Source: a virus. Taken from it: a DNA stretch of 34,499 nt. Below the pieces are notes generated by a model. The model was given only the letters and a program-made list of their open reading frames with translations, was not told the origin of the DNA and did not search any database. This document shows positions 1 to 34,499 of the stretch, one piece after another. Made by a program: the position numbers and the translations under genes. The stretch is taken from IMG/VR virus record IMGVR_UViG_3300022934_000079, positions 1 to 34,499 of that record, one strand, 5' to 3'. Position 1 is the stretch's first letter, and each line of letters begins with the position of its first letter.

Positions 1-195
1 GCCATTAGAATTTACGACAACTGTATCACCATTTGCTAAAGCCCCAGATGCAACAGCTTCTAATGAACCGCCCCCGCCACCCGTAGCGGCATCAGCAAAA
101 GTCGCAACTCCGTTACCTTGAGAGGTCAGAACTTGCCCAGAGGTAGCATTGGTTATGGCTGTAGCTATGTTGCCAAGATTGCGGTTGTTGCTCAT
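1..195 (-). CDS. Tail fibre/virion protein, N-terminal part (cut by window edge)
   Basis: Reading leftward from an ATG at 193-195, the frame stays open to the window edge (65 codons). The protein begins MSNNRNLGNIATAITNATSG and continues with a Gly run and a Val/Asn-rich stretch. This kind of start is common in marine phage tail-fibre or structural proteins with repeated beta-strand units. Its start overlaps the stop of the next upstream gene by 4 nt (ATGA), so it is translationally coupled to the tail cluster. The function is inferred only from this style and position; most of the protein lies outside the window. Confidence 0.7.
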   Translation of the reverse strand, partial: MSNNRNLGNIATAITNATSGQVLTSQGNGVATFADAATGGGGGSLEAVASGALANGDTVVVNSNG

Positions 196-551
196 TCAAT
201 TAAACTCCAAGCCTGATTAACCTCATCCCACTCGTAATCATTGCCATCTGAGGGGTATGCTACGGGCGGTTGCCACTGACAGGTTTCTTCATCTAGCGTC
301 CAAGAAACAAACGGGCGAGGCGCTAAGAAAGCATTTCGAGCAGCATCATAAGAATACCCAACGCCAGCAAAGTTCTTTCTGAAGTTGCTATTGTAGCTTG
401 TTTGCTTCCAAGAGCCGCCAAATAGTTGCTCACAAAAGCTAACGCCTAAAGCCTCTTGCTCAACACCGTTCTCATCAAGCAAAACATCGTTTGCAACTAC
501 GACTACTCGTTGGACTATGCTCTGATCATTTATCTCTGCAAAGTGTGCCAT
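192..551 (-). CDS. Small tail-associated protein, unknown function (119 aa)
   Basis: A 119-aa protein rich in aromatic residues and Asn. It has a recognisable marine-phage pattern: MAHFAEIND near the start, then GGSWKQTSYNSNFRKNFAG in the middle and several Trp residues near the end (SWTLDEETCQWQPP). Similar proteins sit among tail-fibre genes in cyanophages and other marine phages, where they are thought to be structural or fibre-associated, but no biochemical role is known to me. It is coupled on both sides: its start overlaps the preceding stop (TGATG at 549-553) and its stop overlaps the next start (ATGA at 192-195). Being a real gene is highly likely; the role is inferred from context. 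Confidence 0.8.
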   Translation of the reverse strand: MAHFAEINDQSIVQRVVVVANDVLLDENGVEQEALGVSFCEQLFGGSWKQTSYNSNFRKNFAGVGYSYDAARNAFLAPRPFVSWTLDEETCQWQPPVAYPSDGNDYEWDEVNQAWSLIE

Positions 552-1525
552 CAGAAAGTAATGCTCCCTGATCCAGTAAATTTGTAAACGTAATTAGTGC
601 CATCAACATCATCGAAAGTAGTTGCAGTGGGCGTTCCTGTGGTTGCAGAGGCTTGCGAGTAAGATCGAACTATAACAACGCCAGATCCACCCGCAGCACC
701 GTAGTTGTCTGCTTGTGAACTGCCAGATGCACCACCACCACCGCCGCCTGTGTTAGCTTCTCCATCAAAAGCCCTACTTTCAGCACCGCTACGGCCCGTA
801 GAGGTTGCTTCACCGCCTTTGCCACCGCCACCGATCCCACCGTGACCACCGTGTTTTCCATCTTCTGTTCCACCACCACCACCACCAGCGTAAGGTGTTA
901 TCGTTCCTGTGATGTTGCTGTACACCCCATCGCCACCGTGTCCACCTTCATAATTCGAAGCGTTACCGCCAGCAGATCCAGCACCGCCGCCGCCGCCGCC
1001 GCTATCGTCACTTGATCCCGTACCCGTTGTTGCATTACCACCATTATTGCCTTGACCCGCAGTTCCATTGCCGCCGATTGTACCACCTCGGCCACCACCG
1101 CCGCCTCCAGAGCCTCCAGCATTTGTAAGACTTTGGTCACCGCCATTGGCCCAAATACCACCTTTGCCTCCACCAATAGCAGTTAAGCCAAAGGCGGTTG
1201 TATCTGACCCTACGTTTCCGTAAGCATCGGTGTTTCCAAAGTTTTTAGAGGCACCGCCAGCACCAATGGTGATAGTGTATTCAGTTCCTTTGGTCAGTTC
1301 CATAGTGTTCGTTAATAGACCGCCAGCGCCACCGCCGCCGCCACACGCAGCATCAGCACTAGGTGCGCCACTGCCTCCACCAGCAACAATAAGGTATTCA
1401 ATGTAAGCTACTTGAGCGCTGGGCCAATCTGAGTCAAAAACTCTTTTGGAAACCTGCCCTATAGAAAAAACGCCAGAGGAAATACCGTTATTATTCTTAG
1501 GTGATGCACCTAAGTAGCGAGGCAT
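551..1525 (-). CDS. Glycine-rich tail adhesin / receptor-binding protein
   Basis: A 324-aa protein with an N-terminal segment of about 45 residues, then about 230 residues dominated by Gly runs (GGGGGAGG, GGSGGGGGG, GGGGGG) separated by short hydrophobic or polar turns, and a C-terminal VVIVRSY plus a short beta tail. The lead-in EYLIVAGGGSG and YTITIGAGG are typical of phage glycine-rich adhesins. In phage S16 gp38 such runs form packed polyglycine-II helices with variable tip loops that bind the receptor; the same architecture is inferred here. An SD (AGGAG) lies 8 nt before the ATG at 1525. It is coupled to the genes on both sides. The role as host-specificity determinant is an inference. 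Confidence 0.75.
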   Translation of the reverse strand: MPRYLGASPKNNNGISSGVFSIGQVSKRVFDSDWPSAQVAYIEYLIVAGGGSGAPSADAACGGGGGAGGLLTNTMELTKGTEYTITIGAGGASKNFGNTDAYGNVGSDTTAFGLTAIGGGKGGIWANGGDQSLTNAGGSGGGGGGRGGTIGGNGTAGQGNNGGNATTGTGSSDDSGGGGGGAGSAGGNASNYEGGHGGDGVYSNITGTITPYAGGGGGGTEDGKHGGHGGIGGGGKGGEATSTGRSGAESRAFDGEANTGGGGGGASGSSQADNYGAAGGSGVVIVRSYSQASATTGTPTATTFDDVDGTNYVYKFTGSGSITF

Positions 1526-1878
1526 TAGCTAATCTCCTCGTAGCTGCAAACAGCTTCAAGATCAGAAGCAGCGTTGGCAGTAAGCCTAAGAGAGTCACCT
1601 TCTTCTAAATAAATAGCTTTAGCTAAAACGTCTAAAGTTGCATCGGCTGGAACTACTACAGTTTTAGCAACGTGATAGGCAGTGCTTGACCTATAAAGAT
1701 CTACTGTAATTTCTGCGTTGTTAGTACCATCAATATTGCTCACATACAGCGCATTGACCTTAAACACTTTGTTAGAAGAAGCTGAGTTTGTAACGATTGC
1801 CGTTGCAGAAGTGCCAACTGCTTGCACCGCTGTTTTACCAGTAATGGTAGCAACATTTACTATGTTAGGTGCTGTCAT
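1525..1878 (-). CDS. Small beta-rich virion/tail protein (117 aa)
   Basis: A 117-aa protein of alternating short hydrophobic and polar stretches, suggesting a single beta-sandwich. It contains VFKVNALYVSNIDGTNNAEITVDLYRS-type strands and ends in an acidic CSYEEIS tail. Proteins of this size and style occur among tail-fibre genes in marine phages; I do not know a defined function. A strong SD (GGAGG) precedes the ATG by 7 nt, and the stop TAA overlaps the adhesin start (TAATG at 1523-1527). A structural role next to the adhesin is inferred from position only. Confidence 0.75.
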   Translation of the reverse strand: MTAPNIVNVATITGKTAVQAVGTSATAIVTNSASSNKVFKVNALYVSNIDGTNNAEITVDLYRSSTAYHVAKTVVVPADATLDVLAKAIYLEEGDSLRLTANAASDLEAVCSYEEIS

Positions 1879-1881
1879 ATT

Positions 1882-3201
1882 TTAACCTCCAAATACGATA
1901 GCCATAGCAATCGCCTTTCCTGTGCTAATTCCCGACTCTGCTAATGAACCGTGTTCGACTACCTCAACCACATCGTTAGCTACAAAAGCTGAAAAGCCTG
2001 TGATCGAAGTGCCGTTGCTTGCTGTGAAATCTACGCCGCCGCCTCTAAGCTTAACGCCGTTTTTGTAGACCGCTACTTTATCAGGGGTGTAGTCTACTGT
2101 AACCGAAGTTGCCCCTGTCGTGACCGTAGGAAACGTACTGGCATACGGGCTGGCAAATGGTGCGCCATATTCGACAACTTCTACAATATCGCCTACAGCC
2201 GTTGCGCTAATAGTGATCTGCGTATCAGTCGCTGTAACTTCGCTGTCTTGCAGCTTAACGCCGTTGAGAAACACTGCAATGTTAGCCGCTTTCCAAGAAC
2301 CAGTGAAAACAGTTTGACCTGCCGTAGCTGTCGTTTTCGTGGTGGTAATGGGTACTAAAGAGCCGCCAGAAGAGCTAGAGCCACCACTAGCCGTAACTAC
2401 TCCAGAACCATCTATAGATAAACCTGTACCAATCTTGATCCCGCCAAGCGTAGACGCAGAAGCAGTGGGCAAAGTGTAGTTGTTAGCGCTGGTAGCCACT
2501 CCATCTAGCTTTGTCTTGTCGGCTGATGACATAAGGCCATCGGCTGATGTTGTAGCGTTGGAGTAGGTTGTACTGCCTACGTTGATCGTGCCGCCCATAC
2601 CGCTGTGATTAGCGCAGTAGTAGTATAATGCTGGGGCGTCTTGCTCTAGCTTGACCTCAATAATAGCACCCGCACTACCCGCCGTACCTATACTCGTAAT
2701 GCCTGTAGTGAACTGAGTTCCGCTGTTGTGAGTGCCATCTGAGGTGGTACTAAAGCGTAGCGGGTGACTAGCATTTGTGCTATCAGAAACATCAAAGCGG
2801 TAGGTAACAGACGGCACTAAAGTAATCGTTTGATTAGCAGTACCATCAATCAGGTAGTTGCCGCCCGATACAGTAACCGTAATGTCAGCATAAAGCAGAT
2901 CAAGATCATCTGCAGAAGCACTGATAAAGACCTTGGCGCTATTCGATAGATCAAGCAAGCTGCCGGTAGATGAGCTAGTTAGAACTCTGGTAAGTGTAGA
3001 ATTACTACCGCCATTGTGCGTATATACACCTGTAGATACCTCCCATGCCGTGCCATCCTCGATTACCAACCGTACTGTGTGACCATCCAAAGAAGAAGGC
3101 ACAGACTGATACCCAGCCTCTGCGGAAGCTAGAGTAACAGTACCTGTGCCTGAAGTGCCGCTAGCAACGGCAACTTTGACCCGATCAGCAAACTTAGCCA
3201 T
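1882..3201 (-). CDS. Tail fibre protein with cupredoxin-like insert
   Basis: A 439-aa tail fibre. Residues 1-100 resemble a fibre base (MAKFADRVKVAVASG, then GTGTVTLASAEAGY). Residues about 105-210 form a separate beta domain with a SHPLRF segment and a later YYYCANHSGMGG segment. The order His...Cys-x2-His-x2-Met matches the ligand order of cupredoxin copper sites. Residues about 215-275 carry a fibre-type motif (TTSADGLMSSADKTKLDG), followed by two similar C-terminal repeats (AVFLNGVKLQDSEV and AVYKNGVKLRGGGV, each ending VVEVVEYG/VVEVVEHG). It lies between the small tail protein and the duplicated tail-domain gene. Fibre role is well supported by style; copper binding is a hypothesis. Confidence 0.75.
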   Translation of the reverse strand: MAKFADRVKVAVASGTSGTGTVTLASAEAGYQSVPSSLDGHTVRLVIEDGTAWEVSTGVYTHNGGSNSTLTRVLTSSSTGSLLDLSNSAKVFISASADDLDLLYADITVTVSGGNYLIDGTANQTITLVPSVTYRFDVSDSTNASHPLRFSTTSDGTHNSGTQFTTGITSIGTAGSAGAIIEVKLEQDAPALYYYCANHSGMGGTINVGSTTYSNATTSADGLMSSADKTKLDGVATSANNYTLPTASASTLGGIKIGTGLSIDGSGVVTASGGSSSSGGSLVPITTTKTTATAGQTVFTGSWKAANIAVFLNGVKLQDSEVTATDTQITISATAVGDIVEVVEYGAPFASPYASTFPTVTTGATSVTVDYTPDKVAVYKNGVKLRGGGVDFTASNGTSITGFSAFVANDVVEVVEHGSLAESGISTGKAIAMAIVFGG

Positions 3202-3210
3202 AGGGGTTCC

Positions 3211-4437
3211 TTAATCTAACTTGATGACAAAATCCCCGATTCCGAAACGCAATATATCGCCGGAATTTACGGTACGGGCAGTGGTCAAAGCGCCGGTTAG
3301 GAAGGGGTGTCTGGCTGGATCGTATTGGGGGGTAGTGGGTGTTGGTGCAGGAAGTCCGTTAACATTATAAGCCCCGCTTCCACTTACATAATACTGGTCT
3401 GAGCCTCTATAAATACCCCAATGAGTTATTTGGCCCCAATCTGCAGTAGCTTCAGGAAATGCAATAGCAGAAGTGTTGGCTATGGAACTAACGCCGCCGC
3501 TAGTAGAGGGGGTTCCAAAAACTGACGTAATTGTACCGCCGCTTGCGGTAATCAAACGCTGTCGAGCATATCCACTACTATACAACTCACCAGTACTTCC
3601 TGAACTTGCGTTATCTACGTTTGTTGGATTATTTCCCGGATCAGATCTATATAACCCTAAGTACAAGGAATTAGCAAAAACGACCGCTGAATTAGTAGTT
3701 CCGCTTACTAAAGCCCTACTGTAGGTATCCGTTGGGTACGAAAGAGAAACTGAAGGCCAATATACGTTTCTGTTATGTATTGTTCTGTTAAAATCGTCTG
3801 TTTGGCTTGTACTAGCTTGAGAATAGTCTGTGAAATCATGCTCACCACTATGCGCACTCCAAGGCTCGTTGATAAACCCAAGTCTACGGGCAACTTGCCT
3901 ACGCCATTCAGTGGCCCGATAATAATAGTCAGTAATTGTAGTGGTTATACTTGTAGGTTGTGCGCCAGCGCCTACACCCATTTTGTTGGGAAAATTCAAG
4001 TCAAACTCACCCACAGCAATACGGAATTGGTCGCCGCTAGCCACTGCAACTCCTGAAGACAATGCTCCAATCATCAAGCAATTTGCCGCAGTGGTTGCAG
4101 TCGCATCATCCCAGACAGAGTAATGCGTTACTGTTCCCCAGCTGCCTGTGGCCTCTGGAAAATCAATAGCACTGCCATTGGTCAGATTGTCGTTTGTGCC
4201 AAAAATAAAACGAGTGTGCATCTGTGAATCAGAGCTACCGCTATTACTATTATGCACGTTATCGACTAAATGATAACGAGAGTAGCCCGAACCAGATAAT
4301 TCACCGGTAGATGGGCTGGATTCAGTCGGCGTACCAGAGTGTAACCCCAAGTATAAATTACTTGGGATATCAAGCTTAGTATGACCGAAAATATGCTTGA
4401 GAAGCTTTACTTCCCATTCATCGGTGAGAATACCCAT
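3211..4437 (-). CDS. Tail protein with two tandem copies of one domain
   Basis: A 408-aa protein containing two related domains. Copy 1 (about residues 20-150) has NLYLGLHSGTP, GYSRYHL, AIDFPEATGSWGTVTHY and GDQFRIAVGEFDLNF. Copy 2 (about 255-408) has SLYLGLYRSDP, GYARQRL, AIAFPEATADWGQITHW and GDILRFGIGDFVIKL. A linker of about 90 residues rich in Ser, Tyr and Trp joins them. The next upstream gene (4450-4839) is a single copy of the same domain, so the cluster shows three copies. Such FPEA-containing domains are typical of phage tail or fibre-associated proteins. SD AGGAG precedes the ATG at 4437. The exact place in the virion is unknown. Confidence 0.75.
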   Translation of the reverse strand: MGILTDEWEVKLLKHIFGHTKLDIPSNLYLGLHSGTPTESSPSTGELSGSGYSRYHLVDNVHNSNSGSSDSQMHTRFIFGTNDNLTNGSAIDFPEATGSWGTVTHYSVWDDATATTAANCLMIGALSSGVAVASGDQFRIAVGEFDLNFPNKMGVGAGAQPTSITTTITDYYYRATEWRRQVARRLGFINEPWSAHSGEHDFTDYSQASTSQTDDFNRTIHNRNVYWPSVSLSYPTDTYSRALVSGTTNSAVVFANSLYLGLYRSDPGNNPTNVDNASSGSTGELYSSGYARQRLITASGGTITSVFGTPSTSGGVSSIANTSAIAFPEATADWGQITHWGIYRGSDQYYVSGSGAYNVNGLPAPTPTTPQYDPARHPFLTGALTTARTVNSGDILRFGIGDFVIKLD

Positions 4438-4449
4438 CAGGCTCTCCTA

Positions 4450-4839
4450 TCAGCTAATATTGATGTCTAAATCGCCAGCCGGTATGCGGAAAATATCGCC
4501 GGTAGAAATAGACTTATCGGCAGTTAACTGGGCATGTACGATCATGTCTGAAGCTGACCCGCCGCTAGAGGCTGGCATGATCATTACAGCCACTACAGTG
4601 CCGTAATCTGCAGTCGCTTCAGGGAACTCGATTGCCGAGGTGTTTGAAGCGTTGTTGCCTGACACAGTAAAGGCAACTGACTGACGAGCATAACCGCCAC
4701 CAGAAACTTCGGTGCCGAGTGCTGAATCCGTAGGATCTGTGGTGCAGAGTGCAACAAACCAATTTGTTGGCCGTGTGACTGAATCTGTAGTCAGCAAGTA
4801 TTTTAAAGTATGGGTTTCAAAAGTATCTGAGAGGCTCAT
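4450..4839 (-). CDS. Single-domain tail protein, paralogue of the neighbouring two-domain gene
   Basis: A 129-aa protein that carries the same landmarks as each half of the 408-aa gene downstream: NWFVALCTTDP, GGYARQSVAF, AIEFPEATADYGTVVAV and GDIFRIPAGDLDINIS. It therefore looks like the ancestral single-copy form. A good SD (AGGAG) lies 8 nt before the ATG. The gap to the next gene is only 12 nt. A tail or virion-surface role is inferred from the shared domain and position between capsid and fibre genes. Confidence 0.75.
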   Translation of the reverse strand: MSLSDTFETHTLKYLLTTDSVTRPTNWFVALCTTDPTDSALGTEVSGGGYARQSVAFTVSGNNASNTSAIEFPEATADYGTVVAVMIMPASSGGSASDMIVHAQLTADKSISTGDIFRIPAGDLDINIS

Positions 4840-4855
4840 GTGTTTCTCCTGTTCC

Positions 4856-5227
4856 TCAAATCGTTATTGTGAAAGAGGACACAGCTAACCTGTCTCCTGC
4901 GAAAAGATTGACGTTGGTTAAGGTGAGATCACCGCCGCCGCCGGTATTAGTCACAGTGCCTCTGAAGACTTCGGAGCCACCGCTAGTGAAGACTTTGAAT
5001 TGGGTTGCCGTACCAGCATTGATCGTAGTGTCCGTGGTAATGGCATTAGCAGAAACGGAGCCACTATCTGCGGCTCCGAATGCTGGGTTGGTAAGGGGCA
5101 ATGTTGCTAACTCGTTATCTCCAGCATCTAGGATTTGCAGAGTACCTGCCGACCCACCGCTGTCGATTTCGTCCACGATGCCGTTCAAGGCAGCATTCTT
5201 AGCACGATTGGTTAGAGTGATTGCCAC
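4856..5227 (-). CDS. Small virion protein, unknown function (123 aa)
   Basis: A 123-aa protein beginning MAITLTNRAKNAALNGIVDE, followed by Gly/Thr-rich beta-like repeats (GTLQILDAGDN, FKVFTSGGSEVFRGTV, RLAVSSFTITI). Proteins with this NRAKN-AALNGIVD start occur in many phage structural modules, but no activity is assigned. The start is GTG with an AGGGG SD a few nt upstream. It directly follows the major capsid gene (14-nt gap), so head decoration, head-tail connection or tail are all possible. Confidence 0.7.
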   Translation of the reverse strand: MAITLTNRAKNAALNGIVDEIDSGGSAGTLQILDAGDNELATLPLTNPAFGAADSGSVSANAITTDTTINAGTATQFKVFTSGGSEVFRGTVTNTGGGGDLTLTNVNLFAGDRLAVSSFTITI

Positions 5228-5241
5228 TGCCCCTACCTAGA

Positions 5242-6288
5242 CTATGCTACGTTGTAGTTCGCTGTGAACAGAGCTTCTGGGCGAAGGATCTTGCGCCCAT
5301 ATAATTGCATTCCCCGGACCACATCACTAAAGGTATCTGGAGAACGGAATGTCTCCACCTTGGCGATCTGATCCGCTACTGCTACCGCACTATCGTGACC
5401 AGCAACCATGACCCCGAAGTTGTCTTCAGAACCCGTTGCAGATGAGGTACCCGGATCACCTACATAAGGCAGGTTATTGGATACATAGATCGTGAAGTTA
5501 CGGATCTTAGCTGGTAGCTGACCATTGCGAATTTCAGAAGAACCACCGAAGTCGGCGTTAACCAGCTTCGAATCTTCGTCCATAAGGATCTCTGCGAGGA
5601 TTGGTGAGATTACCGCCCATCTCCCATCTGTAGCTACGTTGGCCTCATCCATCTTACGATTGATGCGGTTTAAGATAGCTAATGGTGAAGTCACTGCACC
5701 AGAACCGCCACCGGCAGCTACTGGAATAGATGTTACTTCGCTAAGAACACCCAAATCAGAACCACCGAAATCAGTGATGTCCAACTTGTTTGCGGCAAGC
5801 AATTCGTCCGTACCAGCATTTACGTTTGCTACTGTACCAGACGTGGTTGTATTGCGTGCCCATGAGCTTGGTGTTTTCCAGCCTGACATATAGCCAAGAA
5901 CTTCCGCATCAAACGCATCACGAAGATCATAACCAGCACGATCAGAGGCTAAGTCCATGAAATTAATGTGCGAATGGGCAACTTCGATATCTGCTAAAGT
6001 GAACTGGAAGTAGTTCGCTTTATCAACAACCATAGTGAAATCAGTATCGGTCAGATCCTGTGTTGCCAGCGTAGTACCACGCTCTAAAGCGTTGATAGTG
6101 ATGGTGGGTTCACGGATAATTCTCACTGAATCACCGTGTGCAGCAATCTCGCCGCTGTAATCGGTGTTAGTGACCGCTTCGGCTACAGAACTCTTGCGGA
6201 AAGCAAGCTGTGCCTTACGGCTATAAATAACAGGCGAGAAGCCGCCTGAGTTAAGGTTAGTATAGCCAGAGGCTTTTGCGAATGCCAT
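5242..6288 (-). CDS. Major capsid protein
   Basis: A 348-aa protein when started at the ATG 6286-6288, which has a textbook SD (AGGAG, 8 nt upstream). The same frame extends upstream to a GTG, but that stretch is part of the long 5' leader and lacks an SD. The size, its place directly after the scaffold gene, and a body rich in Asp, Ala and aromatic residues (RKSSVAEAVTNTDYSGEIAA, NYFQFTLADIEVAHS, a DAEVLGYMSGW helix) fit an HK97-fold phage capsid protein of the marine podovirus type. The C-terminal half contains NRINRKMDEANV and YGRKILRPEALF, typical of capsid P- and A-domain helices and strands. It is the first gene after a dedicated promoter, consistent with high expression. Confidence 0.87.
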   Translation of the reverse strand: MAFAKASGYTNLNSGGFSPVIYSRKAQLAFRKSSVAEAVTNTDYSGEIAAHGDSVRIIREPTITINALERGTTLATQDLTDTDFTMVVDKANYFQFTLADIEVAHSHINFMDLASDRAGYDLRDAFDAEVLGYMSGWKTPSSWARNTTTSGTVANVNAGTDELLAANKLDITDFGGSDLGVLSEVTSIPVAAGGGSGAVTSPLAILNRINRKMDEANVATDGRWAVISPILAEILMDEDSKLVNADFGGSSEIRNGQLPAKIRNFTIYVSNNLPYVGDPGTSSATGSEDNFGVMVAGHDSAVAVADQIAKVETFRSPDTFSDVVRGMQLYGRKILRPEALFTANYNVA

Positions 6289-6463
6289 TTTATGTTCTCC
6301 TATTGGCATGAAGGGCGAGAACGCCCGGACAAACCCCGAAGAGGACAATTGAGTGGCAGTACTGGGTACTGGGTGGTGCACGAATGCAGGCCAGCCGTAC
6401 TGGTGGACTAAACGTCTTATATCTTGGGAAAATCAGACAAAGGGGTAGACCCGTGGGTGGCCC

Positions 6464-6495
6464 TTTTCTGAGGTTGAGAGATTGCTCTCAGAAAA
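6464..6495 (-). promoter_or_regulatory. Hairpin in capsid mRNA leader
   Basis: Perfect 9-bp inverted repeat: TTTTCTGAG at 6464-6472 and CTCAGAAAA at 6487-6495 with a 14-nt loop. The loop contains part of a competing GAGAG/CTCTC pairing. No U-tract follows in the leftward direction, so it does not look like a terminator. A role in mRNA stability or translation of the capsid gene is a guess. Confidence 0.5.
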
Positions 6496-6531
6496 TAAGT
6501 CTAGATTAAACTTATTATCAAAAAGCTGTAC

Positions 6532-6609
6532 GTGGGCGAGGGAGCCTCCAATCAACTACTAACAGATAGGATGCCTTCGGTAATTGGCCTACCCGCTCCC
6601 TGCGCCCAC
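6532..6609 (-). promoter_or_regulatory. Large stem at the 5' end of the capsid transcript
   Basis: The segment GTGGGCG-AGGGAG (6532-6544) pairs with CTCCCT-GCGCCCAC (6596-6609) with one unpaired base, giving a 13-bp GC-rich stem. Inside, CCAAT (6548-6552) can pair with ATTGG (6583-6587). The predicted leftward start site (about 6607) lies at the outer edge of this stem, so the capsid mRNA would begin with a base-paired 5' end. Such 5' stems are known to stabilise bacterial and phage mRNAs; that role here is inferred. Confidence 0.55.
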
Positions 6610-6613
6610 TTAT

Positions 6614-6642
6614 GTTATACCATTAATACAGTGGCATTGCAA
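6614..6642 (-). promoter_or_regulatory. Leftward promoter of the major capsid gene
   Basis: On the minus strand: -35 TTGCAA (6637-6642), a 17-nt spacer, then the extended -10 TGG-TATAAC (-10 hexamer at 6614-6619). The sequence ATGGTATAAC also appears in both promoters of the 18006-18079 region, suggesting a common host sigma-70 type promoter used by the phage. It would drive the capsid gene and the tail genes downstream. Confidence 0.65.
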
Positions 6643-6645
6643 ACA

Positions 6646-7425
6646 CTATCTTGCTGCACCACTTATATCATAGCTAAACTTGCCGCTGCGGATAGCTTCC
6701 TGAATAGCTTCGGCATTTTTCTCAAATTCACTATCCGACATGGAATTAACCATGCTTTCAGAAAACTCTGCCCGTTGATTGGCGGTGGGCGCTGAACGAG
6801 AAAGCCTACCCACGTCTTGTGCCGCTGATTTGGACGTAGTTTTACGCTTGCCGGTATCAGCCTTGTACAGATCAATAGCCCGTGCCGCTGCCTTAGCGTC
6901 AGTGGTATTTTTGTACAAAGCGTCTTCGATATACTGCGGCTGCTCTGCTACCCATTCATGGAATGACGGATCTTGCCGAATGTCATGGAAGTCAGGATGC
7001 AGTTTAACCAATTGCTGCTCTGCTTCACGCTTAGTGAGCTTCTTTTCTAGGCTGCGTAGGCTATCCATACGCTTATCGCCTTCTTCCAAAGCTTCATTCG
7101 CTCTTTTACGTGCAATCGTATCTACGATCTGAGCGACATCGGGGTACTTCTTAGACCACTGCTCGATCTCTTCGTCGGATTTAGGAAACCTAATCTGTGC
7201 CTTTGCAGCCTGATCCAATTGCTTCCGTAGCTGTGCAACTTCTTCATCCTTTTGTTGGAGAAGCTGTTGTTGGTGCCGTCGAAGGTCACCATACCGCTTT
7301 TTATAGGTAGCATCTTCAGAATCTACCGGCTCTGGGCCGTCTGCTTGTGCTTCTTGCTGTTGCGCAAGTTCTTCGCTGTAAGAAAGACCATTATCTTCCT
7401 CATTCTGTCTTTTGTATTTTGCCAT
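6646..7425 (-). CDS. Capsid scaffolding protein
   Basis: A 259-aa, highly charged, Gln/Glu/Lys-rich protein. Residues about 40-75 and 110-140 read as coiled coil (RRHQQQLLQQKDEEVAQLR; RSLEKKLTKREAEQQL). This composition and its place between portal-side genes and the major capsid gene are typical of podovirus scaffolding proteins, which guide procapsid assembly and leave before DNA packaging. The C-terminus (SDSEFEKNAEAIQEAIRSGK) forms the kind of short helical end that binds the capsid in other phages. SD GAGG precedes the ATG at 7425. Confidence 0.8.
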   Translation of the reverse strand: MAKYKRQNEEDNGLSYSEELAQQQEAQADGPEPVDSEDATYKKRYGDLRRHQQQLLQQKDEEVAQLRKQLDQAAKAQIRFPKSDEEIEQWSKKYPDVAQIVDTIARKRANEALEEGDKRMDSLRSLEKKLTKREAEQQLVKLHPDFHDIRQDPSFHEWVAEQPQYIEDALYKNTTDAKAAARAIDLYKADTGKRKTTSKSAAQDVGRLSRSAPTANQRAEFSESMVNSMSDSEFEKNAEAIQEAIRSGKFSYDISGAAR

Positions 7426-7474
7426 TATTGCCTCATTGGGGGCCGTAAAGTGGCCGTCCTAATCAAACACTAGC

Positions 7475-7504
7475 GATCATTTTGTTGACGTTAACAAAAT
7501 GATC
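7475..7504. repeat. Perfect 12-bp inverted repeat
   Basis: GATCATTTTGTT (7475-7486) and AACAAAATGATC (7493-7504) with a 6-nt loop lie in the gap between the EF-hand protein gene and the scaffold gene. It can form a stable hairpin on either strand, but no U-tract follows it leftward, so it may be an attenuator, a processing site or a protein-binding site rather than a classic terminator. Confidence 0.6.
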
Positions 7505-7549
7505 AATTGTTGATAGGTACGGGGTTTGCGAGTAGCCCAATCGCAACTG

Positions 7550-8488
7550 TTAAACGATGAATGCGATCTTCTGCTTTTGCAGCATACCGGGCATCGTTAT
7601 TATCTCTTCTTCCGGGTAAATTTCTTCAGTCTCTCCGTCCTCTTCGACGGTTACTCCAGCCACTTCAATTTCGTCGCTGTCTTGTGCTTCGGGTGCCTCT
7701 TCGGCTTCTTCTTCGATTGAATCACCCTCATCCGATACTTGGGCGTCCTCAACGCCTTCGCTATCGGGTTCTGTCGGTTCCGCATATTGGATAAGCCCCA
7801 TTTCGGTCATTCCCATAAGACCCATCTCGGCTTCTTCCTGCATTTCCATAATATGTTTTAGACCGTGCCACTTAACCACATTAGCCGGTAGAACGTACTC
7901 GCCTTCGGAAATCATCGCCTCAATATCATCTCGGACATTCTCTGCCGACGAACCGGGCGGAATAGGATTTCCAGATACAGGGTCGGACATCATGCCGCCG
8001 CCGCATCCACACTCTTCGTCTCCATCACACCCACAAGGCATACCGCCGTGGTACATCTCCATTGGTTCGTCCATTGCTTGCTGGACTGCCATGCCTCGAG
8101 CTTCCTCGTAGCTACTTAGCTGCCCATCATCATTTAAATCTGCTTTTTTACGATCCATCTGGAATCCTTTCTCGGCCATTTCTTCTCCAGCCTCTGTAGT
8201 GATGCCTCTACGGGCAGTAGCCAGACCGCCTAATGCAAAGCCTGATCCCTTGGCAGCTTGCCACCAAGGACCAACATCAAATCCTAGCTTGTGGCCGCCC
8301 ACCATAATTCCTTGTAGAAGCAGCTTTGCCCAATCTCGTGCAGACGGTGCGGCATCTTCTCTAGCATCCTCTAAAGCGTACAGACGGTCTTGCTCTACGA
8401 AGTCTTCTGGGTAGCGTTCCCGTAAGTACTTCTGCTCCATTTCGTAGAGGTCACCTAAGTACTTCTCGTATTCAGCTTGTTCGCTCAT
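7550..8488 (-). CDS. Virion-associated protein with EF-hand-like loop and Cys cluster
   Basis: A 312-aa acidic protein. Residues about 115-130 read DLNDDGQLSSYEE, matching a calcium EF-hand loop (acidic or amide residues at loop positions 1, 3, 5, a Gly at 6, and Glu at 12). Residues about 150-165 hold a Cys-rich CGCDGDEECGCGGG segment. A GEYVLPANVVKWHGLKHIMEMQ segment follows, seen in marine podovirus head-module proteins. The last 80 residues are Glu-rich and probably disordered. It lies between the large 824-aa protein and the scaffold, coupled to the former by TAATG at 8486-8490. Exact function unknown; internal head or ejected protein is an inference. Confidence 0.75.
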   Translation of the reverse strand: MSEQAEYEKYLGDLYEMEQKYLRERYPEDFVEQDRLYALEDAREDAAPSARDWAKLLLQGIMVGGHKLGFDVGPWWQAAKGSGFALGGLATARRGITTEAGEEMAEKGFQMDRKKADLNDDGQLSSYEEARGMAVQQAMDEPMEMYHGGMPCGCDGDEECGCGGGMMSDPVSGNPIPPGSSAENVRDDIEAMISEGEYVLPANVVKWHGLKHIMEMQEEAEMGLMGMTEMGLIQYAEPTEPDSEGVEDAQVSDEGDSIEEEAEEAPEAQDSDEIEVAGVTVEEDGETEEIYPEEEIITMPGMLQKQKIAFIV

Positions 8489-10962
8489 TATATGCCCTGC
8501 CCCGGCTCCGACATTAAGCCCTCAGAGCCTACTGCCGCCGCTCCGAACAAAGACATGATCGGTATTTCTCGAGCTAGTAATTTGCGGAATATAGTTTCTT
8601 TATCTTGGCTCATTGCTTGGGCAGTTACGTCTATACGCTCATCAAGCAATCTAGCTACAGACTTTAGCTCAGAAGCTAATCCGGTACTTTCCCCAGACCC
8701 AAACCAACCCATAGCCTGCGCTTCGGCGGGAGATACTCCGAGTATTTCACCGGCTCTACGGTATAAATCCGAGAACACGGCATATTCTGTCTGCATACTC
8801 TTTTTGTTAAAAGTTTGTTTCCCTAGCGAGTCATCAATCATTGTAGCGGGATCTAGAGAACTGGGATCTGCTTTATACTGGTCTCTGAAGTCCTTCTTGA
8901 TGAAATCAATTGGGATGCTGCCGGGTTCAATCTCGTTCATCGCATCGAGTGCGCCTCGAATAGCGTGGGTATCGATTGTAGACCCATCTAAGTTTCCGTA
9001 GACGTTTTCAGCAAAAGTATACGGCTTAGTGTTAGTATCTGGATCTATCCCATCCCCATCCTGAACTGCATTTACGAGTTTTTTGTGTATGCCATCGCTG
9101 GTGTTAGGCTTTCCTTTTTCCCCGATTTCGCCTTTTAGGCCAATCATCATGGGATAGCCTTTTTCGTTGATACCGGTACCGCCGGGGCCCACAACTTCCC
9201 GTATATCTAAGCCGAGTTGTTTTTTAGCCATAACCAAGGTGGCATTACGGATATTTTGGGCAGTTTCAGTGCGGGGGCTAGTGGCGGCATACGCATCAGC
9301 AAACTCTCTTAGCCAATCGTAAATCTCTTCGGCGGAGTAGCCTAAATTCATCGCCTTATCTACAATGGGACCAGTATGGTAAAAGTACTGCGCTTCCGTA
9401 CCCAGCCACGGCTTCATGCGCTCGGCTAAACGCTGTGCAATAGGCTCGATGTTTTCCTGTACCTTCCGGGCCCGGTCATTCTTGGGCATTGGTCGGTTTG
9501 TACCTGCCGGGGGTCTAGGTACATAGATCTCGCTTTGCTCTGGTAATGTTCGTTCGTAGCTTTCGGGAGACAAATCAAACAATGGTTCAGAGCCGCTGGG
9601 TTGAATACGGTCGGCGGTAGCCAATTCCATCTGCCCGGCCCGGGCCTGTAGAATATCCTGCATCTGCACGTCTGTATCAGTAGTCTCAGCACCCAGTTGC
9701 TGCATTTGAACGTCTACATCATTACCCATCATCGCATTATACTTTTCTGGGTAGTATCGTTTTAGTTCCGCTTGGGCCGACTTCGTTAAGTCCTCGACCT
9801 TTAAACCTTTTTGATCGATTACTTCAGGCAAAGTGGGTAGATCAAATATGCCCGTGTCTTCTTGAATAGCTTTTACTTCATCAGCGTCTAAAACACGGTT
9901 TATTTTCATAGACCCGCTAATCAACCAGTTACCCTGCATGTTGGGGTTAGTCTTATATCTATAAAAACCACCTACAGGTATTTGATCTTTTATTTCGGCA
10001 GTAGATAAGTCTAACTCTCCGTCTGCTTTAGTACGAGCCCGGGACGTGGCTTCGGCTTGCCAATCTACATCGGCTGGAACTTCTACCTCTACCCATACTT
10101 GATTTGCTTTTCTGTAATCAGGACCGGATAAAGTTCTGTCTGTCTTACCGCCGATATGTGTGGCGGATATGTAATCACCGGAATGCCACCCGGGCCTAAA
10201 TGATAGGTCTCCAATAAGAGATTGTACCCTACCACCTTTTGCCGCTGGGCCAATTTCAGCATCCACCCACTGGCCCATTGGAGTACTTTTATCGGTGTTA
10301 ACAAACAGAGGAAAAAATTCATCCGGTTTACTCGGTTTAACTTGAAATAATTTATAAGCTTTTACTGTATTTTTGTATGGGGATGTGGCCCGTACGCCGG
10401 TAATAGAAACGTCTTCGGCTAATTGGTCCAGTGACTCCGGTGTTTCAGGGCTATCTTGAATAGACGAGGGGGCGTCTACTTCCTCGGCAGCCTTTGCTGA
10501 AGTTGAGAATACATTACCCAGATTACCGCCTACCATCGAAGGGTCATACGAGTCAGTTAATGTATCCGCTAAGGTCTTAATACCCTTAGCCGCACCTTTG
10601 AGTGCTACTCCTGCGACTGGGATGGCGGCAGCGGTTTCGAGGACACCTTCGCCCACCGCCATTCCCATTCCGAGTTTGTCGTCTGTGGCTCGGGCTGTTT
10701 GGAAATCTCTTTTGATTTCGGGTCCGGCAAGAAAAGGAGATACAGGGCTAAAATCAGCGAGGCCAATCCCGCCGCTACCATCAGAAGCGTTTTCAACACC
10801 AGTTACTCTCCCCGCAAAACGATTAGCCTTATAAGGATCAATCCCAAGAAACCCGGGGCGGTCATCGTCTAGCGTGGAACTAAGCCAATCCGCCAACTTG
10901 TACCGTAGGTTTTCCCGTGGAGTCGGGGTATAGCTATCTAACTTTGCTTCTTCTTCAGCCAC
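8488..10962 (-). CDS. Large polyvalent-type virion protein, probably ejected with DNA
   Basis: An 824-aa multidomain protein started at GTG (TAGTG overlap with the upstream gene). The N-terminus (to about 140) has a Gly/Ala-rich amphipathic stretch (VLETAAAIPVAGVALKGAAKG), as in membrane-interacting ejected proteins. Residues about 200-350 (KAYKLFQVK, LFVNTD, MGQWVDAEIGP, RPGWHSGDYISATHIGGK, QVWVEVEVPADVDWQ, GGFYRYKTNPNMQGNWLISG) resemble a domain I know from large polyvalent proteins of phages and conjugative elements. Residues about 510-670 (YAATSPRTETAQNIRNA ... STIDTHAIRGAL) resemble a phage helix-hairpin-helix-like family. It sits between portal and scaffold, the usual place of internal virion proteins. 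Both domain assignments are from memory. Confidence 0.65.
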   Translation of the reverse strand: MAEEEAKLDSYTPTPRENLRYKLADWLSSTLDDDRPGFLGIDPYKANRFAGRVTGVENASDGSGGIGLADFSPVSPFLAGPEIKRDFQTARATDDKLGMGMAVGEGVLETAAAIPVAGVALKGAAKGIKTLADTLTDSYDPSMVGGNLGNVFSTSAKAAEEVDAPSSIQDSPETPESLDQLAEDVSITGVRATSPYKNTVKAYKLFQVKPSKPDEFFPLFVNTDKSTPMGQWVDAEIGPAAKGGRVQSLIGDLSFRPGWHSGDYISATHIGGKTDRTLSGPDYRKANQVWVEVEVPADVDWQAEATSRARTKADGELDLSTAEIKDQIPVGGFYRYKTNPNMQGNWLISGSMKINRVLDADEVKAIQEDTGIFDLPTLPEVIDQKGLKVEDLTKSAQAELKRYYPEKYNAMMGNDVDVQMQQLGAETTDTDVQMQDILQARAGQMELATADRIQPSGSEPLFDLSPESYERTLPEQSEIYVPRPPAGTNRPMPKNDRARKVQENIEPIAQRLAERMKPWLGTEAQYFYHTGPIVDKAMNLGYSAEEIYDWLREFADAYAATSPRTETAQNIRNATLVMAKKQLGLDIREVVGPGGTGINEKGYPMMIGLKGEIGEKGKPNTSDGIHKKLVNAVQDGDGIDPDTNTKPYTFAENVYGNLDGSTIDTHAIRGALDAMNEIEPGSIPIDFIKKDFRDQYKADPSSLDPATMIDDSLGKQTFNKKSMQTEYAVFSDLYRRAGEILGVSPAEAQAMGWFGSGESTGLASELKSVARLLDERIDVTAQAMSQDKETIFRKLLAREIPIMSLFGAAAVGSEGLMSEPGQGI

Positions 10963-11177
10963 TATTCTGCCCCTTTAATTACTTCGTCACGCAATGTTCG
11001 AATGCGGCGTAGCTCGGCTATGGAGCCCTGAATTTCTAATAACCGCTCGTGTGATTTGGTGTTTTCAAGCTGATCCCGAAGAATGCTTATTCGAGTATCG
11101 GCGTATTCGTGCACTCTCTGCATCGTATCTCGGTCGTTAACCAAAATAAGAAGAGAACGATAAAAATGTTTATCCAT
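10962..11177 (-). CDS. Small helical protein in the head module (71 aa)
   Basis: A 71-aa protein that looks wholly helical, with a coiled-coil-like centre (RISILRDQLENTKSHERLLEIQGS). It is coupled to the portal gene upstream (TAATG at 11175-11179) and to the large virion protein downstream. I do not recognise a family. Position directly after the portal suggests a head-assembly or connector accessory role, but nothing in the sequence proves it. Confidence 0.65.
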   Translation of the reverse strand: MDKHFYRSLLILVNDRDTMQRVHEYADTRISILRDQLENTKSHERLLEIQGSIAELRRIRTLRDEVIKGAE

Positions 11178-13321
11178 TATTGAATGGGTACCTGTGGATC
11201 TTGAGGTGGCACATTGCCACCATTTGCACCCCCACCAGAGCCAGTGAAGCCAGCCGCCCCCGGTTCTGGAGCTGCGCCGGGTGCTATATTAGCCCCACCA
11301 TTACCGGTAGGATCTTCTGCAGCCGGGGCTCCTTGTGGAGCCTCTGGTTGTGGCGGTTGTTCAGGCATCATCGCCTGAATCTCCGACATCATTTTAGCTT
11401 GAATGATTGCCTCACGCTGGTCATTTAAGATCTTGTCTTCATCAAGATCCATGCTGGCCGCCATCTCCCGTAGAATATAATCATACTTAACAAACGGAGC
11501 CATCGCCGGGTTTGCCGCAGTCATCTGCATAAATTGAATCAAGCGTTGGCTGCGTATCTCGTTACGCATCAGACTTTCAGTACCCCGAGCCTTAACGTCT
11601 AAGTCTCCTACAAAATCCTCGTCAAAAAGGAATTGCATGTTAAAGCTGAATAGAGCTTTGCCGAGTGGGGCGAGAAGATAATCATCTATATTTCTAACCA
11701 CGGCTTTGATGTTTTGGGCAGACGCACCAAGCATCATGCTCATGCCCGAGGCAGTACGACCTATGCCACCCACGGCCCCCGAGCCGTGACTATACGAAGG
11801 AATGCCGGTCGCCTCATCCGCAAGCTGTCGGCTCTTGTCGAACATTGCCAAATTCTCTTGAGACGTGTTCTTAGCCGAAGTCGAAAAGATGGCTTGGCCC
11901 GGCGCACCCGCCTGCCTGCGGAAAATTTTGCCGGGGTATATGTCCATATCCTGCCCCGGGACCAAGTTCGTTTCATCAACCTCAAAAATTAAGTTGCCAG
12001 ATAAGGCTGCATTATCCACAGCCATCCGCATAAAGCCATTCATCAGCAATTGCGTATCTACCATGTTTTCGGCCACACCAATTCCAAAGAAAGAATAGGG
12101 AGACAACTCGTAGGGCACCGCATGGTATGGTATACGCATCGGGGTGAAGGGATTCAAAACCAGACGTAGGATTTGTCCATTACACACCCATGCATTGACT
12201 TGGATCTGATCCATCTCAGCCAACTCTGGAGGCATTTCGATCTCAGCTTCTTCAGCTAATTCCGCATCCAAAACGCCCCAATATTCAAGCACCTCATACC
12301 GATCGATGGCTCCTTGTGACGAGCTATCTTCTAGCGTGTCTTCCCAATACTCCCGCATATAAGATGGGCCAAAATCAATCGCCAGCTCAATGCTTTCGTC
12401 TCTGAAATGAGGCCGCTTCTTTAGCGTACGCATTTGCGTACGGTTTAGTCTGTGCCGTTGTACCGTATACTCCGCTTCAGACATATTCCGGGCATCCGGG
12501 TCCGGGTAAAAGTCCCAAATACTTACATATTCAATATTAGGCACGGTCTCAAACAAGGGATCGTAGTTACCGTCTGAATCCCACCGAGGATATTCCTTAT
12601 TCGTTGCAAAGGGCCCTTTAAGCAGACCAGTACCAAAGAGGCAGGCTTCGAATGCAGTAGACCGCAGATGCTTAGAGGCATTAGTCGCCTCAAGCTGGTC
12701 GTGCATTCTTTTCTCAAGCTTCTGGGCCGCCGCCTTAGCTGGCTCAAATGTAATAGAGCCCGGATTCGTTCCCGCACCCATCTCCAAATCATCTTTGATG
12801 GGCTCCAAGCGTTCTTTGTATAGGCCTAGATCCTTGGCAATCTCAGGCCGGGCAATATTCCGAGGCACTTGGTAATCTACCTCGGCCTTCTCTTTAATCT
12901 TCTCGTCCGTCAGTGCCTTGGGATCATAATGGACTGCATCCGCTACGTTATTGGGGAACTTACGAGCCTCAATACCAATTGGGAATTTGCTACCGGCGTA
13001 CAACACATCAACCACCTGTGCGTAGGCCGCCAGTACTTTCGTCTTAGTAATTTTTATAAATGCTTGTGATTTTTCCGTGGAAGTAAATTGTACATCTTCG
13101 CCGTATATACCCCGGTAGTTCCGGTAACTATCCAGCCACCGAGTCTCATCAGTTAAGCGGTTATCTTTGGCTCGGCTGAATTGGCTATTAACAAACGCTA
13201 CTACGCCCGAGTATTCTATATTCTCTTCTTCTACGTTACCATCTTCATCCAGTGCCACTACTGTATCAGTATCAGTAGCGTCTTCGGGGTTTAAGTTGGT
13301 AGGTTTATCCATCAATGCCAT
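11177..13321 (-). CDS. Portal protein
   Basis: A 714-aa protein with the size and features of a podovirus portal: an acidic N-terminus, the stem-wing region with WLDSYRNYRGIYG and KITKTKVLAAYAQVVDVLY, several long helices (KAAAQKLEKRMHDQLEATNASKHLRS), and WDFYPDPDARNMSEAEYTVQ, a motif typical of marine podovirus portals. The C-terminal 70 residues are Pro/Gly/Ala-rich and probably disordered. It follows the terminase gene directly (stop at 13324, start 13321), the classical order terS-terL-portal. It forms the dodecameric DNA channel at one capsid vertex. Confidence 0.88.
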   Translation of the reverse strand: MALMDKPTNLNPEDATDTDTVVALDEDGNVEEENIEYSGVVAFVNSQFSRAKDNRLTDETRWLDSYRNYRGIYGEDVQFTSTEKSQAFIKITKTKVLAAYAQVVDVLYAGSKFPIGIEARKFPNNVADAVHYDPKALTDEKIKEKAEVDYQVPRNIARPEIAKDLGLYKERLEPIKDDLEMGAGTNPGSITFEPAKAAAQKLEKRMHDQLEATNASKHLRSTAFEACLFGTGLLKGPFATNKEYPRWDSDGNYDPLFETVPNIEYVSIWDFYPDPDARNMSEAEYTVQRHRLNRTQMRTLKKRPHFRDESIELAIDFGPSYMREYWEDTLEDSSSQGAIDRYEVLEYWGVLDAELAEEAEIEMPPELAEMDQIQVNAWVCNGQILRLVLNPFTPMRIPYHAVPYELSPYSFFGIGVAENMVDTQLLMNGFMRMAVDNAALSGNLIFEVDETNLVPGQDMDIYPGKIFRRQAGAPGQAIFSTSAKNTSQENLAMFDKSRQLADEATGIPSYSHGSGAVGGIGRTASGMSMMLGASAQNIKAVVRNIDDYLLAPLGKALFSFNMQFLFDEDFVGDLDVKARGTESLMRNEIRSQRLIQFMQMTAANPAMAPFVKYDYILREMAASMDLDEDKILNDQREAIIQAKMMSEIQAMMPEQPPQPEAPQGAPAAEDPTGNGGANIAPGAAPEPGAAGFTGSGGGANGGNVPPQDPQVPIQ

Positions 13322-13323
13322 AT

Positions 13324-15177
13324 TTAATATCCAAATACTGAATCAGCGGGAGCCCACCGCTTTGTGGGTATGCCTTGTCCCATATCAAAGGGGCTGAAGG
13401 CTCGAGGTCTGCTCATTGCGCCGTAGCGTAAGCAGTCATAAGTGTGGTCGGAAGCGAAGCGTTTATCTATATCATCTGTGCCTTTGGGGCAGGACGGTAT
13501 CGTAGGTAAATCCGCTATAATCTGTCGGCTAGTGTTAAAGATAACAAGCCCCGGCATTTCAGTGATTTCATCTACTTTTAGTAATTCGTGTATGCGGTTT
13601 TTCCCCGCTACCCGAGCCCCGGCACTTCGGTCTGACGGACGCCAACGACAACCTTCGGAGATCATTTCTTCAGCTATGCTGGGGCCCACTTGCCCCCGTT
13701 GGTGCCAGCAACTCGAGTCAAGAACACCGTATTGTATTCTATCGCCTCTTTCCGCCTCCAAGACTGCTCTAGCTAAGTCCCGACCCGTGTGTTTGCTAAC
13801 GTAGAGTTCACGGTACAGGTACAGAGTGTCGTAGCTCGGATCGACCGCAAACCAATGTACCGAACTCCATGAACTGTACCCATAATCGCAGGCCCGGAAC
13901 CTCATCCAATCGTCGGGGATATCAAACGGCTCACAAGTGTGAATGTCTAACCTAAATTCACTAAACGCTGCCCCATCCGCTACTGCCCAATCCCCTTGTA
14001 GCAATTGCCTACGCTGCGTTTCTGGTAACGATAAAAGGTTAGCTTCGTAAGTTCCCTCATCGTAGAGGTACGGATTATCCTTCAGTGTGGCCGGGATAAA
14101 CCTACGCCGAAATAATGGTTGCCCCGCCTTCTCGTGATTATTCGGGTACCTAAGCACTTCACCCGACTCAATGTCCGTAGCATCGAATGCTTTACCCGCC
14201 GGGGCTGGGTCTACAAAAGCCTTCTTTACCCACTGATGCCCGGGGCCGCCCGGATTGCTTGTGGCTCGCAGAAATACCGGCAAGTCAGGGTTAGTTGTAC
14301 GAAGCCGTGATCGAAGATATTGCCACGAAAATGGGGTGGCATATTGGGTGAGTTCGTCCACTCCGATATAACTAAACGCCTGACCTTGGTATCTTAGAAC
14401 GTCTTCATCTCGTTCTAGATAAGTCATCCATAATTTGGCTCCACTAGGGAATGTCCATTGGCTTTTCTTCTCCGCCCATTTCGCTCCCGGGTACGCTTTC
14501 GGATATAACTCTTGGCTCTTCCAGACCAATTCACGGAGTTCGTCATTCGTCCGTCTAAGGATGAGTCCGTTGAAATCAGGTACAGCAAAATATCGTAGGG
14601 GATCTGCGAGTAGCCCGTAGCTTTTTCCACCCCCGGCAGCCCCGCCGTACAAGACTTCTCTTTCTGATGCCGCCAAAAATTCTGTTTGCGGCCCCGGATT
14701 TGGTGTGAATATGACTTCCCGTTCTTCGGGCCTTGCATCAAAGTCTAAGCCCTCGGAGATATTGTCTTCGTCTTCAATCCCACTAGCTTTAATCTTCTTC
14801 TCAGCCAGTGTGAGTATTCTACGGGCGTCTGACCGTTTTCGTTTAAGTTTAGCAGCGTGTTTTTCCTCTGCCGTCTTAGGTTTATTCTTTAGGCGTTGTT
14901 TCTTGAGAGCCTTTTGCCGATCACTCTCCTTAGCGGGACAATGCCTGCGCCAGATATTGGCCAATCCCTGATGGGAGATCTTTTTTCCGCTTTGCGTACT
15001 GAGCCAATGTGCTGTCTCTCGGTACGAGTGCCCATTTTCGAGATACTCAAATGCCTTCTCTACCAATGCCACCACTTCTGGGTTTGGCAGGAGTATTAGC
15101 GGGTCATCTTCAGACGCTACATAAGCATACGGAATAGCTGCAGTAGCGTTACTTCTAGTCTTCTGGTCCCAGCTCAT
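13324..15177 (-). CDS. terL: Terminase large subunit
   Basis: DNA packaging motor: ATPase plus headful nuclease. Starting at the ATG 15175-15177 it has 617 residues; a GTG at 15223-15225 would add 16. Residues about 45-75 form an unusual extra N-terminal segment (HSYRETAHWLSTQSGKK) resembling the HTH linker of serine recombinases. A basic linker follows. The ATPase has a Walker A GGAAGGGKS at about 177-185 and a Walker B YIGVDE at about 268. The nuclease half shows ACDYGYSSW at about 429, GVLDSS, and DHTYDCLRYG near 579, matching the Asp metal ligands of RNase-H-like terminases. It overlaps the small subunit by 23 nt. Confidence 0.9.
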   Translation of the reverse strand: MSWDQKTRSNATAAIPYAYVASEDDPLILLPNPEVVALVEKAFEYLENGHSYRETAHWLSTQSGKKISHQGLANIWRRHCPAKESDRQKALKKQRLKNKPKTAEEKHAAKLKRKRSDARRILTLAEKKIKASGIEDEDNISEGLDFDARPEEREVIFTPNPGPQTEFLAASEREVLYGGAAGGGKSYGLLADPLRYFAVPDFNGLILRRTNDELRELVWKSQELYPKAYPGAKWAEKKSQWTFPSGAKLWMTYLERDEDVLRYQGQAFSYIGVDELTQYATPFSWQYLRSRLRTTNPDLPVFLRATSNPGGPGHQWVKKAFVDPAPAGKAFDATDIESGEVLRYPNNHEKAGQPLFRRRFIPATLKDNPYLYDEGTYEANLLSLPETQRRQLLQGDWAVADGAAFSEFRLDIHTCEPFDIPDDWMRFRACDYGYSSWSSVHWFAVDPSYDTLYLYRELYVSKHTGRDLARAVLEAERGDRIQYGVLDSSCWHQRGQVGPSIAEEMISEGCRWRPSDRSAGARVAGKNRIHELLKVDEITEMPGLVIFNTSRQIIADLPTIPSCPKGTDDIDKRFASDHTYDCLRYGAMSRPRAFSPFDMGQGIPTKRWAPADSVFGY

Positions 15178-15556
15178 CAGGCCCTGCCTTCTTAGGTGGT
15201 AAAATAAAGATTCCCCCTTCGGCACCTTTTACTTCGATCTGTTCCTTTTTAATCAGGCCAGTTCGATCCAATATTTCCCGAGCCGCCGCCACAGAATTAC
15301 GAGCCCCCATAGCTGAAGGATCATCCAGAACCCCCACAATACCAAACGCCGCTTTGGGAGCGTTCATAGCCAGCATCATAGACGCTCTTTTAATTATTTC
15401 GTCTTGCAGAGGACGGACTACTTCAGACATCTTTGTAGTCTTGGCGTATCCAGCAAGGTTCATAGCTTGTCTGATGTTGCCACGAGCTTCGCCAGTTAAG
15501 GCTTCTAAAAAGGCCCTCTGCTTTTCAGTAAATTCTTCTTTAACCAATTCGTCCAT
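15155..15556 (-). CDS. terS: Terminase small subunit
   Basis: A 133-aa protein from ATG 15554-15556; the longer open frame upstream is not used, since this start has an SD (GAGGT) and overlaps the preceding stop (TAATG). The N-terminus reads as a DNA-binding HTH (FTEKQRAFLEALTGEARGNIRQAMNLAGYAKTT), as in terminase small subunits that bind the packaging site. The middle is a helical oligomerisation region and the C-terminus is acidic and Pro-rich. It lies directly before the large subunit and overlaps it by 23 nt. Confidence 0.82.
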   Translation of the reverse strand: MDELVKEEFTEKQRAFLEALTGEARGNIRQAMNLAGYAKTTKMSEVVRPLQDEIIKRASMMLAMNAPKAAFGIVGVLDDPSAMGARNSVAAAREILDRTGLIKKEQIEVKGAEGGIFILPPKKAGPDELGPED

Positions 15557-15828
15557 TACCAAGACCTCATATATACAAAGGCAGAAGCTACCGCTGCCGT
15601 GAGTACAATCCACCACACCCGCTCTAAGAACTTTAACGCATGTCCTCTGGACGTACTGACTTCTGTTAGTTCACGCACACGCTCCCATATAAGCTTCTGC
15701 TCATCATCATAATGATCCATGCGTTTAAACAGGGTGATCATCCGCTCTTCCATCCGGGCTAAGGTCACGACTGCGTGAGACAGCTTATCCAACTTATCCT
15801 CAATACGAGTTAGGCGATCCTCGCTCAT
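15556..15828 (-). CDS. Coiled-coil membrane protein, holin/XhlA-like
   Basis: A 90-aa protein with a long N-terminal coiled coil (RLTRIEDKLDKLSHAVVTLARMEERMITL) and one C-terminal membrane segment (VWWIVLTAAVASAFVYM). This architecture is that of XhlA-like holin-associated proteins and of some phage spanin-type proteins. Its start overlaps the stop of the 72-aa membrane protein (ATGA at 15825-15828). A role in lysis is likely from the cluster, but not proven. Confidence 0.65.
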   Translation of the reverse strand: MSEDRLTRIEDKLDKLSHAVVTLARMEERMITLFKRMDHYDDEQKLIWERVRELTEVSTSRGHALKFLERVWWIVLTAAVASAFVYMRSW

Positions 15829-16043
15829 TTTTCTTTAGACCCCACTGCAAAGTAAGTGGCTACTAATCCAGACAAGGCTAGGTATTGAGCCATGAGAATT
15901 GATTCAGCCGCTTCCATGCGAGTAGGATCAATTAGTGTAGCTAGTGTACACGCCAGCATCATCGCAAATGCAGCCCAACACATATGTCTACGGTTCTTCT
16001 GATATGTTGCCATATCCAAATGCTGGCGTTCTTCTATGGTCAT
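15825..16043 (-). CDS. Two-helix membrane protein, candidate holin
   Basis: A 72-aa protein with two hydrophobic stretches (CWAAFAMMLACTLATLI at about 22-38 and ILMAQYLALSGLVATYFAVG at about 49-68) separated by a short charged turn, and charged termini. Small size with two membrane spans beside a coiled-coil membrane partner is typical of phage class II holins, which time lysis. It overlaps both neighbours by 4 nt (ATGA). No endolysin is visible in this window, so the lysis assignment is from architecture only. Confidence 0.6.
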   Translation of the reverse strand: MTIEERQHLDMATYQKNRRHMCWAAFAMMLACTLATLIDPTRMEAAESILMAQYLALSGLVATYFAVGSKEK

Positions 16044-16171
16044 TTCTTGGCCTTCTTTTTAGGCCAGCCAGCTTTCATATCCTTGTAAGCTTTTGGGCTT
16101 ACAGTGCTATCTTTTTTAGAGCGTGAAGTACCTTCCTTCTTACGCTTATTGATGTTTTTGACTAAGGACAT
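16040..16171 (-). CDS. Tiny Lys-rich phage protein (43 aa)
   Basis: A 43-codon gene from ATG 16169-16171. It encodes a very basic peptide: MSLVKNINKRKKEGTSRSKK, then DSTVSPKAYKDM and a C-terminal GWPKKKAKK. Similar Lys-rich micro-proteins with a SPKAYKDM-like centre recur in marine phage late modules. Its stop TGA overlaps the start of the candidate holin (ATGA), which supports real translation. Function unknown; nucleic-acid binding is possible from the charge. Confidence 0.7.
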   Translation of the reverse strand: MSLVKNINKRKKEGTSRSKKDSTVSPKAYKDMKAGWPKKKAKK

Positions 16172-16175
16172 GGGA

Positions 16176-16418
16176 TCACCAATTCTTACAAGACCAGTAA
16201 CGAGCGGTCAGTTTAGACTTAGCCGTGCTGCACTTATGTCTGGCACGAAAGGATTTGCGGCGTTTAGGGTTGCTCTTCTTGATAGTCATCTTTGGGTCGC
16301 CATAGCGAATAATCTTCTCTTTGCCTCCCTCACACGCCTTAACAACAAACTTCTTAGGCCCGTCTGGTGTGCGGCGGGGCTTGTTGCATTTCATCTTAGA
16401 CTTATCGATTTTCGCCAT
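16176..16418 (-). CDS. Small basic DUF6321-like protein (80 aa)
   Basis: An 80-aa basic protein, from ATG 16416-16418, which overlaps the preceding stop (TGATG). Landmarks: KIDKSKMKCNKPRRTPDGPKK, KACEGGKEKIIRYGD, KRRKSFRARHKC, ARYWSCKNW. This pattern is common in marine phages and matches what I know as the DUF6321 family. The Cys and His residues (KMKCNKP, ARHKCS, YWSCK) could form a metal site. Function unknown. The family name is from memory. Confidence 0.75.
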   Translation of the reverse strand: MAKIDKSKMKCNKPRRTPDGPKKFVVKACEGGKEKIIRYGDPKMTIKKSNPKRRKSFRARHKCSTAKSKLTARYWSCKNW

Positions 16419-16675
16419 CACGCCACCACGAAATCTACAATTTGCCCGTCTGGGGTACGAAGCTTGCTGGGATCAGGGTTATACGCATATCTCTGATCAA
16501 CCAGCTTTAGGTTCTCGACGGGAGTATTCTCATCTATCGGCTCCACCGAACCCGCTTCGCCAGCCCTAGCTTTCTTCTCTACCTGTTCCCCTGTACCGCT
16601 CTCAAAAATCACATTCACATGCGTCTGAAAGGGCATACTAGGTAGAGGAAAGTGGCTGATTAATGTCTCACCCAT
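16418..16675 (-). CDS. Hypothetical protein (85 aa)
   Basis: An 85-aa protein with a hydrophobic, Pro-containing N-terminus (HFPLPSMPFQTHVNVIF), a charged middle, and an end reading YAYNPDPSKLRTPDGQIVDF. I do not recognise it. It overlaps the membrane-protein gene upstream by 8 nt and the DUF6321-like gene downstream by TGATG, so it belongs to the late operon. Codon and base use match its neighbours. Confidence 0.65.
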   Translation of the reverse strand: MGETLISHFPLPSMPFQTHVNVIFESGTGEQVEKKARAGEAGSVEPIDENTPVENLKLVDQRYAYNPDPSKLRTPDGQIVDFVVA

Positions 16676-17135
16676 ATTTCACCCAAGTCCACCAGAGTAG
16701 GCCGATAGCCGAACCAAAGACCACTAGGAGGGCAAGACTCCACTGAATAATATTAGCGATAAAAGCTCTAGCCTTAGCTCGCTCTTCAGCTTCCTGCTTC
16801 TTACGAACACGCTCTTGGGCCTGCCATTTGACCCAATCATCATACAAGCCCGGTCGGCCAAATAAGCGCATCGCCGACTCAATTTCCTTCTTAGCCTCAC
16901 GAATGCGTTCCAACTCCATAAACTCATCAAAGCTGCTTTCGCTGCGTCCTAGCGCCATAGACAGAAGGGATTTCTTTTTAGACTCACCTTCTGCCTTTAA
17001 TGTCTCTTCGGCAGTGAGTAGGGCATTAAGCTGCTTACCCATTGAGGTAATGTCAGAGCCGGTGCCTATTAATGTCTTGATCTGGCCCACGGCGGCATTC
17101 GCCGCCGACACTATGGCTAAAGTCTCTGCTATCAC
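16668..17135 (-). CDS. Membrane-anchored helical protein (155 aa)
   Basis: A 155-aa protein. The N-terminus is Ala-rich (MIAETLAIVSAANAAVGQ), followed by GTGSDITSMGKQLNALL, a long helical charged stretch (residues about 75-125, ERIREAKKEIESAMR and RVRKKQEAEERAKAR) and a C-terminal membrane span (WSLALLVVFGSAIGLLWWTW). Proteins of this layout are frequent in marine phage late clusters. An Rz/spanin-like or internal-head role is possible; neither is proven. Confidence 0.7.
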   Translation of the reverse strand: MIAETLAIVSAANAAVGQIKTLIGTGSDITSMGKQLNALLTAEETLKAEGESKKKSLLSMALGRSESSFDEFMELERIREAKKEIESAMRLFGRPGLYDDWVKWQAQERVRKKQEAEERAKARAFIANIIQWSLALLVVFGSAIGLLWWTWVKYG

Positions 17136-17154
17136 TACCGCTCTCCCCAGAACG

Positions 17155-17298
17155 CTATTTTTGGTAGACCCTTTGCCTTATCTCTCCCCGGGTTATCCCC
17201 ATGTCTTTGAGTTGCTTATCGGTAAGGGTGTGCAGTAAATGGTAGGCGGCTCGTCGCTCCTGCATGTCTGCTATTTTGTGAAAGAATTTCTTGAACAT
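17155..17298 (-). CDS. DUF1127 / YjiS-like small protein (47 aa)
   Basis: A 47-aa protein from ATG 17296-17298 with an SD (AGGAG) 6 nt upstream. The C-terminal half (HLLHTLTDKQLKDMGITRGE) matches the DUF1127 core, Leu-x-x-Leu-x-Asp-x-x-Leu-x-Asp-x-Gly-x-x-Arg. DUF1127 proteins are abundant in Alphaproteobacteria and have been linked to small-RNA and phosphate-related regulation. It is the first gene behind a promoter at 17328-17356, with a perfect inverted repeat over its SD. A host-control role is inferred. Confidence 0.8.
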   Translation of the reverse strand: MFKKFFHKIADMQERRAAYHLLHTLTDKQLKDMGITRGEIRQRVYQK

Positions 17299-17330
17299 AA
17301 TAATCTCCTAATTTGTTCCTAGAGATTATT
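17299..17330 (-). promoter_or_regulatory. Inverted repeat over the DUF1127 gene's SD and promoter start
   Basis: AATAATCTC (17299-17307) and GAGATTATT (17322-17330), a perfect 9-bp inverted repeat with a 14-nt loop. One arm covers the 3' part of the SD; the other overlaps the -10 box. A transcript starting near 17321 would lack the outer arm, so a DNA operator fits better than an RNA switch, unless longer read-through transcripts exist. Confidence 0.55.
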
Positions 17331-17356
17331 ATATCACACCTAACTCGGTGGCAGTT
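17328..17356 (-). promoter_or_regulatory. Leftward promoter of the late/lysis cluster
   Basis: Minus strand: extended -10 TGA-TATAAT with a consensus hexamer at 17328-17333, 17-nt spacer, and a weak -35 AACTGC at 17351-17356. The strong extended -10 makes it credible despite the poor -35. It would drive the DUF1127 gene and the coupled membrane, terminase and portal genes downstream. Confidence 0.6.
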
Positions 17357-17376
17357 TTGCTAATTAGTAATACCCG

Positions 17377-17571
17377 CTATGCCGTACCATCCATCTGGAA
17401 GCACTTGAACCGGGCGTAGAGTGGTCTGCCGTTTAACATGCTTTGGGCTTCTTCCCCGACTGTGGTGGAGCAAGCCTCTTCCGAGAAAAACCCGCCACCA
17501 GTACGAACAAACACGTCACAAGTTTTCACGTCCACCGGCGACAAGCACAGCAAGACCACCCCGATCCACAT
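17377..17571 (-). CDS. Small secreted Cys-containing protein (64 aa)
   Basis: A 64-aa protein with a hydrophobic N-terminus (MWIGVVLLCLSPVDVKTC), reading as a signal peptide or lipoprotein-like start, then CDVFVRTGGGFFSEEAC and an end FKCFQMDG. Three Cys remain after the leader. Such small exported Cys proteins recur in marine phage late modules. Start overlaps the stop of the 48-aa gene (TAATG at 17569-17573). Function unknown; periplasmic location is inferred. Confidence 0.65.
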   Translation of the reverse strand: MWIGVVLLCLSPVDVKTCDVFVRTGGGFFSEEACSTTVGEEAQSMLNGRPLYARFKCFQMDGTA

Positions 17572-17717
17572 TACTTTTTCTTCTTCGGCATCTTATGTGC
17601 CATGCCGCCATAACCGTAGGCCGGTTTCTTTTTCATCGCCATTCCGCCGCCCATCATTTTAACTTTTGCTGACTTACCAGCCGGGGGGTTAGACGCTCCG
17701 CATTTTGCGTATTTCAT
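17571..17717 (-). CDS. Tiny Gly/Met/Lys-rich protein (48 aa)
   Basis: A 48-codon gene from ATG 17715-17717. The product begins MKYAKCGASNPPAGKSAKVK, has a Met/Gly stretch (MMGGGMAMKKK), then PAYGYGGMAHK and a Lys tail. Its start overlaps the stop of the 87-aa gene by ATGA and its stop overlaps the next start by TAATG. The double coupling is good evidence of translation. Similar Gly-Met micro-proteins occur in marine phage structural modules. Function unknown. Confidence 0.65.
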   Translation of the reverse strand: MKYAKCGASNPPAGKSAKVKMMGGGMAMKKKPAYGYGGMAHKMPKKKK

Positions 17718-17977
17718 ATCTGATTCTCCATAATTTTAAGGGCTCGATCAATATCATCTTTGATTTCTTGGGGATCATCCGTAGAGGTTTCCCCTACACC
17801 ATCGGTTCTGTACAAGGATTGGTATCCGTGGAACTCTTGGGCGTCCTGATCCGCTTGTGCCTGCGTTATTAAGCCCTCTTCTACGAGGTATTCCCGAGTT
17901 CTAGCTAACGTGAGCCTAATACCGGTGGCGGATTCAATTGCCGCTCTAATATAGTAAAGATTTATGGGGGTAGGCAT
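17714..17977 (-). CDS. Hypothetical acidic helical protein (87 aa)
   Basis: An 87-aa protein: N-terminus with RAAIESATGIRLTLARTREYLVEEGLITQ, reading like a small winged or HTH-like helix set, then an acidic tail (DDPQEIKDDIDRALKIMENQI). I do not recognise a family. It lies directly behind the leftward promoter at 18006-18035, with only a weak SD, and begins the run of overlapping small genes. A regulatory role is possible but unproven. Confidence 0.6.
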   Translation of the reverse strand: MPTPINLYYIRAAIESATGIRLTLARTREYLVEEGLITQAQADQDAQEFHGYQSLYRTDGVGETSTDDPQEIKDDIDRALKIMENQI

Positions 17978-18005
17978 GGCGCAGGGATCTTTCTGCCATT
18001 TAATA

Positions 18006-18035
18006 GTTATACCATGTACGGCAATACTAGGTCAA
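18006..18035 (-). promoter_or_regulatory. Leftward promoter, half of a symmetrical pair
   Basis: Minus strand: -35 TTGACC (18030-18035), 18-nt spacer, extended -10 TGG-TATAAC (-10 at 18006-18011). It faces the 87-aa gene and the small late genes. Its mirror image is the rightward promoter at 18051-18079. Confidence 0.65.
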
Positions 18036-18050
18036 CAGTTAATAATTCTG

Positions 18051-18079
18051 TTGCCAATTAGTAAAATCCATGGTATAAC
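18051..18079 (+). promoter_or_regulatory. Rightward promoter-like half of the symmetrical pair
   Basis: Plus strand: -35 TTGCCA (18051-18056), 17-nt spacer, extended -10 TGG-TATAAC (18074-18079). It points into the 3' end of the leftward HNH-like gene, so any transcript would be antisense to that gene. It may instead be an accident of a palindromic operator. Confidence 0.5.
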
Positions 18080-18562
18080 CTAGTTATAGGCTAGGCGGGG
18101 GTTATATATACTACTCGTAAGGTCGAGTTCACGTTGTACGCTATTCTTACGGACGCTCTGAGGGGCGTCTTTTTTATTTCTCATGCACTCTTCTAGCCAT
18201 ACCGCTACTTTTCTTATGTCCTCGAGGTTACCATCGGACTTTAGGCGGTTAGCTCGCATACTAATCAGGTGAACATTACCCGGCGTGTACCCTAATTCGG
18301 GTATTAGCCTATCTATGGACGGGCTAAAGTCGGATGGACCACCCTTATTAGTCTTAGCATCGGCTAACCAATCTATTTTTATGCCTAAAACCGGACAAAG
18401 TAGGGGAAATGGCTCAAAATAAGATACGTCTATGCTGTACGGCAGGTTGGCACCCACGGCTCGGTGCTTAATCGTGTGTAAGTTCTTTGATATTCGCTTA
18501 CGAATATGAAATTCTAGCAATTCTACCTTATCAATGTGGCTTATCTCAGCGTCAGTCCACAT
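18080..18562 (-). CDS. HNH-type endonuclease-like protein
   Basis: A 160-aa protein if started at ATG 18560-18562; six further codons are open upstream. It contains CPVLGIKIDW, then PSIDRLIPELGYTPGNVHLISMRANRLKSD. The signature (SxDR...P...GY..GNV..IS.RAN..K.) is one I associate with phage HNH-related endonucleases. The canonical His-His pair is not obvious here, so activity is uncertain. It overlaps the upstream gene by 11 nt. Free-standing HNH genes in phages are often homing endonucleases or packaging helpers. Confidence 0.65.
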   Translation of the reverse strand: MWTDAEISHIDKVELLEFHIRKRISKNLHTIKHRAVGANLPYSIDVSYFEPFPLLCPVLGIKIDWLADAKTNKGGPSDFSPSIDRLIPELGYTPGNVHLISMRANRLKSDGNLEDIRKVAVWLEECMRNKKDAPQSVRKNSVQRELDLTSSIYNPRLAYN

Positions 18563-18887
18563 CCGGTACCGCCGTATCAAACAAATCCTCGGCAGCGGCT
18601 ACGCTATCTTCCATCTGAGCTGCGGCAGTCCGTATAATCTCGGCATTACGAGACAGCTCATGGGCGATAGCATATAGCGAATGGTAGGATTGCACACCAA
18701 ACTCACGGTGATGCTCGACAAGATCCTCCACCACGTCTTCTAAATCGTTGCGAACCTCTAGCGGTTCTTCCTCGTCATTAAAATATAAGAAGGTTAGGAG
18801 GTCACACGTACCGTTATCGTCTACCTCAATATCATTCTCGACGTACACATTATGCGTATACTCGATATCATTGCCGTTACCGATCAT
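18552..18887 (-). CDS. Acidic hypothetical protein (111 aa)
   Basis: A 111-aa strongly acidic protein: beta-like N-terminus (DIEYTHNVYVENDIEVDDNGTCDLLTF), then a helical acidic half (VVEDLVEHHREFGVQSYHSLYAIAHELSRNAEIIR). No family recognised. It is the first gene after the promoter at 18931-18958 and precedes the HNH-like gene. Its charge resembles DNA-mimic or anti-defence proteins, but this is only a hint from composition. Confidence 0.6.
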   Translation of the reverse strand: MIGNGNDIEYTHNVYVENDIEVDDNGTCDLLTFLYFNDEEEPLEVRNDLEDVVEDLVEHHREFGVQSYHSLYAIAHELSRNAEIIRTAAAQMEDSVAAAEDLFDTAVPDVD

Positions 18888-18930
18888 TCGATGCTCCGAA
18901 TCTCGACGTATGCTGCGGCTGATTGCCTAC

Positions 18931-18958
18931 AAAATAGCATAAACACCAGCTAAGTCAA
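18931..18958 (-). promoter_or_regulatory. Leftward promoter of the acidic-protein/HNH gene pair
   Basis: Minus strand: -35 TTGACT (18953-18958), 16-nt spacer, extended -10 TGC-TATTTT (-10 at 18931-18936). Predicted start is about 35-40 nt before the ATG at 18887. Spacer is one short of ideal. Confidence 0.6.
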
Positions 18959-19611
18959 TAGTTAAGTGCAATATTTAGCACACTTTATTTACACAATAAC
19001 TACATCTTGGCTAAGTTTGCTAATACTACTTTGACAATTTGCAAACCCCGACTCCGGTGAAGGCCTGTTTACGATCCCATTTTCCCAAAATTAGGTAGGG
19101 TGTATGCACGCTACCGGTACCGGGGGGGGTGGCACTGGCCGGGGGCCAGATCGATCAATTCAGCCATAAAAACAAGGCGCAATCGATCGATCGGCCACGG
19201 CTCGGCCCGGATCTCTGGCAAAGCCTGCGACCTATCAGATCTGAGCCCGGACCAGAACCAAAACACGACCGGCCCGGCTCGGGATTTCGACCGCTCGATC
19301 CCCTCGTGACGCACCCGCAGCGGCGGAGCGGGGGCCCTCGGGGTGCACCATATCTTGAACATATCCGGGCCTCATTCCCGGCCCCGTCTCGGCCTCATCC
19401 CGGGCCGCTGCTCGATCATTCCCCGGGGCCTCGATCCGGGCCAGATCTCGAGCCGCACCTAACACACCGCCAAAAGAGCGCCGTAGAGCGCACCTAACGC
19501 CTGCTCGGTTCACTACCCCAGCTCGGCCAATCCTTCCCCCCACTCAGCGAGGCTCTCAGAGGCTCTCAGCCACCATTCCCCGCAATGCCGTAGGCGGGGC
19601 CTAAACCGGAC
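18959..19611. other. Long intergenic region; AT-rich then sharply GC-rich, no credible gene
   Basis: About 650 nt without a convincing gene. The first about 120 nt are AT-rich. From about 19100 the sequence turns abruptly GC-rich, with many short palindromic words (GATCGATC, CCCGGG, CTCGAG) and quasi-repeats around 19370-19450. Open frames here on both strands are Pro/Arg or Gly/Arg-rich with no SD, and I reject them. It contains two GCACCTAAC copies (19455 and 19490) and one 33-nt flanking repeat. It could hold a replication or packaging site; I see no proof. Confidence 0.5.
19537..19569. repeat. Island repeat, left copy
   Basis: CCCCACTCAGCG followed by two copies of GCTCTCAG. The right copy (23173-23204) has the same CCCCACTCAGCG and also two GCTCTCAG units with slightly different spacers (AG versus GC). 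The pair lies in intergenic DNA toward both ends of the GC-rich island, in the same orientation. Confidence 0.65.
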
Positions 19612-19639
19612 AAAAAAAGGCCCGGCGATAAACCGGGCC
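19612..19639 (-). terminator. Rho-independent terminator of the island operon
   Basis: On the minus strand GGCCCGG-TTTATCG-CCGGGCC followed by seven T. Perfect 7-bp GC stem, 7-nt loop, uninterrupted T-run. It lies 28 nt after the last island gene (stop at 19667), ending the leftward transcript. Confidence 0.88.
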
Positions 19640-19666
19640 CCTTATAGCACCTTGTCACATTAAGGA

Positions 19667-19882
19667 TCAGCTGTGCGTGTATCCATCCGCCTCGATCGCC
19701 AGCCATAGGCCGGGCACCTGAACCACCACCGCATCATCCATGCCAACGGTCGATTTCACCTCCCGGCGAAAATCACGATAACAACCGGTCAAACCGGGGC
19801 GGCTGCCGTTGTTCTCGTGCCACCGCTGCCACACTGCATAAACGGCCTTGCGCTGGGCCTTGGTCAATACGGGCCGGGTCAT
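19667..19882 (-). CDS. Hypothetical island protein (71 aa)
   Basis: A 71-aa protein: basic N-terminus (MTRPVLTKAQRKAVYAVWQR), then GCYRDFRREVKSTVGMDDAVVVQVPGLWLAIEADG. Its GC-rich codons match the island. Start overlaps the stop of the next upstream gene (ATGA at 19879-19882). It is the last gene before the terminator. I do not recognise a family, but similar small proteins with YRDFRREV segments appear in phage accessory regions. Confidence 0.65.
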   Translation of the reverse strand: MTRPVLTKAQRKAVYAVWQRWHENNGSRPGLTGCYRDFRREVKSTVGMDDAVVVQVPGLWLAIEADGYTHS

Positions 19883-20040
19883 GATACCGGCCCCATTGCG
19901 TCGAGCATCTCCCGCAGCTCTGAGGGCGTCAGGCCTAGATCCGCTGCGGTTGTGCTCAGTGGTTCGCCCAGATCGATCCGGCGCTGCGCCTCGATCAATT
20001 CTGCGGTCATGCTGCGAGCTGCTTTCACTACATCAAACAT
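19879..20040 (-). CDS. Small HTH-like protein (53 aa)
   Basis: A 53-aa protein from ATG 20038-20040, preceded by a G-rich SD (GGGGGG). The C-terminal half (LSTTAADLGLTPSELREMLD) reads as a compact helix-turn-helix, and the N-terminal half as one helix (VVKAARSMTAELIEAQRRIDLG). A longer frame to a TTG at 20061 overlaps the preceding gene and is less likely. A DNA-binding role is inferred from the HTH-like pattern only. Confidence 0.6.
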   Translation of the reverse strand: MFDVVKAARSMTAELIEAQRRIDLGEPLSTTAADLGLTPSELREMLDAMGPVS

Positions 20041-20050
20041 CACGGCCCCC

Positions 20051-20380
20051 CTACGCTGCAATTGAGCCAGCAGCCCGGGCGGCTGCGGCGTATTGCGAGA
20101 TGGTTTTGTCGGCAGTAAAGAACCGGTCCACCTCGAGCCCGATCCCGAGCGGCCCCTTCACCTCGGCCAGCTCGTGAACCGAGACGCTGCCCATTTCAGG
20201 CGAGCCCATGCCGAGGTCGCACAAGCCATACGCCACGCCGTGGGGGTCCATGCTAGTGAGCAGCCACGTAGCGGCCCCGCACGGGTTAAAGATCTTTACC
20301 ACCGGGCGGTGGTCCAAATAATATTCCTGATCATTCTCGAGCAATTTCTGCTTTTGTTTTGCGGTAATTTTCAAAGCCAT
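20051..20380 (-). CDS. DUF2958-like protein
   Basis: A 109-aa protein from ATG 20378-20380, whose SD (GGAGG) is 7 nt upstream. The pattern VVKIFNPCGAATWLLTSMDP, then GYGLCDLG-like, GSVSVHELAEVKGPLGIGLEVDRFF fits DUF2958, a family of unknown function common on plasmids, ICEs and phages (F.P.....W..t..DP...ys.G....e.G..sl.EL....gp.gl..ErD..F). Together with the DUF932-like gene it gives the island a mobilome character. A hammerhead ribozyme separates it from the DUF932-like gene. Family call is from memory. Confidence 0.72.
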   Translation of the reverse strand: MALKITAKQKQKLLENDQEYYLDHRPVVKIFNPCGAATWLLTSMDPHGVAYGLCDLGMGSPEMGSVSVHELAEVKGPLGIGLEVDRFFTADKTISQYAAAARAAGSIAA

Positions 20381-20420
20381 TTTTGGGCCTCCTAAGTTAG
20401 TTGATTTGCTGATGGTCAAA

Positions 20421-20488
20421 CCTGTCTCATCAGGTGCCGGGGGTCAGTCCGGTCACGACCGGGGCGCAGGCCCCGGTTTCGACTTAGG
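20421..20488 (-). ncRNA. Type II hammerhead ribozyme C
   Basis: Minus-strand order: stem II 5' arm CCT-AA-GTC (20481-20488), core GAAA (20477-20480), stem III CCGGGGC/GCCCCGG with a 4-nt loop (20459-20476), U (20458) and cleavage-site C (20457), stem I hairpin GTG-A-CCGG ... CCGG-CAC (20434-20456) with an A bulge, core CTGATGA then stem II 3' arm GAC-AGG (20421-20433). All invariant bases are present. Cleavage expected between 20457 and 20456. Stem II begins over the DUF932-like stop codon (20484-20486); the DUF2958-like gene begins about 40 nt downstream. Confidence 0.92.
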
Positions 20489-21494
20489 CGGCGAACCGTT
20501 GCCACGCCTCGCTGCTCACAATGCGGGTCACGGCGGTCTCACGATCGGCCAGCACAGCGGCCACATTATCGGCCCCGGTGTTGCGCACCTTGAACTGATC
20601 AGTGGCATGGCTACTCCACTGGGTCAGGGCGCTGTATACGCTCCACACGGTCATGCCTCTTGCGGCGGCCTCCCGGTCGAGCTGTTCCATCAGGGCCTTG
20701 GTGTGCTTGGGGCTGTTTCCGGTGTCCTTCAGCACCTGCTCAGCTTCCTCCGGTGAGATCTCGGACATGGCCCAACGCTGCCACACTCGGCACCGCTCTT
20801 GGAACATCTCAGCCTGCGCCCGGATAAACCCGCCCAGATGCTCGGGGGTGAAGGCCACAGTGTGGCGGAAGGCGTCCGAGGTCATAACATCCCCCATCAT
20901 GCCGTTGAGGCAGATCAGATCCTCGGCCCCGGCCCACACCTTGATCGAGCCCCCGCCGTGATAATTTGACCACCCGGCTTTGAAGTTTAGCATGGTTGGC
21001 TTTCCCGATAATTGTTTGAGCTCGTACGCCATGCCGCTGAAGGTCAGATCCACCCGGGAGAAACGGCCTTCAAACGAGGTAACCTGAGCGCTGCGCACAC
21101 CATCATCAAAAGCGGTAGTGGGCAACCCGGCCCCGAGGCCCTCGACAAATGCCGCATGGATGTCCCGGTTTTGGGCAATGGCAAACCGCTGCCCGACCAC
21201 AAACAACGGCTGGCCGGTGTCCTCCCGCAGCAATAGGCTGCCGATGTTTTTGGGCAGGCGCTGCAGCGTCCATGTGCTGCCCTCCACACCGGCCCGGCGC
21301 ACGGCCAGCTCGGTCGGCATAGGCTCCCGGTCCTCGAGGTATCCGAGGCCCTTCTGGATCACGTTAAAATCCAGCTTGGTGGACAAGGCCAGCGGGTCGA
21401 TCGTTTGGCGCTCGGCAGCGGCCTTGGCGCTGATCGTTTGGGCTAAGCTGATAACCTCGGCAGGCAGGCGGTCAATTGAATTCAAAGTGTTCAT
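20484..21494 (-). CDS. DUF932 family phage/plasmid-like protein
   Basis: A 336-aa protein with a long helical N-terminus, a beta-rich centre (QPLFVVGQRFAIAQNRDI, VTSFEGRFSRVDLTFSG, PTMLNFKAGWSNYHGGGS, LICLNGMMGDVMTSDAF) and a helical C-terminus. The LNGM and GWSN-HGGGS landmarks fit DUF932, a family of unknown function common on plasmids and phages. It is flanked on both sides by hammerhead ribozymes B and C. Its leader carries GTTAGTTGATT (as AATCAACTAAC) before an SD (GGAG). Family call from memory; biochemical role unknown. Confidence 0.72.
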   Translation of the reverse strand: MNTLNSIDRLPAEVISLAQTISAKAAAERQTIDPLALSTKLDFNVIQKGLGYLEDREPMPTELAVRRAGVEGSTWTLQRLPKNIGSLLLREDTGQPLFVVGQRFAIAQNRDIHAAFVEGLGAGLPTTAFDDGVRSAQVTSFEGRFSRVDLTFSGMAYELKQLSGKPTMLNFKAGWSNYHGGGSIKVWAGAEDLICLNGMMGDVMTSDAFRHTVAFTPEHLGGFIRAQAEMFQERCRVWQRWAMSEISPEEAEQVLKDTGNSPKHTKALMEQLDREAAARGMTVWSVYSALTQWSSHATDQFKVRNTGADNVAAVLADRETAVTRIVSSEAWQRFAA

Positions 21495-21519
21495 TTTGGT
21501 ATTCTCCAGTTAGTTGATT

Positions 21520-21594
21520 GGCTGACATTCTCATCAGGCCCGGGCGGTCATTCCCGGTGCGACCGGGGCGTTGTGCCCCGGTTTCGATTTAGCC
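21520..21594 (-). ncRNA. Type II hammerhead ribozyme B
   Basis: Minus strand: stem II 5' arm GGCT-AAA-TC (21586-21594), core GAAA (21582-21585), stem III CCGGGGC/GCCCCGG with loop ACAAC (21563-21581), U (21562), cleavage-site C (21561), stem I GC-A-CCGGG ... CCCGG-GC (21538-21560) with an A bulge, CTGATGA, then stem II 3' arm GA-ATGTC-AGCC (21520-21530). Outer stem II pairs GGCT with AGCC. Cleavage expected between 21561 and 21560. The stop TAA of the coiled-coil gene (21589-21591) lies inside stem II. Confidence 0.92.
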
Positions 21595-22452
21595 AAACAC
21601 CCGAGCAAAAAATCCCCGATTTCTACACTCGGCCAATTTTTCGGCCATGCGCTCGAGCTGCGCCTCGGCAGCCAATAGATCCAACTCCGCCTGCTTACGT
21701 TTCTCGAACTCATTATGCGCCTCTTTCGACCACCGGTTAGCCCAGCTCGGGTCATTCAGGCGATCATGTGCAGCCTGCTCGGCGATCCGGGCGTTAGTCA
21801 CCTCGGTCTCGGCCTGATCAAGTTTTTGCTGCAGAGCATTGGTGGCCGCATTGGCCAGCTCGAGGGTCTCCCGCAGCTCGTTGATCTGGGCCTCGTGATC
21901 ATCCACAATTTTCGTGGCCGTCTCGAGCGCACCCTTGGTGCCGTGTAATTTGTCGGATAATTCCCGCACAGATTTTTTGGCCCCCTCGTAAGCTTCCCGG
22001 GCTGATTTGGTGCGCTGCTTTTCGGCTGCGATTTCACCCTGCAACCGCTCGACATTAGCGGCGGCTCTTTCCTGCAGGCCGGTGTAACTTTGCCGGGCCA
22101 TTTCTGCCTTATCCCGCTCGGCCCGATAGGCATCCCGGGCCTTTTGGCTGCGCTTCCGCTCAATTTTTAACTCCCCCTGCATTGCCATGTTTTGCATCTC
22201 CAAGCGGTGGCTGTCTTTATCCAGACCGGGCCGGTCAGTGGTATACGGTGCGTTAGCGGCAATGATCTTGCGAACAGTGGGCCAGCTCACACCAAACTGC
22301 TCAGATAGTTTTTGGATCGAAACCCCGGCAGCTCGCAGCTCGGCCATCTCGGCCCCGCAGGCCCAAGCCCGGCTAGTTTTCTTGCTCACCCACACCGGGG
22401 TGGTTTTGGTGGCTTTCAATGCGGCGGTGCGGTCAGTCAGTTGAATATTCAT
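21589..22452 (-). CDS. HTH plus long coiled-coil protein (KfrA-like layout)
   Basis: A 287-aa protein. Residues about 32-65 read as a helix-turn-helix (MAELRAAGVSIQKLSEQFGVSWPTVRKII) similar to resolvase or transposase DNA-binding helices. From about 75 to 270 the protein is almost wholly coiled coil with abundant Ala, Glu, Gln and Arg. HTH plus long coiled coil is the layout of plasmid KfrA-type proteins, which bind DNA and assist partition or regulation; sequence kinship is not claimed. Leader AACTGACTGGAG precedes the ATG at 22452. Ribozymes A and B flank it. Confidence 0.7.
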   Translation of the reverse strand: MNIQLTDRTAALKATKTTPVWVSKKTSRAWACGAEMAELRAAGVSIQKLSEQFGVSWPTVRKIIAANAPYTTDRPGLDKDSHRLEMQNMAMQGELKIERKRSQKARDAYRAERDKAEMARQSYTGLQERAAANVERLQGEIAAEKQRTKSAREAYEGAKKSVRELSDKLHGTKGALETATKIVDDHEAQINELRETLELANAATNALQQKLDQAETEVTNARIAEQAAHDRLNDPSWANRWSKEAHNEFEKRKQAELDLLAAEAQLERMAEKLAECRNRGFFARVFG

Positions 22453-22478
22453 TGGTCAGTCTCCAGTCAGTTGGGGCT

Positions 22479-22533
22479 TTCTCATCAGTGGCCCTTGCCC
22501 AAGGTGGCCAGACGCCCCGGGGGGCGTTTCGAA
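22479..22533 (-). ncRNA. Type II hammerhead ribozyme A
   Basis: Minus strand: stem II 5' arm TTC (22531-22533), core GAAA (22527-22530), stem III CGCCCC/GGGGCG with a 2-nt loop (22513-22526), U (22512), cleavage-site C (22511), stem I TGGC-CA-CCTT-GGGC-AAGG-GCCA (22489-22510) with a CA bulge, CTGATGA, stem II 3' arm GAA (22479-22481). Stem II is shorter than in B and C. Cleavage expected between 22511 and 22510. Stem II lies 1 nt after the stop codon of the 82-aa gene (22535-22537). Confidence 0.88.
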
Positions 22534-22534
22534 T

Positions 22535-22783
22535 TTAAAAGGATCCGGGCCCGTTATAGGTGCCCAGCTCGGCCATCTTGCTCCGGTAGGCTCGATCCCC
22601 ACCAAAGAATTCTATGCTCGGGATGTCGTGCCCCCGGTTGATCAGCTCGGCCCTATACTGTGCGGCAAAGGTCTCATTCATGTGGCCCTTGGTGTGGCCG
22701 ATACAGGCGGTTGTGGCCAAGGCGTTAGCCATCCATTCGGCCAGATCATTTACGCTGGCATTTTTGATTTGATCCGGGCGCAT
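22535..22783 (-). CDS. Hypothetical island protein (82 aa)
   Basis: An 82-aa protein: helical N-terminal half (QIKNASVNDLAEWMANALATTACIGHT), then FAAQYRAELINRGHDIPSIEFFGG and a Gly/Ser end. Small phage proteins with AAQYRAELINRG-like segments are common, of unknown function. SD GAGG precedes the ATG by a short space, and only 3 nt separate it from the preceding gene. Ribozyme A begins right after its stop. Function unknown. Confidence 0.65.
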   Translation of the reverse strand: MRPDQIKNASVNDLAEWMANALATTACIGHTKGHMNETFAAQYRAELINRGHDIPSIEFFGGDRAYRSKMAELGTYNGPGSF

Positions 22784-22786
22784 CGA

Positions 22787-23002
22787 TCACACCTCCACAT
22801 AAACAATGGTGGAAGGCTTCAGGAAGATCTCCCGGCCAATATCATCCGCAGCGGTACAACAGTAATTTGCCGGGCCGAAACGGTCCTTGCGGTTGTAATG
22901 ATTTCTTATGAATTCCTTTTGCGCCTCGGGTTTGCGGCGGAAGAAATCGCCCTCTTTTATGTGGCGGATTTCTAAAGCTTTGAATTCAGTCTGGTCGGTC
23001 AT
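22787..23002 (-). CDS. Hypothetical island protein (71 aa)
   Basis: A 71-aa protein with a small beta/alpha look: ALEIRHIKEGDFFRRKPEAQKEFIRNHYNRKDR, then YCCTAADDIGREIFLKPSTIVYVEV. The pattern GDFF.RK......F.R..Y.R....Y.....DD.....LK....V.V recalls small phage proteins that may fold as SH3-like barrels; I do not know a role. The leader has the recurring AACTGACTGGAG box and a hairpin (CGGGC/GCCCG, near 23028-23045). Confidence 0.65.
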   Translation of the reverse strand: MTDQTEFKALEIRHIKEGDFFRRKPEAQKEFIRNHYNRKDRFGPANYCCTAADDIGREIFLKPSTIVYVEV

Positions 23003-23172
23003 GGTCGTCTCCAGTCAGTTAAAGTTTTATTCGGGCACACCGCCCGTGCCTCCCCTTAACATACCTGCGGCCACTTAGTAAAGCACCTAATGTGCACCCT
23101 GTTGATGATCAGTTAAATGGCCTTTTTTGGGGAAAGAGGGTGCTGCCTTATCCTACTATGCGAAAACCTAAA

Positions 23173-23204
23173 CCCCACTCAGCGGCGCTCTCAGGCGCTC
23201 TCAG
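23173..23204. repeat. Island repeat, right copy
   Basis: CCCCACTCAGCG followed by two copies of GCTCTCAG, spaced GC. See the left copy at 19537-19569. Same orientation, about 3.6 kb apart. The gap between this repeat and the 71-aa gene also holds the sequence GCACCTAAT (23083-23091). Confidence 0.65.
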
Positions 23205-23225
23205 GGCATATTCCAAATAATGAGA

Positions 23226-23241
23226 CCGCCCCGGGGGGCGG
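23226..23241 (-). terminator. GC hairpin after the 21-codon gene, terminator-like
   Basis: CCGCCCC and GGGGCGG with a 2-nt loop, 7 nt beyond the stop codon of the 21-codon gene. The stem is strong, but no T-run follows on the minus strand, so it may be a weak terminator or an mRNA 3'-end stabiliser rather than an intrinsic terminator. Its position matches that of stem III of the ribozymes after other island genes. Confidence 0.4.
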
Positions 23242-23247
23242 CCCTCT

Positions 23248-23313
23248 TTAGCTAAAGATCCAGTAGAATATTGTGCCCCAGAATAGGGCAAAGCCTAAAA
23301 GCTGGTATACCAT
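23248..23313 (-). CDS. 21-aa single-membrane-span peptide
   Basis: A 21-codon gene from ATG 23311-23313 to TAA 23248-23250, product MVYQLLGFALFWGTIFYWIF plus Ser. Nearly all residues are hydrophobic or aromatic, with no charged residues. The ATG overlaps the stop of the 98-aa gene (TGATG at 23311-23315), which suggests translation by coupling. Membrane peptides of this kind can be holin-like, toxin-like or envelope-stress peptides. It could be an accidental frame, but the exact overlap and following hairpin argue for a gene. Confidence 0.5.
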   Translation of the reverse strand: MVYQLLGFALFWGTIFYWIFS

Positions 23314-23609
23314 CACCAATTGATAGCAGCCCTCCCGGCTGGGGTGATCTCGAGGGTCACATCCCCGAGGCCTCGAACCCGCCGCCAGATGTGTTTCTGC
23401 AAATTGGTCTTGGTCCTTTTCAAATATCCCCGGCGGATCAGCCCCTCGGCGGCCTTATCCAGCTCGGCGGCGGTGCGCCGTTTTCGTTCCCCAGCCTGCG
23501 GCCTCGAGATGATCGGGAAGGGATAGCACAAGCCATCCCCTCGAGTGGCACCATGCAGCAAGAGCAGGATCATTGCGTCCGGTAGTTTTTCATCAGTCAT
23601 TTTGGTCAT
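23313..23609 (-). CDS. Winged-helix-like island protein (98 aa)
   Basis: A 98-aa protein: a helical start (DEKLPDAMILLLLHGATRGDG), a basic middle (QAGERKRRTAAELDKAAEGLIRRGYLKR) and a beta-like end (VTLEITPAGRAAINW). The order helix, AELDKAAEGLIRRGYL helix, then a short hairpin and LEITPAGRAA resembles winged-helix transcription regulators (ArsR/MarR style). It is the first gene of the island operon and has the leader hairpin plus AACTGAC box. A regulatory role is a reasonable inference. Confidence 0.65.
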   Translation of the reverse strand: MTKMTDEKLPDAMILLLLHGATRGDGLCYPFPIISRPQAGERKRRTAAELDKAAEGLIRRGYLKRTKTNLQKHIWRRVRGLGDVTLEITPAGRAAINW

Positions 23610-23736
23610 TCCTTTCTGTCAGTTGAACCCGGCGGCTGCCGGTGCTGGTCTCTTAACAATCCGACAGTTGGGTGGCAAGCCTGACAATCAGATAAATTCA
23701 ACATTTAGTTGATCTCGATTTTTTTTATCTAGATGA

Positions 23737-23775
23737 TGTGCACCAAAAAATGTGCATAAGTATGTGCATAAAATT
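23737..23775. repeat. TGTGCA repeats in an AT-rich gap
   Basis: Three TGTGCA copies: TGTGCACCAAA at 23737, TGTGCATAAG at 23751, TGTGCATAAA at 23763, with a further TGTGCACC near 23092. They lie in an AT-rich segment between the leftward island and the rightward small gene. Spacing is 12-14 nt, so the first three could be operator or iteron repeats for a regulator. The gap 23610-23879 holds no other gene. Confidence 0.45.
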
Positions 23776-23879
23776 GCATTAATAAATGTGTAGTTAATTC
23801 TTGACGTGCCAGTGAAATCAAAATAAGAGAGAAAACTGTCGTATTCCGACCAAAAACTGACTAGAACGAAAGGGGAACC

Positions 23880-24062
23880 ATGAAAATAAATAAAGATTAT
23901 GCCATTGAACTTGGAAATGCTTTTTTAGATGCCGCTGAAATGGCCAGCGAATCCGATACCCCTGCCGTCATCATTGAGCTAAATGAGCAGACCGTATTAG
24001 CCGTATCAGATCCTGAAGATGGTTTTGATGCAGGGTTACCAACTATATGTTTGGTCACGTAG
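23880..24062 (+). CDS. Small acidic protein between island and integrase (60 aa)
   Basis: A 60-aa acidic protein: helical start (IELGNAFLDAAEMASESD), a beta core (TPAVIIELNEQTVLAVSDP), and an end DGFDAGLPTICLVT. SD (AAAGGGG) precedes the ATG. Upstream lies TTGACG at 23801-23806 as a possible -35, but the -10 is weak. It is the first rightward gene, facing away from the island and followed by a strong terminator. No family recognised. Confidence 0.65.
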   Translation: MKINKDYAIELGNAFLDAAEMASESDTPAVIIELNEQTVLAVSDPEDGFDAGLPTICLVT

Positions 24063-24086
24063 TAATAATTTGACGTGCAAGTAGTT

Positions 24087-24113
24087 AAAACCCGGCTTTT
24101 GTCGGGTTTTTTT
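24087..24113 (+). terminator. Intrinsic terminator after the 60-aa gene
   Basis: AAAACCCGGC-TTTT-GTCGGG followed by seven T. Stem of 6 bp plus A/T pairs, including one G-T wobble. It ends the rightward 60-aa transcript before the integrase. Confidence 0.82.
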
Positions 24114-24148
24114 ATGCCCAACTCCTATAGCACCTTGTCCCTTTAACG

Positions 24149-24176
24149 AAAAAACCCCCCGACCAAAGCCGAGGGG
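24149..24176 (-). terminator. Leftward terminator-like hairpin
   Basis: On the minus strand CCCC-T-CG ... CGGGGGG followed by six T. Stem is slightly imperfect, but the T-run is clear. It faces the rightward terminator at 24087-24113 and would stop any leftward transcript coming from the integrase side. No leftward gene lies immediately to its right. Confidence 0.55.
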
Positions 24177-24310
24177 AGGGGAGAAACAATAACACAACTG
24201 AACTATAAATCCCTTATACACCATCTAACTACTATTGCAAGTGCCATCCAGTATTGACTTTAGTTAAGTGTGATATTACCGTTTAGTATGCAACTAGAAC
24301 GGTGACCAAC

Positions 24311-25411
24311 ATGAAACATTATAAATATCTATACACAGAAGAACGTAAGCACGGGATGATATGGGTTATTAATCCACCCCGGTCTGTTCGAGAGGATTTA
24401 GGTGTAGGCTACGAGAAGTACTACACGCTAGTGGACGGACGCAGGCGATCTGAAGAACTGATGCAAGCGGTTGAGGACCACAAGCGCCGTAAGGCTCGTA
24501 CTAAAAAAATGCATATCCCACCCAATACAGTGGATGCATTATGGGCGTGGTATACGCAGCACAAGAGCTACAAGACGCTCACTGACAATTCTAAACGCAC
24601 CTACGCCCAGATATACAAATCAATATCAGGGACGTATCTTAAAGGATCAGACACCCGTGTTGGATTACTCCTTACTCGCACCGTAGACTCCGAAGTCGCA
24701 GACAAGATCCATGCACATATAGAGAAGCACCATAGTGAACACGCTGCAAACTCTGCAGTAAAAGTACTGCGGCGGATGTTTTATGTGGGACGCCGGGGCC
24801 CATTACCAAACACCCGAGCAAATCCATTCCAGCAAATGGGCCTGCGACAACTAATTAGTCGCCGGGTTCGGTGGACTGATGAGGACGTAGAAAAGTTTAT
24901 CACGACTGCAGACGAGATGGGATTCTGGTCAGTCGGCACCCTACTACTCATGTGCTACGACTTATGCCAACGGCCCGGCGATATGAGGCAGTTAACTTGG
25001 TGCAAGTTTAACGATGGCGTATTTAAATTCGTGCAAGAAAAGACCCGCCGTAAGAACCCTCACCCAATTGTATTAGACGCTTCTGAACGTCTGATCTCAC
25101 GATTATCAGAGATCCCTCGAGGTGATGACGACGATACTATTATAACGTACGAAGCTACTGGGCGTCCGTACGATAAGCGGATGTATGCCAAGATTGCGGC
25201 TCGAGTACGGGCCCAAGCTGGACTTAACAAAGAGCTACAAATACGAGATGCTAGGCGCTCTGGTGCCACCTTACTAGCCGAATTTGGTTGCACTGAAGAC
25301 GAGATAGCCTCGGTAACCGGACACACCTCACGAGACATGCTTAGAGTGTACGTGAATCCTACTCAGAAAACAGCCTCCCGGGCTATGCGAAAAAGGTTCT
25401 CGAATGGCTAA
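24311..25411 (+). CDS. int: Tyrosine recombinase (phage integrase)
   Basis: A 366-aa protein from ATG 24311, which has a GGTGA SD; a GTG at 24302 would add 3 residues. N-terminal arm-binding/SAM-like region to about 180 (KTLTDNSKRTYAQIYKSISG). The catalytic half shows the first Arg in LCQRPGDMRQL (near residue 220), then IRDARRSGATLLAEFG (near 310), TGHTSRDM (near 336) and the likely nucleophile Tyr in RVYVNP (near 346). The usual His of the H-x-x-R box reads Arg here. The attP-like tRNA fragment 460 nt downstream fits its job, site-specific integration and excision. Confidence 0.87.
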   Translation: MKHYKYLYTEERKHGMIWVINPPRSVREDLGVGYEKYYTLVDGRRRSEELMQAVEDHKRRKARTKKMHIPPNTVDALWAWYTQHKSYKTLTDNSKRTYAQIYKSISGTYLKGSDTRVGLLLTRTVDSEVADKIHAHIEKHHSEHAANSAVKVLRRMFYVGRRGPLPNTRANPFQQMGLRQLISRRVRWTDEDVEKFITTADEMGFWSVGTLLLMCYDLCQRPGDMRQLTWCKFNDGVFKFVQEKTRRKNPHPIVLDASERLISRLSEIPRGDDDDTIITYEATGRPYDKRMYAKIAARVRAQAGLNKELQIRDARRSGATLLAEFGCTEDEIASVTGHTSRDMLRVYVNPTQKTASRAMRKRFSNG

Positions 25412-25646
25412 TGTGAATGACGCTCGGAAGTTGTTTGAAGCAGAAGTTACCAAATTGACGGGTAAGCCCTGCTCGAACATGACTGAGCGTCTTCTCGATC
25501 TCATCGTGAGTGTAGTTCCAATTTATATGGAAGCTGAGTTGAACAGACTCGGCGTCATAGAAAAGAAGCCTCGACACAGTTCGTCGGTACCTAATCGAGA
25601 ATATAAAGCCGTAGAGCTAGATGAGAACGGAGAACCACCGTGGTGA
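25404..25646 (+). CDS. Hypothetical protein behind the integrase (80 aa)
   Basis: An 80-aa protein whose start overlaps the integrase stop by 8 nt. N-terminus is helical (ARKLFEAEVTKLTGKPCSNMTERLLDLIVSVV), C-terminus is short, charged and Pro-rich (KAVELDENGEPPW). No family recognised. Coupling to the integrase suggests a lysogeny or recombination accessory role, such as an excisionase-type factor, but it lacks a clear DNA-binding motif. Confidence 0.6.
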   Translation: MANVNDARKLFEAEVTKLTGKPCSNMTERLLDLIVSVVPIYMEAELNRLGVIEKKPRHSSSVPNREYKAVELDENGEPPW

Positions 25647-25846
25647 AGCCGGGAATACAATGCAGATTATTTGGGCGGGACTTTTCTAGCGTGGCCGAAG
25701 CTGCTCGGTACCACCAAATAAGCCACTCGTGGGCTCGTGAATTAGTACATGCGGGGAAGCACCAAAATACTTGTCGTGATTCTGTGAGAAATAATTGGTC
25801 TGGTAGGTTCAAAAAGACAAGTAAAACCCAGACAAGTCAAGTTTAG
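25640..25846 (+). CDS. Small HTH-like protein (68 aa)
   Basis: A 68-aa basic protein started at GTG 25640 with a GGAG SD; a second GTG follows directly. The segment FSSVAEAARYHQISHSWARELVHAGK reads as a helix-turn-helix close to the NUMOD1-type DNA-binding module. The C-terminus is Lys/Ser/Thr-rich. It is the third gene of the integrase cluster and ends just before the attP-like site. It could be an excisionase or directionality factor. Similarity to NUMOD1 is by eye. Confidence 0.6.
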   Translation: MVKPGIQCRLFGRDFSSVAEAARYHQISHSWARELVHAGKHQNTCRDSVRNNWSGRFKKTSKTQTSQV

Positions 25847-26064
25847 CGCTTTTAACCCAATAAAATAAGGGATTTGGTTGCGGGAGTAGGATTTGAACCT
25901 ACGACCTTCAGGGTTGTAGACTATCTATATATATCAAGTAATTACCGGGGTGAAGTCCCAGTAAACCGATAACTAAGTGTTGTAATTAGCACTAGACAAA
26001 TGATTTATTCAGTGTATAAGCGAGGGGCCTCGGGCCCCGAGCGTACCCCATACTGGTAGGACTT
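25847..26064. other. Integrase-primase intergenic gap with attP-like site
   Basis: A 218-nt gap with the tRNA 3'-end fragment (25875-25912) followed by an AT-rich stretch (TATCTATATATATCAAG near 25921) and GC-rich CGAGGGGCCTCGGGCCCCGAG near 26021, which can fold into a short hairpin. No gene seen here. The primase gene starts at 26065 with a GGTAGGA SD. Confidence 0.5.
25875..25912 (-). other. attP-like core: 3' end of a tRNA (initiator tRNA type)
   Basis: On the minus strand: anticodon-stem 3' arm CCTGA (25908-25912), variable loop AGGTC, T-arm GTAGG-TTCAAAT-CCTAC (25886-25902), acceptor strand TCCCGCA, discriminator A and CCA (25875-25877). Only the 3' half is present and no 5' half is found nearby, so it is not a functional tRNA. 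The T-loop TTCAAAT and the A-A-CCA end are characteristic of initiator tRNA. Many phages integrate at tRNA 3' ends, and the integrase lies just upstream. The tRNA identity is less certain than the attP role. Confidence 0.78.
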
Positions 26065-26847
26065 ATGCATAGTCGTAACGAACAGATACAAATGGTTAAA
26101 GGAATCAGTCTACGGGCTAATGAACGCCGTAGTCTAAACTGTCCGTTCTGTGGTGATACTAAGAAGAAGTTTAGTATAGCCAGAATAGATGGTCGTATTG
26201 TCTGGAACTGCTACAGAGCCAGTTGTGATGCTCGAGGGGCCTTTAACACTGAGCGTAATCAATCAGAATTAAAATCACGGTTGTCTAGGTCTGAGATTGC
26301 CCTGCCTCGTAAGATAAACTCTATACCGTCTATACTGTCCTCTGTGTATAGCCATCCTGATGCAGTTGAATATCTAAAATCAGTTAACTCATTAGGAGCG
26401 TATAAAGATGGTTTAGTACACATCAAATACTCACCCTCTGATAATAGGGTATTGTTCTTTAACAAGGATAAAACCGGGGCCGTGGGAAGGGCTTTAGATA
26501 AACGAAATCCTAAATGGTGGAGTTACGGCGACACGTCTGGAGGCATAGTTGTCGGTGATAATTCTCATGCCGTAGTAGTGGAGGATGCGGCATCAGCCTG
26601 TAGTGTATCTAGAATTGGAGTGACAGGTATAGCACTTTTAGGTACACAACTAACGCCACTTATTAAATCTAAACTTACTGAATTTAATCGTGTAACAATT
26701 ATTCTTGACAAGGATGCATCTTCTAAAGCATTAAGTATAGCTAAGAAGATGGCGCAGTATACAACTGCTACCGCAAAACTAACTAGAGATGACCTCAAAT
26801 GGATGAGTGTTACGGAGATTAATAAAGTTGTTAACCCTGAACAATAG
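26065..26847 (+). CDS. DNA primase, zinc finger plus Toprim (T7 gp4-type primase half)
   Basis: A 260-aa protein. Residues about 25-54 form a zinc-binding domain (CPFCG, then NCYRASC). Residues about 110-165 are a linker/core, and the Toprim fold follows: VVVEDAASA near 170 (acidic residue of motif 1) and ILDKDAS near 213 (DxD motif). It makes RNA primers for lagging-strand replication. In T7 the primase is fused to the helicase; here the helicase is a separate gene 600 nt downstream. The gene looks more AT-rich than the rest of the replication cluster. Confidence 0.82.
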   Translation: MHSRNEQIQMVKGISLRANERRSLNCPFCGDTKKKFSIARIDGRIVWNCYRASCDARGAFNTERNQSELKSRLSRSEIALPRKINSIPSILSSVYSHPDAVEYLKSVNSLGAYKDGLVHIKYSPSDNRVLFFNKDKTGAVGRALDKRNPKWWSYGDTSGGIVVGDNSHAVVVEDAASACSVSRIGVTGIALLGTQLTPLIKSKLTEFNRVTIILDKDASSKALSIAKKMAQYTTATAKLTRDDLKWMSVTEINKVVNPEQ

Positions 26848-27128
26848 ACACTTTGAAAATTTGGTAGCCCACTCTTTTACTGGGTCTTATCTTTTAAAGG
26901 CTTACGGAGCGCACTACAGAAAACATTTACGCATAAATAGCAAAATATTATCTGCTATAATTTTTAAAACAGCCTGTAGATATATGAAATGGAAATTTCC
27001 TCCAACAGCACCCCCAGCTTTGTCTTGACCATATTAAAAATTTAACCTAGAGCCGCAGTCGATATTCTGCGTAAACAAGTATTCGTCTACGAGGCCAGTA
27101 CAGACGTTAAAGTGAAGGGAATGGCACA
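26848..27128 (+). promoter_or_regulatory. Intergenic gap with a rightward extended -10 promoter
   Basis: An AT-rich 281-nt gap. A perfect extended -10 TGC-TATAAT lies at 26953-26961; its -35 is weak. A second possible -35 TTGACC is near 27025, without a good -10. Either could drive the 68-aa gene at 27129. An open frame overlapping the primase 3' end (26807-27028) lacks an SD and looks spurious. Confidence 0.5.
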
Positions 27129-27335
27129 ATGAAAGCAAGAGCAATATTAGTTATAGATTATCTGTTCGACGAGGGTGGCTATAAACAAGCCGCAGCCGAG
27201 CAGGAGAAGATAGAGGCAATGTTAGAAGAGTTGATCAAAGGTAACCCTACCGTGGTTAATTCGCAGATGAAAATCACAGAGCGCCGGGGAGATACCCCGC
27301 CTAACATATCAAAGATGAAGTTTAGAAATAATTAA
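27129..27335 (+). CDS. Hypothetical protein (68 aa) before the helicase
   Basis: A 68-aa protein: MKARAILVIDYLFDEGGYKQAAAEQEKIEAMLEEL, a helical half, then a basic end (KITERRGDTPPNISKMKFR). Small proteins with an AILVIDYLF start occur in the replication module of T7-like marine phages; function unknown to me. Followed directly by an intrinsic terminator, so it forms a separate transcription unit. Confidence 0.65.
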   Translation: MKARAILVIDYLFDEGGYKQAAAEQEKIEAMLEELIKGNPTVVNSQMKITERRGDTPPNISKMKFRNN

Positions 27336-27365
27336 ACTTAATCAGTAGTTTATAATTTAATTAAG

Positions 27366-27392
27366 AGCCTCGGTCATTCCGGGGCTTTTTTT
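27366..27392 (+). terminator. Intrinsic terminator before the helicase gene
   Basis: AGCCTCGG-TCATT-CCGGGGCT followed by a T-run. An 8-bp stem with one G-T pair and a 5-nt loop. It ends the upstream 68-aa transcript; partial read-through would still feed the helicase gene. Confidence 0.8.
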
Positions 27393-27417
27393 ATTTTATA
27401 AGCCATGCTATCCAAAC

Positions 27418-27444
27418 GCACCTAACAATCAACTAACAAGGTGC
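27418..27444 (+). promoter_or_regulatory. Inverted repeat over the helicase SD
   Basis: GCACCT (27418-27423) and AGGTGC (27439-27444) flank a 15-nt loop that contains AATCAACTAAC. The right arm covers the SD (AAGG) of the helicase gene, so a hairpin would block ribosome access. The loop word is the same one found before the DUF932-like and DUF2958-like starts in the island. Confidence 0.5.
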
Positions 27445-27447
27445 TAA

Positions 27448-28656
27448 ATGGACCACTCAATTATTAAAAGCCTTCTACGCAAGGACTTTTACGAGCAGAA
27501 CAAGACCAGACTCAAGGCGTCTCTATTCGAAGATGAAGTACGAGACCTCTACAATGTAATCACAGAAGCCCATGATCGGTATGATCACGACTTGTGTTCA
27601 AACGAATTAAACCTTCTGTACGAGCAGCAACACCCGGTCGCCACTCGGGCTGAGAAAGAGGTTGTTGCAGATTTGATTGAACGTATTTCTCAATCATCAG
27701 ATATATCTAATGAAGTAGCTTCGGATATATTGCTTGATCTGTACCGAAAGACAGAAGGCCTAAAGATAGCTAACCACGGCATATCTATTTCAGAGGGTCG
27801 ATTCGAAGCCCTTGAAGAAGTTAAAAACCTGATCAGTAAGATCGATGAGGACTTTGAACCGGATGACTTGCCCCAACCCTGCCGCTTAACTATCGATGAA
27901 TTAATGGCCACGGCGAGTGACGCCAACCGTTGGCAGTTTAATATCCCCACATTATCTCGGCATGTTTATGGCATTGGTCCGGGCGAGTTTATGGTGGTGT
28001 TCGCCTTATCGAATGTGGGTAAATCTGCCTTTGGCATCAGCCTATGCTTTGCGCCCGGCGGCTTTGTAAGCCAAGGAGCTAAGTGCATGATCGTGGGTAA
28101 TGAGGAGGTCGTGGCTCGCACCCGACTACGTGCCATGATTGCCTATACCGGAATAAGCGCCCGACAGATAGCGGAGGGCAGAGGCGTCGAGGTACAAACT
28201 AAGTTTGCTGAGATCGAAGACCAAGTAGAGTTTATAGATGCCCAAGGTCTGGACCTGAATACGATAGAGGCCTGCATAAAACGATTTGAGCCAGACGTTG
28301 TAATTGTCGATGTAGCCGACAAGATCGTTATACCCGGCAATTTTAATGCAGGCCACGAGCGCTTGAGAGCCTTGTACGTTCGGCTGCGTGAAACCGCCAA
28401 GACTTATAATTGTATGTTGTTGGGGGTTAGCCAAGCCAGCGCCGAAGCCCATAACAGAACTATCCTGCCCTTTACTATGATGGAGAACTCCAAAATTGGT
28501 AAGGCCTCGGAAGCTGATTTGATCTGCGGCATTGGGGCCTACGATGATCCTGATGATAATACCCGGTATCTTAGCATTTCCAAGAATAAGTTAAACGGTT
28601 GGCACGGCACCGAAGCAGTTCAACTTCAAACGGAGGTTAACCGCTATGTCGCTTAA
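27448..28656 (+). CDS. Replicative DNA helicase (RecA-fold, DnaB/T7 gp4C-like)
   Basis: A 402-aa protein. Residues about 1-150 are a helical linker domain. The RecA-like core has FALSNVGKSAFGIS at about 184-197 as the Walker A, which lacks the usual first Gly, a Walker B DVVIVDVADKI near 283-293, and later GVSQASAEAH and a basic SISKNKLNGWHG. It unwinds DNA at the fork. It overlaps the polymerase gene by 11 nt. It pairs with the separate primase upstream, a split of the T7 gp4 layout. Confidence 0.82.
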   Translation: MDHSIIKSLLRKDFYEQNKTRLKASLFEDEVRDLYNVITEAHDRYDHDLCSNELNLLYEQQHPVATRAEKEVVADLIERISQSSDISNEVASDILLDLYRKTEGLKIANHGISISEGRFEALEEVKNLISKIDEDFEPDDLPQPCRLTIDELMATASDANRWQFNIPTLSRHVYGIGPGEFMVVFALSNVGKSAFGISLCFAPGGFVSQGAKCMIVGNEEVVARTRLRAMIAYTGISARQIAEGRGVEVQTKFAEIEDQVEFIDAQGLDLNTIEACIKRFEPDVVIVDVADKIVIPGNFNAGHERLRALYVRLRETAKTYNCMLLGVSQASAEAHNRTILPFTMMENSKIGKASEADLICGIGAYDDPDDNTRYLSISKNKLNGWHGTEAVQLQTEVNRYVA

Positions 28657-30760
28657 TGTACTTACCCTCGATGGCGAAACCACCACACGTAAGTTGGGCG
28701 ATAAGCACGACAACAGCCCAATGAACCCAGACAACAAGTGCGTAGGCATGTGGTTTAAAAAGAATGATGAGCCGGTTCAAGGTTTGGTATTTTACCACGC
28801 TGAAAATGTTGTACCGGACGATCCTACCCCTCTTGTTGAGGCGCTGGATTGGGCTGATGTGATTGTCTGCCACAATGCCAAATTCGATATCCTGTGGCTA
28901 ACCCAGATGGGTTTTACCATCCCGCCTAAAGTATTCTGTACCATGATAGCACAGTATATTTACGCTCGAGGTCAGATCCAAGAAAAGTTTAGTCTAGAAA
29001 AGGTGGCTGAGAAGCGGGGCGTAACTCGAAAAAAGAGTGAGCTGGTGTCTCAGATGTTTAAAGACGGCACCGGGTTTGATCGGATGCCCCTGCACATCGT
29101 TGAGGAGTACGCAATCGCTGACGTTCAATCGACTTACGAAATATACCTGCAGCAAGTGGCCGAGCTGGAGCTGCCGAAGAATAAACCTCTGAAGCCTATT
29201 TTTGATTTGATGAACGAAATGCTGATGTTTCTCGTCGAGATCGAAACCAATGGCATCAAGATAGATAGGCAAGTTTTATCAGAGGTCGAGGTCAAGTTTA
29301 AGACTGAGAAAGCCCAACTGGAGAATGATCTATCGAGGATCGTTGAAGAGGTTATGGGCGACACGCCTATAAACTTAAATAGCGGGGCCGACATGACCAA
29401 AGTGGTGTACTCCCGACAAGTTAGAGATCGAAAACAATATGTGGAGAAATGGAACATAGGCCTAGATGCTCGAGGCAAGCCTAAGATGATGTATCCTATG
29501 AGTGATAGTAAGTTTGCCCGTTACGTTCGAGAGACTACTCAAAAGGTGTATCGGACTGTAGCGCATTGCTGCACTGAATGTAGTGGATCTGGCCGCATTC
29601 GGAAAATTAAGAAGGATGGTACGCCATTCAAACAAACAAACGTGTGCCCGGTCTGTACCGGAGAAGGTGCTCTCTACGTGCCTACTAATAAAGTAGCTGG
29701 ACTCAAGCTATCCCCGGTAGATTCGTCCTACGTGTCCATCAACGGATTTAAGACGAACAAGGAGACAATTAAAAAGCTGCTCCTCCAAGCTCGTAACAAA
29801 GATAATCTGCAGGCGGTGAAGTTTCTTAGCAAGATGACTCGCCTTAATGCAGTCAGCACGTACTTGGATAGCTTTATCAAGGGCATTCAAACCTATTGCC
29901 GAGACACTGGTTTACTCCATTCAAGTTTTAATCAGACCACTACGGCCACGGGTCGTTTGTCTTCCACCAATCCTAACTTCCAAAATTTACCCAAGGGTAA
30001 TAAGTTTGAGGTGCGCCGAGCTATTGTCAGCCGGTTTGGTCCAGAAAATTTTATTTGCGAAGCCGACTTTAGTGGCCTTGAATTTCGGGTGGCGGGAGAG
30101 CTTAGTCGAGATCCCCAGATCATCGAAGACGTTTTAAATGGCAAAGACGTTCATAGTCAAACGGCCTCAATAATTCATCAAAAGCCTGCTAGTGAAGTAA
30201 CAAAAGACGAGAGAGGTGCGGCGAAGGCTATGACGTTCCAGCCCCTTTATGGCGGGATGGGAAAAGGTTTAGAGCCGCACTTACGACAATACTTTGATTC
30301 CTATTTTGATATTTATAAGGGCTTGGCTAAGTGGCACAGTGCCTTGGCTGATGAGGTGCTGGAGAAGGGTTATATACAAACCCCTAGCGGTCGGCAGTTT
30401 GCTTTCCCTAATGCTAAACGGCTGCGGAGCGGTCGGGTGTCTAACCATACTCAATTGGTTAATTATCCGTGCCAATCATTTGCCACGGCGGATGCCGTGC
30501 CTTTGGCGTGTATCCGAGCACTACGGGCCTTCAAAGAACGAGACCTTAAATCAAAAATCATACTGAGTGTGCACGATTCAATCGTCTGTGACGTGGTTAA
30601 AGAAGAGCTGCCGCAAGTTAAGGCAGCCTTAAAATGGGCTATGGTCGGTGTGGCAGATGAAATGAAGGAGCGCTTTAATTACGATACAATTCTCCCTCTC
30701 GATATTGAAATCGCAATTGGACCAAATTGGATGGAAATAAAAGAGATCAGTGTTGACTGA
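28646..30760 (+). CDS. polA: Family A DNA polymerase with DnaJ-like zinc-finger insertion
   Basis: A 704-aa phage replicase. 3'-5' exonuclease: LDGET near residue 9, CHNAKFDILW near 75 and YAIADVQSTYE near 155. Residues about 306-345 hold CCTECSGSGRIRK and CPVCTGEGALY, two Cys-x-x-Cys-x-Gly-x-Gly units of the DnaJ zinc finger. Polymerase: motif A CEADFSGLEFRVA near 470, motif B RGAAKAMTFQPLYGG near 521-536 with Phe at the position equivalent to E. coli Phe762, motif C SVHDSIVCD near 642. The DnaJ-like central insertion is the signature described for HMO-2011-type phages. Overlaps the helicase gene by 11 nt. Confidence 0.93.
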   Translation: MSLNVLTLDGETTTRKLGDKHDNSPMNPDNKCVGMWFKKNDEPVQGLVFYHAENVVPDDPTPLVEALDWADVIVCHNAKFDILWLTQMGFTIPPKVFCTMIAQYIYARGQIQEKFSLEKVAEKRGVTRKKSELVSQMFKDGTGFDRMPLHIVEEYAIADVQSTYEIYLQQVAELELPKNKPLKPIFDLMNEMLMFLVEIETNGIKIDRQVLSEVEVKFKTEKAQLENDLSRIVEEVMGDTPINLNSGADMTKVVYSRQVRDRKQYVEKWNIGLDARGKPKMMYPMSDSKFARYVRETTQKVYRTVAHCCTECSGSGRIRKIKKDGTPFKQTNVCPVCTGEGALYVPTNKVAGLKLSPVDSSYVSINGFKTNKETIKKLLLQARNKDNLQAVKFLSKMTRLNAVSTYLDSFIKGIQTYCRDTGLLHSSFNQTTTATGRLSSTNPNFQNLPKGNKFEVRRAIVSRFGPENFICEADFSGLEFRVAGELSRDPQIIEDVLNGKDVHSQTASIIHQKPASEVTKDERGAAKAMTFQPLYGGMGKGLEPHLRQYFDSYFDIYKGLAKWHSALADEVLEKGYIQTPSGRQFAFPNAKRLRSGRVSNHTQLVNYPCQSFATADAVPLACIRALRAFKERDLKSKIILSVHDSIVCDVVKEELPQVKAALKWAMVGVADEMKERFNYDTILPLDIEIAIGPNWMEIKEISVD

Positions 30761-30781
30761 TGCACTTAGCTACCGTATAGT
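30753..30781 (+). promoter_or_regulatory. Rightward promoter before the SSB-like gene
   Basis: TTGACT (30753-30758), 17-nt spacer, TATAGT (30776-30781). Near-consensus sigma-70 promoter overlapping the last codons of the polymerase gene. It would drive the next cluster: SSB-like, Cas4-like nuclease, small nuclease, MazG, RNR. Confidence 0.7.
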
Positions 30782-30808
30782 TAAGCACTAACTAAAAAGG
30801 AGACCCGA

Positions 30809-31672
30809 ATGGGCGAGTTAATGTATCACACCGATATGAGTATGGATCAAATGAGATCCATGATGGGAACCAGCGACAGGCCGCTAAAACAAAATTCCCA
30901 GCCTAATAATAGATTACCGGAACTGAAGATCAGCTCTCAGAGAAAAGATGAATCCGGTAATGATATTAAGAAACACATGGGTGAATTTTATGTGAAGGGG
31001 CTGGGCGAACCCGTGTACGCTAAGAGTGTGCGGGTCAGGGTTTTGTCTCAGTTATATCAGTGGATAGATTTTGATGAAGAGCAGATGCGGCCCCGTAACA
31101 AAACGATAATGATACCGTTTTTAAATATGGAGCCTCGGGATGAGCTAGGCACAATACGTTGCGGTAAGCCCCTGACTAAGGACATGGCGGATTGGCCGAA
31201 ATCAAAGAAGGCCCAGTACGATTCAATTAATCTGTTTCGGCAGCTACGTGGATTGGTGTCTTACGAGGGACAAACCGTCGATGGAAAAACCGTCACGATA
31301 GAAAACCAACCGTGCATTATTATGAATAAGCGCAGCTCGTACATGAAGTTTGAGCAAGGCGTTATCTCTAGGATTAATGGCCGAGAGTTCAGCGATTACT
31401 GGATTGATGTAACGTCTGAAGAACAAGAGATGGGGTCCGTAGTTTACTACACTTGGAAATACACCCCAGATCTTAAAAATCCTGTGAGTATGGATGATGA
31501 TGCCGAAGCCACCTTAGTCGAGATTGCTCGCATGGTGGTGGAAGAAAATATCAGAATTGAAAATTCGTATAGGAAAAATAGGCAGAACTACGAACTGAAT
31601 GAAGAGGCCCTAAAAGCCTTGGAATCAGTCGAAGCTGACCTTGATGCAGACCTCGTAGACTTACCAGATTAA
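30809..31672 (+). CDS. Probable single-stranded DNA-binding protein (phage type)
   Basis: A 287-aa protein with SD AAAGGAGA. A flexible N-terminus, then a beta-rich core (YAKSVRVRVLSQLYQWIDFDEE, IMIPFLNMEPRDELG, LRGLVSYEGQTVDGKTVTIENQPCIIMNK, WIDVTSEEQEMG) and a helical end with an acidic tail (EADLDADLVDLPD). The acidic C-terminus is typical of SSBs and T7 gp2.5, which recruit replication partners. Position right after the polymerase supports an SSB or replication-coating role, but the fold is not proven by clear motifs. Confidence 0.6.
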   Translation: MGELMYHTDMSMDQMRSMMGTSDRPLKQNSQPNNRLPELKISSQRKDESGNDIKKHMGEFYVKGLGEPVYAKSVRVRVLSQLYQWIDFDEEQMRPRNKTIMIPFLNMEPRDELGTIRCGKPLTKDMADWPKSKKAQYDSINLFRQLRGLVSYEGQTVDGKTVTIENQPCIIMNKRSSYMKFEQGVISRINGREFSDYWIDVTSEEQEMGSVVYYTWKYTPDLKNPVSMDDDAEATLVEIARMVVEENIRIENSYRKNRQNYELNEEALKALESVEADLDADLVDLPD

Positions 31673-32523
31673 TGCTCGAGGTAAAAATACGCAAAGCGTG
31701 TAGTCGGCTCAGTAATAATGAGCCGATTAAAATCGAGGAAGAATGGATCGATGAATGCGTAGAAATGATCAGGGACGCTCTGCATAAGCAATTCTTTCGG
31801 AAGAAAGAAGAGTTTCGTCCTCGAATGTCCAACATATCCAAACCGTCCTGCCAACTCCAAATGGAGAAGCGGGGCAAGCCAAAGGCTCGATTACCCTATA
31901 ACTTTATCGTGCGTATGCTGCACGGGGATATAATCGAGGCTGTTATGCAACTGATCCTTCGGGCGTCAGGCGCTAACATTACCGGCGGCAAAAACAAGGT
32001 TAAGTTGGATCTCGATGGTACGGAAGTCCGAGGCGAAGATGATATTGAGATCGATGGTAAAATCTTTGATGTTAAGTCAGCTTCGCCTTGGGCCTTTAAG
32101 AACAAGTGGAGCAGTGGCTTAGAGGGCCTTAAAGAGTCGGATGATTTTGGGTATTTAGGCCAACTGGTTGGGTATTCCGTAGCGCAGAATAAGAAGCCCG
32201 GCGGCTGGATCGTTGTCGATAAGAGTTCTGGTGAGATTAATGTAGTCGAAGCCACTCTTAGAGCCAAGGATACCAAGAATATAATCCAAGGCATGAAAGA
32301 TAATCTAAAGGCATTGGACGGTCGCTTTAAGCGTTGTTTTGAGCCTGAAGAGGAGTTTTTTCGAAAGAAGCCTACGGGATCTAAGAAGCTCCCGGCTACC
32401 TGCGGTTTCTGCCCTTTTATTGGTAGTTGTTGGCCCAAAGCTCAGAATTTGCCCATGACCTTATCACAAGCGCAGAACCCAAAGTACTATTGGTACACTG
32501 AGTATGCTGGAAAAAAACTTTGA
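31672..32523 (+). CDS. PD-(D/E)XK exonuclease, Cas4/RecB-like, possible Fe-S cluster
   Basis: A 283-aa protein with a start overlapping the upstream stop (TAATG). Catalytic core: RGEDDIEIDGKIFDVKSAS near residues 118-138, the D...D-V-K pattern of Cas4/RecB-type nucleases. The C-terminus carries CGFCPFIGSCWPKA near 243-257, and a Cys (SCQL) lies at about residue 60, so one N-terminal and three C-terminal Cys could hold a 4Fe-4S cluster as in Cas4 and AddB. Such phage nucleases act in recombination or in host DNA degradation. Confidence 0.78.
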   Translation: MLEVKIRKACSRLSNNEPIKIEEEWIDECVEMIRDALHKQFFRKKEEFRPRMSNISKPSCQLQMEKRGKPKARLPYNFIVRMLHGDIIEAVMQLILRASGANITGGKNKVKLDLDGTEVRGEDDIEIDGKIFDVKSASPWAFKNKWSSGLEGLKESDDFGYLGQLVGYSVAQNKKPGGWIVVDKSSGEINVVEATLRAKDTKNIIQGMKDNLKALDGRFKRCFEPEEEFFRKKPTGSKKLPATCGFCPFIGSCWPKAQNLPMTLSQAQNPKYYWYTEYAGKKL

Positions 32524-32867
32524 AAACATCCTCGGCCAAAGCAAAAGGGCGTAACTTCCAGAAATGGACTCGGGATCAACTTTTAGATCGGTTCAACAGC
32601 CTCGAGCCTGCCGACATTCTTTCAACATCAATGGGCGCAGGCGGTGCCGATTTGAAGCTATCGCCTGCGGCCCAGCGCCTTATCCCACTCAGCTTTGAGT
32701 GTAAGGCACATAAATCATTTGCCGTCTATAAGATCATGGATCAGGCGGCAGCAAATTCACCCCAAGGGATAGAACCCATCTCGGTAATCAAGGCGGATCG
32801 AAAGAAGCCATTGGTAGTTATCGATGCGGAATATTTCTTCGACCTATTGGCGCAGTCTAATGTCTGA
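32520..32867 (+). CDS. Small endonuclease-like protein (PD-(D/E)XK/resolvase-type fold)
   Basis: A 115-aa protein started at TTG 32520, overlapping the previous stop (TTGA). The pattern DILSTSMGAGGADLKLS then LSFECKAHKSFAVYKIMDQAAAN reads as a metal-dependent nuclease with Asp and E-x-K residues. T7-like phages carry a Holliday-junction-cleaving endonuclease at a similar place in their replication cluster; equivalence is by position only. The TTG start is forced by the absence of a nearby ATG. Confidence 0.6.
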   Translation: MKTSSAKAKGRNFQKWTRDQLLDRFNSLEPADILSTSMGAGGADLKLSPAAQRLIPLSFECKAHKSFAVYKIMDQAAANSPQGIEPISVIKADRKKPLVVIDAEYFFDLLAQSNV

Positions 32868-33180
32868 TGGCACAGATCCTATAAACACCCTCGTGTTGTA
32901 CGTTGAGCTGGATGATGACGCTGGGCTTAACGTAAGCGGGTCTCAGTATCTGGACCAAGATTTAGAGCCTGAGATAGCGCAGTACCTGACCTGCCTAATG
33001 CGGGGAATGTTCGTCCTATTCGATGATCTGAAGGACACGTTTGTGCACGTAGGATCTCTCGTAGAAGCCTATTCTGAAATGGTCGAGAAGGCAGAGCAAG
33101 AGATCAGTTTCGATGCAGATCCTGAACTCCTTAAAGCCATTGCCGAGAGCAAGATCATCCCATTCAAAAAGAAGAGTTAA
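32860..33180 (+). CDS. Hypothetical acidic protein (106 aa)
   Basis: A 106-aa acidic protein from ATG 32860, which overlaps the preceding stop. Segments: LVLYVELDDDAGLNVSG, a helical middle, and VEKAEQEISFDADPELLKAIAESKIIPFKKKS. No family recognised. It lies inside the nuclease-to-MazG cluster and is separated from the next gene by 2 nt. A start at 32824 would add 12 codons but lies deep in the upstream gene. Confidence 0.62.
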   Translation: MSDGTDPINTLVLYVELDDDAGLNVSGSQYLDQDLEPEIAQYLTCLMRGMFVLFDDLKDTFVHVGSLVEAYSEMVEKAEQEISFDADPELLKAIAESKIIPFKKKS

Positions 33181-33182
33181 GC

Positions 33183-33464
33183 ATGGCTAAATGGGATCTA
33201 AATAAAATGGATTGTAGCCCAAAAGACCGCATAAAAATTGAGTCTGATGGGCTTTCTACTTCGTATTATGTCTTACCCACTCACGCTACTGAGCTGCGTC
33301 ATCTGATCAGCTTTAAGGGCATGAGCAAGAGCCGGGGCGATATATTTAAAGCCTGTTATCGGCTCGGCGAAAAGCAGGGCACAGACGTAGCTTACGACCT
33401 CAACAAAATGAAGTTCTTTATCGAGGACTTAATCGAAATGCATCAAAGAGGTGAGCCGCTATGA
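33183..33464 (+). CDS. Hypothetical protein before MazG (93 aa)
   Basis: A 93-aa protein with a mixed alpha/beta look: SYYVLPTHATELRHLISFKGMSKSRGDIFKACYRLG, then DVAYDLNKMKFFIEDLIEMH. Small proteins with LPTHATELRHLI-like text occur in phage replication modules, where they precede nucleotide-metabolism genes; function unknown. Its stop overlaps the MazG start (ATGA at 33461-33464). Confidence 0.65.
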   Translation: MAKWDLNKMDCSPKDRIKIESDGLSTSYYVLPTHATELRHLISFKGMSKSRGDIFKACYRLGEKQGTDVAYDLNKMKFFIEDLIEMHQRGEPL

Positions 33465-33787
33465 ACTTTTCAGACTACCAAACACAAGCCGTAAAAACTG
33501 CCATTTATGATGATGCAGATTACATAATTTATCCCGCTCTAGGCCTGCTCAGTGAAGCCGGTGAAGTGGCGGGGAAAATCAAGAAAGTCCTACGGGACAA
33601 CAAGGGTAATTTTACCCCAGAACTCAGAGAAAAGATAGCCGACGAAGCGGGAGATGTGCTGTGGTACTTAGCCAACCTGTGTACTGACCTCGGCGTAGAC
33701 ATGGCCTACGTGGCCCAAAAAAACCTCAACAAGCTTAATAGCAGAATGGCCCGTGGAGTTATTCAGGGCTCGGGAGACAATAGATGA
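33461..33787 (+). CDS. mazG: MazG-like nucleotide pyrophosphohydrolase
   Basis: A 108-aa single-domain MazG. Motif GLLSEAGEVAGKIKK (about 29-43) and EAGDVLWYLANL (about 66-77) give the E-x-x-E and E-x-x-D metal sites. MazG proteins hydrolyse NTPs or dNTPs; phage versions have been proposed to alter (p)ppGpp or clean the dNTP pool. Here it is coupled to the RNR gene (ATGA at 33784-33787), matching a nucleotide-supply role. A frequent host-like metabolic gene in marine phages. Confidence 0.85.
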   Translation: MNFSDYQTQAVKTAIYDDADYIIYPALGLLSEAGEVAGKIKKVLRDNKGNFTPELREKIADEAGDVLWYLANLCTDLGVDMAYVAQKNLNKLNSRMARGVIQGSGDNR

Positions 33788-34499
33788 GCAGCTTTAAATC
33801 AAACCTTAATCCAGAATTTAGATCTAAGTTTAGTGAAGATATTTTTAATCACAAATATCGTCACGAGGGTGCGGAAACTTGGGATGCATTAGCCAAGACT
33901 CTGATCGATGATGTGTGCGGAGATCTTTTGTCACCAGAAGACCAAGATCAATTGACGCAATATGTGCGTGAGATGAAATTTATCCCCGGCGGCAGATATC
34001 TCTACTATGCTGGGCGTCCTAATAAATTCTTCAACAACTGCTACCTCCTGAAGGCCGAGGAAGATAGTCGGGAAGATTGGGCTAACCTATCGTGGAAGTC
34101 TGAAAGCGCTTTAATGACCGGCGGCGGCATCGGTGTAGATTATTCTGTGTACCGGGCTAGTGGGTCTCCAATTGCCAAGACGGGCGGTCAGGCGTCTGGC
34201 CCTATCCCTAAAATGAATATGATCAACGAGATTGGTCGCCGGGTTATGCAAGGGGGCTCTCGTAGGAGCGCTATCTATGCCAGCCTGAATTGGAAGCATG
34301 GCGACATACATGAGTTCTTAGGGGCTAAGGATTGGGCTAGTATGCCGGTGGGAAGCACCGGAAAGACCTTGTGGGACATCAAGCAAGAAGACTTTAACTT
34401 CCCTGCCCCATTAGACATGACAAACATCTCGGTAAATTACGACACTGAATGGTTGTTAAACTACTACAAAACCGGGGATGTAGGTGACGTATTTATCAA
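33784..34499 (+). CDS. Ribonucleotide reductase, class II-like N-terminal part (cut by window edge)
   Basis: The frame from ATG 33784 stays open to the window end (238 full codons). It contains FIPGGRYLYYAGRPNKFFNNCY, where the Cys is the expected redox/active-site type residue of the RNR barrel, then SALMTGGGIGVDYS, MNEIGRRVMQGGSRRSA-like text and HGDIHEFLGAKD. This matches adenosylcobalamin-dependent (class II) RNRs of marine phages, which make dNTPs without a separate beta subunit. The C-terminal half and B12-binding features lie outside the window, so the class is a strong inference, not proof. Confidence 0.82.
   Translation, partial: MSSFKSNLNPEFRSKFSEDIFNHKYRHEGAETWDALAKTLIDDVCGDLLSPEDQDQLTQYVREMKFIPGGRYLYYAGRPNKFFNNCYLLKAEEDSREDWANLSWKSESALMTGGGIGVDYSVYRASGSPIAKTGGQASGPIPKMNMINEIGRRVMQGGSRRSAIYASLNWKHGDIHEFLGAKDWASMPVGSTGKTLWDIKQEDFNFPAPLDMTNISVNYDTEWLLNYYKTGDVGDVFI

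Follow-up and report, generated by a model that had tools for sequence, protein, structure and literature searches.

What would a phage gain from placing self-cutting RNA between its genes? The question is raised by three type II hammerhead ribozymes, which lie in the gaps of a single gene cluster, and it bears on the biological role of phage hammerheads.

The gene cluster and its hammerheads

The window (the whole 34,499-nucleotide stretch of DNA that was analysed) is an IMG/VR virus record, IMGVR_UViG_3300022934_000079, with genes for terminase, portal, major head protein, DnaB-type helicase, family A DNA polymerase and tyrosine integrase. The terminase shares 74% identity with those of the Roseobacter phages CRP-3 and CRP-212, which places the window among HMO-2011-type phages of roseobacter-like bacteria. 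A megablast search among deposited phages found no close DNA relative, while the protein search led to CRP-3 and CRP-212; a prophage search of genome contigs found no relatives of the terminase. CRP-3 is reported to integrate into the host genome (PMC9038755). In the window, the integrase gene (24302-25411) adjoins the hammerhead unit, which is read in the opposite direction. The unit comprises the following features, given in the order in which they are read:

22787-23002, minus strand: 71-aa gene from the list of open reading frames, the first of the unit; 90% identical in the near relative L004, with no Pfam or PHROG match
22535-22783, minus strand: 82-aa gene, 3 nt past the 71-aa gene, its stop codon directly before HH1
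22471-22534, minus strand: HH1, type II hammerhead (RF02276 40.4 bits, strict finder, pseudoknot, covariation)
22461-22472, minus strand: leader AACTGACTGGAG, lying between HH1 and the following ATG and read from the sequence as a ribosome-binding site
21589-22452, minus strand: 287-aa gene with an HTH N-terminus and a long central stretch interpreted as coiled coil; CRP-3 and CRP-212 have homologues
21516-21589, minus strand: HH2, type II hammerhead (RF02276 35.5 bits, fold z -3.4)
20484-21494, minus strand: 336-aa DUF932 protein (PF06067, E 2.7e-6), 42% identical to that of CRP-3
20416-20484, minus strand: HH3, type II hammerhead (RF02276 29.8 bits, fold z -3.1)
20051-20380, minus strand: 109-aa DUF2958 protein (PF11171, E 8.3e-35), 60% identical to that of CRP-3; first gene of the last predicted mRNA piece
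19667-20061, minus strand: a pair of small genes (about 53-60 aa and 71 aa) that overlap each other at the end of the unit, with homologues in L004
19612-19640, minus strand: hairpin resembling a Rho-independent terminator (GGCCCGG..CCGGGCC TTTTTTT), closing the unit; identified by eye and absent from the scanner list

In the 287-aa gene, the HTH_23 match is weak and under the Pfam cut-off, and the coiled-coil-type matches are likewise weak. Apart from the three hammerhead gaps, the junctions of the unit overlap or abut; thus, all gaps large enough for a ribozyme hold a hammerhead. The scanner found neither terminator-like sites nor sigma-70-type promoters on the minus strand of these three gaps. 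The hammerheads themselves are built as follows, all on the minus strand:

HH1: stem II UUC (22533-22531)/GAA (22481-22479); stem III ACGCCC/GGGCGU; cleavage 3' of C22511; stem I as a hairpin at 22510-22489; core CUGAUGA at 22488-22482; pseudoknot GGGC (22500-22497)/GCCC (22477-22474)
HH2: stem II UC/GA; stem III of 8 bp (ACCGGGGC/GCCCCGGU); cleavage 3' of C21561; stem I as a hairpin at 21560-21538, a single A being bulged; core at 21537-21531; pseudoknot UGAC (21550-21547)/GUCA (21526-21523)
HH3: stem II GUC/GAC; stem III of 8 bp; cleavage 3' of C20457; stem I as a hairpin at 20456-20434, a single A being bulged; core at 20433-20427; pseudoknot GACC (20445-20442)/GGUU (20422-20419), three Watson-Crick pairs and one G-U

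An earlier note, made from the letters of the sequence, had read a full type II hammerhead in each of the three minus-strand gaps and had suggested a search with the Rfam type II model. Two methods agree with this reading. The Rfam model RF02276 (Hammerhead_II) matched all three elements and gave no match in 14 control genomes; its alignments are full-length (model positions 1-66), with stems I and III closed by loops and stem II open, which is the type II order. HH1 (E = 1.1e-8) exceeds the gathering score of 37 bits, whereas HH2 (2.1e-7) and HH3 (6.9e-6) are under it, yet significant for the record. HH1 and HH2 were also listed in a whole-Rfam scan of the window; two further Rfam matches near 24045-24128 are far under threshold and terminator-like. 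The second method, a strict finder that demands an exact core and paired bases in stems I, II and III, returned exactly HH1, HH2 and HH3 from the window, and nothing from 60 Markov-simulated windows (4.1 million strand-bases).

All three elements carry the consensus core (CUGAUGA, GAAA, the closing A-U and the cleavage-site C), tested as C3 U4 G5 A6 N7 G8 A9, G12 A13 A14, A15.1-U16.1 and H17. The core-adjacent pairs of stems I, II and III are present; in HH2 and HH3, the bulged A of stem I comes after 2-3 bp. The cleavage sites proposed earlier (C17|N1.1 at 22511/22510, 21561/21560 and 20457/20456) were exactly reproduced, whereas the description of the stems needs some revision. A stem III length of 6-7 bp holds for HH1 (6 bp), but HH2 and HH3 have 8 bp each when the closing A-U pair is counted; stem II is paired in all three, as had been claimed, but amounts to only 2 bp in HH2. 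The pairing between loop I and the 3' tail had been missed. Perreault et al. 2011 found such a pseudoknot to be general in type II hammerheads (PMC3088659); HH1 and HH2 have it with four pairs each, and HH3 with three pairs and one G-U. At the level of sequence, the three elements are confirmed as type II hammerhead ribozymes, predicted to cut themselves.

Each hammerhead begins 0-1 nt past a stop codon, which bears out the earlier claim of a start close to the stop. The distance from stop codon to GAAA is 3-4 nt, and the elements end 26-43 nt upstream of the next ATG, a distance that keeps the ribosome-binding site free. The leader 12-mer that follows HH1 has further copies at 21504-21515 (AACTAACTGGAG) and, ahead of the first gene, at 23009-23020; a variant with AGGAGG lies 3' of HH3. 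At 23009-23020, 22461-22472 and 21504-21515, this recurrent 12-nt leader of the operon is given as AACTRACTGGAG, and similar leaders of the TAACTTGGAG/TAACTGGAG type stand ahead of genes in CRP-3 and CRP-212. The recurrent leaders of the window, CRP-3 and CRP-212 are a common extended ribosome-binding site, as read from their letters.

Imperfect direct repeats surround the operon: 19529-19569/23164-23204 (41 nt, 80%) and 19643-19666/24126-24149 (24 nt, 88%). Both adjoin terminator-like hairpins, with one copy downstream and the other upstream of the hammerhead operon, and the exact sequence GCTGAGTGGGG occurs only at the two copies of the 41-nt repeat. The repeats are possibly phage promoter, regulator or attachment sites.

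Conservation and rearrangement in related phages

The near relative L004, whose DUF932 protein is 95% identical, keeps all three hammerheads. Thirteen of the 209 ribozyme bases differ and none of the changes breaks a stem. The sole difference in a core is at N7 of HH2, a freely variable position; in stem I, a C-G pair is replaced by A-U, and the remaining differences fall in loops, bulge and tails, those of HH3 being confined to loops. As a background, 24% of third codon positions differ in DUF932, the gene covered by this comparison, and the noncoding leader differs at 17%.

The earlier note described the differing but paired stems of the three copies as covariation within one genome. These copies are paralogues, and the better evidence comes from orthologues. 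In a set of five HH1 homologues, 100 of 100 cells are paired and three pairs are changed on both sides. As aligned, the stem I and stem II changes among the HH1 homologues are compensatory.

The layout that the earlier note proposed to look for is indeed found in related phages, with hammerheads at homologous junctions in L004, CRP-3, CRP-212, L210, L211 and G016. In CRP-3, CRP-212 and L210 the order is DUF932, hammerhead, HTH/coiled-coil, hammerhead, DUF2958; L211 has the CRP-3 order plus a third hammerhead ahead of DUF932. The order in G016 is that of the window (HTH/coiled-coil, hammerhead, DUF932, hammerhead, DUF2958), with a junction read across both contig ends. The DUF932 and HTH/coiled-coil genes swap places and the hammerheads remain at the junctions. 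No type II hammerheads were found in the related phages HMO-2011, CRP-1, CRP-235 and CRP-738; with many related phages lacking one, the function must be dispensable in this group.

It is tempting to speculate that the hammerheads are mainly seams, where cassettes of a gene and its hammerhead are swapped by homologous recombination via the shared core and leader, each insert keeping its own mRNA. The occurrence of both gene orders with a hammerhead at all junctions fits this idea, as does a lineage with the loop CCTTGGGCAAGG, which stands before the HTH/coiled-coil gene in the window and CRP-3, before DUF932 in L211 and before DUF2958 in G016. Moreover, the stem III and stem I halves seem to be mixed between junctions, although this mosaic pattern was judged by eye from few sequences. 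Early phage genes often shuffle without ribozymes, however, and recombination alone would not require intact cores and pseudoknots, which makes exchange somewhat doubtful as the main role. The separate idea that each ribozyme lineage is strictly tied to the gene after it is rejected, because one lineage precedes three different genes.

Placement of hammerheads across viral contigs

A pattern scan of viral contigs yielded at least 120 stretches, which were selected by pattern and whose gene calls are mechanical. Among the matches listed, RF02276 was found at E <= 0.001 in 87 of 114 tested records, with at least two matches in 27 records, at least three in 11 and a maximum of seven. The strict finder gave eight hammerheads in contig G009, mostly at consecutive junctions. 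Gene clusters with about 5-8 type II hammerheads were also seen in L258, L011, L126, L116, L080 and L047, which are stronger serial cases than the window. Successive ribozymes are separated by a median of 422 nt, approximately one small gene.

Placement was assessed for 180 distinct ribozymes among the matches listed, the window and its relatives included. Of these, 141 (about 78%) start at -4 to +6 nt of a stop codon, counted for open frames of at least 40 codons, compared with 6.5% of random positions. A pseudoknot of at least 4 bp is present in 64%, compared with 20% after loops and tails were permuted. The commonest junction is TAG-TC-GAAA (29/165), whose stop codon can lend its last base to stem II.

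Among 132 genes directly downstream of phage hammerheads, in loci chosen for their hammerheads, DUF932 is joint top with four cases, and ArdA and ArdC occur once each. The DUF932-like genes in hammerhead-selected contigs (L010, L047, L090 and L100) all stand directly after a hammerhead (4/4). A link with defence, anti-defence, early or anti-restriction genes is possible, and is best taken as a lead from loci that were themselves chosen for hammerheads.

The closeness to stop codons might also mean that cleavage is regulated. The core would compete with alternative pairings, or a ribosome at the stop codon would block folding, and cutting would depend on upstream translation. In other phages the most frequent spacing from stop codon to GAAA is 2 nt; this spacing, like that in the window, falls within the footprint of a ribosome at termination. 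The predicted folds also include alternatives in which the core is hidden, both in HH2, where CUGAU may pair with GUCAG (21512-21589), and in HH3, where GUCGAAAC may pair with GUUUGAC (20412-20484). The minimum-energy fold of HH2 includes stems III and I (z -3.4), and that of HH3 has a z of -3.1; for isolated HH1 the minimum-energy fold is not a hammerhead (z 0.06). The alternative pairings are not kept in CRP-3 and CRP-212, however, where the tails read GGCCA or GCCCC, and placement at the stop codon may merely save space. Regulation of this kind is unlikely.

Proposed processing of the transcript and comparison with known systems

HH1-HH3 are very probably functional ribozymes that cut, in cis, the polycistronic mRNA of the early/lysogeny region in a temperate HMO-2011-type phage. 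This is the best explanation of the sequence, structure, homology and conserved placement described above, from which we infer that the unit is co-transcribed, that cleavage occurs in the phage and that cutting is of benefit. With three self-cutting RNAs in the gaps of one cluster, each directly past a stop codon, a long mRNA should cut itself into shorter ones, most likely pieces of one to three genes. Several observations speak against this reading: HH2 and HH3 score under the gathering threshold, isolated HH1 has a minimum-energy fold other than the hammerhead, competing pairs involve the cores of HH2 and HH3, and many related phages lack type II hammerheads.

In the proposed mechanism, the bases just past the stop codon would pair with those just past CUGAUGA to form stem II. 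Stems III and I would be closed hairpins, and pseudoknot pairing of loop I with the 3' tail would lock the active fold. Since the type II order places the cleavage site between the two hairpins of stems III and I, both new ends should be hairpins. About 25 nt past its stop codon, the upstream mRNA would finish in a stable stem III hairpin that carries a 2',3'-cyclic phosphate. The downstream mRNA would start with a 5'-OH and the stem I hairpin, roughly 57-76 nt before the start codon and with its ribosome-binding site free. The halves would be joined by only 2-3 bp of stem II; thus, cleavage should be effectively irreversible. Four pieces are predicted: the first with the 71-aa and 82-aa genes, the second with the 287-aa gene (about 950 nt), the third with DUF932 (about 1100 nt), and the fourth with DUF2958 and the two small genes (about 845 nt). 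The outcome would be separate, end-protected mRNAs from one promoter. The most likely benefit would be that the pieces are stable and translated independently of one another, since their new ends should resist 5'-end-dependent and 3'-exonuclease decay. The earlier note expected this cutting, for which sequence, homologues and published precedent speak, but also expected single-gene pieces, whereas two of the blocks hold at least two overlapping or abutting genes.

Paired flanking hammerheads make circles in retrozymes and viroid-like RNAs, and some phage genes also have hammerheads on both sides, as if cleavage and ligation were to yield a circular or spliced RNA of the enclosed gene. Such a product is very improbable here: the flanking ribozymes of the window are unlike in sequence, and spliced or circular products of tandem prophage hammerheads were sought by Perreault et al. 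and none were detected (PMC3088659). That the elements are relics, chance hairpins or ordinary intergenic terminators is scarcely credible, even with two of the three under the Rfam gathering score, given a core retained at 95% identity and in far more divergent phages, the compensatory changes, a chance origin ruled out by the empty simulations, and terminators ruled out by the lack of U-tracts downstream of the hairpins and of scanner matches in the gaps.

Beyond self-cutting of the early mRNA, a wider proposal is possible, if tentative. In many temperate phages, stop-fused type II hammerheads at nearly all non-overlapping junctions (up to eight consecutive ones) may act as ribozyme punctuation. 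Each cistron would become a self-contained cassette, with a 5' end and a 3' end of its own, and fast-evolving early genes (DUF932, DUF2958, ArdA/ArdC-like) could change order or be exchanged while the expression of neighbouring genes stays undisturbed, the cutting possibly being timed by the ribosome as it terminates. The fusion to stop codons, together with runs of 5-8 hammerheads, suggests a systematic device, by which a phage operon would give separate mRNAs without a protein nuclease. Cultured phage-host pairs are at hand, namely CRP-3 and CRP-212 on roseobacter FZCC0040. With ribozymes at the same junctions in some phages and none in close relatives, cutting, mRNA stability and expression are directly comparable. 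The papers searched yielded no RNA data on this phage group.

Clustered phage hammerheads are already known, and the window adds a further, well-supported case that has relatives among cultured marine phages. In the open text of the papers searched, there appears to be no precedent for hammerheads in HMO-2011-type roseophages, cultured ones included, for their conservation at reordered junctions, for runs of 5-8 per phage, or for stop-codon fusion as a rule; the term "stop codon" has no occurrence in the text of Perreault et al. 2011 (PMC3088659).

The view that serial use was undescribed is wrong. Perreault et al. 2011 reported multiple hammerheads around prophage genes and proposed the same mRNA processing, with cutting in vitro for three arrangements and, for the triple of A. 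tumefaciens, also in E. coli (PMC3088659). Their clusters, which include this triple around ardA and those of Azorhizobium caulinodans and Clostridium scindens, resemble the window in having several hammerheads per polycistronic phage transcript, around single genes or short blocks. Many lie near an integrase, as the unit of the window does, and the loop I/tail pseudoknot is common to both. Unlike in those clusters, the three hammerheads of the window are all type II and stop-fused, belong to an HMO-2011-type marine podophage, have homologues at swapped junctions, and accompany DUF932, HTH/coiled-coil and DUF2958 genes instead of ardA.

Compared with RF02276, the core, the permutation, the 2-3 bp stem II, the closed stems I and III and the pseudoknot tail are alike; there is no essential difference, although HH2 and HH3 score under the gathering threshold. 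In the haloviruses HF1 and HF2, a hammerhead of the HHphage variant lies just before an early gene, and the 5' end of a transcript has been mapped close to its cleavage site (PMC3088659). That hammerhead is single and has core variations, whereas the window has three consensus-core copies in series. In phage T7, RNase III cuts the early mRNA at intercistronic hairpins, giving stable pieces with 3' hairpins. The outcome predicted for the window is comparable, but in T7 a host protein does the cutting, whereas in the window the RNA is predicted to cut itself.
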